Part shown: positions 1 through 64,000 of the stretch, one piece after another
How positions within the stretch are numbered: the stretch's first letter is position 1
How the letters are laid out: each line of letters opens with the position of its first letter
Assembly: GCA_946566685.1 (NCBI GenBank)
Contig: CAMNXA010000015.1
Coordinates: forward strand, 1-64,000
Direction: 5' to 3'
From: an uncultured Lachnospiraceae bacterium
GTDB taxonomy: Bacteria; Bacillota; Clostridia; Lachnospirales; Lachnospiraceae
Length of the DNA: 64,000 nt
The notes under the pieces: generated by a model
Database searches by the model: none
Told to the model about the DNA's origin: nothing
The model's input: the letters and a program-made list of their open reading frames with translations, nothing else
Program-made: the position numbers and the translations under genes

Positions 1-230
1 CGGATTGTGCCGTCCTCGTCAACCTCGACCGTCACGCCGTCAGGCTTTACCGTTCCGGGCTTTTCTGTGGTGGCCAGCATATCCTCCGGAGCGGAGCCAC
101 CGATCTCTTTCTTCATGGTTTCCTTTGATACCTGCTTTGTGCCGGTGCCGTCTCCCATCACCACGGGGAAAACGGAACCGTCCGGGATGCTGTCGGTATT
201 CGGCAGCGTACTGATTCGTTTGTTTGCCAT
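1..230 (-). CDS. Phage tail fibre or baseplate protein, N-terminal part (runs off window)
   Basis: The reading frame opens with an ATG at 230, eight or so bases after an AAAGGAGG ribosome site, and stays open to the window edge (76 codons). It begins MANKRISTLPNTDSIPDGSV and continues with a GDGTGTKQVSKETMKKEIGG stretch, the style of the N-terminus of clostridial phage fibre proteins. It lies 16 bases downstream of the preceding structural gene, so it is the next gene of the tail operon. The C-terminus, which would decide fibre or receptor-binding function, is outside the window. Confidence 0.7.
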   Translation of the reverse strand, partial: MANKRISTLPNTDSIPDGSVFPVVMGDGTGTKQVSKETMKKEIGGSAPEDMLATTEKPGTVKPDGVTVEVDEDGTI

Positions 231-246
231 TTTTTCTTATCCTCCT

Positions 247-1323
247 TTATTTTGTGGCATAATACCAAAAAGCCTCTATCACATCATCACTCTCCGTCAG
301 GAGGATATCTCCGTCCTCGGTGGCGAGTGGTGCGTGAATCTCTCCGCTCACAAGCATTTCTTCAAGCTCATTCAGCTTGTTTGCCTGTTCGTTCAGCATA
401 AGAATAGCCTTTGTGCCTATGTCTCCGTCCATTTTCCCTTTGACGGATTCAAACCAGGCATCAAAGGCCGCCTCGCTGTCTGTCTCAAACTGCGACATAC
501 GCTGTATGATATCCGCCATGTCGCTGTATCCTTTGTTCTGCAGGCTGGTGAAATATGCGTTCAAATCCTGCATGTACTGGCTGTATGCGGTCAGCATCTT
601 ATCTGTAAAATCCGCATAGTCGGTGTTGTATTTGTCAACGTACCCTGTAAACAGGTCATTCAGGCTGGTATAGAACTTCTGGTATGCGCTATCCATTTTC
701 AGGATGAAATCCGCATAGTCTCCGTCAAACCTGGCAACGTATTCTTCGTAAAATGAATTGAGCTGTGCGAAGAAAACGGATGTATCCAGATGATCTATAA
801 GCTGTGTCACCACGCCGCATACAGAACTGTCATACCTGGTATCCGTGATATGGGCCTGGGCGATAACCGTCTGATTGGAATTGACGGATACGGTTGCCAG
901 GCACAGCTCGTAAAAGTCTCCTGATGCCGGTTGCAAAAGTTCTGGAGGAACCGGAGTTGCGTCAGGAGTACCCGTTTTCACTACAATTTCACAGAGCCTT
1001 TGCAGATAATTGACACGCAAGACCACCCTGTCGATTCGCTTATAGGCCGTGGGAGCCTTTGGAATCTCAATCTCGGCCTCTTTTGTGTCTGCCGCAAATC
1101 TGCCCCGTACAATGCCAAATCCGGGCCTGACTTTGAGCATCATCCCCTCGCTGGCCACAACCTGAAAACAGTCTCCCGGAGCGGCCAGTACCCCGTCACT
1201 GATGATCTGTGAAATGAACATGGCCAAAAAGTCAGAGGATTCCGCCCGGTCAAATTTCGGCATCCCCTCTTCGTCATAGCCAACAATTTCACTGTCGAAA
1301 AAACCATATCTTAACACGTTCAC
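247..1323 (-). CDS. Putative phage tail fibre / receptor-binding structural protein
   Basis: This 358-residue protein follows the Dit and Gp37-like baseplate genes and overlaps the latter by 4 bases. Residues 1-170 form a compact beta-rich domain (a GFFDSEIVGYDEEG start, then a VRPGFGIVRGRF segment). Residues 180-300 are predicted helical, with a repeated pattern of FY..Y....ADF..KM...Y about every 25-30 residues, which suggests a trimeric coiled stalk. Position and architecture fit a receptor-binding or upper-baseplate protein. No enzymatic motif is visible. The family is not named with certainty. Confidence 0.65.
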   Translation of the reverse strand: MNVLRYGFFDSEIVGYDEEGMPKFDRAESSDFLAMFISQIISDGVLAAPGDCFQVVASEGMMLKVRPGFGIVRGRFAADTKEAEIEIPKAPTAYKRIDRVVLRVNYLQRLCEIVVKTGTPDATPVPPELLQPASGDFYELCLATVSVNSNQTVIAQAHITDTRYDSSVCGVVTQLIDHLDTSVFFAQLNSFYEEYVARFDGDYADFILKMDSAYQKFYTSLNDLFTGYVDKYNTDYADFTDKMLTAYSQYMQDLNAYFTSLQNKGYSDMADIIQRMSQFETDSEAAFDAWFESVKGKMDGDIGTKAILMLNEQANKLNELEEMLVSGEIHAPLATEDGDILLTESDDVIEAFWYYATK

Positions 1324-2411
1324 GCCTCCCTTTTTATAAGCTGCCGGACGGTGCTTATTTCATCAGTTCCGAAAGTGATTTCAAGCTCCATAGCTCCGCC
1401 CTCGTAAGTTTCCATTGCCTCTGTTATCCGCTTGTCAGTGGATATGTGTATCTCCGTATTGATGTAGGTGCAGTAATCGCCCAGGTCGAAGTCCTTTTTG
1501 TAGACAAGGTTTGCGTTGGGGTCAACGCCGCTGTTTATCGTCTCGACTTTCCGGTACTCTGCCAGCTTTTCCCTGCCCCTCTGTGCAAGCTGCGCCCGGT
1601 ATGTGGCGTCAGGAATCTTATTCCCGTTGTTGTCCTCTTCCTGTAAATCCCTGGCGTCCACCCATATTTCCTTTCTTTCCTCCCCAGGCTGTCGCAGATC
1701 CACGACAACGATTTTCCGGTTTGCGCCCTCACCGGCACCGGCCACATAAGCGAAGTTCTTATATGAGCTCTCATTCCGGTTATAGATAACGTTCCGGATA
1801 TTGTAGAAAGAATTGGAAAAAATCGCCCAGGAGTTTTCCTCCTGGGTATCTCTCCGGTCCTTGCCCTGCCATACTTCAAAGGCTAAATCATCCGTCAGGT
1901 AGTCATACCGTACCCGGTGGCTGATTTCCAGCGTGTTTCCGACCTCGTATAGCTTATCGCTCAAATTATCGCCGGTGGCCTGAATCTCTATGGTGCTTTG
2001 TATGCCGCTCACATCCCCCAGCCGCAGGTGCTTTATTTTCCGGTCGCTCTCTGCCGGTTCTATCGCCGTCCTTTGCACCAGGCTCCGCAGCGCAACCTCC
2101 ACATTTCCCGCAAGCCGCACCGTGGTTTCAATCACCCTATCTGCCAGGAGCTTTTCGGCAAAATTCCCTTTCGCATAGGATTCCCTGGCTCCGTTCTCGT
2201 CCTGGGAGTAATTAACTTCATCAATAACGCCCAATTCATCCGCATCACTCCGGTACAGGTAGCGGCCTGTGTTCAGCAGATGAAAATAATCCTTAGAAGT
2301 GTATAGCTCGAAACACCCCAGCTTTTCATATCTCCGGGCCCAAATCAGGGTACGGAAGAGGGGAACGCTCCCCATGGTCTGAAAATCTTTGTCTAATACT
2401 ATCAGCTTCAT
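1320..2411 (-). CDS. Siphovirus ReqiPepy6 Gp37-like tail/baseplate protein
   Basis: The 363-residue product starts MKLIVLDKDFQTMGSVPLF and resembles the Siphovirus ReqiPepy6 Gp37-like family, found directly after the distal tail protein in many Gram-positive siphophages. These proteins form part of the baseplate hub. The gene starts three bases after the Dit stop and its own stop overlaps the next start by 4 bases, so translation is probably coupled. No peptidase or lysozyme motif was recognised. Confidence 0.75.
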   Translation of the reverse strand: MKLIVLDKDFQTMGSVPLFRTLIWARRYEKLGCFELYTSKDYFHLLNTGRYLYRSDADELGVIDEVNYSQDENGARESYAKGNFAEKLLADRVIETTVRLAGNVEVALRSLVQRTAIEPAESDRKIKHLRLGDVSGIQSTIEIQATGDNLSDKLYEVGNTLEISHRVRYDYLTDDLAFEVWQGKDRRDTQEENSWAIFSNSFYNIRNVIYNRNESSYKNFAYVAGAGEGANRKIVVVDLRQPGEERKEIWVDARDLQEEDNNGNKIPDATYRAQLAQRGREKLAEYRKVETINSGVDPNANLVYKKDFDLGDYCTYINTEIHISTDKRITEAMETYEGGAMELEITFGTDEISTVRQLIKREA

Positions 2412-2413
2412 AC

Positions 2414-3328
2414 CTACACCCCCAAATACAGCGGTGTATAAAACAGCCGCACATCCAGATTTGTATAGTTGGTATCCGCATCATATTCCAGATAGTTATT
2501 GCCGACCGCAAGCTCGAACGGTTCCGATAGCCTGTCGATTTTCTGATAGATATTGACTCCGTTCAGTTCTATTACCTGGTGGCGGATATTGGTATCCACC
2601 AGGAGAACGTCCCCTTGTTCCATGGCCACTTTCACCCGGACAAAAAGGCCGCTGCCTACATGCGTTATCTTAGGATTCGTGCAGGGACCTCTCTCGGCTA
2701 TGAACTGAATCTGCACTCCTGTAGGCACATCACCGTCATTCGGCAGCAATACCTCTTTCGTGAGCGTCCGGTATCCGGTGATCTGGCCTGGAAGAGTAAG
2801 CCCCTTGTATGGTTCCGGTACAGATACTTTCTTTTTTACCACCCTCCACGGAAAAGCAATGTGCTTACTTATGTCTGCCATGTTCTGTCCGAAGTTGTCT
2901 ATATTTTTCCAAAAAGGGTCAGCGCATTTCAGATCAACGACAATGGCAAGGTGGTTATGAACGTTGTTTGTGGCTACAAAATTCCAGCCCTCTAACTCAT
3001 ATTCGATATTCCGCCTTGTGCCGCTGTGGTTTATGGTCATTTTCCCGGCATACTTCGGATTGAAAAATTTTATGATCCTCTGCCGGTTTACCTCATTGTT
3101 TCTGTCGTCTCTTAATTCTGCCTCAATATGGATGGGGCGGCTTTTAATCCGTTTCCCATCCATAGTAGAACCGTCCACCAGGGCATTGTCGGTGAGGTTT
3201 AATTCCAGGTCAGAAGATTCAAGACCTGTTATCTTCGTGATTCCGAACTCACGCTTTTCTCTGTTCGGTGACATGCCAAACGTGAGCGTCCGGCCGTTAC
3301 ATTCCAGAGTAAAATCAATAAAATTCAC
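2414..3328 (-). CDS. Distal tail protein (Dit), phage tail family
   Basis: This 304-residue protein has the N-terminal pattern of Sipho_tail/Dit proteins: a short strand, then ITGLESSDLELN and a central DGSTMDGKRIKSRPIHIEAEL segment. The C-terminal half (after about residue 150) is a second beta-rich domain ending VRLFYTPLYLGV. Dit forms the ring joining the tail tube to the baseplate. The gene overlaps the tape measure stop by one base and precedes the Gp37-like gene, the standard order for siphophages. Confidence 0.82.
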   Translation of the reverse strand: MNFIDFTLECNGRTLTFGMSPNREKREFGITKITGLESSDLELNLTDNALVDGSTMDGKRIKSRPIHIEAELRDDRNNEVNRQRIIKFFNPKYAGKMTINHSGTRRNIEYELEGWNFVATNNVHNHLAIVVDLKCADPFWKNIDNFGQNMADISKHIAFPWRVVKKKVSVPEPYKGLTLPGQITGYRTLTKEVLLPNDGDVPTGVQIQFIAERGPCTNPKITHVGSGLFVRVKVAMEQGDVLLVDTNIRHQVIELNGVNIYQKIDRLSEPFELAVGNNYLEYDADTNYTNLDVRLFYTPLYLGV

Positions 3329-6300
3329 TACTTCACACCTCCTAACAATTTCCTGGCGGCCTCTCTTTGTGCCTTGCTTGCCTCCGCAGGAGACACAACC
3401 GGTACATGATAGTTGTTTTCCTGTTCTATGTGCTGGTCGATATAGGTATCTCCGCCGCCCTTTGGATAGTCCGTGTCGGCGTCATGCTCTGCTTTGGCTC
3501 TGGTCCGTACCGTGATGCCTCCGGTTTCAATGGCAACCGCCGTCTGCATCCGGCTTGCCAGCTCTTCCATTTCTGAATCTACCTGGTTCTGCAGGTCCGG
3601 CATGGCCTTTTCCATGCCTACCCCGATTCCGGGAGGAATCCACCGGCCTACTTCCTGGGCGAATACCTTTGACGGTGATTCGATTCCCAGCGCATCTTTC
3701 GCGCCCTGGAATAAGCTGTCTGCCAGGCTCTTCACCTTGTCTACAAGCCAGTTCCAGCCGGAAGAAATGCCGTTCCAGATTCCGGTTACGATATTGGAGC
3801 CGATTTCCTTAAATTTGTCGGGGAGGCTCTTCACCCCGTCTACCAGGTTCGTTACAAACCCCTGCGCCGCTGCGGTTGCCTTTGCTTTCAGATCGGCGCC
3901 GAACTGAATCACTTTTGTAATCGTGTTGGTCAGCCACGTCCAGATTTTTCCGGGCAACTGTTGGAACCACTCGACTACTTTGTTAATGGCGTTCTGTGCT
4001 GCGGAACTGGCGGCCGCCAGCAGATTTGTACCCCACTGTATGACCTTATTGACAGTGCTTACAAGCCAGTTCCAGACTTTCCCCGGCAATTCAGAGAAAA
4101 ACTGAACCACGGCATTGATCGTATTTGTCACCCATGTAGAGGCTGTGTTATACAGGTTGATTCCCCACTGTATGACTTTGTTCACCGTATCGACCAGCCA
4201 CGTCCAGATTTTTCCGGGCAATTCGGAGAAGAATGTTACAATTTCGTCTATGATGCGGGGAACTTCGGTTGTCACCCAATTATAGAGGTCGATTCCCCAC
4301 TTAATCACCGTACCTATCGCATAGCCCAGCCAGTGGGCTATTTTGTTCGGCAATTCACAAATAAATGTGATGATATTGTTTATAAAATTGCTAGCCGTCT
4401 CGATTGCAGACGCCAGCATTTCAGCTCCCCAGGCTTTGACCTTTGAAATCGTGTCAGTCAGCCATGTGCTGATTCGCCCCGGCAATTCGGAGAAGAATGT
4501 TACAACCTGGTCTACCAGATTTTTCACAGTGCCGGGAATGGACTTGAAGAAATCGGCTATTGCAGAGCCCAGATTTTTGAAGAAATCAACTATCTGCGTC
4601 CAGTGATCCTTTATCACCACCACCAGGGAGGCAACCGCCGCAACGATTCCGGCTACCACGGCCGCAACCAACGCTGGCGCTCCGAGTATGACAGCTCCTA
4701 CTGCGGCTATGGCAATGCCTATCACCATTAAAATTTCTTTCAGCCAGCTAAAGCCGTTTTTCAGCATGTCGAAGAAATTCGTTATGGCCATGATTGCGCC
4801 GCCGATTACTGCGGCCACACCGCCGACCGTGGAGCCTATGCTGGCTATCACGGATTTCACGGTGGAGAATACGGAACCTATCTTAGATATGATTCCGGCC
4901 AGCTTTGGAAATTCCAGCGCAAGGACTTCCGAAAACGTCCCTGCGCCCCCGGACAGGAGCTGGAATCCCTCTACCAGCTTAGGCACAACTCCGATTGCTG
5001 CCTTTATACCGCCAGACAGGGAATTTATTGCGGTAACAACGCCTTTGATATTGGCTGCCGCCGCCTTTGCCGTGTGCATTGTGACCATGGCCGCCGCTAT
5101 GGTTCCTATCGCTTTTCCCAGGGCCTCTAAAGTCGCAGGGTCGGCCTCGCTCAAAGCGCCGAATATGCCCTCTGCTATGCTGACAACCCCGGATAAAATC
5201 GGCTCCAGGGTAGAAGTGAATCCCTCGAACAATCCACTCAAAAATGCGCCCAGAGACGGGAACTCTTCGCTGATCCCCTGAATAATGCCCTCTATAATGC
5301 GTTTACCGGCGTCTATGAAATCCGGCGCCCAGTCGATTATGCACTCTACGATATCCCCCGCACACTGGGCGGCTGCCTGTGCAATTTGCGGGGCTCCCTC
5401 TGCCAGTCCGTCAGCCATTTTACCGGCCAGGACAATAGCCGTAGTCCAGATATCATCCGCACATGAGAAAAAGCCTGTCACCAGTGCGGTAATCAGGCTT
5501 GACGCCGCATCACCGATTGACGGGCTGCTTTTCAGCGAATCGCAGAACGAACTTACAAGGCTCGTTGCCGCATTTATCAAATCAGGAGCCGCATTTGCAA
5601 CGCTCTCCACGATCCGGGAGAGTATGCTGCCGAAAGTAGTTACCAGGCTGTCAAGTCCTCCGTCATTGAAAGACTCCTGGAGCTCCTGTATCATTTCCTG
5701 TGCGGTTTTTACAATTTCCATACAAGGGGCTTGCATATTCTCATAAAGAGAAATAGCCAGGCCCTCAACCCCGGATTTAAGGATTGTGATCTGCCCCTGT
5801 AAATTATCGCTCATGGTCTCGGCCATTCTTGTGGCCGCACCGTCACAATTATAGATAGACCTCTCTAATTTTTTGAAATCATCATCAGAGGCATTTACAA
5901 TGGCCAGCAGTCCGGACATTGCCTCCTGGCCTGCCAGGGAGGACGCCAGCTCTGCCGCCTCTGCCTCCGAAAGACCGTTGAATCCGTTCCGCAGGTCTGT
6001 CATGACTTCATTCAGGCTTTTCATTTTCCCGTTATCGTCAGTGAGGGAAATTCCCAGCCTGTTCATAGCGCTCTGGACTTCCTTTGTAGGCTTCGTGAGC
6101 CTGCTCATCATGGAGCGGAGGGCGGTACCAGCACTTGAACCCTTTATTCCGGCATTGGCCATGAGGCCGATTGCCAGTGCCGTATCTTCGGCTGTATATC
6201 CTAAAGCGCCGGCAACGGGAGCCACATATTTAAACGTCTCTCCCATCATGCCAACGTTCGTATTTGCGTTTGAAGATGCCTGTGCCAGAACGTCCGAGAA

Positions 6301-6774
6301 ATGCCCTGCGTCACTGGCTTTCATGCCAAATGCGGTGAGGGCGTCAGTCACGATATCGGAAGTGGTGGCCAAATCCTCTCCGGATGCGGCCGCAAGGCTC
6401 ATGATACCCTCGATACCGTTCAGCATATCCTCCGTTTTCCACCCCGCCATAGCCATATACTCAAATGCGGCGGCGGATTCCGTTGCGGAGAATTTTGTGG
6501 TGGAGCCCATTTCCTTTGCCTTTTCGGTCAGTTTTTCCAGCTCCTGACCGGAGGCACCAGAGATAGCTGCCACTTTCGACATTCCGCTCTCGAAGTCGGA
6601 ACCGATTTTGATAGCGGCTCCTCCTAAGCCTGCGATTGCGGTCATACTCCCTTTGAGGATGTCACTGGTTGCTTTCAGGCCCTTTTGTGCGATTTCCCCG
6701 ATAGAACTTATCCCTTTTTGGAACCCGCTTGAATCTATCAGGGTATCAAATTTAAGAGTGCCATCACTAGCCAA
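3328..6774 (-). CDS. Tail tape measure protein (TP901 type)
   Basis: The 1148-residue protein sets tail length and is ejected with DNA. Residues about 55-350 match the TP901 core (FESGMSKVAAISG, then TKFSATESAAAFEYMAMAGW). Hydrophobic segments follow around residues 640-720. Residues about 765-985 hold five repeats of exactly 44 residues, each with an ELPGKIWTWL-like core. The C-terminus has the DALGIESPSKVF motif common in tape measures. I start it at a TTG at 6774 because AGAGGTGA lies at good spacing there and the product then begins MASDGTLKFDTLID. A GTG at 6783 would sit directly on the ribosome site. Confidence 0.9.
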   Translation of the reverse strand: MASDGTLKFDTLIDSSGFQKGISSIGEIAQKGLKATSDILKGSMTAIAGLGGAAIKIGSDFESGMSKVAAISGASGQELEKLTEKAKEMGSTTKFSATESAAAFEYMAMAGWKTEDMLNGIEGIMSLAAASGEDLATTSDIVTDALTAFGMKASDAGHFSDVLAQASSNANTNVGMMGETFKYVAPVAGALGYTAEDTALAIGLMANAGIKGSSAGTALRSMMSRLTKPTKEVQSAMNRLGISLTDDNGKMKSLNEVMTDLRNGFNGLSEAEAAELASSLAGQEAMSGLLAIVNASDDDFKKLERSIYNCDGAATRMAETMSDNLQGQITILKSGVEGLAISLYENMQAPCMEIVKTAQEMIQELQESFNDGGLDSLVTTFGSILSRIVESVANAAPDLINAATSLVSSFCDSLKSSPSIGDAASSLITALVTGFFSCADDIWTTAIVLAGKMADGLAEGAPQIAQAAAQCAGDIVECIIDWAPDFIDAGKRIIEGIIQGISEEFPSLGAFLSGLFEGFTSTLEPILSGVVSIAEGIFGALSEADPATLEALGKAIGTIAAAMVTMHTAKAAAANIKGVVTAINSLSGGIKAAIGVVPKLVEGFQLLSGGAGTFSEVLALEFPKLAGIISKIGSVFSTVKSVIASIGSTVGGVAAVIGGAIMAITNFFDMLKNGFSWLKEILMVIGIAIAAVGAVILGAPALVAAVVAGIVAAVASLVVVIKDHWTQIVDFFKNLGSAIADFFKSIPGTVKNLVDQVVTFFSELPGRISTWLTDTISKVKAWGAEMLASAIETASNFINNIITFICELPNKIAHWLGYAIGTVIKWGIDLYNWVTTEVPRIIDEIVTFFSELPGKIWTWLVDTVNKVIQWGINLYNTASTWVTNTINAVVQFFSELPGKVWNWLVSTVNKVIQWGTNLLAAASSAAQNAINKVVEWFQQLPGKIWTWLTNTITKVIQFGADLKAKATAAAQGFVTNLVDGVKSLPDKFKEIGSNIVTGIWNGISSGWNWLVDKVKSLADSLFQGAKDALGIESPSKVFAQEVGRWIPPGIGVGMEKAMPDLQNQVDSEMEELASRMQTAVAIETGGITVRTRAKAEHDADTDYPKGGGDTYIDQHIEQENNYHVPVVSPAEASKAQREAARKLLGGVK

Positions 6775-6831
6775 TGTTCTCACCTCTCTTTCATGGTCAG
6801 AAATCCTCGGCTCGTAATGGCACTACCAGAT

Positions 6832-6993
6832 TTACTTGATCTGCTTTCCTTTTTCTATTTTCAGTTCAAAAACAGCGTGACAGTTCCGGCCCTTACACCG
6901 TAACATCACGCCTTTGCACTCCGCCTGGTCTGTATACCAGAACGGCATTATATACCCGCACTCCGGGCACTCCACCCGGACGGTGTTTTTCAT
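6832..6993 (-). CDS. Small Com-like zinc-ribbon protein
   Basis: A 53-residue frame lies between the Gp15-family gene and the tape measure. It encodes MKNTVRVECPECGYIMPFWY followed by an LRCKGRNCHAVFELKI segment. Two CxxC-type pairs (C9/C12 and C33/C38) make a zinc ribbon, like the Com family of small phage nucleic-acid-binding proteins. The ribosome site is weak (GGGGGTGA about 18 bases upstream), so coupling to the upstream gene is likely. Its place between tail chaperones and tape measure is unusual for a regulator. Its role is unknown. Confidence 0.65.
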   Translation of the reverse strand: MKNTVRVECPECGYIMPFWYTDQAECKGVMLRCKGRNCHAVFELKIEKGKQIK

Positions 6994-7015
6994 CTTTTCA
7001 ATATCCAGTCACCCC

Positions 7016-7621
7016 CTACAATATCCCTTCCACATTTCCGCCGTTCAAGAGTGCGTTCTGTATGGCGGTCTGCCTATCGTCCTCCGTTTTTGACAAGGGC
7101 AGCGCATACAGGCGCTTCATCTTCTTGTAGAAGTCTTTCTGCTCTTTTGGCATCTTGTCATTGATATCTATGCTGCGGTACTCCATAGCCCGGACAAACT
7201 CGCAATCCTTTGGCAAGGAATTGAAGAGGAACCGGAACCTCCACCAGTGCATGTACCGGGTATCCTGGAGGTCAATTTGGTATGCCAGGAGAAAAGCCGC
7301 ATATATAAGCCCGGCGTCATGCTCAAAAGAGTACACCGGGCTTTTCCCCCGTCTGGCGGCCATGCGCTTTTGGATTGTGGTTTCTTCCTTGCCGCACCGG
7401 TAAAACCACAAAGCGGTATCAACGGCCGCACTTAAATCACCTGGAATCACCGGATAATACAGGGCCAGACCTTTTCTCACCTTTTCTTTGGAGCTTAGGC
7501 TGTTATCCTGCATCATCAGCTCGAAGAGGATAGAGTTTCGGAAATTTGTCCGGATTTCGTACCTCTTCCCGTTCACTTCCGCCTGGTCGGGGTAATCAAT
7601 ATCGTCAATCAGGATATTCAA
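7016..7621 (-). CDS. Gp15-family phage protein (second tail assembly chaperone position)
   Basis: The 201-residue protein begins MNILIDDIDYPDQAEVNGK and matches the bacteriophage Gp15 family. It carries RNSILFELMMQD and WWRFRFLFNSLP, features of proteins between the tail chaperone and tape measure in Gram-positive siphophages. It starts inside the stop of the upstream gene (ATGA overlap, 7618-7621). In this phage the two chaperone-position proteins are separate, coupled frames and not one ribosomal frameshift product. Confidence 0.78.
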   Translation of the reverse strand: MNILIDDIDYPDQAEVNGKRYEIRTNFRNSILFELMMQDNSLSSKEKVRKGLALYYPVIPGDLSAAVDTALWFYRCGKEETTIQKRMAARRGKSPVYSFEHDAGLIYAAFLLAYQIDLQDTRYMHWWRFRFLFNSLPKDCEFVRAMEYRSIDINDKMPKEQKDFYKKMKRLYALPLSKTEDDRQTAIQNALLNGGNVEGIL

Positions 7622-8055
7622 TGTCTGTGTTTCTTTCCGTTCTTACTGCCTGCGGCGTAATGCTGGTAATTCCGGGAGCCCTGTTTCTGTGCCTGACGGT
7701 TATCTCTTTCCGTCTGGCGTCTCTCTGCCCGGTTGGGGGTGTATTTATCCTCGATCTTATCAAGCTCTTCCCTGGCACTCATGGCACCCTGGGCCACGAT
7801 ACTGAAAGCCTCCATATGGTCACGGATATTCGCCTTTCCTTTGAAAATCTTCTGGGCAGTGCCGGAGCCAAACACGGCATCAAAGAAATCATCCACGATC
7901 TGGCACTGAATCCGGAGAGCGTCAGCGGTGCTCTTGCCCTCGTACTGCGTGGGCTCCTTGATATCCTCTGCCACTTTCGCATTTTCCCGCTCGTATACTT
8001 CCAACTGATCTGCGTCAAAAAAATCGTATTCAAGCTCTACGCCAAAAATATTCAT
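7618..8055 (-). CDS. Tail assembly chaperone-like protein (gpG position)
   Basis: The 145-residue protein starts MNIFGVELEYDFFDADQLE after a GGAGG site. Residues 1-110 are acidic and helical, and the last 35 residues are strongly basic (RAERRQTERDNRQAQKQ). It lies between the tail tube gene and the Gp15-family gene, where lambda-like phages encode gpG. It resembles uncharacterised phage families of clostridia. A chaperone role for the tape measure is inferred from position. Confidence 0.65.
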   Translation of the reverse strand: MNIFGVELEYDFFDADQLEVYERENAKVAEDIKEPTQYEGKSTADALRIQCQIVDDFFDAVFGSGTAQKIFKGKANIRDHMEAFSIVAQGAMSAREELDKIEDKYTPNRAERRQTERDNRQAQKQGSRNYQHYAAGSKNGKKHRH

Positions 8056-8092
8056 ATATCATTCCTCCTGTTGATTAAACTCTGGTTACATG

Positions 8093-8116
8093 AAAAGGGA
8101 GCCTTTACGACTCCCC
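8093..8116 (-). terminator. Terminator-like hairpin after the tail tube gene
   Basis: On the minus strand GGGAG, a 9-base loop and CTCCC are followed by TTTT, immediately after the tail tube stop at 8117. Partial termination here would raise tail tube expression relative to the downstream chaperone and tape measure genes. Confidence 0.5.
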
Positions 8117-8668
8117 CTATACTGTCTCGCCGTCTCCCGGCGTGGTTGCCTCGGTATTGCCCGCAAGCGGGGTGAATACCTTTGTCTCCGTGTTGAACGT
8201 ACCGTTGATAGGATCACCGACTGCGTTCAGGTTCCCGGCAACGGCAATTTCATCTTCTCCGCTGATGCTCGTGATCTCCGCAGATACCGTGAAAAGCCTT
8301 GCGGCAAACTCATTCTGCTTATCAGGCACCTTATCCCACAGCTCCACCCTCACATACTGAAATTCAGCGTCAGAGCCGGTACAGTGATTCCGGCCTACAT
8401 TGTAGAGGGCCAGAACCGCCTCTTGCTGGATGATAAGGTCAGATTCAAACGGGAATACGGTCTCGTAGCTGGTAATCGAAGAGGAACTTGCCGCCTCATT
8501 GACGTACTTCTTTTTGGAAGTCTGCGCCCCAGGGTTTTCATCCAGCGTGGTAAAGCCGGTCCCCATGAGCACGAAAGACGGATTCTCCGTATCCTGGATG
8601 TTCAGATAGTCCGCAAACTCGTGGCGCTTTGTCACGTTTCTACTCCTGTCTTTCTTGTCTGCTGACAT
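8117..8668 (-). CDS. Major tail (tube) protein
   Basis: This 183-residue protein has the length and composition of phage major tail tube subunits. It has a charged N-terminus (MSADKKDRSRNVTKRHEFA), then an FVLMGTGFTTLDENPGAQ strand-loop typical of Gram-positive tail tubes, and a small acidic Thr/Gly-rich tail (NTEATTPGDGETV). It stands between the head-tail completion genes and the tail chaperones. A terminator-like hairpin follows its stop, as often seen for this highly expressed gene. Confidence 0.78.
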   Translation of the reverse strand: MSADKKDRSRNVTKRHEFADYLNIQDTENPSFVLMGTGFTTLDENPGAQTSKKKYVNEAASSSSITSYETVFPFESDLIIQQEAVLALYNVGRNHCTGSDAEFQYVRVELWDKVPDKQNEFAARLFTVSAEITSISGEDEIAVAGNLNAVGDPINGTFNTETKVFTPLAGNTEATTPGDGETV

Positions 8669-8672
8669 AATT

Positions 8673-9110
8673 TCATGCCTCCTTTACTTTTTCTTTGAAA
8701 TATTTCAGCCTTAATTGTATCTGGTACCTTGCGTGTTTTCCTGATTCCCCATGCAGATACCCGGAAGAAATGACCTGCAATTCCTCCGCCTCCATGCCCT
8801 CCGGAAGTTCCGGGAGATTGCCGGATTCGTTCTGTGTTTCCACCCAATCCGAAAACCTCTCATAAAAGGCACTGTTCTCAATGTTCTGCTGGCGTTCCTG
8901 GCTGTAGAACTCCTTAGAACCAAAAGCGAAGAGGTACTGCCGGACGCTGTCACCATTCGTATACTTCTTGATGATAGGGTCGCACGGCAATACCTCTATT
9001 GCGTACTCAATCGGTTTCTCCCCCAGGAAATCCACCCGGAGGCACCCGTCTTTCAGCATGTCGCATTTAAGGAAGTATTCTTCCAGCGATTTAATGATTG
9101 AATTTGCCAC
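8673..9110 (-). CDS. Tail terminator-like protein (Minor_capsid_3 type)
   Basis: The 145-residue protein resembles the Minor_capsid_3 family, whose members sit just before the tail tube gene and act like tail terminators that cap the tube. Recognisable parts are DFLGEKPIEYAIEVLPCDPI, the QYLFAFGSKEFYSQERQQNI stretch and the final HARYQIQLRLKYF. It starts at ATG 9110 after AAAGGAGT. Relatives are sometimes mislabelled chloramphenicol resistance proteins; nothing here supports resistance. Confidence 0.7.
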   Translation of the reverse strand: MANSIIKSLEEYFLKCDMLKDGCLRVDFLGEKPIEYAIEVLPCDPIIKKYTNGDSVRQYLFAFGSKEFYSQERQQNIENSAFYERFSDWVETQNESGNLPELPEGMEAEELQVISSGYLHGESGKHARYQIQLRLKYFKEKVKEA

Positions 9111-9122
9111 TTTTACTCCTTT

Positions 9123-9512
9123 CTACACCAATTTTTGAGCCCCCGCCAAAATATCCTGTTTGTATGATACTTTCATGCGTTCAAACCACTTTGAACCCCT
9201 GTTCGCATCATAGGAGCGGCTTGTGGCCGTGTTGTAATACTGTTCTGCAGCATACGGGGCTATATACTGCACCAGGCCGCTACCGATTACTGTACCGAGC
9301 TTTCCGGATTTATCCAGCATACCGGTCTGGAAAGGGATAAGGGCGCTGCAATATCGCAGCACTTCGCTATCGACAAATACCTGCGCCCTCGAAAACCTCT
9401 TCGTCCTGGCCGGAGCGAAGTTTGGATTCCAGGTCAGCTCCGCTCTTACCTCTCCCCCTCTGGTCGTGGTCTGGATAATCTGGCCTCTCGGTGTCTTGAT
9501 CTGTATAGCCAT
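9123..9512 (-). CDS. Minor capsid / head-tail completion protein (Minor_capsid_2 type)
   Basis: The 129-residue protein ends with SKWFERMKVSYKQDILAGAQ, a hallmark of the Minor_capsid_2 family (HK97 gp10-like, neck or tail completion). The true start is taken as ATG 9512, which overlaps the TAA of the upstream gene by one base (TAATG) and has a TAGGTGGCG site. A longer frame to 9545 exists but lies inside the upstream gene. Function in joining head and tail is inferred from family and order. Confidence 0.75.
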   Translation of the reverse strand: MAIQIKTPRGQIIQTTTRGGEVRAELTWNPNFAPARTKRFSRAQVFVDSEVLRYCSALIPFQTGMLDKSGKLGTVIGSGLVQYIAPYAAEQYYNTATSRSYDANRGSKWFERMKVSYKQDILAGAQKLV

Positions 9513-9934
9513 TATTCGCCACCTATCCGCCAGTGCCTCATACATTCAGAACACCGGCTCCGATTGTCCGAGAAATTATCCACGGTAATCACATCCGGGT
9601 AATTCTGTTTCAGCTCCGTCTCCGTTGCCGTCTCACAATCGCAGAGGCCACGGATGATGATATCTCCACGCTGTATAGTCCAGTAGCCGGGAAATGTTTC
9701 ATCATCCATGCCGGAATATTTCATTTGTTCAGCGTATGCTTTCCCGGAAGTGTCGGCAGTATCAGGAACCCGGATTGTGTAGGTATCCTTAACATTCCTG
9801 TCCTGGTTCCCGGATGATGTGCCTTTCCTGGAATAGAAACTGACGCCCCGTATCTGCGTTGCCACAAACTTTTCCGTCCGTTCTTCCCGCACATATCTCT
9901 TGTTGAAAATGGTAATGTCAGCATTGGTTGTCAT
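9512..9934 (-). CDS. Head-tail joining protein (stopper position)
   Basis: The 140-residue protein starts MTTNADITIFNKRYVREE and resembles the Minor_capsid_1/DUF6751-like proteins at the head-tail junction of clostridial phages. The C-terminus carries a Cys-x2-Cys (CSEC) and an earlier CDC. The gene overlaps the connector gene by 17 bases and the next gene by one base, which makes a tightly coupled series. Stopper function is inferred from its order after the connector. Confidence 0.65.
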   Translation of the reverse strand: MTTNADITIFNKRYVREERTEKFVATQIRGVSFYSRKGTSSGNQDRNVKDTYTIRVPDTADTSGKAYAEQMKYSGMDDETFPGYWTIQRGDIIIRGLCDCETATETELKQNYPDVITVDNFSDNRSRCSECMRHWRIGGE

Positions 9935-10310
9935 ATTTCCGTGACCTCCCTCTGTGTAGCAGGCCGGTATCTGACAGGTAATTCTTTGCCACGCTGTATA
10001 GTTCGGCGCTCCTGGATGTTTCGGTGGAATCGCCGTAAGATACAGAGTAGCCGTCTATGTTTTCCGACCTGACTCCTGGCGTCTTTTTATCCTCACGGAA
10101 GTTGTACTCCGCCATTGCACAAATGGCGTCTTTTACTTCGTTGGGAATCTCCGGGAGCCTCTTAACCCGGCCAAAGGTTATCCGGTGCAAAAATGCCTCT
10201 GCCTTTTTCTCCAATGCGGGAAAAGACGGTTCAGGTATGGCGGTGCCTAAAAAGGCTTTGGCGTAATACTCATAATCTACATATGGACTTTTTACAGCCT
10301 CATGGAGCAT
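9918..10310 (-). CDS. Head-tail connector (adaptor) protein
   Basis: The 130-residue, mostly helical protein (KSPYVDYEYYAKAFLGTAIP, then EVKDAICAMAEYNF) follows the pattern of gp6/SPP1 gp15-like connectors. The VKDAICAMAEY helix and the following loop are typical. The gene starts at ATG 10310 after GGGAGGCG and comes directly after the coiled-coil and capsid genes, the expected position for an adaptor bound under the portal. Confidence 0.72.
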   Translation of the reverse strand: MLHEAVKSPYVDYEYYAKAFLGTAIPEPSFPALEKKAEAFLHRITFGRVKRLPEIPNEVKDAICAMAEYNFREDKKTPGVRSENIDGYSVSYGDSTETSRSAELYSVAKNYLSDTGLLHRGRSRKYDNQC

Positions 10311-10328
10311 TTCTATTCGCCTCCCTGT

Positions 10329-10799
10329 TTATTTATCTGCCTGCTTCGTTTTCGCCTCTTTCTTAGGCGTTTCTGCGGCTTTGGCCGCTTTCAGCTCCGC
10401 TTCAAGCTCTGCGATCCTCTTATCTGCGTTCTCTGCATAGGCGCTGGCCTCTGCCAGCTTGCCTTTCAGATCGGAGTTTTCAGCTTTCAGAGATTCATTC
10501 TCCGCCCTGGTGGTATTCACCAGATCCATTCTGGCGCCGGACGCCGCCTCCGCCTCCCCTTTGGCCTTTTCCAGTTCCCCGGTCAGATAGGAAATGTGCT
10601 GGTCTGCGTCCTCCCTGGTCTTTTTCAGCTCCGCTTCAAGCTCCTGTACCCTCTTCTTGTGGTCCTGGGGAGCCTGCACCAGAGAGCCGTCCATGTTCTT
10701 CACGGTGTAGCCCATGCCGATATATTCATCTTTCTTTTCATCAGCGATCCTTACTCTGCGGTTTGCCTTTTCAGCGAGTAACATATCTTTTACCTCCAT
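10329..10799 (-). CDS. Coiled-coil phage structural accessory protein
   Basis: The 156-residue protein has a short N-terminal domain (residues 1-45, ending YTVKNMDGSLVQAP). The rest is highly charged with heptad-like ELEAELKKT and KRIAELEAELKAAKAAE stretches, and the tail is Lys-rich (KKEAKTKQADK). It lies between the major capsid and connector genes. Similar N-terminal domains are seen in small head-associated proteins, but I do not recognise a specific function. Confidence 0.65.
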   Translation of the reverse strand: MEVKDMLLAEKANRRVRIADEKKDEYIGMGYTVKNMDGSLVQAPQDHKKRVQELEAELKKTREDADQHISYLTGELEKAKGEAEAASGARMDLVNTTRAENESLKAENSDLKGKLAEASAYAENADKRIAELEAELKAAKAAETPKKEAKTKQADK

Positions 10800-10810
10800 T
10801 TTTCAGATTA

Positions 10811-10840
10811 GGCTCCCACAGCATATTGCATGTAGGAGCC
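10811..10840 (-). other. Strong hairpin after the major capsid gene
   Basis: GGCTCC and GGAGCC pair across a loop that can add a three-pair ACA/TGT extension, 23 bases after the capsid stop. No T-run follows on the minus strand, so it looks more like a processing or mRNA-protecting hairpin than a terminator. Confidence 0.4.
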
Positions 10841-10862
10841 CAGGTTTACAGGTGTGGAAGAA

Positions 10863-11759
10863 TCAGGCCGCCGCCTGCACATTAAAGCAAATGGCCTTTT
10901 TCTTCTTGTTGAGAATGAATACATCCTCGTAGGATTCCTCGAAGTACACCCACTTACCCTCGGAACCTGCGCTCGGCGGGTCAAGCTGGGAGAACTGGTA
11001 GGAAATCGGGGTGATGATAGCCAGCGGGTGAATGAGCGCCATTCTGATCTGACGGGCATCCTCGGTGGCTTTCCAGCCCTGGGTGAAGTCATACTTCGTT
11101 TTCATCAGCTCGGACGGAACGGATACGATCTCAACCTCGTCAATACGGGAAATCTGACGTTTCAGGGTGGAGTTGTTGGTCTGCAAGTTCAGCGTCCGGG
11201 TGATCTCTTTTGCGTTCTTGATAACCTTGCTGATAGCAGGCGTCACATACAGGATTCTCCCGGATGCCGGTACCCTGGCATCATCCATGACCTGCATAAA
11301 GCTGTCGAACTCTTCCAGGATGTTGGTCTCCGTCAAATCCGTGGTGGATTCCGTCTCGCCCGCCTCTTTCCAGTCTGCAAAAATCTTAGAAATGGTGTAG
11401 CAGTCCATTTCAGGGAATTTCTGCTCGTCATTGTAGACACGGGTGATATTCTGGATAGACGCCACCTGGTTAGTCTGGTCAACATCCGCAGGGTGTACCA
11501 GGGTAGACCATTTACGCTGATTAGTCAGCGTTTTCGGCTCCCAGGAGTTGTCATAGTTACGGGAGGCCGTCTGAATGGTATCCCTGTCGGAATCCACACG
11601 GCCGGTCGTTGTGATGGACGGAATCTCAATGGTCTTTGCGTTGATCCACTTGAAACGTCCGTTGTTGGGCGTAGAGTACAGAGCACCGAAGTACAGGACA
11701 TACGGGAAATTCTGCTCCAACGCCTGCTGATAGTGTACTGCATAGTTTAAAGCTGCCAT
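10863..11759 (-). CDS. Major capsid protein
   Basis: The 298-residue protein starts MAALNYAVHYQQALEQNFPY after AAGGAGG and directly follows the scaffold gene. Segments such as TIEIPSITTTGRVDSDRD and ILYVTPAISKVIKNAKEI, and the HPLAIITPISYQFSQLDPP core, are typical of HK97-fold major capsids of Gram-positive siphophages. No N-terminal delta domain is present, which agrees with a separate scaffold protein. A strong hairpin follows the gene. Confidence 0.85.
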   Translation of the reverse strand: MAALNYAVHYQQALEQNFPYVLYFGALYSTPNNGRFKWINAKTIEIPSITTTGRVDSDRDTIQTASRNYDNSWEPKTLTNQRKWSTLVHPADVDQTNQVASIQNITRVYNDEQKFPEMDCYTISKIFADWKEAGETESTTDLTETNILEEFDSFMQVMDDARVPASGRILYVTPAISKVIKNAKEITRTLNLQTNNSTLKRQISRIDEVEIVSVPSELMKTKYDFTQGWKATEDARQIRMALIHPLAIITPISYQFSQLDPPSAGSEGKWVYFEESYEDVFILNKKKKAICFNVQAAA

Positions 11760-11790
11760 AGTGTTAAATCCTCCTTATGTTGTTTTGTTG

Positions 11791-12561
11791 TTACTGGTTT
11801 GTTCCTCCGGAATTGCCGCGGGGCCGCACATCTGTAAAATGGAAATTCATGAACGGATTCTGGCCTCCCGCCCCAGGAGCTCCCGCCGATCCTGCGCCGC
11901 TTGTGCCTGTAGCAAACTGCGGCAACGGTTTCTGTGGAGTTGCCTGCCCCGGAAGAGTTGTTGCCGGTATGGTTCCGGGAGCCCCTGCGGGCGTTCCGGC
12001 CGGTAAGCCTCCCTGGTTCTGCTGATCCCCTGCTCCGCCGTCCGGATTGTCCTGAATGAACGCATCTTTGTAATCCGGGTTTTTCTTCAACTCGGCAATG
12101 AAATCATCCGCCCCCAGGAACTTCTCTCCGTCCAGCTTGAACTCTTTGGCGTCAAAGGCTTTCTTGACAAACTCACGGTACATGGCACCGGGCCGAAGTC
12201 CTACGGTATCCAGATACCGGTCTGTCTGGTGGGAGCGCTCCTGTTGTGCGAGCTGGTCTTTCAGGTTCTGGGTATCGGTGTTGTACTTCTCTTCCCATTC
12301 CTTTGCGGACTTCTTGACGCCCTCGATATCCATATCCTTGTAGGACTGGATTTCTTTGTTGGCATCATCAAGCTGTTTCTTCACCCCGGAGAGCTCGGTA
12401 ATCTTGGCGTCAAGTTTCTCTTTCGCCACATAGCCTCCGTCCTCCAGGTTTACGATTTTCAGCTTGCTATCCGCCTGAATCCTCTTGATAAGCTCCTCCG
12501 CTGTGATCGCCTCCGGCTGGCCGTCTACTTCCTTGAAAAGTTTCTTCAAAAATTCGTACAT
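11791..12561 (-). CDS. Capsid scaffolding protein (phage GP20 family)
   Basis: The 256-residue protein matches minor structural GP20/scaffold proteins. It starts MYEFLKKLFKEVDGQPEAIT. A long coiled coil spans residues about 55-130 (KITELSGVKKQLDDANKEIQ). A KEFKLDGEKFLGADDFIAEL segment and a low-complexity Gly/Pro/Ala/Gln tail follow, with capsid-binding residues at the end. It is upstream of the major capsid gene, as expected. A 313-base untranslated region precedes it, which is exceptional in this otherwise packed operon. Confidence 0.85.
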   Translation of the reverse strand: MYEFLKKLFKEVDGQPEAITAEELIKRIQADSKLKIVNLEDGGYVAKEKLDAKITELSGVKKQLDDANKEIQSYKDMDIEGVKKSAKEWEEKYNTDTQNLKDQLAQQERSHQTDRYLDTVGLRPGAMYREFVKKAFDAKEFKLDGEKFLGADDFIAELKKNPDYKDAFIQDNPDGGAGDQQNQGGLPAGTPAGAPGTIPATTLPGQATPQKPLPQFATGTSGAGSAGAPGAGGQNPFMNFHFTDVRPRGNSGGTNQ

Positions 12562-12874
12562 GGTGTACCTCCTCTTTCTTCGCTGATTTTGTTTAGATTC
12601 CGGTTCACTCCGGCTCTGCTATCGTGGGATATATCCGCCCACAAACGGAAATTGAGTAGTTTATATGCCATTCCTCCAGGGCAATAAAAAGAGGCCGCAC
12701 CCATGGAATAAGGGCCGCCCTCTCTTTACTCTCACATATTCAGTTGTAAGTACCCCCTGCGCTCCGTTATAGCCCCGTGACGGGGTTTTTCTGGTTGCAA
12801 GGATAAAATAATAAATAAAGCTCTGTTTTCTATACACGGGCGTTTCAGCACCTATCTATCCGCCGTTCATGTGA
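12562..12874. other. 313-base gap between minor capsid and scaffold genes
   Basis: This is the only long gap in the structural operon. On the minus strand it has a hairpin whose outer arms AGAGG and CCTCT close around a CCC/GGG inner pair and end in TTTTTATT (about 12685-12722). On the plus strand it has a separate terminator at 12773-12790. A 41-codon minus-strand frame (12546-12671) has its ribosome site touching the ATG and is not called. Confidence 0.5.
12773..12790 (+). terminator. Opposite-strand terminator inside the head operon
   Basis: CCCCG-TGA-CGGGG is followed by TTTTT on the plus strand. No plus-strand gene was found to end here. The hairpin closely resembles the terminator of the plus-strand lysogeny genes at 35268 (AGCCCCGTG...GGGG..TTTTTCT). 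It may stop antisense transcription through the head genes. Confidence 0.5.
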
Positions 12875-14143
12875 TTACCTCGCTTTCCGGTTGGCCCATA
12901 CTGCCTTTTGGCTTGTAGACCTCCCAAAGTTAATGATCTTGCCGTCCTGGTCTTTGACGGCGTATACCTGTGTCCGGGCCGAATCGACCGCCCGGCCGGT
13001 CTGCCTGCAAAAGTCTTTCATTTCTGCCTCTATGCGTTTCAGATTGACGCTCTCGGAGGAAAAATCCTCTTTCATGGCATTTTCAAGCGTGGCATTTGGA
13101 GCCGCCTTTGCCGCAGCGTCATATCCAGCTAACAGGGTTTTGGACGCCCTGATTTTCCTCTCATACTCCCTCTGTTTCTGGGTACATTCATACTCCGTCA
13201 GGGTGATTTCCTCTCCGTCCGCCGTCTTGTAGGTGTGTAACCTCTTCGCGTACCCGTCCAGGACGGCTTGACTGTATGCAGGTTTTGACAGTCCAGGAAA
13301 GAACATGTGGAAACTGTGCCTGCAATTCCAGCCGCACAATCCCCCGCCCTGGCCGTACCCGGTGGCGTCAACAAACTGGCGGTAGCGCTTATCCTTTCCG
13401 GATATGCAAAAGACCTGGCCTTGCCAGCTCTCATGATTGTTGTATCCGATTCCGGTATTCCTGGCACCCGCATGTGCCGTTGTCTCGTAATAATCGCACC
13501 CCACTTCATCAGCATACATTTCCGTAAGTGTGCCTGCTGTCTGGTTTACGCCTGTCAGCAGAGCCCTCCGGACCGCAACATCCAGTTTTGAAGAGTGGCC
13601 TTTTCGGAAAAGAACCGTGCCGCCGTCCATGGCCGCCGTCCTGATTGCCTGCCTCATGGCCTCCTGGTATGAAAATGTACCAGTGGCCACCTGCATATAC
13701 GCAAGGTTCGTGGCCTCATAGAATAGGTTCTGCGCCGTGGACGCCGTTGTCAGTGTGAGATTGCTCAAATCCCCCTGCGTCTTTTGGACTGCCGCCGCAA
13801 GCGTCTGTATCATGGCCGGTGACTGTTTCAGCTCGATAGGAGCCAGGCCAGCCATAGAGCATATGTCGCTCTCGTAATTGATTGACTTGACTCCGGCCTC
13901 ATTGAAGAGCTCCCGGATGTAGGCATTGGAAAAGCCAGTGATCCGGGCAACCTCTTCCGTTATCTCGTCCATGAGTTTTCCGGCCTCCTGAACCTGCGTT
14001 ATCTGGTGCATGGAAGAGGCTGTAACCCTGCCGGTCTTTGCTATCCTTTTGGCAAGGCACTCCACAACTGACCGTGACAGGATATCGTATATTCCCACAA
14101 TGGTACTCTCACCGCATGATTCCAGATATTCAGGTGTCAGCAT
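12875..14143 (-). CDS. Phage minor capsid protein (Phage_min_cap2, MuF-like)
   Basis: The 422-residue protein matches Phage_min_cap2, a head protein encoded next to the portal. The N-terminal half is helical. The MuF-like part includes NHESWQGQVFCISG and the GLCGWNCRHSFHMFFPG motif (about residues 270-290), which keeps the conserved GWNCRHS block. The last 100 residues are charged and helical. MuF-type proteins can be ejected with DNA or carry toxin domains at the C-terminus; no such domain was recognised here. Confidence 0.82.
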   Translation of the reverse strand: MLTPEYLESCGESTIVGIYDILSRSVVECLAKRIAKTGRVTASSMHQITQVQEAGKLMDEITEEVARITGFSNAYIRELFNEAGVKSINYESDICSMAGLAPIELKQSPAMIQTLAAAVQKTQGDLSNLTLTTASTAQNLFYEATNLAYMQVATGTFSYQEAMRQAIRTAAMDGGTVLFRKGHSSKLDVAVRRALLTGVNQTAGTLTEMYADEVGCDYYETTAHAGARNTGIGYNNHESWQGQVFCISGKDKRYRQFVDATGYGQGGGLCGWNCRHSFHMFFPGLSKPAYSQAVLDGYAKRLHTYKTADGEEITLTEYECTQKQREYERKIRASKTLLAGYDAAAKAAPNATLENAMKEDFSSESVNLKRIEAEMKDFCRQTGRAVDSARTQVYAVKDQDGKIINFGRSTSQKAVWANRKAR

Positions 14144-14154
14144 ATCGGCACCCC

Positions 14155-15627
14155 CTACTCTTCCGGTGGATAGTTGCCGCGATTACCGGGCCCGCCCTTT
14201 GGCGGTATCAACTCGCCGTTATCGGGAATCAGGTCAAACGCTTCATCCTCTGTGCATCCAAAATACCAGGCATAGAATTTTTCTATCTTGTATTTTCCCG
14301 CCATGACCATTGACCAGCGGCGCTGATACTCCAAATTGGTATCCTCCAGAACACCGTCACCCCAGGTCACGGCCTTTTCAGATTTGCCAGCCGGTGCCAG
14401 ACCGTACAGGGTGCAGAGAACGTCCATAGCGTATATGAGGCGGTCAAACCCGGAATCCCATGCGCTCTGCATCCGGGAAACCACCGTGAATGACCTCTGC
14501 TTAGATGTGCGGATTTCCTCCGCCGTCTTTTCGATCTGCTGCGGGTCCGATATGGTTCCGTAAGACAGGCCACAAAGGAACTCTATGCGCTGGAAATACT
14601 TATTCAGGCCGGAGAAAAGACTGTTATCCCGGATTGTTGGCGCATACTCTTTCATGTATGAGCCGGTTCCCGCCTCCTTAATGTCAAAATCAAAAGTACG
14701 GTACAGCCGCTCTTTCCCCTCCGGAAGAATGACGTTTCCTTTCTTGTCAGTCTCGAATATGTCCTCGGATGCGTGGACTGCCGCCTCTGTAGCAAAATAC
14801 TCCCAGAGTATGCGGGAGAATTGCCGGTCTGCCTGCTCGATTACCTCTATTGCCCTGGAAAAAACAGAGGCCCCCAACGGGGAATAGGTATCAATGTTAT
14901 TCGCCCTGGGAACCTTTATATACACAAAGAGCGGGTGATCCACATTCTGAATCGTAACCGGCTCCTCTGAAAGACCCGCCCAATCCTCTACCTCCGACAG
15001 AGGAACCACGGTCATGAACGGGTGTTGTGCGCTGATGTAATCATCATCCGATATCTGGTAATTCAGCTTTTCGGAACGGAACGCATGGTTTGTTATCGTG
15101 TAGTCCGTTCCGACCAGGGAATGACATTCCAGCCTGGTATACAGATAATCGCCCTGGCGTTTCGTGTCAACGAATATCCCGCCTGTGATTTCTTTGCTGC
15201 TGGTGTAGGCAGTAGGGAAAAACCTGTCTGCCTGGGTAAAGTCTATGTTGATAGTCTGTCCGGAAACGTATGGTTTCAGGCATATACCGCCTTTAGCGCA
15301 GTACAGCTCAACGTGATCTGAAAGACTGGTGAAATTGTCCTTTATCTGCTGGTTGATATAATCTCCCCTGGCGCTCCCTGATACCTCAATACTGAACTCC
15401 GTCAGAATGAGCCTTGCCATTTCCTCCGCTATGGCGGCGGGGAGATTCAAGGGAATCACATCAGCTTTGCCCCCACGCCATGGGGGATTGTTGCAATACA
15501 TCTGGCTCCAAAGTTCGATAGCACGCTCCATGACTACGGAAGTAGCGATAGAAACGTGCAGTTGTTTCTCGATATTGTTTTTGGGCGTCAGCTTATTCCA
15601 TGCGCTCCTTAGAAAATCTATTACCAT
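14155..15627 (-). CDS. Portal protein (SPP1 gp6-like)
   Basis: The 490-residue protein forms the ring through which DNA is packaged. It has a basic N-terminus (MVIDFLRSAWNKLTPKN), the WSQMYCNNPPW segment, a beta-rich wing (CHSLVGTDYTITNHAFR) and the long stem helices (SPLGASVFSRAIEVIEQADR). It follows TerL directly. I choose ATG 15627, preceded by AGGAGGCG at good spacing; a longer frame from 15705 would lie within terL. Confidence 0.88.
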   Translation of the reverse strand: MVIDFLRSAWNKLTPKNNIEKQLHVSIATSVVMERAIELWSQMYCNNPPWRGGKADVIPLNLPAAIAEEMARLILTEFSIEVSGSARGDYINQQIKDNFTSLSDHVELYCAKGGICLKPYVSGQTINIDFTQADRFFPTAYTSSKEITGGIFVDTKRQGDYLYTRLECHSLVGTDYTITNHAFRSEKLNYQISDDDYISAQHPFMTVVPLSEVEDWAGLSEEPVTIQNVDHPLFVYIKVPRANNIDTYSPLGASVFSRAIEVIEQADRQFSRILWEYFATEAAVHASEDIFETDKKGNVILPEGKERLYRTFDFDIKEAGTGSYMKEYAPTIRDNSLFSGLNKYFQRIEFLCGLSYGTISDPQQIEKTAEEIRTSKQRSFTVVSRMQSAWDSGFDRLIYAMDVLCTLYGLAPAGKSEKAVTWGDGVLEDTNLEYQRRWSMVMAGKYKIEKFYAWYFGCTEDEAFDLIPDNGELIPPKGGPGNRGNYPPEE

Positions 15628-15631
15628 GTGC

Positions 15632-17038
15632 TTATCGCCTCCTGTCCGTTTTCTTCTTGATATATTTCTTATAGTCTCGCTCATACGAATACTCAAAAGC
15701 GTCAAGCGAATCTATGTCACTGGTGCCATCGTCCAGACGTTCCAGCTCTGTATTCTTCGGATTCCAGACCGCCATACTGATAGCTGATGTAAGCGTCTCG
15801 CAATCCTCCGTATAAAGAAACCGGTCTTTTGCCGTGAGCGTTGTCAGGGTAAAAATCCGGTCTGTGATCTGTCTCTTTAATGCGTCCCTGGGCCGCAAGT
15901 TTCCCAGCTCATTCTCCACGAGTGCGGATTCAAGCCCCCTTATGAGAACCTGTTCTGCAGAATCGCAGTAAATATTGGTGATGTACCCATACAGGCTTAG
16001 AATCATCCGTACAAAATCCAGAAACATCCTTGCCAGGTCTGCCGGGTCCGTGTCCGTGGCGTCATGCCATTCAGACGCAAGAGCAATCAGTTTTTCATAT
16101 CCCAGCGTGGGAGCCGTTGCAACAAAGGCATGGCCGGAGCCATTACCCCCAAAGTCAACGCCTACATTGATTTCCAGAAGCTCGCCTCTCTTGTTCATCT
16201 TCTGGACGTCCTCACGCTTTATAAAGAATTTCCCGTCTTTTGCGGTGATTGACGCCGCCAGCTTTGGATATACAAGCCCCTCTGCAATACTTCTTTTCCC
16301 CAGGATATCCCGCAGGTACCAGATACTCGCCATATCGTACTGACTTATGATTTCCTCCAGACGTTCCTCGGTAATGGTGATGTTATCGAAGATTGTCATA
16401 GCCTGGTAGTTGAATCCGCCTTTCAGTTCCCCCTTTTCCGCTTTTTCTGCGTACTTGTCGATATACTCCGTATAGATCGGAGCCTTTGGGTGTGACGGGT
16501 TCAAATCCCAGAATATCTTTCTGCGCTTTGCCGCAAGCTGACGGTTGAAAGCCTCCTTTATGGTGTTATCGTGATGCAGGTTTATCTCCGTGGCTATCCA
16601 CATACCGTAAGAGTTACCACGGATTTTCTTAAAACTGTCCGCTTTGGAGCCGCCAGCAAAAATGACTATCCGCTCCCGGCCTCCCGTGTATGGGCCTCTT
16701 ATCCGCAGACAGTCATTGTCCTTATACTTCCCCCACCGGCACTGGCCACGGAAGATATATTCCAGGCCGAAACCGTTGGCGTCGCCGATATTCAGTTTTG
16801 CGTTCGCTATGGTAGAGCCCGTTGCCAGGTGGAACTTATCGGGCGTTGTCATGAGCTCATGGGCAAAGGCAAACACATTATCAATCGTCTTTCCGGAACG
16901 AACCGCCCCCTCCAGGATGTTAAATGTGCAATACCGGCAGGCCCGGATATATTCTTTGTGCTTATCCCCAAACCGGAAATTGATTGTCTTTCTCTTCCTG
17001 AGAGGCTTTCCGTCCGGGTTATTCTTCGCCGTATACAT
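15632..17038 (-). CDS. terL: Terminase large subunit
   Basis: The 468-residue packaging motor has a Walker A motif GAVRSGKT at residues 44-51 and a Walker B-like WIATEIN with the catalytic Glu. The C-terminal RNase H-like nuclease has acidic residues in NVGVDFGGNGSGH, IYCDSAEQ and DSLDAFEY. This is the PBSX/Terminase_3 type. It overlaps the small subunit by 20 bases and its stop lies 4 bases before the portal ATG. The size is typical and both active sites look intact. Confidence 0.92.
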   Translation of the reverse strand: MYTAKNNPDGKPLRKRKTINFRFGDKHKEYIRACRYCTFNILEGAVRSGKTIDNVFAFAHELMTTPDKFHLATGSTIANAKLNIGDANGFGLEYIFRGQCRWGKYKDNDCLRIRGPYTGGRERIVIFAGGSKADSFKKIRGNSYGMWIATEINLHHDNTIKEAFNRQLAAKRRKIFWDLNPSHPKAPIYTEYIDKYAEKAEKGELKGGFNYQAMTIFDNITITEERLEEIISQYDMASIWYLRDILGKRSIAEGLVYPKLAASITAKDGKFFIKREDVQKMNKRGELLEINVGVDFGGNGSGHAFVATAPTLGYEKLIALASEWHDATDTDPADLARMFLDFVRMILSLYGYITNIYCDSAEQVLIRGLESALVENELGNLRPRDALKRQITDRIFTLTTLTAKDRFLYTEDCETLTSAISMAVWNPKNTELERLDDGTSDIDSLDAFEYSYERDYKKYIKKKTDRRR

Positions 17039-17549
17039 CAGCCTCTACCTCCTCCAAATCCTCAACCTCTTTGTTGGTTCCTGAATCACGCTCCTTTTTG
17101 TACTCGAACTCTTCACGCCGTAGCTGTAAGGTCTGCTGCTGTATGCTCTCTTCCCGGTTCATGCGCTCTAGTTCCGTTGCCAGCCGGAGAAATTCTTTCA
17201 CATCTTTTGGCGTCATTTCCTCCGGTTTAATCTTTTCCAGCGCCTCCATAGCTTTTCTCTGTAATTGCAACGACATTTTGATGTGGCGGTCTTGCATCTT
17301 TTTCCGCTCGGAAACCGCCTGTTTTCTGGCCTCTTCCGCTATGCTGGCATCATAAGCGTCCGCCCTGGCCCGCCAGTCATACTTCAACTTCCAACGGTGG
17401 CAAAGAGTACCACTTTTATTCAACTGTCTTGCAACCGCTGAAATTGTCCTCTTCTCCCCCATGTCACGGTAGGCAGCAAAGGCTTCAAAGGCGGGGCCGC
17501 TCTCTCCGGGCTGTCGTTCCCATGCTTCTCTGTCATTGTCCTTTGACAT
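17019..17549 (-). CDS. Terminase small subunit
   Basis: The 176-residue protein is directly upstream of and overlapping terL. Residues about 15-65 form an HTH-like DNA-binding region (AFAAYRDMGEKRTISAVARQ, then WRARADAYDASIA). A long helical part follows (LQRKAMEALEKIKPEEMTPK), ending in an acidic tail. This pattern fits small subunits that recognise the pac or cos site. The packaging site itself was not identified. Confidence 0.8.
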   Translation of the reverse strand: MSKDNDREAWERQPGESGPAFEAFAAYRDMGEKRTISAVARQLNKSGTLCHRWKLKYDWRARADAYDASIAEEARKQAVSERKKMQDRHIKMSLQLQRKAMEALEKIKPEEMTPKDVKEFLRLATELERMNREESIQQQTLQLRREEFEYKKERDSGTNKEVEDLEEVEADVYGEE

Positions 17550-17581
17550 ATCTACCTACCTCCTTTCCGCTGGTGATCTGC

Positions 17582-18307
17582 CTATTTTATGGCAACCCAC
17601 CCACAGAAATTCAGGCACCGCCAGAACATATCCACCTTACAGAACCCCGCCTCATGCAACATATCCACATTCCACTCTGCTTTGAGTGGGGATAATACGT
17701 TTTCAAGGCTCCTGCGTTTCTGCATAATCTTTTCATCCGAGTACCCGTTCATGCGTTTCATCCGGTAGTAGAGCTCCACTTCCAGATCATCCGTCCCCTC
17801 GTCTGCGATTATCTTCTCCACAAAAAGAAAAGCCCCTCCGGGATTCAAGGCTCTGTAGATATCGTTTATCATCCGCTGCCTGTATGCGGTCGGCATAAAC
17901 TGCATTGACAGCACCGACAGTATGAGGCTCTGGTTCTCCGGTATCATCTTGTCAAAGAAATTTCCAGGCTCTACTTCCATGCACCCGCTTTCTATCCCCT
18001 CTCTGAACTTCTCCCTGCACACTTCCAGCATGGCCTCCGAGTTGTCGCAGAGGAAATACCGGTTATCGCCCTGGTGCTTTCTGTAGAATGGTTCCACTGC
18101 AAGGCCGGTTGAACATCCGATATCCGTGATCCACGTTCCGGGAGTGATGAACTTCTCCCCCAGCTCGTATATTAGGCCCCTCATGCTTTTATAGTCCGGT
18201 ATGCTTCTTTCCAGCATATCCGCAAAGCACCTGGCAACCTCGCTGTCAAATTCCCATTTGTCCTTAGGGGTAACGTTATCCACCCCGTTATCCTGTCTAA
18301 TCTCCAC
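17582..18307 (-). CDS. CmoA-like SAM/carboxy-SAM methyltransferase-fold protein
   Basis: The 241-residue protein looks like bacterial CmoA (carboxy-SAM synthase) over its full length. It has SMRGLIYELGEKFITPGTW, motif I DIGCSTG at residues 62-68, FLCDNSEAM, a SMQFMPTAYRQRMIND stretch and GALNPGG-like ALNPGGAFLFVEK. NGYSDEKIMQKRRSLENVL and a CLNFCGWVAIK end follow. Arg198 in QKR aligns with Arg199, which in E. coli CmoA binds the carboxylate of carboxy-SAM. I start it at GTG 18307 after GGAGGG; it overlaps the ParB-methyltransferase gene by 11 bases. No CmoB partner is visible. A role in phage DNA modification is inference. Confidence 0.75.
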   Translation of the reverse strand: MEIRQDNGVDNVTPKDKWEFDSEVARCFADMLERSIPDYKSMRGLIYELGEKFITPGTWITDIGCSTGLAVEPFYRKHQGDNRYFLCDNSEAMLEVCREKFREGIESGCMEVEPGNFFDKMIPENQSLILSVLSMQFMPTAYRQRMINDIYRALNPGGAFLFVEKIIADEGTDDLEVELYYRMKRMNGYSDEKIMQKRRSLENVLSPLKAEWNVDMLHEAGFCKVDMFWRCLNFCGWVAIK

Positions 18308-19856
18308 TGTCCTTGCCCTCCTTTTCCGGAATCTCGGCTCCCAGCCTCTTTCCAAATGCCGCCCTCGCCCTCTGCGACAGGCCCATTGTCGTACCGTCCG
18401 GGTACGGGAGCTCAAATTCAAAATCCAGAGCCTCCCCCAGCTTTTTCAGATCTATCACCGGGCGGCTCGCCTCCAAATACCAAAAGCGGCATATCATATC
18501 TACACGGTCAATGCTCTTAAAGCTCCAGCCGAAGATATCCCGCAATTCCTCCTGGGTGTGCCCTTTCTGCACTTTGGGATGTTTCGAGATATCCCCCAGG
18601 ATAGTATTTGGCTCATAGTCCAGATCGAATGTCAGGCGGGCGTTATTGGTAACGCTGTGCTTCTTTGTCAGGACGAACTGCTGTGACTGGTTGCTCTGGC
18701 ACCAGCAGACCACCTTTCCTTTCGGCGCACACAAGGCCGCCGCTATCCTGGCAATCATGATACGGTCCGCCATGAACGGCACGGAATTGAACACGCTGGA
18801 AATGAACACGGACGTATACTCCACCCCGCTTTCCACTTCATCCAGGAACTTTCGGGCAATCTCGATACTCTTCTCCTTATGCACCTGATCCCCCGTGGTA
18901 ACAAAATAAGGCTCAAAAGCTGATACAAATAAACCGGCCTCCCTCAACGTCCGTGTATTGTTCAGCTTTCCAGCCCCAAAGTCCACGATCTTGTCTCCAT
19001 ACTTGCGTACCCATGCCGCCAGGGTATCTCCCTCCAACTTGAAGAAATCCCTGCCGTTGTTGTTGGGGAAAAGACCTTTGAAAAAGCCGTCACCCAAAGC
19101 GCAGTTGCCCTCGGTGTCCGTCTCCCTGGTATTCCTTTCCCGCATGAAACTGTTATACCGCAGCACATCCGCATAGCTGGACTCCATGGAGAAATCCATA
19201 GACAGGAGATTGAGCATAGCCGCCGCAAGCTCCCTCTGCGCTCCTGATACCTGTACGCACTTCACGAACCGGCGCTTCGCCTCCGCCGCCACCTGCAATC
19301 TCCCTATGCCGTTCACCACGGCCATATCCTGGTCTACCACAATCGGCATCACCACGCCGAACCGGTTTTCCAGCGTCTTAGCCAGGGCTTTCATGTGCCC
19401 GTCAAATTCCCGGTGGTTCTTCTTTGCCAGCTCTACGGTATCCACCCTCCGGGTGTGCATACAGGGAAAAGCCGCCTCGCTGTCCGGCTCAATGTCCGGG
19501 AGCCCTGCGCTTATGCCCTCGATATCCATATTGTAAAGCCGGTTTTTGATCTTCCCGCAAGTGTCCTGTTTGTGGAGGTCGTTTGTGGCCCTGTTAAACA
19601 GGATATTGACAGTTTTTCTTTCATTAAGGTCTACTATATCCACATACTCCACGGGAACCCGTGTATAGCCCATACGGGCCGCTACAAGACAACGCTGGTG
19701 CCCGGATAATATCTCCCCGCTGGTATCCGCATATACCGGGAGAAGAAATCCCAGCTTTTTCAGGGAGAGCTCCGTCAGTGCCAGCCTCTTTTCATCATTC
19801 CGGCGTGGATTGTACTCTGACGCCTGTATTTCCTTTATCGGTACTAACTTAATCAC
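18297..19856 (-). CDS. Double ParB-like domain protein fused to a methyltransferase-like domain
   Basis: The 519-residue protein begins with a ParB/Srx-type domain (EYNPRR, then GEILSGHQRCLVAARMG, residues 1-100). A second ParB-like region follows at about 150-220 (MAVVNGIGRLQVAAEAKRRF). From about residue 290 there is a Rossmann fold: KIVDFGAGKLNNTRTLREAG as motif I, AFEPYF as motif II, FISSVFNSVPF as a motif IV-like strand and APKGKVVCW. No NPPY or PC motif is present, so it is not a classical DNA adenine or cytosine methyltransferase. It overlaps genes on both sides in a coupled cluster just upstream of terminase. Confidence 0.75.
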   Translation of the reverse strand: MIKLVPIKEIQASEYNPRRNDEKRLALTELSLKKLGFLLPVYADTSGEILSGHQRCLVAARMGYTRVPVEYVDIVDLNERKTVNILFNRATNDLHKQDTCGKIKNRLYNMDIEGISAGLPDIEPDSEAAFPCMHTRRVDTVELAKKNHREFDGHMKALAKTLENRFGVVMPIVVDQDMAVVNGIGRLQVAAEAKRRFVKCVQVSGAQRELAAAMLNLLSMDFSMESSYADVLRYNSFMRERNTRETDTEGNCALGDGFFKGLFPNNNGRDFFKLEGDTLAAWVRKYGDKIVDFGAGKLNNTRTLREAGLFVSAFEPYFVTTGDQVHKEKSIEIARKFLDEVESGVEYTSVFISSVFNSVPFMADRIMIARIAAALCAPKGKVVCWCQSNQSQQFVLTKKHSVTNNARLTFDLDYEPNTILGDISKHPKVQKGHTQEELRDIFGWSFKSIDRVDMICRFWYLEASRPVIDLKKLGEALDFEFELPYPDGTTMGLSQRARAAFGKRLGAEIPEKEGKDSGD

Positions 19857-20472
19857 TTAGAATCCTACTTTGCAACTCTTCTTTGATTTCGGACGGCTCG
19901 AATATGCCCTTGTCCCTGATATCCTCCAGGAGCGCATAATATTCCGGCGCCTTTACGGTAAAGGAATAGCTGCCTATCTTTATCACCGTACTTACATCCC
20001 GCATATCGCCGTCCGTCTCCTGGCCTGCCTCTGCATCCGCATCATCACCGCCGCCCACGAAATCATCCGTGGCGCTTTCCAGGTATTTATCCAGGTCAAC
20101 CTCCCCGTCCATGAATCCGGTAGGAAAGACGGATATATCATCATCCCCCAGGAGTGCGGCCAGCTTTTCCATATCCCAATCGCCTTTGATCTTATTCAGG
20201 GCCAGGCAAAGAACCTTTTCCCTGTCCTCGTCCGGCTCGTTTATCATGACGCACTCCACTTCTGCAGCACCCGTATCCTTTAGCACCTGCAATCTCTGGT
20301 GCCCTCCGACCAGGCGCATATTGTGTTCATTGACAACCAGGGGCTCAATGAATCCAAATTCCCGGATGCTCGCCTCTATCTGCTCATACTCCGGCGATCC
20401 TTTTTCCAGCCGCACACGGGGATTGAACTCACTTTCCCGGATATCCTCAATCTGTATTTTCCTGATTTCCAT
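19849..20472 (-). CDS. ParB/Srx N-terminal domain protein
   Basis: The 207-residue protein carries a complete ParB-like nuclease fold: FNPRVR near residue 20, FIEPLVVNEHNMRLVGGHQR with the GGHQR motif near 50-60, and LCLALNKIKGDWDMEKLAAL. An acidic linker (GGGDDADAEAGQETDGD) and a C-terminal domain with TVIKIGSYSFTVKAPEYYAL follow. It is a paralog of the next upstream gene. ATG 20472 is 10 bases after AAGGAGG; a TTG two codons earlier is possible. It is a ParB-fold enzyme or DNA-binding protein of the phage, not a chromosome-partition ParB. Confidence 0.75.
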   Translation of the reverse strand: MEIRKIQIEDIRESEFNPRVRLEKGSPEYEQIEASIREFGFIEPLVVNEHNMRLVGGHQRLQVLKDTGAAEVECVMINEPDEDREKVLCLALNKIKGDWDMEKLAALLGDDDISVFPTGFMDGEVDLDKYLESATDDFVGGGDDADAEAGQETDGDMRDVSTVIKIGSYSFTVKAPEYYALLEDIRDKGIFEPSEIKEELQSRILSD

Positions 20473-21082
20473 TCCCAAACAGCCTCCTTTTCAGCTCTGC
20501 CTCTACTTTCTCCTTTGAAAAGCCTACCTTTTCCCGGACGTCTGCCATCATGTCCTTGTACAGGCCGTTGGGAATCCGGAACGTGTACTCGCCCACGATA
20601 CAGGGCACGCCCTCTTTTGTATCCTCTTTCTTTCCCACGCTTTCCACATCCGGCGCCTCCCCGCCTCCGATTTCCTCCTGGAGCTCTCCCAGCAGATCGG
20701 CAATTTCATCATCAGAGAATCCCGTTGCCAGGATATCAACCGGCGAATCCCTTAGCTCTTCCAGGATATCCGCCAGGGCTCCGTAATCCCACTGGCCGCT
20801 GATCTTGTTCAGGGCGATACAGAGGGCCTTTTCCCTCTCCGGCTCCATGTCAACGATAACAACCTCCGTTTCCTCCACGCCCTCCGCCAGCATGACGTTT
20901 AGCCGCTGGTGTCCGCTTACCAGGGTACCGGTTCTTTCGTTCACAATCAGAGGAACCACCAGACCGAACTCGTCAATACTAGCTTTCAGTGCCTTGTATT
21001 CGTGATCCACTTCCGTCAGGCGCACTCTCGGATTGTATTCTGCAGGCTTGATATCTTCCAGCCTCATAACCTTACTTTCCAT
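20447..21082 (-). CDS. ParB/Srx N-terminal domain protein (paralog)
   Basis: The 211-residue protein has the same layout as its downstream neighbour: EYNPRVR, VVPLIVNERTGTLVSGHQRL with the SGHQR motif, and ALCIALNKISGQWDYGALAD. An acidic linker and a C-terminal IVGEYTFRIPNGLYKDMMAD domain follow. The two genes overlap by 26 bases. Tandem ParB-fold genes near terminase occur in some phages with modified DNA. Kinase, nuclease or simple DNA-binding activity cannot be told apart from sequence alone. Confidence 0.75.
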   Translation of the reverse strand: MESKVMRLEDIKPAEYNPRVRLTEVDHEYKALKASIDEFGLVVPLIVNERTGTLVSGHQRLNVMLAEGVEETEVVIVDMEPEREKALCIALNKISGQWDYGALADILEELRDSPVDILATGFSDDEIADLLGELQEEIGGGEAPDVESVGKKEDTKEGVPCIVGEYTFRIPNGLYKDMMADVREKVGFSKEKVEAELKRRLFGNGNQENTD

Positions 21083-21113
21083 GCCTTTTCCCTCGCTTTC
21101 TCAATTTTGGCAT

Positions 21114-21142
21114 AAAAAAACAGCGCATCCGCAAATACGCTG
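21114..21142 (-). terminator. Terminator after the HAD-like gene
   Basis: On the minus strand CAGCGTAT and ATGCGCTG pair as an 8-bp stem with one G-T wobble and a 6-base loop, followed by seven Ts. It is 36 bases past the HAD stop and 30 bases before the ParB gene start, so the downstream late genes must be reached by read-through. Confidence 0.75.
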
Positions 21143-21177
21143 CTTTCTTACCTGTGTTGCGGCCGGTCCGCTCCCTC

Positions 21178-21699
21178 TCAACCGAAGAGGGATAACTGCT
21201 CCGGTTCCGGCTCTTTCTGCTTTATCTCGTGGTAGCTGTCCGCACTCTTTATGAACTTATCATAGGGAGCCGCCTCAATCCCGTACCTGCCGTACATGGT
21301 TCTCGTCCTGGGATTGCTCTCTACCGCATAGAACTGAATCGGATTCATACCATGTTTCGGGAACACGAACCTTTTCAGTGCCGACTCTTTAAATACGGGC
21401 GGTTCAGCGTTGAAGTCATTGAAATAATATTCCTCCGGCTGCCAGCCGGTCTTGCGGAGAATATTCTCCATGGTGGCTTTCATCTGGTAGTCCGGTCTGG
21501 CCGTTATGATGATAACGTAATCGCCCCTGACCGCCTCGATCAAATCCCTCCGGTATTCCTCGTACTGCATCCGCTTTGTAAAGGGCCGCAGCATACGGGT
21601 TTCCTGTTGGTTTCCGACCAGGGTATAATTCAGGTCAAGCAAACAAATCCTCCTACCGTCTGCCACCTTTGACAACTCGCCGCTCATTACTTCACTCAT
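21178..21699 (-). CDS. HAD-superfamily-like protein with altered catalytic motifs
   Basis: The 173-residue protein has the layout of small HAD phosphatases. ICLLDLNYTLVGN is the motif I region (DLNYT where DxDxT is usual), IIITARPDYQ is motif II, a Lys-containing KESALKRFVF segment follows, and AVESNPRTRTMYGRYGI is in the motif IV position (ESN where DD is usual). The nucleophile Asp is kept but the second Asp is Asn, so activity may be changed. ATG 21699 is 7 bases after AAAGGAG and overlaps the RHH gene by 8 bases. A terminator follows. It could act on nucleotides or DNA ends, or be a binding protein. Confidence 0.65.
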   Translation of the reverse strand: MSEVMSGELSKVADGRRICLLDLNYTLVGNQQETRMLRPFTKRMQYEEYRRDLIEAVRGDYVIIITARPDYQMKATMENILRKTGWQPEEYYFNDFNAEPPVFKESALKRFVFPKHGMNPIQFYAVESNPRTRTMYGRYGIEAAPYDKFIKSADSYHEIKQKEPEPEQLSLFG

Positions 21700-21892
21700 G
21701 CTCATTCTCCTTTCGGCCACTCCTGGGCCTGCGCTTTTTCAGTCTGCGGATTCCGTCTCTTACAGCGTCCGCCCGGTCTTTCCCGGTTTCCTGGCAATAC
21801 TGGTTCAGTATCGCTTCACACTCTGCGTCTATCCGGACAGATATCTTGCTCTGCTTCGGATTCTTTGTGGGGCGCCCTCTCTTGACTTCCAC
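21692..21892 (-). CDS. Ribbon-helix-helix DNA-binding protein
   Basis: The 66-residue protein has a basic start (VEVKRGRPTKNPKQSK) and then ISVRIDAECEAILNQYCQET, an RHH pattern, and a very basic C-terminus. The RGRPTKNPK start is typical of small phage RHH regulators. Start is GTG 21892, 7 bases after AAAGGAGG. A sigma-70 promoter (21927-21955) lies just upstream, and the gene begins a two-gene unit with the HAD-like protein. It may autoregulate this promoter or act on late genes. Confidence 0.75.
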   Translation of the reverse strand: MEVKRGRPTKNPKQSKISVRIDAECEAILNQYCQETGKDRADAVRDGIRRLKKRRPRSGRKENEHE

Positions 21893-21926
21893 ACGACCGC
21901 CTCCTTTCCACTGTTGCCCTAACAAT

Positions 21927-21955
21927 ATTATACCATTTTGTCCGACATAATTCAA
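21927..21955 (-). promoter_or_regulatory. Sigma-70 promoter for RHH-HAD unit / late operon
   Basis: On the minus strand TTGAAT, 17 bases and a perfect TATAAT lie 35 bases upstream of the RHH start codon. It is well placed to start transcription of the RHH-HAD unit and, with read-through, of the packaging genes. Confidence 0.75.
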
Positions 21956-22000
21956 TGATTTTCCTTGTATTTATCGGCTTTACAGGCACTTATGAAATGC

Positions 22001-22029
22001 AAAAGAGCCTACCAGCGGCGGGCCCTTTT
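22001..22029 (-). terminator. Terminator ending the structured RNA
   Basis: Two 13-base arms (plus-strand AAAAGAGCCTACC and GGCGGGCCCTTTT) pair with one mismatch and two G-T wobbles around a 3-base loop, with A and T runs at the base. It can work in both directions. Confidence 0.75.
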
Positions 22030-22188
22030 CGGTGGTTGTGGATGATCGGAGTAGCTTTCCATGCCAGGCCGTATGCTTTTATCGGGATAGGGGAGGTTTT
22101 GCGCCTCCCCGTCCGTAAGGGATAAATGAGCATGGCGTAGTCCTGAATACCGGTTCAGTCTACGAATGGCAGGCAAGTCAATCTTGCC
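22001..22188 (-). ncRNA. Candidate structured non-coding RNA of about 188 nt between late regulator and late operon
   Basis: Transcription from the promoter at 22195-22224 would begin near 22188, exactly at a GGCAAG/CTTGCC hairpin. Further stems are CGTAG/CTACG with CTGAA/TTCAG (22136-22164), CCATGC/GCATGG (22130-22135 with 22059-22064), TTTATC/GATAAA nested inside it (22121-22126 with 22078-22083), and GGGGAGG/CCTCCCC innermost (22090-22110). A 13-bp terminator closes it. No frame with a ribosome site is present. It could be a cis-acting antitermination RNA or a trans-acting small RNA. I do not recognise a named family. Confidence 0.65.
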
Positions 22189-22194
22189 AGATAC

Positions 22195-22224
22195 ACTATA
22201 ACATCCTGGGAAATGAATGGTCAA
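22195..22224 (-). promoter_or_regulatory. Sigma-70 promoter of the structured RNA
   Basis: On the minus strand TTGACC and TATAGT are separated by 18 bases (17 if TTATAG is the -10). The same two hexamers form the early promoter at 34614-34642. The predicted start falls at the first base of the first hairpin. Confidence 0.7.
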
Positions 22225-22287
22225 CGTAAAAAAAACGAAAATTTATGTCCGTGGCTCTCTTATAGCCGCAAGGACAGGCAAAACCAC

Positions 22288-22878
22288 CTATTCCCTAAGT
22301 ATTCTGGTAATCACTCCGTCAAGGCCAAAAATAAGGGCTGTCAGGTCCTCTCTGGCTTGTTTGGCGTCATTCTGGATAGTGCGTACATCCTCACCCTCCA
22401 ACTCCGCAATCTCCTTTGTGTTCAGCTTGTTTTCGGAGAGATACAGGTACTCTATCACCCTGTACTGTCTCTGCTTCACTTTGGATGCGGAACTCTCACA
22501 CTCTTTCCGGTACACTTCCAGCATGGTATTCACATGGGCCATGACCATATTGACCGTCACCACGCTGCGTTTCAGATTGTGGAGCGTTTTATCATCATCA
22601 AAGATACCGAACTTTGTCAGGACTTCCAGATCGGCAATGCCCTCGTTGACCTCTTCCGCACGTTCCAGCGTGTAGACGGAATTTTGTGCGTACTCGTTGA
22701 GCTGCGTATATCTCTCCAGAAGAGTTTTTGTCCGGTACAGTAGACGTCCAGCCTTTCTCCTGGTCGTTTCCTCATGCTCATTCTTGTACGCCGCTATACC
22801 GGCCTCTGATGCCCTCCGCATCATTTCCTGTAGTTCCCGTTCCGAAATGTTATAAGTCTTTGCGCCTTTATTAGCCAT
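22288..22878 (-). CDS. ArpU/RinA-like late transcription regulator
   Basis: The 196-residue protein is helical. Near its end it has a sigma-70 region 4-like HTH: VKQRQYRVIEYLYLSENKLN followed by TKEIAELEGEDVRTIQND. Phage late regulators of the ArpU/RinA type have this layout and are encoded just before the terminase block. ATG 22878 is chosen because GGGAGG lies 9 bases upstream; an earlier ATG at 22911 has no site. Directly downstream are the structured RNA and the late promoter, which are its likely targets. Confidence 0.72.
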   Translation of the reverse strand: MANKGAKTYNISERELQEMMRRASEAGIAAYKNEHEETTRRKAGRLLYRTKTLLERYTQLNEYAQNSVYTLERAEEVNEGIADLEVLTKFGIFDDDKTLHNLKRSVVTVNMVMAHVNTMLEVYRKECESSASKVKQRQYRVIEYLYLSENKLNTKEIAELEGEDVRTIQNDAKQAREDLTALIFGLDGVITRILRE

Positions 22879-22895
22879 TTTCCCAAACCTCCCAC

Positions 22896-22924
22896 TTGAC
22901 ATTTTTCCCAAAACGCCTTATAAT
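22896..22924 (+). promoter_or_regulatory. Perfect consensus sigma-70 promoter facing against the prophage operon
   Basis: TTGACA, exactly 17 bases, TATAAT on the plus strand. The -10 is flanked by the 6-bp inverted repeat AACGCC/GGCGTT (22912-22930), a likely operator. It lies just upstream of the late regulator start and points into the early operon, so its product would be antisense or a short RNA. Confidence 0.7.
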
Positions 22925-22941
22925 GGCGTTATCGTGTATGG

Positions 22942-22983
22942 GGTTTGTCAAGCGCTGGGAGGCATTGGGCAGACCTTTTTCTT
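22942..22983 (+). terminator. Possible terminator of a short plus-strand RNA
   Basis: GGTTTGTC and GGCAGACC pair as 8 bp with two G-T wobbles around an 18-base loop and are followed by TTTTTCTTT. With the promoter at 22896 it would delimit a transcript of about 50 nt (22931-22980). The stem is of moderate strength. Confidence 0.4.
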
Positions 22984-23014
22984 TATTCAGTTTTCAGTTT
23001 ATCCGACCGGCCAA

Positions 23015-23527
23015 TCAGCCGGGGAACCCGTCAGGAGAAATCTTTTTCGTCATGAATACCCCTTTCGGCAGCGTATCAGTGGAAATGACGTCCACCCCGA
23101 ATCTGGCGATCCTGATTCCGTGCAAGTCCGCCTCATGGCGTATATGCTCCGGGATATCCACCTTTTCATCCACAACGATAGGCTCCCGGACGTCAGATAA
23201 AAGGGGTTTACCTTTTCTTTTCCGAATCTCGCTTTCCAGCTCTTCCAGGCTGTCAATGACCTTATGGCCGGTGATCTGCTTGAAAGTCTCTCTGGCAATC
23301 CCCAGGATATCCGTAGCCTTAACATCAACGTTCCCGATAATATCCTGTCTCACCGTGTAATCGCAGGTTCCGGCCTTGTCGTCCTTTTTGTATTCCTCGG
23401 ATTCGAGCCGTGCCATGGTGAGAAGAATACTCCTGCAATGTTCGGCGGCTCCCGGATTCATTCTTTCATTGCCGGATTCACCCACCAGTCTTATTTTTAG
23501 CTTTTTCCACATTCTCTCGTAATTCAT
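23015..23527 (-). CDS. Hypothetical phage protein
   Basis: The 170-residue protein starts MNYERMWKKLKIRLVGESGN after an AGGAG site. It has a helical N-terminus that includes CRSILLTMARLESEEY, and a C-terminal domain with ITGHKVIDSLEELESEIRKR and HIRHEADLHGIRIARFGVDV. Position in the small-gene block before the late regulator suggests a middle gene. I do not recognise the family. Confidence 0.7.
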   Translation of the reverse strand: MNYERMWKKLKIRLVGESGNERMNPGAAEHCRSILLTMARLESEEYKKDDKAGTCDYTVRQDIIGNVDVKATDILGIARETFKQITGHKVIDSLEELESEIRKRKGKPLLSDVREPIVVDEKVDIPEHIRHEADLHGIRIARFGVDVISTDTLPKGVFMTKKISPDGFPG

Positions 23528-23545
23528 CTTTTCCTCCTGTCTGCC

Positions 23546-23815
23546 TTACCTGGCACGGTTTCCTTTGAATCTCTTCGACTGCGGGCAGGTGGCGAAATGG
23601 GAAATGTACCCCACTCCGTCAGCCTCTTCCGGCGTGTCAACGATAGTTGCTGTCACCACATCACCGCCCTGTGTGACGATTTTTTCTTTCCCTGCTACAT
23701 CTTTCCGGTAGTGGTGAATTGTGGTGTTGACCGGCATATTCTTACCGGCCTTTGTCCTTATCCAGAGGACACGCTGGCCGCATCCCCGGCACTGTCCGAA
23801 ATTATCTTTCCACAT
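23546..23815 (-). CDS. Small phage protein with zinc-binding Cys pair
   Basis: The 89-residue protein has CRGCG at residues 9-13 and then VLWIRTKAGKNMPVNTT. A later CP near HFATCPQSKRF (ISHFATC) could complete a metal site with His. Proteins with a C..C....W..T..GK.MPV pattern are common in phages and of unknown role. Start ATG 23815 follows AGGAGG. Confidence 0.7.
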   Translation of the reverse strand: MWKDNFGQCRGCGQRVLWIRTKAGKNMPVNTTIHHYRKDVAGKEKIVTQGGDVVTATIVDTPEEADGVGYISHFATCPQSKRFKGNRAR

Positions 23816-23832
23816 GGCATCCTCCTGTCTGG

Positions 23833-24465
23833 TTATTCCTCGTCCTCCGGTTCCTCATAGGAGTAACCGTCATCCTCCCTGGGCTCCTCTTCCCCGTCTA
23901 CCTCCCTGCACTCCCCGTCTATTACTTCTCCCGGCAGTGCGCCGGCATCCGCAACCTCACCCGGCAGCGCTCCCTCGTCTGCCACTTCACCAGGTAACAG
24001 GGGAGTATTCATCCACGCTTTTTCAGGATCAGTTTCAAGGGAGCCCTGGCCGTCCTCGCCCTCTTCCTGGTTCCACGGCTGGTCTTTATCAAAGATAGTC
24101 CGCTGATCCGTTCCGGTGATGTATGCCAGGACGTACATCTGGCGCCCCTCGTCCCATACAAGCTGCATTTCCGGATTCTTGTTTCCGGTCAGCTCGTCTT
24201 TCACGGTGATATTGGAAGAAACCTTATGCTTGAACTTCAGTTTCTGAATCCGCCTGCTCTCTCCCTCGGTATCGGGATCATAGTTGGGTATGTACTCGTT
24301 TTCCAGAGAAACATCAATTTTCAGCGTTATGGAGCCGTCCGTGGAATCGCTTTCAATCATATTCTTGAAAAGCCTCTGTAATACCCTGTTGAAATTCATT
24401 CTGGCCTCTTCAAAGGTTACATCCTCTATGACCAGTTCCTGTGTATCATCAGCGATCTTGCTCAT
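23833..24465 (-). CDS. Hypothetical phage protein with acidic repeat tail
   Basis: The 210-residue protein has a conserved-looking first 145 residues (VTFEEARMNFNRVLQRLFKN, then GSITLKIDVSLENEYIPNYD). Three tandem copies of LPGEVADEGA-like 10-residue units follow at about 157-185, and the end is very acidic (EEPEDEE). The N-terminal part recalls small phage proteins seen near HD and RusA genes. No function is known. Confidence 0.7.
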   Translation of the reverse strand: MSKIADDTQELVIEDVTFEEARMNFNRVLQRLFKNMIESDSTDGSITLKIDVSLENEYIPNYDPDTEGESRRIQKLKFKHKVSSNITVKDELTGNKNPEMQLVWDEGRQMYVLAYITGTDQRTIFDKDQPWNQEEGEDGQGSLETDPEKAWMNTPLLPGEVADEGALPGEVADAGALPGEVIDGECREVDGEEEPREDDGYSYEEPEDEE

Positions 24466-24713
24466 GTCTTTCTCTTTACCTCCTTATGGTCTTGTTTCAG
24501 AAATGCCGCCACAACTTCCAGGCAGTCATGATCTTTGTTTGATAATGCGTCAGAGCCGTAACGCTCCGCACATTCATCTACTGCAATGCACTCCGCACAA
24601 TTCAACGGGTCAGTGAGAATATATATCGCATCTTCCAGCGTTGTACCCTGTGGGAGAACTTCGTGCTTTATCAGGTATTCCAGGTTGGACGGCGCAACCT
24701 TTTCACTACTCAT
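24462..24713 (-). CDS. Small Cys-containing phage protein
   Basis: The 83-residue protein starts MSSEKVAPSNLEYLIKHEVL after GGAGGAAC, overlapping the HD gene by 8 bases and the next gene by 4. The CAECIAVDECAERYG segment with a later Cys (HDCLEVV) could bind metal. A longer frame to 24785 lies inside the HD gene and lacks a ribosome site. Function is unknown. Confidence 0.65.
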   Translation of the reverse strand: MSSEKVAPSNLEYLIKHEVLPQGTTLEDAIYILTDPLNCAECIAVDECAERYGSDALSNKDHDCLEVVAAFLKQDHKEVKRKT

Positions 24714-25380
24714 TCCGTTCCTCCGTGACGTATGACGCCTCCATATCCGCTTCATGGAGTGCCAGGATAAGCGGGTATCTCTCAATGGCCGCCGTCAGGG
24801 TATTGTAGAGCTCTTTCGGCTCCGAGAATCCCATGTGCCAGCGGATAGCGTACCTCTCCAGCGGTTTTAAGGTTATGAAATTTTCGATCATCATCACAGA
24901 CTTTTCACCATGGCCATACGGGATTTTATCATCCACCGCATATGAGGGCACCGTCTCCCAGATGAAATCCCCGTTGCTGTCGTGCTTCACCTGGCGTCTG
25001 TCAGCGGCAGCGACAACCTCCTGGTCATAGTTTTTCTGGTTTTTCAGCTCCGTTGTGTAAAAGTGCGTCTTACAGATATCATGTAGAAGAGAAACAATGA
25101 TGATACTGTCATTTCCGATCTTGTCTGTGTCGAGAAGTTCCCGCCAGACGTTGTACTCGGAGCTGCTGGTCTTTTTATCCAGGTTCCGGTATACTTCCAG
25201 GCTGTGGTGCAAAAGCCCACCCATAAAGGAACCGTGGAACTTCGTGGATGCCGGAGCCGTGTAAAAATCACTGGCACCGATATAAGCGATCAGGTTCTCC
25301 ACGCCGGTCCGCCCCGTACTTAACAGTAACCTCTCGTACTCTTTCATTTCTTCCTGTCTGGTTTCCTCTGTAATTGCCAT
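24706..25380 (-). CDS. HD-domain phosphohydrolase
   Basis: The 224-residue protein has the HD-domain metal ligands in order: GLLHHSLEV, SLLHDICKTHFY (the HD pair), YGHGEKSV, RWHMGF and LHEADMEA. HD proteins hydrolyse phosphate esters of nucleotides or nucleic acids. It lies between replication and late genes and may act in nucleotide metabolism of the phage. Its start overlaps the upstream gene by 113 bases, a long overlap that leaves the first residues less certain. Confidence 0.8.
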   Translation of the reverse strand: MAITEETRQEEMKEYERLLLSTGRTGVENLIAYIGASDFYTAPASTKFHGSFMGGLLHHSLEVYRNLDKKTSSSEYNVWRELLDTDKIGNDSIIIVSLLHDICKTHFYTTELKNQKNYDQEVVAAADRRQVKHDSNGDFIWETVPSYAVDDKIPYGHGEKSVMMIENFITLKPLERYAIRWHMGFSEPKELYNTLTAAIERYPLILALHEADMEASYVTEERNE

Positions 25381-25846
25381 TCTCTCTTAACCTCACTTTC
25401 TTCATTCTCTTGTCAATCCTATGCTCAAACCGCCCTACTCCGGACGGGTCAAGTCTCTTTGCCAGCTCGTAGAGCTCCAACATGCGGTTTTTCAGAATTT
25501 CCTCTTCTGCAGGTCCCCGGAAATCGTTAATCTCCAGGCGGAACTTGACCGCCGCCATTTCCTGTTGTATACCCCTGATCCTGAACTGCGTCTGGACGTC
25601 TGACTGCCCTCTCTTATATCCCCGGAGATACTGGCTGGGCTGGATTGTCGATACCCGCCGTGCATCTTCCAGTTGCCTTGCCATGCACTGTATAAGGCCG
25701 TATACCGCCCGGTGCCGCTTATCCTCCGGATTCCTGATTTCCGCAGGTACCAGGAGAATCATTTCCTCATAGGTCAGCGGAAGATTCGGGAATACCATGC
25801 GGTCCGCACTGGTTATGTTCAGGTCTCCCTCATTTTTCTTCAACAT
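25268..25846 (-). CDS. Hypothetical phage protein
   Basis: The 192-residue protein begins MLKKNEGDLNITSADRMVF 9 bases after GGAGG. It is basic and helical in its second half (KRMKKVRLRENGNYRGNQTG). Its start overlaps the end of the rusA -1 frame. The last 38 codons overlap the HD gene in another frame. I do not recognise the family; QRHRAVYGLIQCMARQL-like helices and an Arg-rich end hint at nucleic-acid contact. Confidence 0.6.
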   Translation of the reverse strand: MLKKNEGDLNITSADRMVFPNLPLTYEEMILLVPAEIRNPEDKRHRAVYGLIQCMARQLEDARRVSTIQPSQYLRGYKRGQSDVQTQFRIRGIQQEMAAVKFRLEINDFRGPAEEEILKNRMLELYELAKRLDPSGVGRFEHRIDKRMKKVRLRENGNYRGNQTGRNERVREVTVKYGADRRGEPDRLYRCQ

Positions 25847-26317
25847 CTGGTTTTACCTCCTTTATGGTCACTTCCACCCTGGGATTGTCGGAATAAAACT
25901 TCCGGCACTGGCAATCCACTATCTGGGTATCATCCCTGTACGCTATCTGGTTCAGGCTGTCCGCTATGATCTTCACCACATTATCCATGTCAGGCTTCTT
26001 TGTGGGCCGTAGGAGCTGTTTTTCATCAGCTCCTTATTCCTCTTTGTCTGGCTCTTTGGTATGCGGTAATAGGCGATTATACGCATATCCAGCATGGCTC
26101 CGTCCGGGAACCGGTAATTGTCACACTGTAAACGGTATACCTCTTTGACCTCATTCTCATAAATGACAGTCTTTTTCGGAGTAACATTGTTTACAAGCGT
26201 ATTCCTGACTTTTCCAGTTTTCTTATTTTTGAATCCCTTTTCGGAATACATTACCTTTGTCTGCGGCCGCCCTTTTCCGGTGGGCTCTCCCAGGACTGTA
26301 AATTTCACCGTTTTCAT
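25830..26317 (-). pseudogene. rusA: RusA-type Holliday junction resolvase, frameshifted at an A5 run
   Basis: The first frame gives MKTVKFTVLGEPTGKGRPQ and continues to PKSQTKRNKELMK, then ends early after 114 codons. Reading -1 from the AAAAA run at 26019-26023 gives KQLLRPTKKPDMDNVVKII, then YRDDTQIVDCQCRKFY and a stop at 25830. RPTKKPDMDN and YRDDTQ are the RusA catalytic motifs with the conserved Asp residues. Restoring one A repairs the gene, whose stop then overlaps the next start. It is a recent mutation, a sequencing error, or a slippage site. Confidence 0.85.
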
Positions 26318-26748
26318 TACCGCATCCCCTCCCATTCCCAGAGCCCTTGCTGCCCTCTTGCGGGGATAGGGGCTTGAAACTGCTTTACGTCTGCCAACTT
26401 CCAGGCGTACCGTCCGAGGGTATAATCTCCGAGTGCCAGTTCATCCGGAGACAGGGTAGCGACAAACTCCGGCGTGATCTTTATGCACTCTACCAGGTTC
26501 GCTGTCGCAAGTACGCACCCCAGAGGAAAGATTTCAAGCCCGGTATGGCCTGAAAGATTCAGCCTCCGGCATATTACCTCACGGGCTCTTTCATCAAGGT
26601 ATGCGGACCATATTTCATTTACAGACTTCTTTCCCGCATGGATAGCGATAGCGCCTCTGTAATTTGTAGGATATCCCCTGGTCTCATTATGCTTGATTCC
26701 AACGGCGGCCATGCTCGCCCAGGGTTGCCATATTGTTAATGCTTTCAT
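26317..26748 (-). CDS. ASCH-domain protein
   Basis: The 143-residue protein starts MKALTIWQPWASMAAVGIKH, the ASCH signature (SIxQPWA), with the NYRGAIAIHAGK segment following. ASCH domains belong to the PUA-like fold and bind RNA or modified nucleotides. The stop overlaps the rusA start by one base (TAATG). Phage ASCH proteins are common in this position; a role in RNA modification or anti-defence is only inference. Confidence 0.85.
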   Translation of the reverse strand: MKALTIWQPWASMAAVGIKHNETRGYPTNYRGAIAIHAGKKSVNEIWSAYLDERAREVICRRLNLSGHTGLEIFPLGCVLATANLVECIKITPEFVATLSPDELALGDYTLGRYAWKLADVKQFQAPIPARGQQGLWEWEGMR

Positions 26749-26764
26749 GCCCTGCCTCCCTTAA

Positions 26765-27280
26765 TCAGTCCGGAACCGGGAGCGGCGTTGTCATGTACTC
26801 CTGGTGTACCGTTGCCCTGTCCTGTGTCACCGCCACCGTCACATAAGGATCACCGTACTTGCATAACCATTCATGGAGAGGCTTCACCGCCTCTTCAAGC
26901 TCCTGTCTTTTTTCATCCCAGGCTCTTTGTTCTCCCTGGATATTCAGGCAGCGCTTTTCTTCGTTCCCCTCCGCCACCGGAATATAGGACGCCTCAAACA
27001 AATTCGGTTCACAGGGGTACAACTCCGTATCACTCCACCGGATAATGTAATAGCCGACCGGAATGTGTACCACTTCTCCGTCCGGATACCTGGTGTAAAG
27101 TTTCGGTATTTCTACCGGATTGGAAGTATCAAAAAACAGGATTCCTTTAAGACCTGCCATGGCCACCCAATACGGGGCGTGCTTCGTCTCGTCATAGTCC
27201 TTTTCACACGCCGGGAGACTTATATGTCCGTCATACCGGAACGCCTCAAACTGCATCATCTTCTTTTCGTACTTTGCCAT
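26765..27280 (-). CDS. Hypothetical phage protein
   Basis: The 171-residue protein has MMQFEAFRYDGHISLPAC at the start and HIPVGYYIIRWSDTELYPCE in the middle. This is the pattern of small phage proteins whose core is a GDyii..dgevypc.p strand-turn-strand. A C-terminal helical part and PLHEWLCKYGDPYVTVAVTQ follow. The function of this group is unknown. Confidence 0.65.
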   Translation of the reverse strand: MAKYEKKMMQFEAFRYDGHISLPACEKDYDETKHAPYWVAMAGLKGILFFDTSNPVEIPKLYTRYPDGEVVHIPVGYYIIRWSDTELYPCEPNLFEASYIPVAEGNEEKRCLNIQGEQRAWDEKRQELEEAVKPLHEWLCKYGDPYVTVAVTQDRATVHQEYMTTPLPVPD

Positions 27281-27425
27281 TTCTCTTTTTTCCCCTCCCT
27301 TTTCTTTTTTTCTCTGATACGCTAATCACAATAGATAAACCTATCCAAACCAACGCAAGACCTACCAGGATACAAATAGGTGCAATATATTCAAAGAAAA
27401 TCTTTAATTTAAAATACGTCTCCAC
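27246..27425 (-). CDS. Small single-span membrane protein
   Basis: A 59-residue frame starts at GTG 27425, six bases after GGAGG. It encodes METYFKLKIFFEY, one hydrophobic span of about 23 residues (IAPICILVGLALVWIGLSI), and a tail rich in Lys and Arg (KKRKGRGKKRNGK). The positive tail would stay in the cytoplasm. It overlaps the next gene by 35 bases. It may be a superinfection or membrane-targeted early protein; this is inference. Confidence 0.6.
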   Translation of the reverse strand: METYFKLKIFFEYIAPICILVGLALVWIGLSIVISVSEKKRKGRGKKRNGKVRKEDDAV

Positions 27426-27428
27426 TTC

Positions 27429-27572
27429 CTACCTCCCTCTGCTTTCTGCTCTCCGAAACTGCCGGTTTTTCGCCGGTACAATGTTCGGTTTCTGGTTGAA
27501 CTGTTTCCCGTATCTGTTCATCCCTACCGCCTCCCCTGCGGCCTTTGTTTTTGAATGTCTTGATTTGCTCAT
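27429..27572 (-). CDS. Small basic phage protein
   Basis: A 47-residue frame opens at ATG 27572 four bases after AGGAGGG and encodes MSKSRHSKTKAAGEAVGM, then a basic, Asn/Gln-rich remainder ending RRAESRGR. It fits exactly between the XRE gene stop (27581) and the membrane protein start. Composition suggests an RNA- or DNA-associated peptide, but no family is recognised. Confidence 0.55.
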   Translation of the reverse strand: MSKSRHSKTKAAGEAVGMNRYGKQFNQKPNIVPAKNRQFRRAESRGR

Positions 27573-27580
27573 GTACCCTC

Positions 27581-27979
27581 CTATCTGCCGGTATCGGCGG
27601 CCTCGTCATACTTTCGTATCCGCAAAAAGTAGTCCAGGGCTTTTCCTGTAGGCGTTTTATTCCGCTTTCCCTGCTCTACCGTGTATCCGTTCTTTACCAG
27701 GATAGCCGCCGTGTTCAGTCTGTCCTCCTGGTTGTAAATCAGGATTTCCACCGGTTTCTCTGCCGGTGGCTCCGTTTTACTGCCTCTTTCCAGATCGGCA
27801 AAGGAAATCTTCAATGCCCCCATAATGGAGATCAGGGCGCTTAACGGAATGTCTGACTTTCCGCTCTCGTAAGCCTGGATTGCGCTTTCCCCTTTCCCGG
27901 CCATGGCTCCGAGCTGTTTCTGTGTCAGCCCCGCCGCCTCTCTGAATTTTTTCAAATGCTCTCTTATCTTCTCTCCCAA
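27581..27979 (-). CDS. XRE-family regulator in the replication block
   Basis: The 132-residue protein has an N-terminal HTH at residues 5-60 (LKKFREAAGLTQKQLGAMAG, then ESAIQAYESGKSDIPL). A C-terminal part has EILIYNQEDRLNTAAILVKN. It stands two bases from the helicase loader gene and so is transcribed with the replication genes. It could time the shift from early to middle transcription. Confidence 0.8.
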   Translation of the reverse strand: MGEKIREHLKKFREAAGLTQKQLGAMAGKGESAIQAYESGKSDIPLSALISIMGALKISFADLERGSKTEPPAEKPVEILIYNQEDRLNTAAILVKNGYTVEQGKRNKTPTGKALDYFLRIRKYDEAADTGR

Positions 27980-27981
27980 AA

Positions 27982-28860
27982 TTATCCCTCCTGCATGAAT
28001 TTAGCCATTTTGTCAAACCGGCGCTCTGCGGATATCTTGCGGAATGATTCTCCGGATACCTCAACCGGCAGACAGGTTTCAAAAATACGGTCATAGATGC
28101 GCTTATACCGGATATCCTCGACTTCAAGCATTTCAGAGAGCGTCAGGTTCGTTGTCAGAACCATAGGCTTTGCCTCTCTTGATCTGCTGTCTATCACGTT
28201 GTATACCTTTTCAAGCGCATAGTCTGTGTTACGCTCTGTGCCTAAATCGTCCAGCACCAGGAGACTTGCATTGTTCAGCATTGATATGTAGGCCGCTTCG
28301 TCCGGATGCGCCTGCAAGTTCTGCAGTATCTTTACAAAAGAGGTCATGATAACCGGAATCTGCTCTGCCAGAAGTTCATTTGCAATACAGGCCGCCGTAA
28401 AGCTCTTTCCCGTTCCGACCGGCCCCCAGAAGATAAGCCCCTGGTTGTCTTTCAACATCTGCTGGAAATTTGCGGCATACTTACTGGCGATCTGAAATAC
28501 TTTCCGGTTCTGGTCTACCACGGTATAGGAAGAAAACCTTGCATCACGGTATTTTGATTCCATCATGGATGCGTCACGGATTCTCTGAATCCTGGCCATT
28601 TTCTCCCGGTATTCCTCCTGTTGTTTTTCTTTCTCCATGGCCGCTTGCCTGCATGTGCAGACACACGGAACCTTTCTCTTTACCTCCTCCGGTCCCATGA
28701 GCCCAGCCGGAAAAGTCACAACACGCTCTTTTTTGGTATGGCACTTCCCGCAGTACAGGAGGCCGCCGTCACCTATGTAATCTCCGTTCTCCATTGTGGC
28801 GGCACTGTTGGCCACAATGCTATGCAGGGCATTAGCGGCCGTTTCTCTAATTTCTTCCAT
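27982..28860 (-). CDS. DnaC/IstB-like helicase loader ATPase
   Basis: The 292-residue protein has an N-terminal Cys cluster (YCGKCHTKK, then CVCTC). Its AAA+ core has Walker A GPVGTGKS, Walker B LLVLDDLG with an adjacent sensor region, and a C-terminal Arg-finger-like RYKRIYDRIFE. It would load host DnaB helicase at the phage origin. ATG 28860 follows AAGGAGG at 7 bases; a longer frame from 28878 lacks such a site. It is paired with the replisome organizer upstream. Confidence 0.85.
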   Translation of the reverse strand: MEEIRETAANALHSIVANSAATMENGDYIGDGGLLYCGKCHTKKERVVTFPAGLMGPEEVKRKVPCVCTCRQAAMEKEKQQEEYREKMARIQRIRDASMMESKYRDARFSSYTVVDQNRKVFQIASKYAANFQQMLKDNQGLIFWGPVGTGKSFTAACIANELLAEQIPVIMTSFVKILQNLQAHPDEAAYISMLNNASLLVLDDLGTERNTDYALEKVYNVIDSRSREAKPMVLTTNLTLSEMLEVEDIRYKRIYDRIFETCLPVEVSGESFRKISAERRFDKMAKFMQEG

Positions 28861-28879
28861 GCAAAACCTCCTTAACAAA

Positions 28880-29680
28880 TCACATTGATCTCACTCCGCC
28901 TGCTGGTGCCTGCGCCGGTGCTGGTGCTGGTGCCGGTTCCGGATTCCTCGGTATATACTCGGTAAAGGAAAGATTCGGCCCCAGGAACGTCTTAGCATGT
29001 TTGATGTACTGCTTGTCGGTATGCTTTCTTTCGCACTCCGCCCTGTACGCTTTTGCCGCCGCCAGAATCTCTTCCGCAGAGTACCCCTCATTCCTCCTGG
29101 CCCTATATTTCTTGTACGCCTCTCCCTTATCGGCTTTCTTTGGATAAACGCTCCAGAACTCTTCAAATTCCTTGCCGTGCTTTTCCTCCTGTTCTTCTTT
29201 ACGGCTCTTTTTCTCTGGTTCCTTGCTTTCTGGTTTTATTTCGCTAACGTTACCGGTAACATCATCAGTAACGTTACTTTGTTTGTCTCCGGTTGCCTTT
29301 TCTCTTTGTCGTGCTTTGAATCTGGCCTGCCTCTCGCAATTTCCCTTTTTATCTTTGACATAGCGATTGTAATATGACCGCCAGTCTCCCCAATCATGGA
29401 GATATAGCTGGCCGTCAACTTCATCTATCCACCCGGTATCAATCAGGCAGGCAACAACCGCATCACCGTCAACCTCTTTGGAGAGTCCGGCCTGGAAAGA
29501 TTGTTTGATATCCTCCCGGTCGGCACTCACCATGAGGCCGTCCATTTCAGCATTATCTATTCCCCAGAGCCACAGACTGACCAGGATTCCAATGGCCTCA
29601 TTCTGCGAACATCCAATCGCTTTATATAGACTTCTCAATTTTCCACCTATCAGCTTTTGGTCTACGCTGATCCACGCCAT
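28880..29680 (-). CDS. Phage replisome organizer
   Basis: The 266-residue protein starts MAWISVDQKLIGGKLRSLYK, the N-terminal domain of phage replisome organizers, with LVSLWLWGIDNAEMDG following. A charged linker with Val-Thr repeats (residues about 135-150) leads to a C-terminal FEEFWSVYPKKADKGEAYKK domain common in DnaD-like initiators. It would bind the phage origin and recruit the loader. The linker DNA holds the candidate origin repeats. The end is Pro/Ala-rich. Confidence 0.82.
   Translation of the reverse strand: MAWISVDQKLIGGKLRSLYKAIGCSQNEAIGILVSLWLWGIDNAEMDGLMVSADREDIKQSFQAGLSKEVDGDAVVACLIDTGWIDEVDGQLYLHDWGDWRSYYNRYVKDKKGNCERQARFKARQREKATGDKQSNVTDDVTGNVSEIKPESKEPEKKSRKEEQEEKHGKEFEEFWSVYPKKADKGEAYKKYRARRNEGYSAEEILAAAKAYRAECERKHTDKQYIKHAKTFLGPNLSFTEYIPRNPEPAPAPAPAQAPAGGVRSM
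29245..29277. other. Candidate phage replication origin repeats
   Basis: Two copies of TAACGTTAC (29245-29253 and 29269-29277) and the 12-bp palindrome GTTACCGGTAAC (29249-29260) pack four GTTAC half-sites into 33 bp. They lie in the replisome organizer gene, where many Gram-positive phages keep their origin. Confidence 0.5.
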
Positions 29681-29713
29681 TTTTCATCACCGCCATTCTG
29701 TGATTTTTTACCG

Positions 29714-30517
29714 TCAAATATCTGCCACCAGGTCAGCAATTCCGATAGGGCCAGTGAGAACTTCCGTCTCTCTACAGTGGTCGCAGCACTCGCACCGGTC
29801 CGGAAGAACTTCTCCGTATTTCACCTGTCTTACCCTCTCGATATTGTGCTCTACCACGCTCATAGCCTCCCGGAGATAATTGTCCTGAACGTGGATAACC
29901 TTGATATTCGTTGCCTTTTCCTTGCTGGCCCCAGCAATGTAAAACGGCAGGCGTTTACCTGTATTCTGGTAGACAATCTCCTGGTAGACTGCGCCCTGGA
30001 TGTCGTACCCCCAATACCTTACAAAATCCAGATAGCCGATATCCCGTACCCATTCCAACTTAGTAAGGGATGCCATAACCTTTAAATCCACGATTGCGAT
30101 TCCCTCCAGGTAGGAATCAATTTTTATTTTCCAGGGAAGTCCGAACAATTCCCCGGCCATGATAACCTGTTTCTGGCCGGACATGTGCGCCATAAAGAAC
30201 TCGTCACGCTCAATGCGGGCGATAATGTCATTTGCCTGCACATAATCCGATTTCAAGCCCTTGTCTCCGGTTTTCTTGAAGATATCCGTGTGCTCTGCCT
30301 TGAACTTATCCAGCGTGCCCTCAAAGTAGGCATCTACATAGCTCCCTACCAGGAGTGCGGTTGTTTCCTCTTCCTCATACACTCCCCTGATCTTATCCAT
30401 GGCGGTGAACTCGCACCCTCTCCGTCCGTATGTTCCCACAAAATCTTTAAACTGTGAGACGGACATATACTCAAAATTGGCCTCTTCCGAATAATAATTC
30501 TCTGCTGTCAACTGCAT
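29714..30517 (-). CDS. PD-(D/E)XK exonuclease (PDDEXK_12/YqaJ-RecE-like)
   Basis: The 267-residue protein has the features of phage recombination exonucleases. ALLVGSYVDAYFEG is helical with an Asp, KIKIDSYLEGIAIVDLKVM carries the D...DxK catalytic motif, and YDIQGAVYQEIVYQ is the Q-containing helix. A CECCDHC cluster near the end may bind metal. It is encoded with RecT and DUF1351, a typical two-component recombination set that makes and anneals single-stranded DNA. Confidence 0.83.
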   Translation of the reverse strand: MQLTAENYYSEEANFEYMSVSQFKDFVGTYGRRGCEFTAMDKIRGVYEEEETTALLVGSYVDAYFEGTLDKFKAEHTDIFKKTGDKGLKSDYVQANDIIARIERDEFFMAHMSGQKQVIMAGELFGLPWKIKIDSYLEGIAIVDLKVMASLTKLEWVRDIGYLDFVRYWGYDIQGAVYQEIVYQNTGKRLPFYIAGASKEKATNIKVIHVQDNYLREAMSVVEHNIERVRQVKYGEVLPDRCECCDHCRETEVLTGPIGIADLVADI

Positions 30518-30520
30518 ACT

Positions 30521-31609
30521 CTATACCTCCTGATAAGTCGCACCCGTAAAACGGATGTAGTTCTGAATCTTCGTGATCTGTTCCTGTGTGCCAGTAATGA
30601 TAAGTTTTACAGACCTGCCTCCCGGATATGCTCTTGTCTGCGCCTCCGGCTGTCCCACTTTTGCCGGTTCCTCCCGGTGTGGGATATTTCCAGCCGCAAC
30701 CCCGGCATTTCCGGCATTCTCCGACTGCCCCATTCTGGGCGGCTCCTGTTGGGCCGGTACATTCCCGCCGTGTCCGTGCGCCCCAGGCGCTCCCGCTGAC
30801 GCAACACCCGGTTGCATCATGCCAGCCAACGATCCAGCAGCATGTGTCTTGGCAGGCGTTCCGGACGGCATCATCCCGGCCAGCTTTTCTTTTCCGTCAC
30901 GTTCCATTTGTTCCCGTGCCATGCGTTCCTGTTCTTCTTTGCGTCTCTGCTCTGCCTCCCGCTTTTTCCGCTCCATTTCCAGGATGCGCTCACGCTGGGC
31001 TTTCAGTTCGTTCATCTTTGCAATGGCTTTCTGCAAAGAGAGGTCAGCTTTATAGATTGCCAGCATATCCTCTTCAAATTCGCTGGCAAAAGATTTGATT
31101 GTGGTGATTTCATCCAGTATCTTCTGGATGCCGTTCTCGATACCCTCCCGCCAACTTTTCTTAGTGGCCGTGGCATTTTCCCACCGTTCATCATAGATAA
31201 CGATCCTGGCCTTTTCCCTGATATCCTCCGGAAGAGACTCTGACTTTTTATTCCAGTAGTCCATGATCTCTTTCCTGGCCGCCTCTTTCCGGCGCCTCTC
31301 GTAATCCTGAACCTGGTCATTGATTGCATTGATCGGCTTTTCAATCAGAGCGATAAGCTCCTTTGCCTGGGATTCTATAATCGCATACGGCTCCAGACAC
31401 TTATCCTTGACCTCTTTCTGGCGTTCCTTGATAGCCGCCGAGAGTTTTCTGAGTGTGGCAACATCACTCTTTGCCGTCTTGATTGTGGCGTCCGTATAGG
31501 CTGTAGTCCGGTATACTTCCAGCCCGTCCTCCAAAACCTGTTTGATCTCTTCAAAGTTCCATGAAACCTTTCCCGGCTCCTGCTTTACTACTACGCTAAT
31601 CTCATTCAT
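30521..31609 (-). CDS. DUF1351 phage recombination-associated protein
   Basis: The 362-residue protein starts MNEISVVVKQEPGKVSWNFE and matches DUF1351, found between recT and the exonuclease in many Firmicute phages. Residues 60-240 form a long coiled coil (KLSAAIKERQKEVKDKCLEP; later ERILEMERKKREAEQRRKEE). A Gly/Pro/Ala-rich linker follows, then a small C-terminal domain (SVKLIITGTQEQITKIQNYI). A role in assisting recombination is inferred from context. Confidence 0.8.
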   Translation of the reverse strand: MNEISVVVKQEPGKVSWNFEEIKQVLEDGLEVYRTTAYTDATIKTAKSDVATLRKLSAAIKERQKEVKDKCLEPYAIIESQAKELIALIEKPINAINDQVQDYERRRKEAARKEIMDYWNKKSESLPEDIREKARIVIYDERWENATATKKSWREGIENGIQKILDEITTIKSFASEFEEDMLAIYKADLSLQKAIAKMNELKAQRERILEMERKKREAEQRRKEEQERMAREQMERDGKEKLAGMMPSGTPAKTHAAGSLAGMMQPGVASAGAPGAHGHGGNVPAQQEPPRMGQSENAGNAGVAAGNIPHREEPAKVGQPEAQTRAYPGGRSVKLIITGTQEQITKIQNYIRFTGATYQEV

Positions 31610-31626
31610 CCTGTTATCCTCCTATC

Positions 31627-32580
31627 CTACGCAAACGGTAGTTCATCTTCGATCTCGTTCGGAATGGAAAAATTGGGATCATAGCCCCCGCCGTTTCCGT
31701 ATCCCTGCTGCTGTTCAAACTGCAAAAATTCCTCTTCGTACTGGCTCTGCGGCTGCTGTGCGGGAACCGGCTGTTTTCCCTGTTTCTGCGCCTGCGCTCT
31801 TTTGATCTGTTCCATTACATCAATCGGAGCGCCGTTATCCGGCAATGCCGCCTGTGTGGTTCCGGATATCTGCATATTCTCAAATGTCACATCCCCTCCG
31901 TCCTCAAAAGCAATCCTCTGTTCGATATTGTCAAAATCCAGATCAATCAACTTGCAAAGGCGCCGGAGTACGGTTTTTTTATACATTTCTCCGGGAGAGT
32001 TTTTCCATGCTGGGCTGTCTTTTGCCTTTGAGTAATTGTTCCTGACATTTTCTATGTCCTCTGCGCTCATGGTGTCGTACATCATAGATCCGTCTCTGTA
32101 AACCACGATTGCAAAAGCCCCTCTCATGGGTGCGTTTGAAAACGGCTGCGGTTTGAAATGAACTTTCTGCTCTCCGCTCTCAACCTCTTCCACAAAGAAA
32201 TCACCGTCACGAACCACCTTAGCAAAGATATCTTTAATCGGATTTTTGCTGTACTTTTTGCACAGCTTAATCTCGCCTTTATAGTCCGTTTGAAACTGCA
32301 TATTTCCCCCATAGGGGATTGCGTAACATTCTCCATTGAAGAAATCGAGCCCCAGGTACGCCCCTTTTGCCAGACATACAGGAATCGTTTTCACATCCAC
32401 TTTTGCGAGCTGGTCTTTTTTCTTGCTGTCTCTCAACATATCCTGAATCACTGTAATACAGTTCAGGATAAACCTCTCTCGGTTGAATCCGGCCGGTAGA
32501 GCCTCTTTGTGCTTTCCCAGCTCCGATATGAGGCCGTTCTGAATGGAATCCAGATATTGTGCTGTTGTCATTTGCGCCAC
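31627..32580 (-). CDS. recT: RecT single-strand annealing protein
   Basis: The 317-residue protein matches RecT: ERFILNCITVIQDML, then KTIPVCLAKGAYLGLDFFNG, ECYAIPYGGNMQFQTDYKGE and SPAWKNSPGEMYKKTVLRRL. The C-terminus is Gln-rich and acidic. It anneals single strands for recombination and may help circularise phage DNA. Start is GTG 32580 nine bases after GGAGG; ATG 32571 is an alternative. Confidence 0.93.
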   Translation of the reverse strand: MAQMTTAQYLDSIQNGLISELGKHKEALPAGFNRERFILNCITVIQDMLRDSKKKDQLAKVDVKTIPVCLAKGAYLGLDFFNGECYAIPYGGNMQFQTDYKGEIKLCKKYSKNPIKDIFAKVVRDGDFFVEEVESGEQKVHFKPQPFSNAPMRGAFAIVVYRDGSMMYDTMSAEDIENVRNNYSKAKDSPAWKNSPGEMYKKTVLRRLCKLIDLDFDNIEQRIAFEDGGDVTFENMQISGTTQAALPDNGAPIDVMEQIKRAQAQKQGKQPVPAQQPQSQYEEEFLQFEQQQGYGNGGGYDPNFSIPNEIEDELPFA

Positions 32581-32623
32581 GCCTCTTTACCTCCTTAAAA
32601 AATATTTTGTATCTGCATCATGG

Positions 32624-32830
32624 CTATGCTGTATGTATTGATAGCCCTCCTGATGTGCCACACCACTCCTTAATCACATCCGGCAGTAGAAACGGCAGAT
32701 AGCTTTCATCACGCCCGGCAGTTTTCGCTTTCCTCCTGGCATATTCGATAAGCCCCTGGAATGTATCATCATCCACCTTATATCCGTCTGCCTCTGCTTT
32801 TTCCCGGATGCCCTGATAGTCAGTATTCAT
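32624..32830 (-). CDS. Small phage protein
   Basis: The 68-residue protein begins MNTDYQGIREKAEADGYKVD after GGAGG at 8 bases and overlaps the upstream gene by 11 bases. It is short and helical with SYLPFLLPDVIKEWCG, a segment shared by many small early proteins of Firmicute phages. Its function is unknown. Confidence 0.65.
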   Translation of the reverse strand: MNTDYQGIREKAEADGYKVDDDTFQGLIEYARRKAKTAGRDESYLPFLLPDVIKEWCGTSGGLSIHTA

Positions 32831-33008
32831 TCAGAATATCCTCCGCCACTGACTTCACAACCGCTTTTACGGTGACTAAAAGAGGAATAACCAGCCACTC
32901 CCCGCCGACCGCTATGTAGCCCCTTTCCTGGTAGGCCACCCTGACGCATACAGCAGTCAGTATCAGTCCAACCGTAAGCAAAAGCCAGTTTTTCAAAATG
33001 ATTTTCAT
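32820..33008 (-). CDS. Small membrane protein
   Basis: The 62-residue protein has a hydrophobic first segment (WLLLTVGLILTAVCVRV) and a second weaker one (WLVIPLLVTVKAVVKSV). It starts after AGGAGG and sits between the wall hydrolase and a small early gene. It is likely a membrane protein of two spans. A link to the neighbouring hydrolase is possible but not shown. Confidence 0.6.
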   Translation of the reverse strand: MKIILKNWLLLTVGLILTAVCVRVAYQERGYIAVGGEWLVIPLLVTVKAVVKSVAEDILNEY

Positions 33009-33016
33009 TGTGCCTC

Positions 33017-33616
33017 CTACTTGTAAAACTTGTGATTGCCCTCCCGGAAGAGAAATTCAAGATTTCTGCTGTGCCAGCTATCCGCACCGGCATTTTCAAA
33101 ATACATGGCTCCCATGCTTTCATCCCAGCCGCCCTTTATAAGCTCCAGCGCCGCCAGACAATCATCATCCGGAACCGTGGAATAGTATCTCCCGTCCAGC
33201 ACCGGCGAATATTGCCTATCCTGGAATACAACCTCTGATACCGTGTCAGGAAATTCATCAGACCGTACCCGGTTGACTACGGACAGCATCACCAGGGCTT
33301 TTCCCTCCGTGCTCTCACCCCCTGCCTCCGACATGGCAAGTTTCAGCAAAATCTCCTCGTCTGCGGCATCCAGGCTCATGGCCGGTTCCGGCTCCGGCTC
33401 CCCGGTTTCCTCTTCCTGTATGACGTAGATAACCGGCTCCGGTGTTTCAGTCGGTTCCGGTTCTGCAGGTGTCTCCGGTGTTTCCGCCTCTATGTCTGCC
33501 ACCATATCCAGGTGATCCGCCTCCCTCTCTTCCTGGGCTATCCCTTTCATGGTAAGAACCAGGCTCAACGTTGCCGCACATATGGACGCCAGCTTCAGGA
33601 TATCTTTACACCGCAT
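33017..33616 (-). CDS. SleB-type cell wall hydrolase, membrane-anchored
   Basis: The 199-residue protein has an N-terminal signal or anchor (LKLASICAATLSLVLTM), a Pro/Glu-rich linker (PETPAEPEPTETPEPV) and a Hydrolase_2/SleB domain from about residue 85. LAMSEAGGESTEGKALVMLS carries the catalytic Glu, followed by VVNRVRSDEFPDTVSEVVF and MYFENAGADSWHSRNL. SleB-like enzymes cut peptidoglycan. It is encoded early, near the repressor, not with a lysis cassette, which is unusual for an endolysin. Confidence 0.82.
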   Translation of the reverse strand: MRCKDILKLASICAATLSLVLTMKGIAQEEREADHLDMVADIEAETPETPAEPEPTETPEPVIYVIQEEETGEPEPEPAMSLDAADEEILLKLAMSEAGGESTEGKALVMLSVVNRVRSDEFPDTVSEVVFQDRQYSPVLDGRYYSTVPDDDCLAALELIKGGWDESMGAMYFENAGADSWHSRNLEFLFREGNHKFYK

Positions 33617-33758
33617 GACCGAAATCCTCCATGACGGGAGAGGCGAATATGCCTAAATCAATATCTGGGTATTCCTCTATTGCTTTCAGCAGATCGGCGT
33701 CCGTTTTGATTCCAAATTCTTTTTCCATGATCTCGCGCAATCTATCAACGAGTGCCAT
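33606..33758 (-). CDS. Small acidic early protein
   Basis: The 50-residue protein starts MALVDRLREIMEKEFGIKTD at ATG 33758 after AAAGGGGCGG, overlapping the XRE gene by 14 bases and the hydrolase gene by 11. It is acidic and helical. A longer frame upstream has no ribosome site. No family is recognised. Confidence 0.55.
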   Translation of the reverse strand: MALVDRLREIMEKEFGIKTDADLLKAIEEYPDIDLGIFASPVMEDFGHAV

Positions 33759-34263
33759 TCCTACCGCCCCTTTCCGTGATTTTTTCAGCAAACATCCGGA
33801 GCTCTGATATTGTTTTTGCCAGGGAATCGAGATTCCGCATAATGCCGTCAAACTCTTCCCTCTCGCTTTCATCAATCTTTCCGTCTGACGCTATGCTTAA
33901 TAGCTGTTTTTTCATGTTCTGGATTTCTTCATCATCCAGGTCATTCAGGAGGCGAACCGTCACGCTTGCCAGACCGTCAATCTCCGTGGCGACCGGTAGT
34001 TGCTTTCCTATCGGGCATTCTCTTTTGCAGTAGAGGTTTTTAAGCTGGGGGGAATTGTAAAGGTCAGCCATCATAACCACAATGTCAACCGGAACCGCCT
34101 TAGTTATCCCCAGCTCGTAATTTGACAGTGTGGATGTGGATATCCCCAGAAGTTCCGCTGCGCTTTCCCGGCTTCTTAGCTTATCGTTGTATTTTGCCGC
34201 CTCTTCCCTACAGGCACGGTATATATTTCCCATGCAATTCATACAACCATTCTCCATGTTCAT
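33745..34263 (-). CDS. XRE-family regulator with Cys-rich segment
   Basis: The 172-residue protein has an HTH at about residues 20-80 (SAAELLGISTSTLSNYELGI), the YCKRECPIGKQLP motif seen in a phage/ICE regulator group, and a helical C-terminus. It follows the Cro-like gene in the early operon. The first Met (34263) has GGAGGG four bases upstream; Met3 at 34257 is an alternative. It probably controls early genes. Confidence 0.8.
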   Translation of the reverse strand: MNMENGCMNCMGNIYRACREEAAKYNDKLRSRESAAELLGISTSTLSNYELGITKAVPVDIVVMMADLYNSPQLKNLYCKRECPIGKQLPVATEIDGLASVTVRLLNDLDDEEIQNMKKQLLSIASDGKIDESEREEFDGIMRNLDSLAKTISELRMFAEKITERGGRNGTR

Positions 34264-34289
34264 TTACCCTCCGTTGCCGTATAATTTAC

Positions 34290-34499
34290 TTAGACCTGTA
34301 ATTCAGCTCCTACATCCGGTATATGCAGATAATCACTGATTTTTTTTACGGCAATGGGGCTTGTTACCCGGCCATTCAGAATCGAGGTAACATAAGACCT
34401 TGTCAGATTCAATTTATCTGCAAGATCTATGATGCTTATGTCCTGCTGAATCATAGCGATCTTTGCGCTTTTGCACCAGGGAGACAGTTTCCTTGCCAT
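34290..34499 (-). CDS. Cro-like XRE regulator, first gene of the lytic operon
   Basis: The 69-residue protein is a single HTH domain: IDLADKLNLTRSYVTSILNG followed by RVTSPIAVKKISDYL. It is encoded first after the early promoter and divergent from the CI-like gene, the place of Cro. It would bind the same inverted-repeat operators. Start ATG 34499 follows AAAGGAGG. Confidence 0.82.
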   Translation of the reverse strand: MARKLSPWCKSAKIAMIQQDISIIDLADKLNLTRSYVTSILNGRVTSPIAVKKISDYLHIPDVGAELQV

Positions 34500-34540
34500 T
34501 GTGTAGCCTCCTTTCCTTTTACTTTACTTTTGTTCACTTT

Positions 34541-34666
34541 TGCGTTAAAATAAAATGAGTTTGATTTTGTTTTTGCGTTTTTGTTTCATTCTCAATTTTA
34601 TTCTATATTTTATACTATAACGCATTATTATGCGTTGGTCAAGTATAAAATTTAGTTTTCTGCGTT
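34541..34666. promoter_or_regulatory. Lysogeny switch operators
   Basis: A perfect 18-bp operator, AACGCAT-TATT-ATGCGTT, lies at 34619-34636. Three single TGCGTT half-sites lie at 34541-34546, 34574-34579 and 34661-34666. They cover the divergent region between the Cro-like and CI-like genes. Confidence 0.7.
34614..34642 (-). promoter_or_regulatory. Early lytic promoter with operator in the spacer
   Basis: On the minus strand TTGACC and TATAGT are exactly 17 bases apart. The operator 34619-34636 fills that spacer, so repressor and RNA polymerase cannot bind together. It would drive the whole early operon. The plus-strand repressor promoter is less clear (TATAAA at 34644 with a poor -35) and may need activation. 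Confidence 0.78.
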
Positions 34667-34681
34667 CACTGGGGAGGATAT

Positions 34682-35023
34682 ATGTTTTACGATAATATTT
34701 GTAAGATTTGTAAAGACAAGGGCACTACGCCCACCACCATACTAAAAGAACTTGGATATAGTACCGGAAACGTTACTCAATGGAAAAAAGGTTCTGTTCC
34801 CAACGTAGAATTATGCGTTGCTATTGCTCGTCACCTTGGCATAACGCTCGATTACCTTGTTACGCTTTCTACGTCAGTTCAGGATAATTCTTTGTCTGAA
34901 TCCGACCAGGAATGGCTAGATATCATTTGCCGGATTCCGGCAGACAAACAGGAAATGTGCAAGGACTTTTTGCGTACTCACATGGTAATTCCAGAAAAGT
35001 ATGCTGACGAGAAAAAAGCATAG
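34682..35023 (+). CDS. CI-like XRE repressor
   Basis: The 113-residue protein has an HTH domain (KGTTPTTILKELGYSTGNVT, then QWKKGSVPNVELCVAIARHL) and a helical C-terminus without a LexA-type Ser/Lys protease domain. It is the first gene of the plus-strand lysogeny unit, after GGGGAGG. Without a protease domain, induction must go through another factor or a metalloprotease; none was seen beside it. Confidence 0.82.
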   Translation: MFYDNICKICKDKGTTPTTILKELGYSTGNVTQWKKGSVPNVELCVAIARHLGITLDYLVTLSTSVQDNSLSESDQEWLDIICRIPADKQEMCKDFLRTHMVIPEKYADEKKA

Positions 35024-35083
35024 TCAATAATGAATACTTAGAATGGCGGCGCAGAAACAATAAATCAGAATAGGGGGTATCTT

Positions 35084-35269
35084 ATGGGAAATCAGGAAAC
35101 CGGAAGAAAAATCATGATCGATCTGCTGAACAATCCAGCCGGAGACCAGTACGCATACGTTATGGAACTTCAAAGATTGCTGATGTGCTACCAGGTTGCA
35201 AGCCCAGACGATAGAAATGTGGTGTGGGCCGCACTCAACAAATACGCCAGCAAAATAGACAAGATATAG
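35084..35269 (+). CDS. Small lysogeny-unit protein
   Basis: The 61-residue protein starts MGNQETGRKIMIDLLNNPAG after TAGGGGG and lies between repressor and integrase. It is helical, with YVMELQRLLMCYQVASPDDR. Its stop codon is inside the stem of the terminator that follows. It may modulate the repressor or integrase; no family is recognised. Confidence 0.6.
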   Translation: MGNQETGRKIMIDLLNNPAGDQYAYVMELQRLLMCYQVASPDDRNVVWAALNKYASKIDKI

Positions 35270-35288
35270 CCCCGTGCAGGGGCTTTTT
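35268..35288 (+). terminator. Terminator after the lysogeny unit
   Basis: AGCCCC-GTGCA-GGGGCT followed by TTTTT, overlapping the stop of the 61-residue gene and 20 bases before the integrase ATG. Integrase expression from the repressor promoter would be reduced. Confidence 0.8.
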
Positions 35289-35308
35289 CTCTTTGGGGGA
35301 TAAAATAT

Positions 35309-37051
35309 ATGTCAAGAAATAGAAAGACCGTAAAATCGAAATCTGGGCTTTCCAGGGCAAAGAAAGTGGCTATCTATATCCGTGTATCTACCATGCACCA
35401 GATTGACAAGGATTCTCTGCCTATGCAGCGCAAAGACCTGATAGCCTATGCGGAGTTGATTCTGGGGATAAGCGAGTATGAGATATTCGAGGATGCCGGT
35501 TATTCAGGAAAGAACACCGACCGGCCAGCCTTTCAGGATATGATGTACCGCATCCGCAACGGTGAGTTTTCTCATGTGCTTGTCTGGAAAATAGACCGCA
35601 TTTCCCGTAACCTGCTGGACTTTGCGGAAATGTACGAGGAACTACAGGAGCTCCGTGTTGTCTTTGTCAGCAAAAACGAGCAATTTGATACCTCCACGGC
35701 CATAGGTGAGGCTATGCTCAAAATCATCCTGGTATTTGCGGAGCTTGAAAGAAATATGACGTCCGAGCGTGTGACCGCCGCCATGATATCCAGGGCCAGT
35801 AACGGCCAGTGGAACGGCGGGCGGATTCCCTTTGGCTATGACTATGATCCTGAATCTGGGGAGTTTTCTATCCGGGAGGACGAGGCGCAGGTCTGCCGGA
35901 TACTAAAGGATGATTACATGGAGAATAAATCCCTGACGCATACGTCCCGGCTCCTGAATGAGCGTGGGTATAGAACCAGGGCCGGTGTAGAATGGTCTCC
36001 TACTGCGGTATGGATAATTGCGTCCAGTCCTTTCTATGCTGGGATATACAGATACAACCGATACAAAGGAACTGACCACCGCACCGAAAACCCGGAGGAT
36101 GAATGGGTAATGGTGCCGAACCACCACCCGGCGATATTCACGGTGGAAGAATATGAGGTTATGGCAAGTATGTTGAAAGACAATTCCAGGAACTTCTCTA
36201 ATTATTCCGACCGGCAGCATACCTCTTCAAAGGTTCATCTTTTCTCTGGGATTGCATACTGCGGGAAATGTGGGAATAAAATGGTCTCTACTCCTGGAAA
36301 GCTAAGTGCTGACGGCTACCGCCCGTCTAACTACTCGTGCCCCAAAAGGCGAAAAACCAAAGAATGTGACAATCAGACTGTAAATGATAGTGTGCTGGGT
36401 GAATTTGTGATAAATTACATCCTTAACATGTTGAACGCTAAAAAGGAATTTTCCGGTATCAATTCTCCTGGGGAACTGGAAAAGCGGCTTCTTTTCGGCC
36501 GCACTTTCTCCGGTGTGGAACATATAGAGGAAAACGGGCTCCATGAGTTTTATAATCTCCTGGCCAGGTACGGCTCCGACAACTCCTACAGCTTTTCTAT
36601 CCGCAGGCCCAGGAAAAAGAAAGCCGCCGTTTCCCCGGAAGTAGAACAGCTCCGCAAGGAAAAGGAACGCCAGGAGCGTGCTATGCAGAGGCTCCAGGAG
36701 CTCTATCTGTATTCTGAATCTGCAATGTCAGAAAAAGACTTCATCATCCGGAAATCAGAAATATCAAAACGCCTGGGTGATGTAAGCACAAAACTCGGCC
36801 TTGTCTCCCGTGGCACTGAATCCTCTCTGTCAGACGAGGATTTTATCAAACAGGCAAGTCACCTGCTAATATCCAGGCAACTAGCAGAGAGGAAATATAT
36901 CTATTTCAAAGAATTTGCAAAATCGGTATCTCCGGAAATCCTGAAAACCTACCTCGATACCATTCTGGATTCCGTGACGCTCACGGACGGGCATGTGGAA
37001 TCAATCATATTCAGGAACGGGCTCACCCATAAATTCATATACCGCCAATAA
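35309..37051 (+). CDS. Large serine integrase
   Basis: The 580-residue protein has the serine recombinase N-terminal domain: VAIYIRVSTMHQ with nucleophile Ser27, and the conserved VLVWKIDRISRNLLDF and LAELERNMTSER-like FAELERNMTSERV. A recombinase domain (GGRIPFGYDYDPESGEFSIR) follows. The zinc ribbon (CGKCGNKM ... CPKRRKTKEC) and a coiled coil at about 440-500 (EVEQLRKEKERQERAMQRLQ) complete it. It integrates the phage directionally. It lies at the right end of the prophage next to host DNA. Confidence 0.93.
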   Translation: MSRNRKTVKSKSGLSRAKKVAIYIRVSTMHQIDKDSLPMQRKDLIAYAELILGISEYEIFEDAGYSGKNTDRPAFQDMMYRIRNGEFSHVLVWKIDRISRNLLDFAEMYEELQELRVVFVSKNEQFDTSTAIGEAMLKIILVFAELERNMTSERVTAAMISRASNGQWNGGRIPFGYDYDPESGEFSIREDEAQVCRILKDDYMENKSLTHTSRLLNERGYRTRAGVEWSPTAVWIIASSPFYAGIYRYNRYKGTDHRTENPEDEWVMVPNHHPAIFTVEEYEVMASMLKDNSRNFSNYSDRQHTSSKVHLFSGIAYCGKCGNKMVSTPGKLSADGYRPSNYSCPKRRKTKECDNQTVNDSVLGEFVINYILNMLNAKKEFSGINSPGELEKRLLFGRTFSGVEHIEENGLHEFYNLLARYGSDNSYSFSIRRPRKKKAAVSPEVEQLRKEKERQERAMQRLQELYLYSESAMSEKDFIIRKSEISKRLGDVSTKLGLVSRGTESSLSDEDFIKQASHLLISRQLAERKYIYFKEFAKSVSPEILKTYLDTILDSVTLTDGHVESIIFRNGLTHKFIYRQ

Positions 37052-37283
37052 CAAAACGCCCAGGGCTCATGCCCTGGGTATTCTGTCTCTTTCATTTTAT
37101 TTTCGTATGGAGTGAGGTCTCCCAACATCCCACTAGGCCGCCTGCCTACCTAGAATACCGCCCCAATAATTCCAGTCCCAGGCCGTTTCTTTCATCCACT
37201 GCCACCTGTGCGGCTCCGCTTCTTTGTGAACAATAGTTAAATTTGGGTGTCATTTGATTAGCATGGCATCCCCTTTCTTGTCA
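37052..37283. other. Probable prophage right junction (att region)
   Basis: No gene is present between integrase and the host GH32 stop. Serine integrases use short att sites beside their gene, so the junction should be in or near this stretch. The left junction is outside the window, so the core sequence cannot be fixed by comparing repeats. Confidence 0.4.
37059..37078 (+). terminator. Hairpin after the integrase
   Basis: CCCAGGGC-TCAT-GCCCTGGG is a perfect 8-bp stem seven bases after the integrase stop. A T-rich but interrupted tail follows (TATTCTGTCTC). It is a likely terminator. Confidence 0.65.
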
Positions 37284-38768
37284 TCATTCCAACGCATACT
37301 TCACAACATCCATCGATACTTCTCCATCTGCATAGAAAGAAATTCCCTCTGCCGCAAGATCAGTATAGATGGTGGCGCTCAACGCATACTCACCGTCATT
37401 CACAAACACTTCCACACTGAATCTGTCAAGTATGACCCGCATCTTTATATTACCATCTTTGTTATGCACCTGACAACGGCGTTGATGAATGATCGCCCTT
37501 CTGGAACCGGAAAATTTCCTGTCTATCTTGACAATGGATTCATACGGCCTGAAACTGATGGAGGTATGGTATGTATCGTTCTGTGCAAACCTTACTGCAA
37601 ATTTACGATAAATATTGTTTTCATCCGCAGGGCGCAGTGTCAATTCCATATCCACCTTGCGTCCCTCCACCCCGGCTAGCCTGACCACATCCTGGAAGGT
37701 AACATTTTCATGTCTTACTTCCTCCCCTCTCATATCTTCCAATTCACGTATCGGATTCTGATACAGTCGGCCGTTTTGTATTGACAGTTCTCTTGGCAGA
37801 CTCATCTGGCCAAACCAGGGCTGATCGGGAGAGTGAAGATTGCAGGTATCCCAATTCTGCATCCAGCCGATCATGACCCGTCTGCCATCCGGCGTCAAAA
37901 TGGTTTGTGTGGCATAGAAATCAATTCCGTAATCCACTGCCTGATCATGTTCCTCTGTAAAGGTGTCGGTCCCTTCATCATAGGAACCGATCAGACATAA
38001 AGTCCCATTACCGTTATGATATTCAAACCCCTGTGGAAGCATATCCATAGGACTGGTAAGCAGCACTGCCTTTCCATCCAGTTCAAAGAAATCCGGACAT
38101 TCCCACATCATGCCATAGCGTTTATTATTCGCCGCCAGTATTTTATCGTACTGCCAGTGAAATCCGTCCTGACTGCTGAACAGGAGAATCTGCCCGTCTC
38201 TTTCCGGTGTACAATTCCCTACAACACAGCGATAGGTACCGTCAGATTTTTTCCAGATCTTAGGGTCACGAAAATCAAATTTACTGCCGTTATCGGGCAG
38301 ATCATCCTTGGTCAGTACCGGATTTCCCACGTATTTCTCGTAATCTGTCCCGTCACCCACCGCCAGGCACTGTGTCTGCACGTCACGCATACTGCCGTCC
38401 GGCTGGGTCTCCCTGACAACACCGGTATAAACCAGCAAATGTCTTCCATCCGGCAGAACCACTGCACTGCCGGAAAAGCAGCCGTCCCTGTCAAATTCTG
38501 CATCCGGCGCAAGGGCCGCGGGAAGATATTCCCAGTGCAGCAGGTCTTTACTCACCGCATGCCCCCAGTGCATCGGCCCCCAATGGGAATCATATGGGTG
38601 ATACTGATAAAACAAATGATACGCACCTTTGTAATATGAGAACCCATTGGGATCGTTCATCCAGCCAACTCTGGCCGCAAGATGGAACCCCGGGCGGTTT
38701 TCCTGGGCAATCTTCTTCTCCATCGCCTCTTCATATTTTCTTGCGTCACGTAAAATCTGACTAATCAT
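37284..38768 (-). CDS. GH32 beta-fructosidase / sucrose-6-phosphate hydrolase
   Basis: The 494-residue enzyme hydrolyses terminal beta-fructosyl bonds of sucrose or fructo-oligosaccharides. It has GWMNDPNG with nucleophile Asp39, the FRDPKIW stabiliser motif and WECPDFF with the acid-base Glu. The C-terminal beta-sandwich carries DRFSVEVFVNDGEYALS. There is no signal peptide, so it acts inside the cell. It is the last gene of the ABC operon, which points to import of intact oligosaccharide by ABC and not PTS. Confidence 0.9.
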   Translation of the reverse strand: MISQILRDARKYEEAMEKKIAQENRPGFHLAARVGWMNDPNGFSYYKGAYHLFYQYHPYDSHWGPMHWGHAVSKDLLHWEYLPAALAPDAEFDRDGCFSGSAVVLPDGRHLLVYTGVVRETQPDGSMRDVQTQCLAVGDGTDYEKYVGNPVLTKDDLPDNGSKFDFRDPKIWKKSDGTYRCVVGNCTPERDGQILLFSSQDGFHWQYDKILAANNKRYGMMWECPDFFELDGKAVLLTSPMDMLPQGFEYHNGNGTLCLIGSYDEGTDTFTEEHDQAVDYGIDFYATQTILTPDGRRVMIGWMQNWDTCNLHSPDQPWFGQMSLPRELSIQNGRLYQNPIRELEDMRGEEVRHENVTFQDVVRLAGVEGRKVDMELTLRPADENNIYRKFAVRFAQNDTYHTSISFRPYESIVKIDRKFSGSRRAIIHQRRCQVHNKDGNIKMRVILDRFSVEVFVNDGEYALSATIYTDLAAEGISFYADGEVSMDVVKYALE

Positions 38769-38773
38769 AACGA

Positions 38774-40441
38774 TTATTCCTCCACTTCAATTCCCGCATA
38801 ACGGTTATACGCATTCTGGTACACTTCCAGCAATTTATTCATACCGCACTTCTTTTCCAATAACTCTATATAATCCTGCCACTCCTGATCTGTGGGCCCA
38901 CCGTTCTTTAACCACAAACCTTCATTTTCTGCTACCGTGTTCTCAAAGTTGGCCTTATACCAGTCGATGGTATCCAATTCCCTTCCTGTAAAGACACAGT
39001 CCACAGGATAGGTCACGGTACTGTCTACATATGGCATCCAGAAATCCTGCAAATCTGTCAGACGCTCAATCGCACGATCTTCCATCTTAAAGGTCGTACT
39101 ATAGTAATTACTGAGAATCAGTTTCGGGCCCCACACTTCCTGTTCTCCTTTTAACTCTCCAGCGCTCTTGCCATACTTCTCCTGACATTCCTCATTTGAT
39201 ATACTCAGCCATACGCCATTTTCATCTTTATCTGTAAAATACACATCAATCGGGCCATATTGCAGCTGCATCACGATCTCCGGATCATACCATCTGTCAA
39301 AATATTTTAAAAGATTTGCCGGACTCTTGCAAGCTTTTGTAATATTCAGGTTGCCGCTGTTGATTCCGCCCCCGGTACGTACCGTCACATTATGGGTTCC
39401 GTCAGGTCCATCCAGAATGGGCAGGAATACGTAATCTTTCGCATAATCTCCCATTACTTCCTCAATATACCACCAGGTTGTGACACCCACATAACCCTGG
39501 GAACATTTGGCAATCAGCTGGGAATCCGACTGACTGAACATTTCAAGATCCATCAGTCCTTCCGCATACCAGTCATGGAAATAGGTAACGGCATCCCGAT
39601 AAGCGTCTGTTGTACAAATGAATTCAACTGTTCCGTCATCCCTGAGTACCAAGTCATTGCACACATCATTGGGCCAGTTGGTGAATCCAAATCCTGCATA
39701 AAATATGTTCTGTCCCCAACACCACTGGTCAAACCCTGTAGACATCGGAATCGTGCTTCCCGGCGCATTGCCATAGTATTTCGCACTCATGTCATTGTCC
39801 TTAAAAGCCTTTAATGCCGTGTGAAGTTCATCCAGTGTCGTCGGCACTTCCAGACCCAGATCGTCAAGCCACGCTTTATTAATCATGGAAAACTGCGGGA
39901 TTGTATAGATGCTGTAATCTTCCTCCGATCCGATACCTGCCGTTCCCATTCTCTCGCCCGCCGGCAACCCGTAGATATAACCGTCATCCATGGTAATGGC
40001 ACTGCGGATATCCGGATTTTCTTCCAATATCTTACTTAAGTTGGGCATATATTCTTCCGTCAGATACGGTGTCAGGTCAATAAAAGTACCATCGTCTCCA
40101 TACCGGGAAATATCGTAATTGTTAAATCCCACTCCCAGGAAAGCATCCGGCAGCTCACCGCCGGCGATACGAATATTTACCTGTTCCGCCAGGGAATCAC
40201 TCATAACTGTCCAATCAATATTAAAACCTGTATCTTTCTCCAGTTGATTCAATACTTCATTATTATCGTATCCTTTGCTCAGCGCACTCATACCGCCCAT
40301 GATAGAGAACTGCGTCTGAGAGACATCCGGATTGACAACGCCTTTCTGCGATGCGCCGTACTGATCATTTCCACATGCCGTAACCGATAACATAAGCCCT
40401 GCCGCAAGTATACATGATATGATCTTTTTATCTCTTCTCAT
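38774..40441 (-). CDS. ABC sugar transporter substrate-binding lipoprotein
   Basis: The 555-residue protein has a lipoprotein signal (MRRDKKIISCILAAGLMLSV then TAC, lipidated Cys23) and the layout of LplA/YtcQ-type oligosaccharide-binding proteins of family 1. These include WTVMSDSLAEQVNIRIAGGE, LPDAFLGVGF and YGLPAGERMG. It captures the sugar outside the membrane and delivers it to the two permeases encoded upstream. The large size is usual for this type. Confidence 0.88.
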   Translation of the reverse strand: MRRDKKIISCILAAGLMLSVTACGNDQYGASQKGVVNPDVSQTQFSIMGGMSALSKGYDNNEVLNQLEKDTGFNIDWTVMSDSLAEQVNIRIAGGELPDAFLGVGFNNYDISRYGDDGTFIDLTPYLTEEYMPNLSKILEENPDIRSAITMDDGYIYGLPAGERMGTAGIGSEEDYSIYTIPQFSMINKAWLDDLGLEVPTTLDELHTALKAFKDNDMSAKYYGNAPGSTIPMSTGFDQWCWGQNIFYAGFGFTNWPNDVCNDLVLRDDGTVEFICTTDAYRDAVTYFHDWYAEGLMDLEMFSQSDSQLIAKCSQGYVGVTTWWYIEEVMGDYAKDYVFLPILDGPDGTHNVTVRTGGGINSGNLNITKACKSPANLLKYFDRWYDPEIVMQLQYGPIDVYFTDKDENGVWLSISNEECQEKYGKSAGELKGEQEVWGPKLILSNYYSTTFKMEDRAIERLTDLQDFWMPYVDSTVTYPVDCVFTGRELDTIDWYKANFENTVAENEGLWLKNGGPTDQEWQDYIELLEKKCGMNKLLEVYQNAYNRYAGIEVEE

Positions 40442-40468
40442 ATTCCACTCTTCCTCTCTCTCCTAATC

Positions 40469-41377
40469 TTAACCTTTAACTGCACCTGCCATAAAGCCTT
40501 TTTCAAAATACTTCTGTACAAAAGGATAGATAATCAACATCGGCAGCGCCGCCACAATAATGGATGAGAACTTGATCATCTCCGTCATCTTATTCAATTC
40601 TGCATAACCGCCGGAAATAGTGCTTGCCTGGCTGGCGCTGGCGGAACTCTTAATCAGGATATTTCTCAGTACAAGCGGAAGCGGAGCCTTCTGTGTTCCC
40701 GGCAGGTAGATCATTGCCGTAAACCAGTCATTCCAGTAAGCCACCATGCTGAATACCACCATAACCGCCATGATAGAGCGGCTGAGAGGCACCACAATTT
40801 TAATAAAAGTCGTCCACTTGGAAGCGCCGTCTATATTGGCCGCCTCGATCATTTCCTTCGGGATACTGTTCTCAAAGAAGTTTCTCACAATGATCATATT
40901 GCCCACTGCTACACCGCCCGGAAGGAACAGGGCCCACATGTTATTGATAAGTCCGGTCTGCTTGACAATCAAATAAGTAGGGACCAGACCGCCGCCAAAA
41001 TACATGGTGATGATAAAAAAGATACTAAGTGCCTTTCTGCCCGGCAGTTCTTTCACACTGAGCGGATATGCCGTCAGATAAAGAATCACAACGGAAAATA
41101 TTGTCCCAACTACTGTATATTTAATGCTGTTCCAATAACCCAGCAGGATACCCGGATCTGCAAAAACAGCCTTATAACCATCCCAGGTGAACTGACTGGG
41201 CAGTAAAAACGTTTTGCCTGCATATACGTCATAAGGATTTGACACGGAAGCAATCAACACATAATACAACGGATACGCAACAATAAAAAGAACGACCGCA
41301 CAGATGGCAACCAGTATATAGTCACTGACTTTTTCGGAAAATCCGGTTGTCTTCTTGGATTTTGTCATTGTATTCAT
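40469..41377 (-). CDS. ABC sugar transporter permease (YtcP/LplC type)
   Basis: The 302-residue membrane protein has six predicted spans and the EAA loop EAANIDGASKWTTFIKIVVP, which docks the ATPase. The end KYFEKGFMAGAVKG is typical of this family. Start ATG 41377 follows AGGAGG. No ATPase gene is in the operon, so a shared MsmK-type ATPase from elsewhere is expected. Confidence 0.9.
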   Translation of the reverse strand: MNTMTKSKKTTGFSEKVSDYILVAICAVVLFIVAYPLYYVLIASVSNPYDVYAGKTFLLPSQFTWDGYKAVFADPGILLGYWNSIKYTVVGTIFSVVILYLTAYPLSVKELPGRKALSIFFIITMYFGGGLVPTYLIVKQTGLINNMWALFLPGGVAVGNMIIVRNFFENSIPKEMIEAANIDGASKWTTFIKIVVPLSRSIMAVMVVFSMVAYWNDWFTAMIYLPGTQKAPLPLVLRNILIKSSASASQASTISGGYAELNKMTEMIKFSSIIVAALPMLIIYPFVQKYFEKGFMAGAVKG

Positions 41378-41387
41378 ACCACACCTC

Positions 41388-42332
41388 CTATATAAAACTG
41401 GTATCTTCAGATATTTTGCCTGCGATCTTATTGACCACGATCAACAGAATGATGTTGACAACAGTGTTAAAAAGTCCAACCGCTGTAGAGTAACTGTATT
41501 TGGCATTTTCAATACCCTGCTGATATACATATACCGCTATCACATCACTGGTGGCCTTGTTAAGATCTGTCTGTAACAGCCATACTTTCTCGAATCCTAC
41601 ATTCATCAGACTGCCGGCGCTCATGATCAGATTCAGCACCATGATGGAAGTCAGCTGCGGCACATCAATGTGCAGAATTCTCTGGAACATGGAAGCGCCG
41701 TCCACCTTGGCCGCTTCATAAAGGGAAGTATCTACACTGGCCAGAGTTGCCATGTAAACGATGATGCCCCATCCTGCATCCTGCCAGATTCCTGATGCTA
41801 TGTATATGGTTCGAAATGCCGCTGATTCTGTCAGGAAATCTATGCTCGTTCCGGCGATCAGATTGATCAGACCGCCTGAGGGACTTAAAAAGATCCGGAT
41901 CATACCACAGATGACCATGGTAGAAATAAAGTGCGGCGCATAGAGCACTGTCTGCGTCACTCTCTTAAAACGCTGGAATCTCAGTTGGTTCAGCATTAAC
42001 GCAAGAATGACCGGAATCGGAAATCCCCATAACAGACTGTAAAAGCTTAAAAGCAATGTATTCTTGATCATTCGTGCACAGGTAGGTGCGGTAAAGAACC
42101 GTTCGAACCATTCCAGCCCGATCCATTCGCTTCCCCACATACCTCTGCTGGCTTTATAATCTCTGAACGCAATCTGTATGCCATACATGGGTACATACTT
42201 ATAAATAATGGTCAAAATCACCGGAATCAAAAGCATCAGATATAACTGCCAGTTATCCTTGATGCGCTTTTCAAGCGGTTTGCCTCCCGACATTATTGCC
42301 GGACTTGTAACTGCCGACTTACTTCCACTCAT
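41388..42332 (-). CDS. ABC sugar transporter permease (LplB type)
   Basis: The 314-residue membrane protein has six spans. Its EAA loop is YEAAKVDGASMFQRILHIDV. LplB features are YVPMYGIQIAFRDYKASRG and WIGLEWFERFF. I start it at ATG 42332 after AAGGAG, because an upstream ATG (42377) would lie within the leader close to the operator. It is the first gene of the four-gene operon, transcribed away from the LacI regulator. Confidence 0.9.
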   Translation of the reverse strand: MSGSKSAVTSPAIMSGGKPLEKRIKDNWQLYLMLLIPVILTIIYKYVPMYGIQIAFRDYKASRGMWGSEWIGLEWFERFFTAPTCARMIKNTLLLSFYSLLWGFPIPVILALMLNQLRFQRFKRVTQTVLYAPHFISTMVICGMIRIFLSPSGGLINLIAGTSIDFLTESAAFRTIYIASGIWQDAGWGIIVYMATLASVDTSLYEAAKVDGASMFQRILHIDVPQLTSIMVLNLIMSAGSLMNVGFEKVWLLQTDLNKATSDVIAVYVYQQGIENAKYSYSTAVGLFNTVVNIILLIVVNKIAGKISEDTSFI

Positions 42333-42384
42333 ATCCTTTCTCCTTCCCTTTGTGTGTGGTTTATGTGTCTTCCACATCTTTTTC

Positions 42385-42401
42385 GTGAAACGTTATTTCA
42401 C
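42385..42401. promoter_or_regulatory. LacI-type operator at the ABC operon start
   Basis: GTGAAA-CGTTA-TTTCAC is a perfect inverted repeat just downstream of the expected transcription start. The core TAACGTTTCA recurs at 42540-42549. Near the regulator start (42681-42725) there are several more TTCATGAA and TGAAAC elements. Confidence 0.6.
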
Positions 42402-42412
42402 TTCTTATCCGT

Positions 42413-42441
42413 ATGCTAACACTAAATGATAAGTTCGTCAA
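42413..42441 (-). promoter_or_regulatory. Promoter of the fructan/sucrose ABC operon
   Basis: On the minus strand TTGACG and TAGCAT are separated by 17 bases, with transcription expected near 42405 just before the operator. Bound repressor would block the start or the first steps of elongation. Confidence 0.6.
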
Positions 42442-42738
42442 TGTATTCAGTCTATTTTATTGTGATTATTTATATATTTTGTCATTTTATACTATTTCTA
42501 TTATGCATTTTTGTGTAATTTATCCACTATAATTTCATGTAACGTTTCATAATTCATTTCATTTTGGTCTTTACAAACCATTTTTTATACCTTATAATAA
42601 TTTCAGCAAAGATAATTCTTCGCTGAATATCAAAATAAACATCTATTTTGACATTCCATATCATTTATTTGGAAGGTATATTTCATGAAGTTTCATATTT
42701 GTTCATGAAACAAAAAATGAAACAGAAAAGAGGCTGAA

Positions 42739-43746
42739 ATGAGATCAGAACACTCCGTTCCTACTATGAAAGATGTGGCAAAAGAAGCCGGTGTTGCCCT
42801 GGGAACCGTATCCAAAGTAGTAAATGGTATCCCTGTCGGTGAATCTTACAGACTCCGTGTGGAGGATGCCATCAAGAAACTGAATTACCAGGTCAACAGT
42901 TATGCGCAGGGCTTAAAAGCAAGTAAAACCTATACCGTTGCCCTTCTGATCCCCAATACGGAAGAACCTTTTTTTGCTTCTCTTGTCTACCATATTAATC
43001 TTGCACTTTTGAAGCGCAAATACCGTATGCTGTTATGTTCTACCGATTTTGATTCTGAACAGGAACAGGAATATGTGACCATGGCACAACAGAACAAGGT
43101 GGACGGTATCATCGGACTGACCTACAATCCCAATTTACAGATTGAAGAAAATACCCCCTTTGTTGCCATCGACCGCTCCATGGGAACCAAAATTCCCTGT
43201 GTGGCCAGCGACAATTTTGCAGGCGGACAGTTAGCCGCAGAAAGATTGGCGGACCTGGGCTGTACGAATGTGGCTTTTCTTCGTACAGGTTCTGCACTGG
43301 ATAACGAACCAAACAAGCGAAAAGCTGGTTTTGAAAACGGCTGCCTGTCACGAGGACTGTCCTATGAAATGAAAATCCTAAATGACGGAGATTCCTATGA
43401 TGAATTTGAATACTTTCTTGCCGAACACATTCGTGACGGAAAGCTTTCCTTTGACGGCATTTTCTGTGTCACAGACCGATTGGCTTACCTGATCATAAAG
43501 ACACTCCGCAGGTTAAACCTGCGTGTTCCGGAAGATGTGCAGGTGATCGGATTTGACGGCATCCGTCCTTTTCAGGGAACAGATTATGTATGTTCTACCA
43601 TTGTGCAGCCTGTTCCGGAAATTGCTGAAATGTGCGTTAACCTGCTCTTGCAGGAAAATATCTCCTCCAAACCGCCCCTTGTTTGTCTGCCCGTCACCTA
43701 TGCTTACGGCGGCACTACCAGAGAGCCCGACATTTGGCAGGGTTGA
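42739..43746 (+). CDS. LacI-family regulator of the sugar operon
   Basis: The 335-residue protein has a LacI HTH (TMKDVAKEAGVALGTVSKVV, then NGIPV) and a periplasmic-binding-like effector domain (YTVALLIPNTEEPFFASLVY; VQVIGFDGIRPFQ). It is divergent from the ABC/GH32 operon and shares a 406-base control region with it. It most likely represses the operon until a fructoside or breakdown product binds. The repeats near its start suggest self-control. Confidence 0.9.
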   Translation: MRSEHSVPTMKDVAKEAGVALGTVSKVVNGIPVGESYRLRVEDAIKKLNYQVNSYAQGLKASKTYTVALLIPNTEEPFFASLVYHINLALLKRKYRMLLCSTDFDSEQEQEYVTMAQQNKVDGIIGLTYNPNLQIEENTPFVAIDRSMGTKIPCVASDNFAGGQLAAERLADLGCTNVAFLRTGSALDNEPNKRKAGFENGCLSRGLSYEMKILNDGDSYDEFEYFLAEHIRDGKLSFDGIFCVTDRLAYLIIKTLRRLNLRVPEDVQVIGFDGIRPFQGTDYVCSTIVQPVPEIAEMCVNLLLQENISSKPPLVCLPVTYAYGGTTREPDIWQG

Positions 43747-43827
43747 TTTTCTGACAACTTTATATGTTCAACGTGAGGAAATAAGTTGAACAAGCCGCTT
43801 TTACATGGAGAAACACGGAGGAATCAT

Positions 43828-44493
43828 ATGAAAAACTGGTGGTACTATCATAAATGGTATGTCATTATCGGCATCATACTGTTTCTGATTGCCTGTAATC
43901 TGATTGGGAATGCCCTGGGACTTTTTCAGAAATCTCCCGACCTGCAAATTGCATACGTGGGAAAAGCTCCTCTTTCGCCGGATACGGCTGCGGCCATACA
44001 GAAAGCCTTTACCTCACTGGCAGCTGATTATAACCATGACGGTGAGATTCTTGTCCAGATCAATCAATACGTAGACGGCCATGACAATATGGATGTAGAT
44101 ACCGCTTATTACCAATATGCCTCTGAGATAACATTAATCGGTGATATCTCAGACTGTGAGAGTTACTTCTTCCTGCTGGAGGATCCTGCTGACTTTCAGC
44201 GCAGTTATCAGCTTCTTGCTGCCGCGGACGGAAGCTGTCCGGAGCAGTCGGATTATGAAACGGCAGACAAGATTTTTCAATGGTCTGACTGCCCTGTTCT
44301 CGCGAAAATGGAACTTGGCACTTATACCGACACATCCCTTGGACAGACGACCGAAGGCAGCAACCAGGATATCCTTTCCGGGCTTTATCTTGGCAGGCGC
44401 TGTTTCTATACGGATGCTGTCACAGAGCATGCCGAGGAATGTGCCAAACTATGGGACACTTTAAAACAAGTGGTGGGAAGAAAAAATGAATGA
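43828..44493 (+). CDS. Membrane-anchored protein of unknown function
   Basis: The 221-residue protein starts MKNWWYYHKWYVIIGIILFL at ATG 43828, six bases after GGAGG. It has a single N-terminal span and an outer domain with DLQIAYVGKAPLSPDTAAAI. The WYYHKWYVI start is common in a group of Lachnospiraceae surface proteins of unknown role. It overlaps the HIT gene by 8 bases, so the two are cotranscribed. A longer frame from 43786 lacks a good site. Confidence 0.7.
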   Translation: MKNWWYYHKWYVIIGIILFLIACNLIGNALGLFQKSPDLQIAYVGKAPLSPDTAAAIQKAFTSLAADYNHDGEILVQINQYVDGHDNMDVDTAYYQYASEITLIGDISDCESYFFLLEDPADFQRSYQLLAAADGSCPEQSDYETADKIFQWSDCPVLAKMELGTYTDTSLGQTTEGSNQDILSGLYLGRRCFYTDAVTEHAEECAKLWDTLKQVVGRKNE

Positions 44494-44935
44494 TTGCTTA
44501 GTCTGCGAAAGGATCGCATTGATAAAAGAAAATAGAAATCCCTATTTTGTCCGCGAACTGAATACAGGATATGTCGTGATGGGCGACCAGCAGAGAATAA
44601 AGGGATATACTCTGTTTTTATGCAAACAACATGCCTATGAACTGCATCAGCTAGAACCACAGTACCGAGATGAATTTCTTCATGAAATGGCCATTGTAGC
44701 TGAGGCCGTATACCATGCCTTTCAACCGGATAAATTGAACTATTCCCTGCTGGGTGTCGGACGCGGCCTGCATATGCACTGGCACATACATCCCAGAAGA
44801 GCCGGCGATACGCCTGCTGCCGGCCCTGTCTGGCAGCTCGGTAAGGAATTGACGGACAAAAAGTATAATCCGACTATGGAAGAACTGGAAATATTAAAAG
44901 CGAAATTGAATGAAGAGTTAGACAAACTTTTATAG
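44486..44935 (+). CDS. HIT-family hydrolase
   Basis: The 149-residue protein begins CLVCERI with a CxxC zinc pair and has the histidine triad in GLHMHWHIHPRR (HxHxH). HIT proteins hydrolyse or transfer nucleotides such as Ap4A or AMP adducts. The triad is intact. Its pairing with the membrane-anchored gene upstream is tight, but their functional relation is not evident. Confidence 0.88.
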   Translation: MNDCLVCERIALIKENRNPYFVRELNTGYVVMGDQQRIKGYTLFLCKQHAYELHQLEPQYRDEFLHEMAIVAEAVYHAFQPDKLNYSLLGVGRGLHMHWHIHPRRAGDTPAAGPVWQLGKELTDKKYNPTMEELEILKAKLNEELDKLL

Positions 44936-44961
44936 CAAATCTTACACAAGGAGATGGAAAA

Positions 44962-45591
44962 ATGAAACGCAAACATACAAAAACTCATCTGACAACCCCA
45001 AAAATAGTTACACTGATATGTACCATAATATGCACTGCTACATTATCCGGCTGTGCGCTCATGCCTGATCTTTCAAATACCACCAACAATGCATCAGAGG
45101 AGGAATCCGGCCAGGTGAAAATCGGTTCCCATCTGACGATACAAAATACAGATGAGAGACTGACATTGTCTGAGCACATGGATGCCCTTTCAGCCGATGG
45201 CCTCTATTATGCTTCATGGGTTGCCGGAGAATCCACCCCCTATGAAAACAGTGATGGAGAATCTGTATCTTTATACGATGCACAGCTTTATGTTCTGGCG
45301 GGAGAATTTAAGACCGCCGAAGCCGCCCAGGAAAATATGAATAACTGGCTTGCCGCCGGAAAGTCCAATTATGATGTAATAGGGGAGGAGAATATTGACT
45401 GTAATGGTCAATCATATTCCCTGATCACCTATCAGTTTACTAATAGCGAAAATCCTTACGACCACGGCGTATCTGTATTCGGTGTATATGAAGATATGGC
45501 CGTCTGTATGGAACTGACATGCGTGAAAGGTTATGATGAAGACTTACGGCAGATGCTGACTGATTTTCTGGAAAACTGTGACTACCACTAA
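44962..45591 (+). CDS. Putative lipoprotein
   Basis: The 209-residue protein has a lipoprotein signal ending TATLSGC with Cys31. An acidic, Asn-rich linker follows, then a folded domain from about residue 50 (EHMDALSADGLYYASWVAGE, later VFGVYEDMAVCMELTCV). It would sit on the outer membrane face. No known family is recognised. It is 26 bases after the HIT gene and probably in the same unit. Confidence 0.75.
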   Translation: MKRKHTKTHLTTPKIVTLICTIICTATLSGCALMPDLSNTTNNASEEESGQVKIGSHLTIQNTDERLTLSEHMDALSADGLYYASWVAGESTPYENSDGESVSLYDAQLYVLAGEFKTAEAAQENMNNWLAAGKSNYDVIGEENIDCNGQSYSLITYQFTNSENPYDHGVSVFGVYEDMAVCMELTCVKGYDEDLRQMLTDFLENCDYH

Positions 45592-45639
45592 ATAATTCCA
45601 GCTTATCAGACAGAAACAAACCGTAACCAACTATACGCT

Positions 45640-46476
45640 TTACGATGTTTCATTTTCCTGACATGCAGGACAATACACACTGCTCCTGCCACCTATGACC
45701 ATACGGCCAAGCAGATTTCCACAGACCGGACAGGCTTTTCCCGCATGACCATATACCTGTAAAAATGGCGTGTTGCGGTAATCCTGTCCTTTTGTTTTCA
45801 GATACTCTTCCGGCGTTATCTCATTCTTTGCAACAAAATAGGACAAGCGTTCCGGAATCACCCTCACAAGCCGCTCCCACTCTTCCTGCCGCAGACTGCC
45901 TGCCGGGCGTGCCGGATGAATCCTGGCAGTAAATAATATCTCATCCGAATAAATATTGCCGATACCCGCAATTATACTCTGGTCCAACAGACATTCCTTA
46001 ATCGCTTTCTTACGTTTTCCCAAACGGAGCATCAGATATTCCGCCGTCAATTCATCATCAAAAGGCTCAATCCCCAACTTTGCAATGCCGCTATATGTAT
46101 CCACTTCCCCGTTTTGAAGCAGCCAGAAACGACCGAAACGGCGCATATCCGAAAAACGCAACTGCCTGCCGTCACTCATTTCAAAAACAACATGCGTATG
46201 TTTCTCTTGCGGAAAATCAGCCGGCGTAAATAGCAGACCACCTGTCATCCGTAAATGTAAGATAACCCGGCCGCCATTTTCTAACAAAATATACAGAAAT
46301 TTCCCCCGGCGCATCATACCCGATACACGCTGACCGGTCAGTAACCTGCAAAATTCGTCCGCCCCAGGATAGGCCGTCACCTCCGGACGGTTTACTGTTA
46401 CTTTTGTAATCGTAAGTCCTTTGAGCTGCGGTTTCAGTACTTTTTTGATCGTTTCTACTTCTGGTAATTCTGGCAT
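45640..46476 (-). CDS. mutM: Formamidopyrimidine-DNA glycosylase (MutM/Fpg)
   Basis: The 278-residue enzyme removes 8-oxoguanine and other oxidised purines and cuts the strand. It starts MPELPEVETI, so Pro2 becomes the catalytic N-terminal proline. It has RRGKFLYILL with the conserved Lys, DQSIIAGIGNIYSDEILF, and a C-terminal zinc finger (CPVC ... CPAC). ATG 46476 is required by the mechanism; a longer frame to 46542 would bury Pro2. It is followed by ogt upstream on the same strand. Confidence 0.95.
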   Translation of the reverse strand: MPELPEVETIKKVLKPQLKGLTITKVTVNRPEVTAYPGADEFCRLLTGQRVSGMMRRGKFLYILLENGGRVILHLRMTGGLLFTPADFPQEKHTHVVFEMSDGRQLRFSDMRRFGRFWLLQNGEVDTYSGIAKLGIEPFDDELTAEYLMLRLGKRKKAIKECLLDQSIIAGIGNIYSDEILFTARIHPARPAGSLRQEEWERLVRVIPERLSYFVAKNEITPEEYLKTKGQDYRNTPFLQVYGHAGKACPVCGNLLGRMVIGGRSSVYCPACQENETS

Positions 46477-46505
46477 AATTCCATTCCTCTTTCTGTATTT
46501 TTCTC

Positions 46506-47015
46506 TTAAGTCAAAGACCCAGCCGCAAGCAACTCTAAGCAAAGAAGATACTTCTTCTTATCCACGCCTCCCGCATATCCTGTCAGACTGCCATCGGAAC
46601 CTACAACCCGGTGGCAGGGTACAATAATAGAAATCGGATTATGTCCTACCGCACCGCCTACTGCCTGGGCAGACATATGAGCAAGGCCTTTTTCCCCGGC
46701 AATCTTTCTGGCCAATTCCCCATATGTTGTTGTCTGTCCGTAAGGAATCTGCTGCAATAATTTCCAGACACTGACTTGAAACGGCGTACCTGGCAGATGG
46801 ACGGGCGGCATAAAATCCGGTTTCTGTCCGGCAAAATAAATATCCAGCCACTTCCCTGCAATCTCAAATACTGGCAAGTCTTTTTCTTCATGTACCGGGT
46901 CAAGATTATGGGCAAAATATTTCTGCCCATAAAACCATAGTCCCGTCAGACCAATCTCATCAGCGGCCAGCAGTATATTCCCTAGAGGTGATTTATAAGT
47001 AGATATGTATTGCAT
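46506..47015 (-). CDS. ogt: Methylated-DNA-protein-cysteine methyltransferase
   Basis: The 169-residue suicide enzyme transfers methyl groups from O6-methylguanine to its active Cys in IIVPCHRVVG. SVWKLLQQIPYGQTTTYGEL is the DNA-binding helix region. The start is taken as Met 47015 (MQYISTYKSPLGNILLA), matching the family; an earlier Met is possible. It is encoded just upstream of mutM, making a small DNA repair pair. Confidence 0.93.
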   Translation of the reverse strand: MQYISTYKSPLGNILLAADEIGLTGLWFYGQKYFAHNLDPVHEEKDLPVFEIAGKWLDIYFAGQKPDFMPPVHLPGTPFQVSVWKLLQQIPYGQTTTYGELARKIAGEKGLAHMSAQAVGGAVGHNPISIIVPCHRVVGSDGSLTGYAGGVDKKKYLLCLELLAAGSLT

Positions 47016-47178
47016 CTGATTCCCTTGCTCCTTTTTCTTCATAAAAAAGTATAACATGTCCCTTATGGAACCACAACGTTACGCGAGGATATGATTTATT
47101 TTTACCGATTAATTATCCCCTTTTCCCATATCCTTATTGCACTGGAACAAAAATTTATCGAATATCAATAAATTTTTG

Positions 47179-47207
47179 TTGACATTCATTTTAACACGTG
47201 TTATTTT
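47179..47207 (+). promoter_or_regulatory. Promoter with palindromic operator for the DUF2975 cassette
   Basis: TTGACA and TATTTT are separated by 17 bases. The spacer end holds the perfect 12-bp palindrome TAACACGTGTTA (47192-47203), overlapping the -10. The YozG-like regulator in the cassette is the obvious candidate to bind it. Confidence 0.55.
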
Positions 47208-47305
47208 AAAATTACAAAAAAGTAAAAATCATGTGATACCTGTTCAAAATCCAGAAATCATGAATGGGTCATAGAAACAGCAATCACAGAAAGGACGCCT
47301 GTCAT

Positions 47306-47752
47306 ATGAAAGACAAACTGACCATTTTCACCAAATACTTACTGGATCTTATGTTTTACGCCGGAATCATAGTAATCGCCACGCTCCCGCTAAGCATTAA
47401 ATTTTATGGCCGCTACAATAAATATTTTGCAGAAAATTACTATTCACTCTGCGTCATCCTTTTTCTATCCGGTATCTTTGCCGTACTGATTTTACAACAG
47501 CTTCGGAAAATGTTCCGTTCGGTTTTAAATGACGACTGCTTTATCCGGGAAAACGTGATAAGTCTTGAAAAGATGAGCATTTACAGTTTTTTCATCGCCG
47601 TGATCACAGCATGCCGCCTGTTTATCTATCTTACTCCGGCAGTATTTATTGTTATTCTGGTCTTTGTGATCGCCGGACTTTTCAGCAAGGTGTTGGCTCA
47701 GGTTTTTGATAAGGCTGTCACTTACAAACTGGAAAACGATCTGACCATCTAA
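47306..47752 (+). CDS. DUF2975 membrane protein
   Basis: The 148-residue protein has four predicted spans (LMFYAGIIVIATLPL; YSLCVILFLSGIFAVLIL; YSFFIAVITACRLFIYL; VFIVILVFVIAGLF) and the DDCFIRENVISLEKMS segment of DUF2975. It starts at ATG 47306 after GAAAGGA. DUF2975 genes are typically followed by a YozG-type HTH gene, as here. The molecular role is unknown. Confidence 0.82.
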   Translation: MKDKLTIFTKYLLDLMFYAGIIVIATLPLSIKFYGRYNKYFAENYYSLCVILFLSGIFAVLILQQLRKMFRSVLNDDCFIRENVISLEKMSIYSFFIAVITACRLFIYLTPAVFIVILVFVIAGLFSKVLAQVFDKAVTYKLENDLTI

Positions 47753-47796
47753 GATTTGGATGCAAATAGAATGAAGCAAAGGAGTAAAATACACAC

Positions 47797-48033
47797 ATGG
47801 CTATCATCATTAATCTGGACGTCATGATGGCAATGCGCAAGAAAGGACTGACCGAACTGGCCGGGGATATCGATATCACTCTTGCGAATCTGTCCATCCT
47901 CAAAAATAATAAAGCCAAGGCAATCCGTCTCTCCACCTTAAACGAAATCTGCAAGGCGCTAAACTGTCAGCCCGGCGATATTCTGGAATATGTGGAAGAT
48001 ACGGAAGAAGAGAGAAAGGAGTCAGAATCATGA
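47797..48033 (+). CDS. YozG-like XRE regulator
   Basis: The 78-residue protein is a short HTH of the YozG group: MAIIINLDVMMAMRKKGLTE, ITLANLSILKNNKAKAIRLS and LNEICKALNCQPGDILEY. It follows the DUF2975 gene and overlaps the next gene by 4 bases (ATGA). It probably regulates its own cassette through the palindrome at 47192. Confidence 0.87.
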   Translation: MAIIINLDVMMAMRKKGLTELAGDIDITLANLSILKNNKAKAIRLSTLNEICKALNCQPGDILEYVEDTEEERKESES

Positions 48034-49631
48034 ATCAAAGTCAAACTTACCCTTACCAACCAACAAACCAGCCCTATTCCAATCAGGGCATTCCCGCCAG
48101 GACAATGGCTGCGGCCGAAGAAAAACCTGACAACATCTACACCCAGAATATGAAAAAGCATTTTCCTTTTTTTGGAATCGGCAGTCTGCTCTATTCTCTG
48201 TTCTATGCCTTCTGCCTCTATAAAAATGCTTCCGGTATCACTTACCCTTTTTTCGTCATCGGAACCCTTTGCTATTTCTTCTTCTCTATACAAAAGTTAG
48301 GGGTTCCATACAAAAAAGACAGCGTTTTTTACATGATTAGCATTGTCCTGCTAGGCATTTCCAACTGTGTGACCAGTTCACCGCAGATACTTTCTATTAA
48401 TAAGTTCGGCATCTTTCTGCTTTCTTTTGTCCTGATATTGCATACAGTATACAATGATCAGACCTGGAACCTGCCGAAATATTGCATGGCTATCTTACAG
48501 ACTATTGGCGTTTGTTTTGAATGCCTGCTGCGTCCCTTTGGCGACATGATCTCTTATTTTGATGCCCAAAAACACCAAAAAACAGGAAAAAAGACCTATT
48601 TTCTGTCCATTTGCATCGGAGTTGTCATTGCAATTCCTCTGTTATTTCTGATGATACTGTTACTTTCCAGTGCCGATATTGTCTTTGCCAAGATGTTTGA
48701 ACAATTCTTTGAGGCCATCAATATATGGGAAATTGTACGTGTCATTATCCTTATGACTGTTGTTTTCTTCAGTTCCTATGCAATTTATGCGGCACTTGGA
48801 AGGAAAAATATAAAAGAAGAGGTGACTGATAAAAGAATTTTTGATCCTGTGATTGCTATTGTTGTGACAGCGGCACTCTCACTGCTCTATCTAATGTTCA
48901 GCGTGATACAGATTGTCTATCTTTTCATTGGCAATATGCAGCTTCCGGATGGATACACTTACGCAAGTTACGCAAGAGAGGGTTTTTTTCAGCTGCTCGC
49001 CGTCTGTATAATGAACCTGCTGCTGGTTTTAATCTGTCTGTATCTGTTCCGAGATAATGTGGCATTAAAAATCATTCTTACCATCATCAGTGGATGCACC
49101 TACATTATGATCCTTTCAAGCGCTCTGCGAATGATCATGTATATTGACAGATACCACCTGACTTTTAGAAGAATACAAGTACTATGGACACTGGCCGTTA
49201 TTTTCCTATTGATGACTGGCGTTACAATTTTTATTTATCATAAAAAATTTCCGCTTTTTTCTTACGGCATGGCTGTGGTAACAGTATTTTATATCGCATT
49301 ATCCTTCTCCCATCCGGATTACTGGATTGCGCGATATAATTTGACTCATGAAGAATACACAGAAAGCGGAAGAGAATACCTGATCAGTCTCTCAACTGAT
49401 GCGGCGCCGGCTATTTTAAACCCTGATATCAATCCTGATATCAAATCTATCAAAGATATGCGTAAAAATAATTTACTCAGCGAAACTTTTGATTATTCGG
49501 AATACAAAGATAATTACATCCTATTCTGGACAAATGATTATTACGACAAGATAAAATACATTTCCAGAGGCATGCACCTGAGAAACTTTAACTTTTCTGT
49601 TCATAAAGCCAAAAGTTATCTGATCGATTAA
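48030..49631 (+). CDS. DUF4153/DUF4173 multi-span membrane protein
   Basis: The 533-residue protein has a soluble Gln/Asn/Tyr/Pro-rich start of about 45 residues, then about ten predicted spans (residues 50-430), and a C-terminal soluble part (WIARYNLTHEEYTESGREYL). This layout fits the DUF4153/DUF4173 family seen beside DUF2975/YozG. It may sense or respond to membrane conditions; no activity is known. It ends convergent with, and 4 bases into, the MATE gene. Confidence 0.82.
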   Translation: MNQSQTYPYQPTNQPYSNQGIPARTMAAAEEKPDNIYTQNMKKHFPFFGIGSLLYSLFYAFCLYKNASGITYPFFVIGTLCYFFFSIQKLGVPYKKDSVFYMISIVLLGISNCVTSSPQILSINKFGIFLLSFVLILHTVYNDQTWNLPKYCMAILQTIGVCFECLLRPFGDMISYFDAQKHQKTGKKTYFLSICIGVVIAIPLLFLMILLLSSADIVFAKMFEQFFEAINIWEIVRVIILMTVVFFSSYAIYAALGRKNIKEEVTDKRIFDPVIAIVVTAALSLLYLMFSVIQIVYLFIGNMQLPDGYTYASYAREGFFQLLAVCIMNLLLVLICLYLFRDNVALKIILTIISGCTYIMILSSALRMIMYIDRYHLTFRRIQVLWTLAVIFLLMTGVTIFIYHKKFPLFSYGMAVVTVFYIALSFSHPDYWIARYNLTHEEYTESGREYLISLSTDAAPAILNPDINPDIKSIKDMRKNNLLSETFDYSEYKDNYILFWTNDYYDKIKYISRGMHLRNFNFSVHKAKSYLID

Positions 49632-50998
49632 CTGCATGAAGCTTGTGTATCCTCCCGCTTCATTTCTCTGATTACACTTACACCCAACGGTATGGACACT
49701 GTCAGCGCAAAGATATCCGACACGGCCTGACAGATTTCCACACCGGTAAGCCCCAGAAAATACGGAAGGATTGCAATGAGTGGCAGAAAAAAGATACCCT
49801 GCCTTGCAGAAGCTACTATGGAAGCTTTCAATCCTTTTCCAATAGATTGCAGCATCATATTGCACATGATGATCCAGGAACTTAACGGCAGTGCTACAAC
49901 AGAATATCTCAGTGCTGCCGTTCCCACCCGGATAACATCCATATCACCTTTTCTGAAAATCGTCACCAGTTGAGGCGCAAAAATAAAAACAATAACTGCA
50001 ACGCCGGTAAGACAACAGAAAGCTACCCTGATACAGAAAAAGAAAGCATCCAGCACTCTTTTATATTTTTTGGCCCCATAATTAAATCCGCATACCGGCT
50101 GAAATCCCTGTCCAAAACCAATCAAAGCAGAATTCACAAACATCATGATACGGGATACAATAGACATTCCTGCAATAGCTGCATCACCATATACACCTGC
50201 CGCATGGTTCAGACAGATAGTAGCCACACTGGCAAGTCCCTGTCGAAACAGTGACGGTATACCACCCCGTATTACTTCTTTATAAAAATGCAGGCTGGGA
50301 ATAAAATTACGAAAACTGATCTGGATATTTCCGCCCCGTCTGATCATGATAAGCAATAAAATAAAACTCAAATACTGGCTGATCGTTGTAGCCAGAGCCG
50401 CACCCGCAATTCCCATATTAAAACCGAAAATAAGAACCGGATCCAAAATAATATTAATGACTGCACCCGATACAATACCAATCATTGCATAAAACGCACT
50501 TCCCTGAAACCGCATCTGGTTATTGACCACCAAAGATGCCGTCATCGCCGGCGCTCCAATAAGAATAATTTTCAGATAGGCAACCGTATAAGGTTGAATT
50601 GTTTCTGTTGAACCCAAAGCATAGGAGAGAGGTTCAATAAAAAGCAGACAGCCCGCCATAATGATCACACCTGCTAAAAAGGATGAAAAAAATCCTACGG
50701 CAGACATTTTCTGCGCTTCCTCAAGATCGCCCGCTCCCAATTTTCTTGAAATATAATTTCCAGATCCATGACCAAACAGAAAACCTACAGCCTGAATGAT
50801 CGCCATCAACGAAAATACAACCCCCACAGCTGCTGTGGATTGCGTATTGAGTTTTCCCACAAAAAAAGTATCAACCATATTATAAAAGGAAGTTACCAAC
50901 ATACTTAAGATGGTGGGCAAAGCTAATTTGCACACCAATTTTTTTACTGGTTCTTCCAACATATAATTTCTTTTCTCTTCCGCACTCTTAAATTCCAT
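49628..50998 (-). CDS. MATE-family efflux transporter
   Basis: The 456-residue protein has twelve predicted spans and MATE features: TSFYNMVDTFFVGKLNTQST near residue 40 and VNSALIGFGQGFQPVCGFNY in the second half. MATE pumps export drugs or metabolites using sodium or proton gradients. Start ATG 50998 follows AAGGAAA. The substrate is not predictable. Confidence 0.9.
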   Translation of the reverse strand: MEFKSAEEKRNYMLEEPVKKLVCKLALPTILSMLVTSFYNMVDTFFVGKLNTQSTAAVGVVFSLMAIIQAVGFLFGHGSGNYISRKLGAGDLEEAQKMSAVGFFSSFLAGVIIMAGCLLFIEPLSYALGSTETIQPYTVAYLKIILIGAPAMTASLVVNNQMRFQGSAFYAMIGIVSGAVINIILDPVLIFGFNMGIAGAALATTISQYLSFILLLIMIRRGGNIQISFRNFIPSLHFYKEVIRGGIPSLFRQGLASVATICLNHAAGVYGDAAIAGMSIVSRIMMFVNSALIGFGQGFQPVCGFNYGAKKYKRVLDAFFFCIRVAFCCLTGVAVIVFIFAPQLVTIFRKGDMDVIRVGTAALRYSVVALPLSSWIIMCNMMLQSIGKGLKASIVASARQGIFFLPLIAILPYFLGLTGVEICQAVSDIFALTVSIPLGVSVIREMKREDTQASCS

Positions 50999-51317
50999 GG
51001 AATTTCCTTGCCTTTCCATAAGCTAATCAAACCTGCCATTCAACATAATGATCATTTATTCATTTTAGTGCTTTCAATTTTCATTTACAAGCCATGTTTC
51101 CAAAGTTTTCCTTATTATACTTATTATATTTTTATCATGAAATGAATATGTAACTTGAATTCTTCAGCTAATTAAAATAAATAGTTACATGCCTGTGGTC
51201 AGATACTCATCTCCTTTGAGAATAAAAAAGGAAAACTCTTCATATACTATTGACATTCATTATCAAATAAAGGCAATTTGTTAAAATAACGATAAAAAGA
51301 AAGATGAGGAAGACCAT
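50999..51317. other. Divergent AT-rich intergenic region
   Basis: This region separates the MATE and rubredoxin genes. On the minus strand two TATAAT-like boxes lie near 51113-51130 and could start MATE transcription. Toward the plus-strand gene a TTGACATTCATTATC stretch (51250) partly resembles a Fur box; the match is weak. No gene is seen. Confidence 0.4.
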
Positions 51318-51920
51318 ATGAATCCAAAGGCATTATTTCAAATATCCTATGGCTTGTATGTCGCAGCATCTAAATTTGACAAGAAGATGAACGGATGTAT
51401 TGTCAACACTGTGATGCAGATAACCGATAATCCCAAACAGGTGGCTGTAGCCATCAACAAAGAAAATCTGACCTGCGAGATTGTACAAAAATCCAGAATG
51501 ATTTCCCTCTCTGTCCTTTCCGAAACTGCACCTTTTTCTCTTTTTGAACATTTTGGATTTCAGAGCGGACGGAAGACAGATAAATTTATAAATTATCCTT
51601 TCGCACTAACCGGACAGGACCTGCCTTATCTGACCAGTCATACCAGCGCTTTTATTGACTGTAAGGTTACAAACACAATAGACCTGGGAACACATTTACT
51701 TTTTATTGCAACTGTAAATGACTGTGAAATTATCTCCGGTGAGAAGGCAATGACTTATTCCTTCTACCACGAATTTGTAAAACCGCAGCCTGCTGCCTCC
51801 TCCGCTAAGGGATGGCGCTGTACAGTATGCGGTTATATCTATGAAGGAGAAGAACTTCCTCCTGATTTTATCTGTCCCTGGTGTAAACATGGTGTAGAGG
51901 ATTTTGAGAAAATCATGTAA
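51318..51920 (+). CDS. High-molecular-weight rubredoxin (flavin reductase fused to rubredoxin)
   Basis: The 200-residue protein joins a flavin reductase-like split-barrel domain (residues 1-155; FQISYGLYVAASKFDKKMNG, then FINYPFALTGQDLPYL) to a short rubredoxin with Cys168, Cys171, Cys186 and Cys189 (CTVCGY ... CPWC). Such proteins pass electrons from NAD(P)H through FMN to iron and serve oxygen and NO detoxifying flavodiiron proteins in anaerobes. The rubredoxin part is short, like that of rubrerythrin. Ribosome site is AGATGAGGA. Confidence 0.88.
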   Translation: MNPKALFQISYGLYVAASKFDKKMNGCIVNTVMQITDNPKQVAVAINKENLTCEIVQKSRMISLSVLSETAPFSLFEHFGFQSGRKTDKFINYPFALTGQDLPYLTSHTSAFIDCKVTNTIDLGTHLLFIATVNDCEIISGEKAMTYSFYHEFVKPQPAASSAKGWRCTVCGYIYEGEELPPDFICPWCKHGVEDFEKIM

Positions 51921-51939
51921 TTTGAGGATTGACATAAAG

Positions 51940-53193
51940 TCAATCCTCATACAACTTCCCGATTTCTTCCTTCGCTTCTTCTCTTGTGATACAAAAATTC
52001 TGAATCAGGTAGTCTTCTATTTCTGTATCAGAACATTTTTTTAGGGACATTTTACAAATTTGTTTGAAAATTTCCTGTTCTTTTTGCATTATTTTGCTTT
52101 GTTCTTTCATTTGTTGCTTCTGTTTTTCTATCTGCTTTTCCATATCCTCTTCCATTTGCTGTTTCTGTTCTTCTATCTGCTTTTCCATATCCTCTTCCAT
52201 CTGTTGTTTCTGTTCTTCTAACCGCTTTTCCATATCCTCTTCCATCTGTTGTTCCTTCTCTTCTAACCGCTTTTCCATATCTCTTTTCATATCTTCTTCC
52301 ATCTGCCGTGTTTTATTTCTCATGGATTCTATTTCCGCCTGATAATTAAACGTCACATTTTCAAATAATCTTGCCATTTTACGCTCCTTAATTTTTGCAA
52401 CTGCTTCTTCAGTCTTTTCTTCAGGTATACTTAAATTGTAAAAAAGTGCCCTTGCCAGTTTCTCCATAATTTTCAAAAGGTATTCCGGCGTATCCTTAAG
52501 AATCTCATTCACCTGTTCATCCGGTAAATTAGCAAATGCTTCCATATCTTCCAGACTTGCAATCTTATTAATCAGCATGGTAAGAGAGATTTCGTCACCT
52601 TTTTTCAAAAGATCTTCATTACTATAATCATGTAACCGCACCAGCTGATACTGAAAATGTGGAAGGTATTTTCCTAATAAATCTTTGCAGAGGATTCTAT
52701 CTGATAAATCCATGGGTGCAGTCCATGTTCTTTTCCCTTCATAATATACGATAGGAAGAATCGGCGGATATCGAAAATCTTTCATATTACTGATTCCAGA
52801 ATGTTCTTTTTCCATCTGTTTTTCATAGTCTTCCCATATATGAATCATATACCGAAGCATCTGCATGGCTACATTATACTCCACTTTTGTTTTATGTTCA
52901 ATAAGAGAAACAATATAGAGGGGTAAATCGAGCGAATTTTCGTCTTTTTTTACAGGAAGATATTTTGATATATTTATTTTTTTAACTGTATCACTCTCCC
53001 GCTGTGTACTATAGAGGGGAACGTAACGTTCCGACACATCTTCAATATCTTCGGGCTGAATATTCCGAAGAATATCCATATCAGCATAATCTCTAAAAAA
53101 CTGGCAGCTTAAGATGTTGTCTCCAAAAATCAGTTTACTGCTGCTGTCACGTAATTGTGGATTGTCAATAATTGTTTTGTTTTCTTTGTACAT
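51940..53193 (-). CDS. Rpn-family PD-(D/E)XK nuclease / putative transposase
   Basis: The 417-residue protein belongs to the Rpn/PD-(D/E)XK nuclease-transposase family: DSSSKLIFGDNILSCQFFRD, then LPLYIVSLIEHKTKVEYNV with the catalytic E.K pair, and a YPPILPIVYYEGKRTW segment. Residues about 315-390 are a coiled coil built of 15-residue MEEDMEKRLEEQKQQ units. The C-terminus EIEDYLIQNFCITREEA is typical. The start is ATG 53193 after AAGGAG; a longer frame to 53256 adds a spurious hydrophobic lead. Rpn proteins cut DNA and promote recombination; no terminal repeats were found. Confidence 0.82.
   Translation of the reverse strand: MYKENKTIIDNPQLRDSSSKLIFGDNILSCQFFRDYADMDILRNIQPEDIEDVSERYVPLYSTQRESDTVKKINISKYLPVKKDENSLDLPLYIVSLIEHKTKVEYNVAMQMLRYMIHIWEDYEKQMEKEHSGISNMKDFRYPPILPIVYYEGKRTWTAPMDLSDRILCKDLLGKYLPHFQYQLVRLHDYSNEDLLKKGDEISLTMLINKIASLEDMEAFANLPDEQVNEILKDTPEYLLKIMEKLARALFYNLSIPEEKTEEAVAKIKERKMARLFENVTFNYQAEIESMRNKTRQMEEDMKRDMEKRLEEKEQQMEEDMEKRLEEQKQQMEEDMEKQIEEQKQQMEEDMEKQIEKQKQQMKEQSKIMQKEQEIFKQICKMSLKKCSDTEIEDYLIQNFCITREEAKEEIGKLYED
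52126..52305. repeat. 45-bp tandem repeats coding the coiled coil
   Basis: Four units begin at 52126, 52171, 52216 and 52261 with exact 45-bp spacing (15 codons). They differ at a few bases. They encode the heptad-like coiled-coil units of the Rpn-family protein and could expand or contract by slippage. Confidence 0.9.
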
Positions 53194-53720
53194 AGTAGTT
53201 ATCTCCTTTGCTGTTAAGTAGAACAGAAAAGGTAAGAAAACATACAGAAACAACATCAGATTTTATACCTTATCTGTCAGTTAAAAGTTGGTAAATTGAG
53301 GACGATCTGCCTCATTCATCTTTCAGCAATGCCAAAAGTTAGATATCGTGTGAATGAATACGATATTGAATTTATGGACACTATAACACTTTTTAAGATA
53401 GAATGCAATAACTTTATATTTATTTTACAAACTAAAAGAAAATCTACTAAAAAATACAAGATGATAAACACTGCATTTTTATCTAAAGACCTTTAAAAAA
53501 ATAATAACACATTTTAATAATCTATCTTTATATGCTATCATATAGAAAACCCAGTATTTACGCAGATGCAACCTTATCTTTACATGAAAATATTCAAAAG
53601 CAACATCAGATTGATAGAGTTTACATCCATGTTTTTATACAATACACACATACCGAAACGACATACGGTATATGTGACCGGCACAGTTTTACATGCAAAT
53701 TTAAATGATGGAGGTTTATT
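53194..53720. other. 527-base intergenic region
   Basis: This AT-rich region lies between the Rpn gene and the XRE-membrane gene. An inverted repeat ATACCG/CGGTAT (53650-53671, with CACA/TGTG beyond) stands 50 bases before the XRE start and may be its operator. A 66-codon plus-strand frame (53296-53496) has no ribosome site or coding character. No RNA gene is recognised. Confidence 0.4.
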
Positions 53721-54659
53721 ATGAGTTTAGGACAAAATTTACAATTTTTAAGAAAACAGAAAGATATGACACAGGAACAACTTGCAGAACTGCTGGAAGT
53801 ATCCCGCCAGTCCGTCTCCAAATGGGAATCAGATAGTACTTATCCTGAGACAGATAAATTATTACAGATTACAAACTTATTCCATTGCACCTTAGATGAC
53901 CTGATGCAAAAGGATATCAGCAGCCAGTATGTAGAAGATAAAAATCATTATGACCAGCATAAAAATCAGTTCAGCAAATGGATTACAACAGGCGTGGGAC
54001 TCATTCTCTTTGGACTGACAATGTGTGCTTTCTTTAGTACAGTGCTTCCAGAAATAGAAGGATTTGACATGGATATAATTGCTGCTATCGTATTTTTTCT
54101 CTTTGTGGTAGTGGCTGTGGCAATTTTTATCATTACAGGATTACAGGACAGTTACTTTGCCAAAAAACATCCTTTTATTGAGGACTTCTATACAGAAGAG
54201 GAAAGAGACATTTTTCACAAAAAAAATATTACCCTGATCACATCAGGCGTTGTATTAATTATTGTTGGATTAATCTTCGTAATGGCGGCGGAAGCAATTA
54301 CACTTCCAGAATATATAGGACAAGGTAACATTAATCTGGAAGATCTCATGGGTAGCGTGTTTTTACTATGCGTGACAATTGCGGTAACATTATTTGTCTA
54401 CGCCGGTACGCAGAGCAGTAAATACAATATTAAACATTATAATCTTATGCAGGACCGTAATTCCCAGACTTACAAAAACGACAAGAAAAAGGGATTGTAC
54501 TGCGGATGTATTATGATGGTGGCAACAATGATATTTCTTGCCTGCGGATTTATCGGTAATCTATGGAAACTATCCTGGGTAGTCTATCCGATTTTTGGGA
54601 TTTTCTGTGGTATCATTACAACTATTATCGACAGAAACAATGATGAAGAAGAATTGTGA
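53721..54659 (+). CDS. XRE regulator fused to a multi-span membrane domain
   Basis: The 312-residue protein has an N-terminal HTH (LRKQKDMTQEQLAELLEVSR, then QSVSKWESDSTYPETDKLLQ). It is followed by about six membrane spans from residue 88 (WITTGVGLILFGLTMCAFF; IIAAIVFFLFVVVAVAIFII; and others). It starts after GGAGG. Such membrane-tethered XRE proteins sense envelope state. A shared bidirectional terminator follows. Confidence 0.87.
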   Translation: MSLGQNLQFLRKQKDMTQEQLAELLEVSRQSVSKWESDSTYPETDKLLQITNLFHCTLDDLMQKDISSQYVEDKNHYDQHKNQFSKWITTGVGLILFGLTMCAFFSTVLPEIEGFDMDIIAAIVFFLFVVVAVAIFIITGLQDSYFAKKHPFIEDFYTEEERDIFHKKNITLITSGVVLIIVGLIFVMAAEAITLPEYIGQGNINLEDLMGSVFLLCVTIAVTLFVYAGTQSSKYNIKHYNLMQDRNSQTYKNDKKKGLYCGCIMMVATMIFLACGFIGNLWKLSWVVYPIFGIFCGIITTIIDRNNDEEEL

Positions 54660-54690
54660 TACCAGACAAAAAACTAACAAATATAAAAGA

Positions 54691-54721
54691 CAGTCCTTCC
54701 AGATAACTCCCGGAAGGACTG
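54691..54721. terminator. Bidirectional terminator
   Basis: CAGTCCTTCC and GGAAGGACTG form a perfect 10-bp stem with an 11-base loop between the convergent XRE-membrane and phosphoesterase genes. T-rich bases follow on both sides. Confidence 0.8.
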
Positions 54722-54725
54722 CTTC

Positions 54726-55595
54726 TTAATCTTCTATTCCAAATTCCCTTGCCGCTTTCTGCCAGTACTTCTCCGGAATATCAGGCCAGGATACACTTCC
54801 TGTTTCCTCCTTACATAATTTCATAGCAAAATTCAAACAAGCGCTGTTTTTATCAATCCCTGTGCGCAGGGTATGAATATTAATTTTAGACCAATAAGGC
54901 GCTTTCTGATTCAAGCCAGAAGTTTCAAATTCTTTCACTAATTTGTCCACATCATATTCCAGTTGAAAAAATTCCCCTTCCCAACCATTTTGCGTGCCAT
55001 GTAATATCATATACTGCGTTTTACCATCAAAATACCAGGAAATTCCCACTGCACCCGGATGTAGTATCTTTTTATTACCATACATTTTCTCTTCCTGAAA
55101 ATGAACATGACCGGAAACCAATAAATCAACATCCAGATTTTTCATAACATTCACTGTATTTTCCGCATCAGGTTCCAATATCTCATTGGAACGCGTCAAA
55201 GATCCATGACAATACCGAAAAGGTTTCAATCCTTCTCTCTCATAATACCCCTGAATATCCATCTTCTCAAAAAATGTAAAATCACGTTCAGTCAAATTCT
55301 CATAAGTATAGAGAAGACTCCCGCTGGCAGATGAATACGTCCAGTTTTTCTCAGGGTTATTCCTATAATTTAACATATAATCTTCCCTGTTTCCCCTGAT
55401 AAAAGAACATCGATACTTTTTATCCATCTCATAAATAATATCCATAGTCTTCTGCGGATAGGGACAATCACTGATATAATCCCCCAGAAATAAAAACTCA
55501 TCTACATCCCTTTCAAACGCATGACCAATACATCTCTCTAACCCCACATGATTACTATGAACATCACCAATCACAGCTATTCTATAATCCCTCAT
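54726..55595 (-). CDS. Calcineurin-like metallophosphoesterase
   Basis: The 289-residue protein starts MRDYRIAVIGDVHSNH and has the motifs GDVHSN, FLGDYISDCPY, IRGNRED, CHGS and SGHVHFQ, which bind two metals. The substrate is unknown; many relatives act on cyclic or bis-nucleotides. I take ATG 55595 (GGAGG four bases upstream). An in-frame extension to 55676 codes [12 protein letters not shown], a copied gyrA fragment, and is probably not translated or is a recent fusion. Confidence 0.85.
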   Translation of the reverse strand: MRDYRIAVIGDVHSNHVGLERCIGHAFERDVDEFLFLGDYISDCPYPQKTMDIIYEMDKKYRCSFIRGNREDYMLNYRNNPEKNWTYSSASGSLLYTYENLTERDFTFFEKMDIQGYYEREGLKPFRYCHGSLTRSNEILEPDAENTVNVMKNLDVDLLVSGHVHFQEEKMYGNKKILHPGAVGISWYFDGKTQYMILHGTQNGWEGEFFQLEYDVDKLVKEFETSGLNQKAPYWSKINIHTLRTGIDKNSACLNFAMKLCKEETGSVSWPDIPEKYWQKAAREFGIED

Positions 55596-55617
55596 ACATC
55601 CTCCATTTTCATAAAGT

Positions 55618-55653
55618 TCATTCTCAAGCTTTTCTCTCTCCAGTCCTGTCAAT
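55618..55653. repeat. 36-bp copy of a gyrA segment upstream of the phosphoesterase gene
   Basis: This stretch matches gyrA 57128-57163 at 34 of 36 bases, in the same orientation and frame, coding [12 protein letters not shown] in both. It looks like a short ectopic copy made by recombination or replication slippage. Confidence 0.85.
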
Positions 55654-55746
55654 TTATATACTTTTAAAATACTCATCAGATATTAGCAAATCCCAATATT
55701 TCGAAATAACGAAATAACAAAATATCTAATTCATAATACATTAAGC

Positions 55747-55881
55747 ATAGAAAGGGTTGTATTTTCAATAAGCAGGCGCTATGAAGCCGCCGGTACTTAG
55801 CGAGGTATTTTCGAGCTTAGTACCGCTGCGAGCTGAAAGCAGCGAGAGCGTGCCTGTGTTTGAAAATATAACCCTTTCTAT
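55747..55881. mobile_element. 135-bp MITE/REP-like element with 22-bp terminal inverted repeats
   Basis: The ends match in inverse orientation at 21 of 22 bases (left ATAGAAAGGGTTGTATTTTC..., right differing by one base). Inside, GGTACTTAGC and GCTTAGTACC form a second imperfect stem, and GCAGCG/CGCTGC elements are present. It holds no gene. It lies between the phosphoesterase start and the gyrA terminator. Confidence 0.75.
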
Positions 55882-55910
55882 TCAAAAACCTAATTACCTA
55901 ACATCTAAAT

Positions 55911-55939
55911 AACTCAGAAAACCAGAAGCTTTCTGAGTT
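55911..55939 (-). terminator. gyrA terminator
   Basis: AACTCAGAAA and TTTCTGAGTT form a perfect 10-bp stem with a 9-base loop, 21 bases after the gyrA stop. T-rich sequence follows on the minus strand. Confidence 0.75.
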
Positions 55940-55959
55940 ATTTATTTTACCTTATAAAA

Positions 55960-58470
55960 TTACTGCTCCTCTTCCGAGATATCTTCCATGGCATCATCAA
56001 TATTCTCGAACTCTTCCTCACCATTACTGATCTTTTCCCGGACTTTAGCAATCTTGGCAACTTTTGTACCTTCATCCAGATTAATCATCTTAACACCGGA
56101 TGTAATTCTCTTTAACGTAGAGATCTCATCCATACGAAGCTGAATGATGATACCGCCATCCGTGATCATCATAATCTCATGATCATCATTAACAGCCTTA
56201 ACACCTACCACATAACCTGTCTTTTCTGTTATCTTATAACATTTTAATCCCTTACCACCCCGTTTTTGTATGGTAAACTCTTCTAAGTAAGTACGTTTAC
56301 CCATACCATTTTCCGAAACGATAAGAAGGGAATCACCCTGATGATCCAACTGCATACCCACAATTTCATCGCCATCCGACAGGTTCATACCAATCACGCC
56401 CATGGATGCCCTTCCGGTAGGACGTACATCTGTCTCTTTAAAACGGATACACATACCCTGTTTGGTCACCAAGAAAATCTCTGTATCCCTGGACGTTGTT
56501 TTTACTTCAATTAATTCATCATCTTCCCGCAGATTTATAGCCGCCAGACCATTTTTTCTGACATTACTGAATTCCATGACAGGTGTCTTCTTCACGATAC
56601 CATTCTTAGTCACCATAAAAAGATTCTTATTATCTTCATAATCTTTAATCGGTATCATGGCAGATATTTTTTCACCAGGATTTAACTGTAGGATATTAAC
56701 AATCGCAATCCCTCTGGCTGTCCGGCTTGCTTCCGGGATTTCATATGCCTTCAAACGATATACCCTGCCATAATTAGTGAAAAACATCAGATAATGATGG
56801 GTGGTAGTCATCAGAAGATCCTCAATATAATCTTCCTCAATCGTCTGCATACCTTTAATTCCCTTGCCACCGCGGTTCTGGGATTTAAAATTATCCACCG
56901 TCATACGCTTGATATAACCAAGGCTTGTCATGGCAATCACAGTATTATCTCTGGGAATCAGATCCTCCATATTGATATCATAGACATCAAATCCAATCTG
57001 ACTTCTTCTGTCGTCACCATATTTCTCAGCAGTCACAAGCATTTCATCTCTGATTACACCAAGAAGCAATTTTTCATCTGCAAGGATTGCCTTCAATTCT
57101 GCAATCTTTGCCATTAATTCCTTATGCTCATTTTCAAGCTTCTCTCTCTCCAGTCCTGTCAATGCACGCAAGCGCATATCTACAATTGCCTGGGCCTGGG
57201 CTTCAGAAAACTCAAATCTTTCAATTAATCTTTCTTTGGCAATCTGGGTTGTCTGACTGCTTCTGATAATTTGGATTACTTCATCAATATGGTCTAAGGC
57301 AATCAGCAAACCCTGTAAAATATGATCTCTTTCTTCTGCTTTATCAAGATCATACTTTGTTCTTCTAGTCACAACATCTTCCTGATGCTCCAAATAATAA
57401 GTAAGCATATCTAAAAGATTCATGACTTTCGGCTCATTATTGACAAGCGCCAACATAATAACACCGAAGGAATCCTGAAGCTGAGTATGTTTATAAAGCT
57501 GATTTAAAATCACATTGGCATTGGCGTCCTTACGAAGTTCAATGACAATACGCATACCTTCACGATTTGTTTCATCACGCAAATCTGTGATACCGTCTAT
57601 TTTCTTTAACTTCACAAGGTCGGCAATTTTCAGAATCAGATTTGCCTTATTTACCATATAAGGAAGTTCCGTCACGATAATACGGCTCTTGCCATTAGAC
57701 ATAGTCTCAATATTTGTGACAGCACGAACTCTTACTTTGCCCCGGCCTGTCCGATATGCTTCCTCTGCACCTCTGGTACCTAAGATAATACCACCGGTAG
57801 GAAAATCAGGAGCCTTTACAATCTGTAAAAGTTCTTCTATTTCTGTCTGACGATCTTCTTCAATCCGATTTTGAATAATCTTGACTACCGCATTTACAAC
57901 TTCTCTCAAATTATGAGGGGGAATATTAGTAGCCATTCCCACTGCAATACCGGAAGTACCGTTCACCAAAAGATTCGGATAACGGCTCGGCAATACCGTA
58001 GGTTCTTTTTCCGTATCATCAAAGTTAGGTGCAAAATCTACTGTATTCTTATTGATATCAGCAAGTAGTTCCATGGAAATCTTACTGAGTCTTGCTTCCG
58101 TGTAACGCATAGCGGCGGCGCCATCACCATCCACAGAACCAAAATTTCCATGACCATCTACCAGAGGATATCTGGTAGACCACTCTTGTGCCATATTGAC
58201 AAGTGCACCATAAATAGAACTGTCACCATGAGGATGATATTTACCCATAGTATCACCGACTATACGGGCACTTTTTCTGTGAGGCTTATCCGGACCGTTG
58301 TTCAACTCTATCATAGAATATAAAACTCTGCGTTGTACAGGTTTCAGACCGTCTCTCACATCAGGAAGCGCACGTGCAGCAATAACGCTCATGGCATAAT
58401 CAATGTAAGAATCTTCCATTTTTTTCTTCAAATCTACTTCTTCTATCTTATCAAAAATTCGGTCGTCCAT
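55960..58470 (-). CDS. gyrA: DNA gyrase subunit A
   Basis: The 836-residue subunit cuts and rejoins DNA. The active Tyr123 lies in [11 protein letters not shown]. The quinolone region reads [12 protein letters not shown]: Ser84 matches E. coli Ser83, and Gly88 stands where E. coli has Asp87. The GyrA box in the C-terminal beta-pinwheel is present as [10 protein letters not shown]. The ending is acidic ([12 protein letters not shown]). It starts after GGAGG and follows gyrB by 61 bases. Confidence 0.97.
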
Positions 58471-58531
58471 CTTTCCTCCATGTCAAACCATCCAGTTCAT
58501 TTCCAGCCTGTCTACCCGGTTACTTTGAATC

Positions 58532-60457
<1,926 letters not shown>

Positions 60458-60474
60458 CTAACTTGTGCCAATAA

Positions 60475-61572
60475 CTATGATTCTTTATCAGAACTATTGA
60501 TTATCCTTCCATTTTCTATTTCAAAAACTTTATCAATCTCAAATCTGTTATTTACAAACTCATCCAATCCTGTACAGGTAATAATCGTCTGGATTTCTCC
60601 AATCGTACTCAAAAGATAATTTTGTCTGTGACTGTCCAGTTCTGAAAGAACATCATCCAGAAGCAGTACAGGATTTTCATTTGCTATTTTTTTAACAAGC
60701 TCAATTTCCGACAGTTTAAGGGATAAAGCTGCGGTTCTCTGCTGTCCCTGAGAACCAAACTTACGGATATCCACATCCTTAACCATAAAACAAAAATCAT
60801 CTCTGTGAGGGCCAACCGTAGTCTGTTTTAATTTTACGTCTTTATCCTGACACATGGTGAGATATTTTTCATAATCTTCAATGGATACATCAGGCTCATA
60901 TGTTACTTTTAATTCTTCCTTATCACCGGACAATTTTTTGTGGATATGATAGATAATATCATTTAATTGCTCTACAAAAAGATGTCTTCTCTCTATAATC
61001 TTACTTCCAAAAGAAACAAGCTGAGAATCCCATATATTCAATGTTTCCCGCAGAGACGGATTAAAGTACATATCTTTTAATAATTTATTTCTCTGATTTA
61101 CAATCTTATTATAATGATTCAAGTTATAAAGATAAAACTGATCCAGCTGACACAGTTCCATATCTACAAATCTTCTTCTCTCTGCCGGTCCATTCTTGAT
61201 AATGCTCAAATCTTCCGGTGAAAAAAAAACTACATTTAACAGTCCAAGAAGCTCTGCGGCCTTTTTTATCTTCTGCCCATCAATAGCAATTCCCTTCGTT
61301 TTATTTTTACGAAGATGCATATCGACTCTTACATCCATGCCATCTTTCTCAAGATAAGTCCTGATATGAGACTCCTCTTTATTGAAATTGACAATATCCT
61401 TATCTTTGCTTCCCTTATGTGATTTTGTAGTAGCAGATAAATAGATAGCTTCCAGGATATTAGTCTTACCCTGGGCATTATCGCCATATAAAATATTTGT
61501 TCCTTTACTGAAATCAATATGTAAAGAATCGTAATTTCTAAAATCCGCCAGTTCCAATGACTTTATGATCAT
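60475..61572 (-). CDS. recF: DNA repair and recombination protein RecF
   Basis: The 365-residue SMC-like ATPase has Walker A GDNAQGKT at residues 30-37 and the signature FGSQGQQRTAALSLKLSEI, followed by Walker B PVLLLDDVLSELD. It loads RecA at gapped DNA. It starts in the stop of the S4 gene (1-base overlap), which indicates coupled translation. Confidence 0.97.
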   Translation of the reverse strand: MIIKSLELADFRNYDSLHIDFSKGTNILYGDNAQGKTNILEAIYLSATTKSHKGSKDKDIVNFNKEESHIRTYLEKDGMDVRVDMHLRKNKTKGIAIDGQKIKKAAELLGLLNVVFFSPEDLSIIKNGPAERRRFVDMELCQLDQFYLYNLNHYNKIVNQRNKLLKDMYFNPSLRETLNIWDSQLVSFGSKIIERRHLFVEQLNDIIYHIHKKLSGDKEELKVTYEPDVSIEDYEKYLTMCQDKDVKLKQTTVGPHRDDFCFMVKDVDIRKFGSQGQQRTAALSLKLSEIELVKKIANENPVLLLDDVLSELDSHRQNYLLSTIGEIQTIITCTGLDEFVNNRFEIDKVFEIENGRIINSSDKES

Positions 61573-61781
61573 CAGTTTTCTACCCTAATCTGTTGTCCAT
61601 CATATTCAATTACATCGCCAGGATATATTTTCTTGCCGCGCTGTAATTCTACTTCTCCATTTACTTTGACAAAACCTTCTTGTATTTCAATCTTTGCTTC
61701 CACACCAGACTGTACCAGACCAGCCAATTTTATTGCCTGGCCAAGTTTGATATAATCATCCCTGATCTTTATTATTTCCAT
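61572..61781 (-). CDS. yaaA: S4-domain RNA-binding protein (YaaA/RlbA-like)
   Basis: The 69-residue protein is a single S4 domain: IKLGQAIKLAGLVQSGVEAK, EGFVKVNGEVELQRGKKI and YPGDVIEYDGQQIRV. It is the small conserved gene between dnaN and recF in Firmicutes, thought to act in ribosome assembly. It begins 55 bases after dnaN. Confidence 0.95.
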   Translation of the reverse strand: MEIIKIRDDYIKLGQAIKLAGLVQSGVEAKIEIQEGFVKVNGEVELQRGKKIYPGDVIEYDGQQIRVEN

Positions 61782-61836
61782 AATACAAATATTTTATACC
61801 TTTCCCTCAATATGAAATTAATCATATCAATCCTTA

Positions 61837-62949
61837 CTAACTGACCGTTGTAAAGTTCACCGGCAGGATCAGATAAATATAACTTTCCTGTGCATTTCTG
61901 ATAAAGCAGGGAGCTTTTGGATTCACCATATAAAGATCAATCTCTTCATCTTCAATCACACGGAGTGCATCGATCAGGAATTTGGGATTAAATCCTATCA
62001 TCAGATCCTTACCCTCTTTGGCAATATCAATCTCTTCATCCATACTTCCCACCGTAGAATTCATTTTAAGCTGCATGGATGAATCAGTGATGTTGATGAT
62101 AACAGGTTTCTTGTCTCCTTCTTTGACAAGAAGTGTAGCCCTGTCAATACAATCAAGAAGTTCTCTCTTATTCATTTTAATCTTTGTCTCATAATCACTG
62201 GAGAGCATCTGATCAATTCTGAAATATTCACCTTCAATCAATCTTGAAACTACAAGTGTATTATCAAATTCAAATAAAATATGTTTATCCGTAAAGAAAA
62301 TGCTGACATCTTTATCCATATCCCCGGAAAGGATCTTACTCACTTCACTCAATGTCTTACCCGGCACTACTACCTTTTTATTTCCATAAGAATTCTTCAA
62401 AGAAATTTTTCTGATGGAAATCCTGTGTCCATCCAGGGATACTACTTTCAGAGTATCATTATTGATCTCAAATAATTCACCCGTCATCAATCTGTTGTTA
62501 TCATTGTCAGCGATTGAAAAGATAGTCTGCCTGATCACTTCTTTTAAAGTAAACTGAGAGATAACAATAGAATCATTTCTTACGATATCCGGAAGATAAG
62601 AGAAATCTTCACCGGATTTACCAATGATATTAAATTTTGCCTTTTCACAGGTAATCGTGGTCTTATAAGTTTCATTGTTTGTCTCAATCGTAATATTATT
62701 ATCAGGAAGCTTTCTGACAATCTCCAAAAAAATCTTTGCATCAAGCGCGATGATTCCTTTATCCAAAATCTCACCATCAATCGTAGTCTCAATGCCAAGC
62801 TCCATATCATTGGCAGTTAATTTAATCTCACCATTTCTTGTATCTATCAGAATACATTCCAGAATGGACATTGTTGTCTTGTTGGGAACAGCCTTGGATA
62901 CAATCTGTACTCCGGTTAAAAGATTAGATTTTGTACATACAATTTTCAT
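61837..62949 (-). CDS. dnaN: DNA polymerase III beta subunit (sliding clamp)
   Basis: The 370-residue clamp has three repeated domains and family motifs such as SILECILIDT, VSLDGHRISIRK and the end YIYLILPVNFTTV near the hydrophobic pocket that binds partners. It follows dnaA with a 318-base gap. The ribosome site AAAGGAAG lies 11 bases before the ATG, and a DnaA-box-like TATGCACA lies between them. Confidence 0.97.
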   Translation of the reverse strand: MKIVCTKSNLLTGVQIVSKAVPNKTTMSILECILIDTRNGEIKLTANDMELGIETTIDGEILDKGIIALDAKIFLEIVRKLPDNNITIETNNETYKTTITCEKAKFNIIGKSGEDFSYLPDIVRNDSIVISQFTLKEVIRQTIFSIADNDNNRLMTGELFEINNDTLKVVSLDGHRISIRKISLKNSYGNKKVVVPGKTLSEVSKILSGDMDKDVSIFFTDKHILFEFDNTLVVSRLIEGEYFRIDQMLSSDYETKIKMNKRELLDCIDRATLLVKEGDKKPVIINITDSSMQLKMNSTVGSMDEEIDIAKEGKDLMIGFNPKFLIDALRVIEDEEIDLYMVNPKAPCFIRNAQESYIYLILPVNFTTVS

Positions 62950-63267
62950 CTGTGCATATCTTCCTTTCTTTCCATGTGATTAATTTTGTGCGCCGTCAGA
63001 GGTTATTTAAATAATAATAATTTAGTAATCTTAGTCATAATAGCTGTTGATATGTGCATAACCTCATCTATTATACTATTTTTCAGCAGAAAAGAAAACT
63101 TTTAAGCTGTGAAAATCTTTGTATAACTTCAGAATAACTTTCAACTTGTCTACAATGTGATTTTTACTGTAAAATATGACATTAATGTCAATTCACAATT
63201 AAAATGCCTGTTTCTATTGTGTCTGTTTAAAAATTGTTGATAAAAGAGTGAATAACTTAACTTATCC
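62950..63267. other. dnaA-dnaN intergenic region with DnaA boxes (part of oriC)
   Basis: TGTGCATAA (63053-63061) fits the DnaA box TTATNCACA in reverse. One-mismatch sites are TGTGCATAT (62951-62959), TGTTGATAA (63235-63243) and AGTGAATAA (63247-63255). The region is very AT-rich. In Firmicutes part of oriC can lie here and part upstream of dnaA, beyond the window. Confidence 0.6.
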
Positions 63268-64000
63268 TTAAGGAACAATCTTTTTACGGATAATGTCCAC
63301 TTTGTTCCTTAACTCTTCATTTGTTGTCATTTCTTCCTTAATCTTGTTAACACCATGAATGACAGTAGTGTGATCCTTTTTGCCGAGAAGTTTTCCTATA
63401 TTATTAAGGGAAGTATCGATTAATTCCCTGCAAAGATACATGACTACCTGTCTTGGCTGCACAAATTCAGAATTTCTTTTTTTGGAAGTAATATCCTCCG
63501 GACTGACGCCAAAATGTTCTGCTACTACTTCTATGATTAAAGTTGGCGTGATTTCTTTTGGTTTGTCAGGATATATCACATCTTTTAAGGCTTCCTCTGC
63601 GTATGCCAGGTTAATATCTACCTTATTTAATTTGGAGAAGGCTATGATCTTATTGAATGCGCCTTCCAGTTCCCTGATGTTTGACTTAATATTTTCTGCA
63701 ATATATTTCAGTACTTCATCATCTATTTCTCTGTTATAGATTTCTGCATTTTTCTTAAGGATAGCCATTCTGGTTTCATAATCGGGAGCCTGGATATCTG
63801 CAATCAATCCCCATTCAAATCTGGAGCGGAATCTTTCTTCTAACGTCTCCATGTCTTTTGGTGGTTTGTCTGAAGATAATATAATCTGCTTTCCGGCAGA
63901 ATGCAGAGTGTTAAATGTATGGAAAAATTCTTCCTGTGTACTTTCTTTTCCTATAATAAATTGTATATCATCGATCATAAGGACATCAACAGTCCTGTAT
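63268..64000 (-). CDS. dnaA: Chromosomal replication initiator DnaA, C-terminal part
   Basis: The frame is open to the window edge; 244 codons are present. It begins YRTVDVLMIDDIQFIIGKE, the Walker B region, so the start and Walker A are outside. The sensor 2 NIRELEGAFN and the domain IV DNA-binding signature GKKDHTTVIHGVNKI are present. It initiates replication. The internal Met at 63978 is not the start. Confidence 0.97.
   Translation of the reverse strand, partial: YRTVDVLMIDDIQFIIGKESTQEEFFHTFNTLHSAGKQIILSSDKPPKDMETLEERFRSRFEWGLIADIQAPDYETRMAILKKNAEIYNREIDDEVLKYIAENIKSNIRELEGAFNKIIAFSKLNKVDINLAYAEEALKDVIYPDKPKEITPTLIIEVVAEHFGVSPEDITSKKRNSEFVQPRQVVMYLCRELIDTSLNNIGKLLGKKDHTTVIHGVNKIKEEMTTNEELRNKVDIIRKKIVP

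Follow-up and report, generated by a model that had tools for sequence, protein, structure and literature searches.

The 64,000-nt stretch of DNA analyzed here (the window) contains a prophage in which a promoter and then a terminator stand between the late regulator gene and the late operon, and the predicted transcript between them, about 188 nt, is a structured RNA. Such an RNA had been proposed in an earlier note made from the sequence alone; the promoter, the comparison of the fold with shuffled sequences, and the covarying homologs confirmed it. The general layout of promoter then terminator, which recurs in related phages, is of greater importance than the leader RNA. We give about an even chance to the interpretation that this is a late control region like lambda pR'-tR', where a regulator resembling sigma region 4 would start transcription, license read-through, or both, and where the RNA would be a terminated leader.

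Prophage setting, regulator, and late promoter

The window contig belongs to an assembly of 115 contigs and 3.9 Mb. Its prophage is of Lachnospiraceae prophage type and lies on the minus strand, with the order early-region genes, phrog_1558 regulator, leader, a small cassette, and then genes for ParB-like proteins, the two terminase subunits (small before large), and the portal protein. A metal-dependent phosphohydrolase gene is among the early-region genes. The late regulator gene (22288..22911, minus strand) encodes 207 aa and matched phrog_1558 with an E value of 3.2e-35; the terminase small and large subunit genes (15632..17549, minus strand) are downstream of both terminators described below. 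The cassette consists of its own promoter (21955-21927) and a gene for a small DNA-binding protein (together 21692..21955, minus strand; phrog_876, E 1.4e-11), the true start of which is probably inside the ORF near 21893, and of a gene for a phrog_32036 protein (21178..21720, minus strand; PHROG match). Four diverged relatives (L006, L037, L107, and L115) have no cassette between leader and ParB-like gene, and the ParB-like gene is there instead. Window positions 21955-21118, with a promoter, a small DNA-binding protein, a phrog_32036 protein, and a terminator, are moron-like. A perfect promoter-like site, TTGACA-17-TATAAT, was also observed where the regulator gene begins, on the opposite (plus) strand (22896-22924); it points away from that gene and is antisense to the early genes upstream.

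The C-terminal part of the regulator resembles sigma region 4 in an AlphaFold2 model, and the 50 matches listed in a structure search were mostly sigma region 4. Neither Q nor AlpA appeared by title among those 50 listed matches to the AlphaFold2 model, and PHROGs, Pfam, NCBIfam, and PDB sequences gave no Q match for the regulator. The window regulator was unlisted for RinA (TIGR01636) and ArpU (TIGR01637) at E values up to 1. Profile-profile comparison yielded a weak match to RinA-type proteins, confined to the HTH (E 0.0089, probability 4.6).

The late promoter, which the earlier note had called a good one, is the sigma70-type sequence TTGACC-18-TATAGT with a TG (22195..22224, read on the minus strand from 22224 to 22195), and the promoter scan found it to match at 10 of 12 positions. 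Promoters of the same kind are present in L006, L007, L004, and other relatives, and by eye the -35 box is near consensus in many of them. Two direct copies of (T/A)CGTT, 11 bp apart, overlap the -35 box (22223..22238, minus strand) and are proposed as the operator of the regulator; across 55 regulator loci, sequence identity peaks at a lag of 11. Transcription is predicted to start at about 22188 on the minus strand. The first hairpin of the window also contains a -35-like TTGACT, which was considered and set aside, being lost in L006 and L037.

A -10-like word was enriched 8 nt past the -10 box in the regulator loci (12 of 55; the shuffles had a mean maximum of 4.8 and a highest value of 8), and a -10-like element 5-10 nt past the -10 box, defined by a 4-of-6 rule, was found in 22 of the 55 loci compared to a shuffle mean of 8.9 and a highest value of 16, the 55 loci in both counts being not independent of one another. 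The window has no such element at 5-10 nt under the 4-of-6 rule. A looser NANNAT word, CAAGAT, is present at 22186-22181 and by eye is absent from L006, L037, and L107. The sequence GTAAAATT near the start in many of the 55 loci is a -10-like word approximately 8 nt behind the real -10.

Fold and conservation of the leader RNA

The predicted leader of about 188 nt had a minimum free energy of -64.6 (z -2.86), and 2 of 200 shuffled sequences folded as well. The first 140 nt, without the terminator, had a z of -3.41 with 0 of 300 shuffles as low; the plus strand of the region folded less well (z -1.75). A hairpin at the first transcribed base, which the earlier note had described, was found as a helix of 22188-22183 with 22177-22172 (P1; 22172..22188, minus strand), at the predicted start and with one pair changed on both sides among relatives. 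It is followed by a three-way junction (22062..22171, minus strand), supported by the fold and by relatives, that comprises a closing helix (22171-22167/22066-22062), a second arm with a CCGG loop (22163-22154/22147-22137), and a nested arm (22136-22068) bearing an apical stem (22110-22104/22096-22090). The loop of the second arm, 22155-22148, reads AACCGGUA, and its CCGG palindrome is present in all 6 sequences of our alignment; two such RNAs could pair loop to loop. Beyond the junction, a AGCUACUCC stretch (22048..22056, minus strand) is predicted to form a 3-bp hairpin only, and relatives have GCUACUCC or GCUACCC in its place.

Relatives were located by profile searches with the regulator, and one more by a pattern of promoter plus start. 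Single-sequence protein searches of viral contigs returned no relatives, and DNA homology searches returned none among 50,697 phage records and only the prophage's own genome among 194. Nearly the same RNA, with few changes, occurs in L034, L035, and L036, and homologous RNAs occur in the four diverged relatives. Each homologous leader sits between the regulator and the ParB-like gene; in L115, what precedes the leader is the end of the regulator, recognized by eye. Some group II introns insert behind terminators. In L115, the gap from the leader terminator to the ParB-like gene contains a piece of a group II intron (L115:703-764, RF01998), and L107 has none. The leaders of the four diverged relatives, taken without the terminator, had z values of -4.5 to -5.4.

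Covariation was assessed in an alignment of six related sequences, two of them nearly identical, that represent five distinct lineages. In the alignment, 94.0% of paired cells could pair, compared to 89.5% after shuffling and 44-56% for slid structures. Four pairs changed on both sides (shuffled mean 2.2), a count equaled or exceeded in 42 of 500 shuffles. The covariation score was 0.219 compared to 0.133 for shuffled alignments, and 0 of 500 shuffles reached it; the structure slid by +1 scored 0.189. The closing helix was left out of the covariation count as the alignment misplaces it. A separate search recovered this helix, as UGCCA/UGGCA in the window and, for example, as UGGCUGUUC/GAACAGCUG in L107. 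An alternative pairing of its 5' strand with ACAGCUA was seen in relatives and fails in the window. Compensatory changes in homologous regions, for which the earlier note had proposed a check, were thus found in this six-sequence alignment, and evidence from so few related sequences is good, not overwhelming.

The leader fold is found in one small clade only. A covariance model (R1) searched under stricter filters against 77 genomes of the genus and 397 of the family recovered only the prophage's own genome, and among 33 chosen sources strong scores were obtained only for the model's own six sequences. Rfam 15 had no match in the window at the gathering score, EAR included, and at E values up to 10 only two weak plus-strand matches appeared around the feature. 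The suggestion that the RNA is EAR-like was therefore not borne out by any EAR or other Rfam match. With no Rfam 15 counterpart, the conserved fold adds a structured RNA for this clade.

The earlier note had seen no credible frame in the region. This stood for a 71-aa frame with a TTG start, since the frame begins within the -35 box and the four diverged relatives lack it. A second frame, opening at the nested arm, is open in all 6 aligned sequences; it spans 41-56 aa in five and in L107 runs into the next gene. If it were translated, translation could decide whether the terminator forms, an idea favored by the open frame and by the phase it keeps to an AGCTAC stretch in 5 of 6 sequences. However, that phase is lost in L006, no Shine-Dalgarno sequence is seen by eye, and the 8 differences between L107 and L115 in the frame fall 4, 2, and 2 on the three codon positions, with 2 of 8 changed codons synonymous. 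A leader peptide is therefore very improbable. Coding selection was unseen in this one pair, and the frame appears, without full proof, to be a by-product of the conserved RNA.

The RNA might also act in trans, as a small prophage RNA made in the lysogen with the terminator as its 3' end. The conserved fold and 5' hairpin would suit such a role, as would the retention of the AGCUACUCC stretch. However, the transcripts of many relatives would amount to hardly more than a terminator, and complements of AGCUACUCC with at most one mismatch number 4 in the window compared to 8.9 expected, the sole exact match being the RNA's own complement. We regard action in trans as unlikely.

Terminators and the layout across regulator loci

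The leader ends in a terminator-like hairpin (22001..22029, minus strand) that was identified by folding and missed by both the scanner and the strict rule. The 13-bp terminator of the earlier note was present as a hairpin at 22029-22001, but its stem has 12 bp (9+3). Its tail is only UUUUGCAUUU, a weak U-tract, as the U run is taken up in pairing with the A run; the leaders of the four diverged relatives have better U-tracts. A second terminator, also noted before at 21114-21142, was placed by the strict rule at 21145-21118 (21118..21145, minus strand), before the ParB-like and packaging genes. It closes the cassette, which has its own promoter, and in L003 a similar hairpin is seen by eye in its place. 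The packaging genes thus sit behind both the leader terminator and the second terminator.

Further intergenic hairpins with T tails were found at 12724-12689, 8115-8097, and 6912-6874 when strict-rule hits were compared with the frames. These are hints only, because over the whole 64 kb the strict rule fires at 37 minus-strand and 51 plus-strand places, many of them inside genes. Processive antitermination would permit a single late promoter to be followed by multiple terminators; the other possibility is internal promoters, which phi13 is described as having. Single hairpins in the operon prove little; the weight of the evidence rests on the controls of the strict rule across loci.

We collected 66 loci of phrog_1558 type, which were 88 loci less 22 near-duplicates, with weak matches down to 31 bits kept; L004 and L005 are within this set and L115 is outside it. 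Under a loose rule, 56 of 66 loci had a promoter with a terminator after it. Because shuffled sequences gave 18-24 of 66, a stricter rule was devised. Under the strict rule, a promoter with a nearby terminator was found in 46 of 66 loci, compared to 1 of 43 other same-strand gaps in the same loci and 0, 2, 1, and 1 of 66 in four shuffles. With a promoter threshold of 9.0, the rule gave 35 of 66 loci compared to 0 of 43 gaps, with 1, 0, 0, and 1 in shuffles. The terminator was within 100 nt in 38 of 66 loci by the strict rule, and 20 of 66 failed the rule. Eight named phages, which are the named records fetched other than L004 and L005, were also scanned. A strict leader terminator was present in six (phi11, phi13, TP901-1, Emery, and two Latilactobacillus phages), and A118 and BCJA1c had none under the same rule. 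Among RinA/ArpU loci over the cut-off, 13 of 26 examined had a terminator under the strict rule whose start is no more than 150 nt from the assigned stop codon, a count that has no control and in which L133 and L135 are near-identical there and at least three loci (L125, L128, and L130) are doubtful for stop position or contig end.

Several loci carry tRNA genes near the regulator. In TP901-1, tRNA-Lys and tRNA-Ala (L116:4135-4376), and in FP_Brigit, tRNA-Lys (L005:7475-7551), separate the gene of the late regulator from the late genes, and L033 has tRNA-Leu (3600-3693) just downstream of the regulator.

Because the layout of promoter then stop recurs in many related phages, the late genes probably need read-through. 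One way of achieving it, raised in the earlier note, would be a put-like cis antiterminator, in which the folded RNA binds RNA polymerase and carries it past its own and later terminators. Stems that lie right where the transcript is predicted to begin, and that are conserved with covariation, are consistent with this, and PMC9378689 describes HK022 put RNAs as approximately 70 nt in length with two stem-loops and no need for a dedicated protein. However, the fold is confined to one small clade, whereas the layout with a terminator is widespread. The end of the terminator falls about 40-65 nt past the estimated start in many loci (loose rule), which leaves hardly any room for such an RNA. If there is a common route past a terminator that comes so soon after the start, it could hardly depend on RNA folding; the promoter, the regulator, or the polymerase would have to provide it. 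A put-like RNA can thus hardly be the shared mechanism, and for the window itself we consider it quite unlikely.

The favored reading is a regulator-controlled read-through like that of lambda. The regulator, encoded by the last gene before the promoter, would bind the 11-bp-spaced repeats at the -35 box. When it is absent or low, transcripts from the late promoter would stop at the leader terminator, giving the structured RNA of about 188 nt. As it accumulates, RNA polymerase would be activated at this promoter and also gain the ability to get past the leader terminator and those further along the operon, and read-through would then bring about expression of the packaging and virion genes. 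The conserved fold would be a feature added by the clade, perhaps for RNA stability or for tuning of read-through. This reading is weakened by the poor terminator tail of the window, missed by the strict rule, and by A118, BCJA1c, and the 20 loci in which that rule fails.

Comparison with known systems

The window resembles the Alt/RinA/Ltr systems in the features by which these are recognized, namely direct repeats at the late promoter and a regulator gene just upstream, and it likewise has packaging genes downstream (PMC13123087). The weak HTH similarity to RinA-type proteins is shared as well. In contrast, RinA, Alt, and phi13 Ltr belong to PHROGs other than phrog_1558, whose window member has 207 aa compared to their 140-156, and the repeats of phi13 are 18 bp (PMC13123087) whereas those of the window are 11 bp apart. 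Repeats are reported as targets of Alt and Ltr, the description given of Alt and RinA is that of activators, and a phi13 reporter that extends no more than 50 bp beyond the start requires phage and Ltr for its activity (PMC13123087). By our own count, the T run of the phi13 leader terminator begins near +50. Because this reporter, which reaches just to the T run, needs Ltr, Ltr of phi13 activates initiation; a second action of Ltr may be compatible with this. Activation by the regulator is, by analogy, probably part of the mechanism in the window.

These phi13 data weaken the read-through interpretation, although Ltr of phi13 is of another family, and they favor a plainer one in which the regulator, like Alt/RinA/Ltr, would do no more than activate initiation. 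The terminator would then end the early operon and damp leakage in the lysogen, with enough late transcripts leaking through it. The Ltr-dependent reporter, promoter repeats like those for Alt and Ltr, and the weak U-tract of the window are all consistent with plain activation; however, the near-consensus -35 in many relatives (by eye), the 46 of 66 loci in which the promoter precedes the terminator, and the possible further terminators in the same operon argue against it. We judge plain activation to be less likely than read-through but a serious alternative.

For phages of Gram-positive bacteria, late control has been presented as a matter of activation, and with a terminator intervening after most of these promoters, a read-through step may have been overlooked, possibly even in the model phages phi11 and TP901-1. 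The leader terminators found here in phi11, phi13, and TP901-1 are not mentioned in PMC13123087, from which the word terminator is absent. More broadly, we found no description of antitermination at the promoters of Alt, RinA, or Ltr systems, or of terminators in their leaders, in the literature covered, most subscription literature lying outside it, and this absence is weak evidence. PMC13123087 also describes internal promoters in phi13.

Two other phage RNAs were compared by description. The put RNA of HK022 is structured and, like that of the window, lies close to where a phage transcript begins; put serves early promoters, whereas the window fold is larger, clade-specific, and followed by its own terminator. 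The cabRNA of staphylococcal phages is likewise a structured phage RNA from the terminase region, but according to PMC10686824 it is transcribed from terminase genes, not a leader, and is sensed by a CBASS cyclase. AlpA of Pseudomonas aeruginosa is a positive regulator acting by antitermination at a promoter followed by an intrinsic terminator (PMC7969949). The order of promoter and intrinsic terminator is that of the window; the likeness is one of description, and AlpA differs as a host regulator of a lysis locus with its site between the -35 and -10 boxes.

The likeness to lambda pR'-6S RNA-tR' claimed in the earlier note was found in the shared order of regulator gene, promoter, leader RNA of about 190 nt, terminator, and late genes, and it extends much wider than the window, to the 46 loci above. 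The 6S RNA of lambda is 194 nt. The lambda Q system likewise has a DNA site for its regulator in the promoter, a site only proposed here. The two differ in that the window regulator resembles sigma region 4 with no Q match seen, the window has no clear -10-like pause element, and packaging-side genes come next. They differ also in the position of the site, since the window repeats are at and above the -35 box and the lambda Q site is between the -35 and -10 boxes (PMC6606751). That paper also attributes polymerase pausing in Q systems to a -10-like element.

Only tentatively would we extend the interpretation to Firmicutes phages in general, in which late genes may be turned on by antitermination, with Alt, RinA, Ltr, and phrog_1558 proteins binding repeats at the -35 box, riding on RNA polymerase or modifying it, and carrying it past a promoter-proximal terminator. 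From the layout one would expect lysogens to make a class of short prophage RNAs. If the extension is true, Alt, RinA, Ltr, and phrog_1558 proteins would be functional counterparts of lambda Q with a sigma-region-4-like domain, and the folded leader would be an RNA elaboration.
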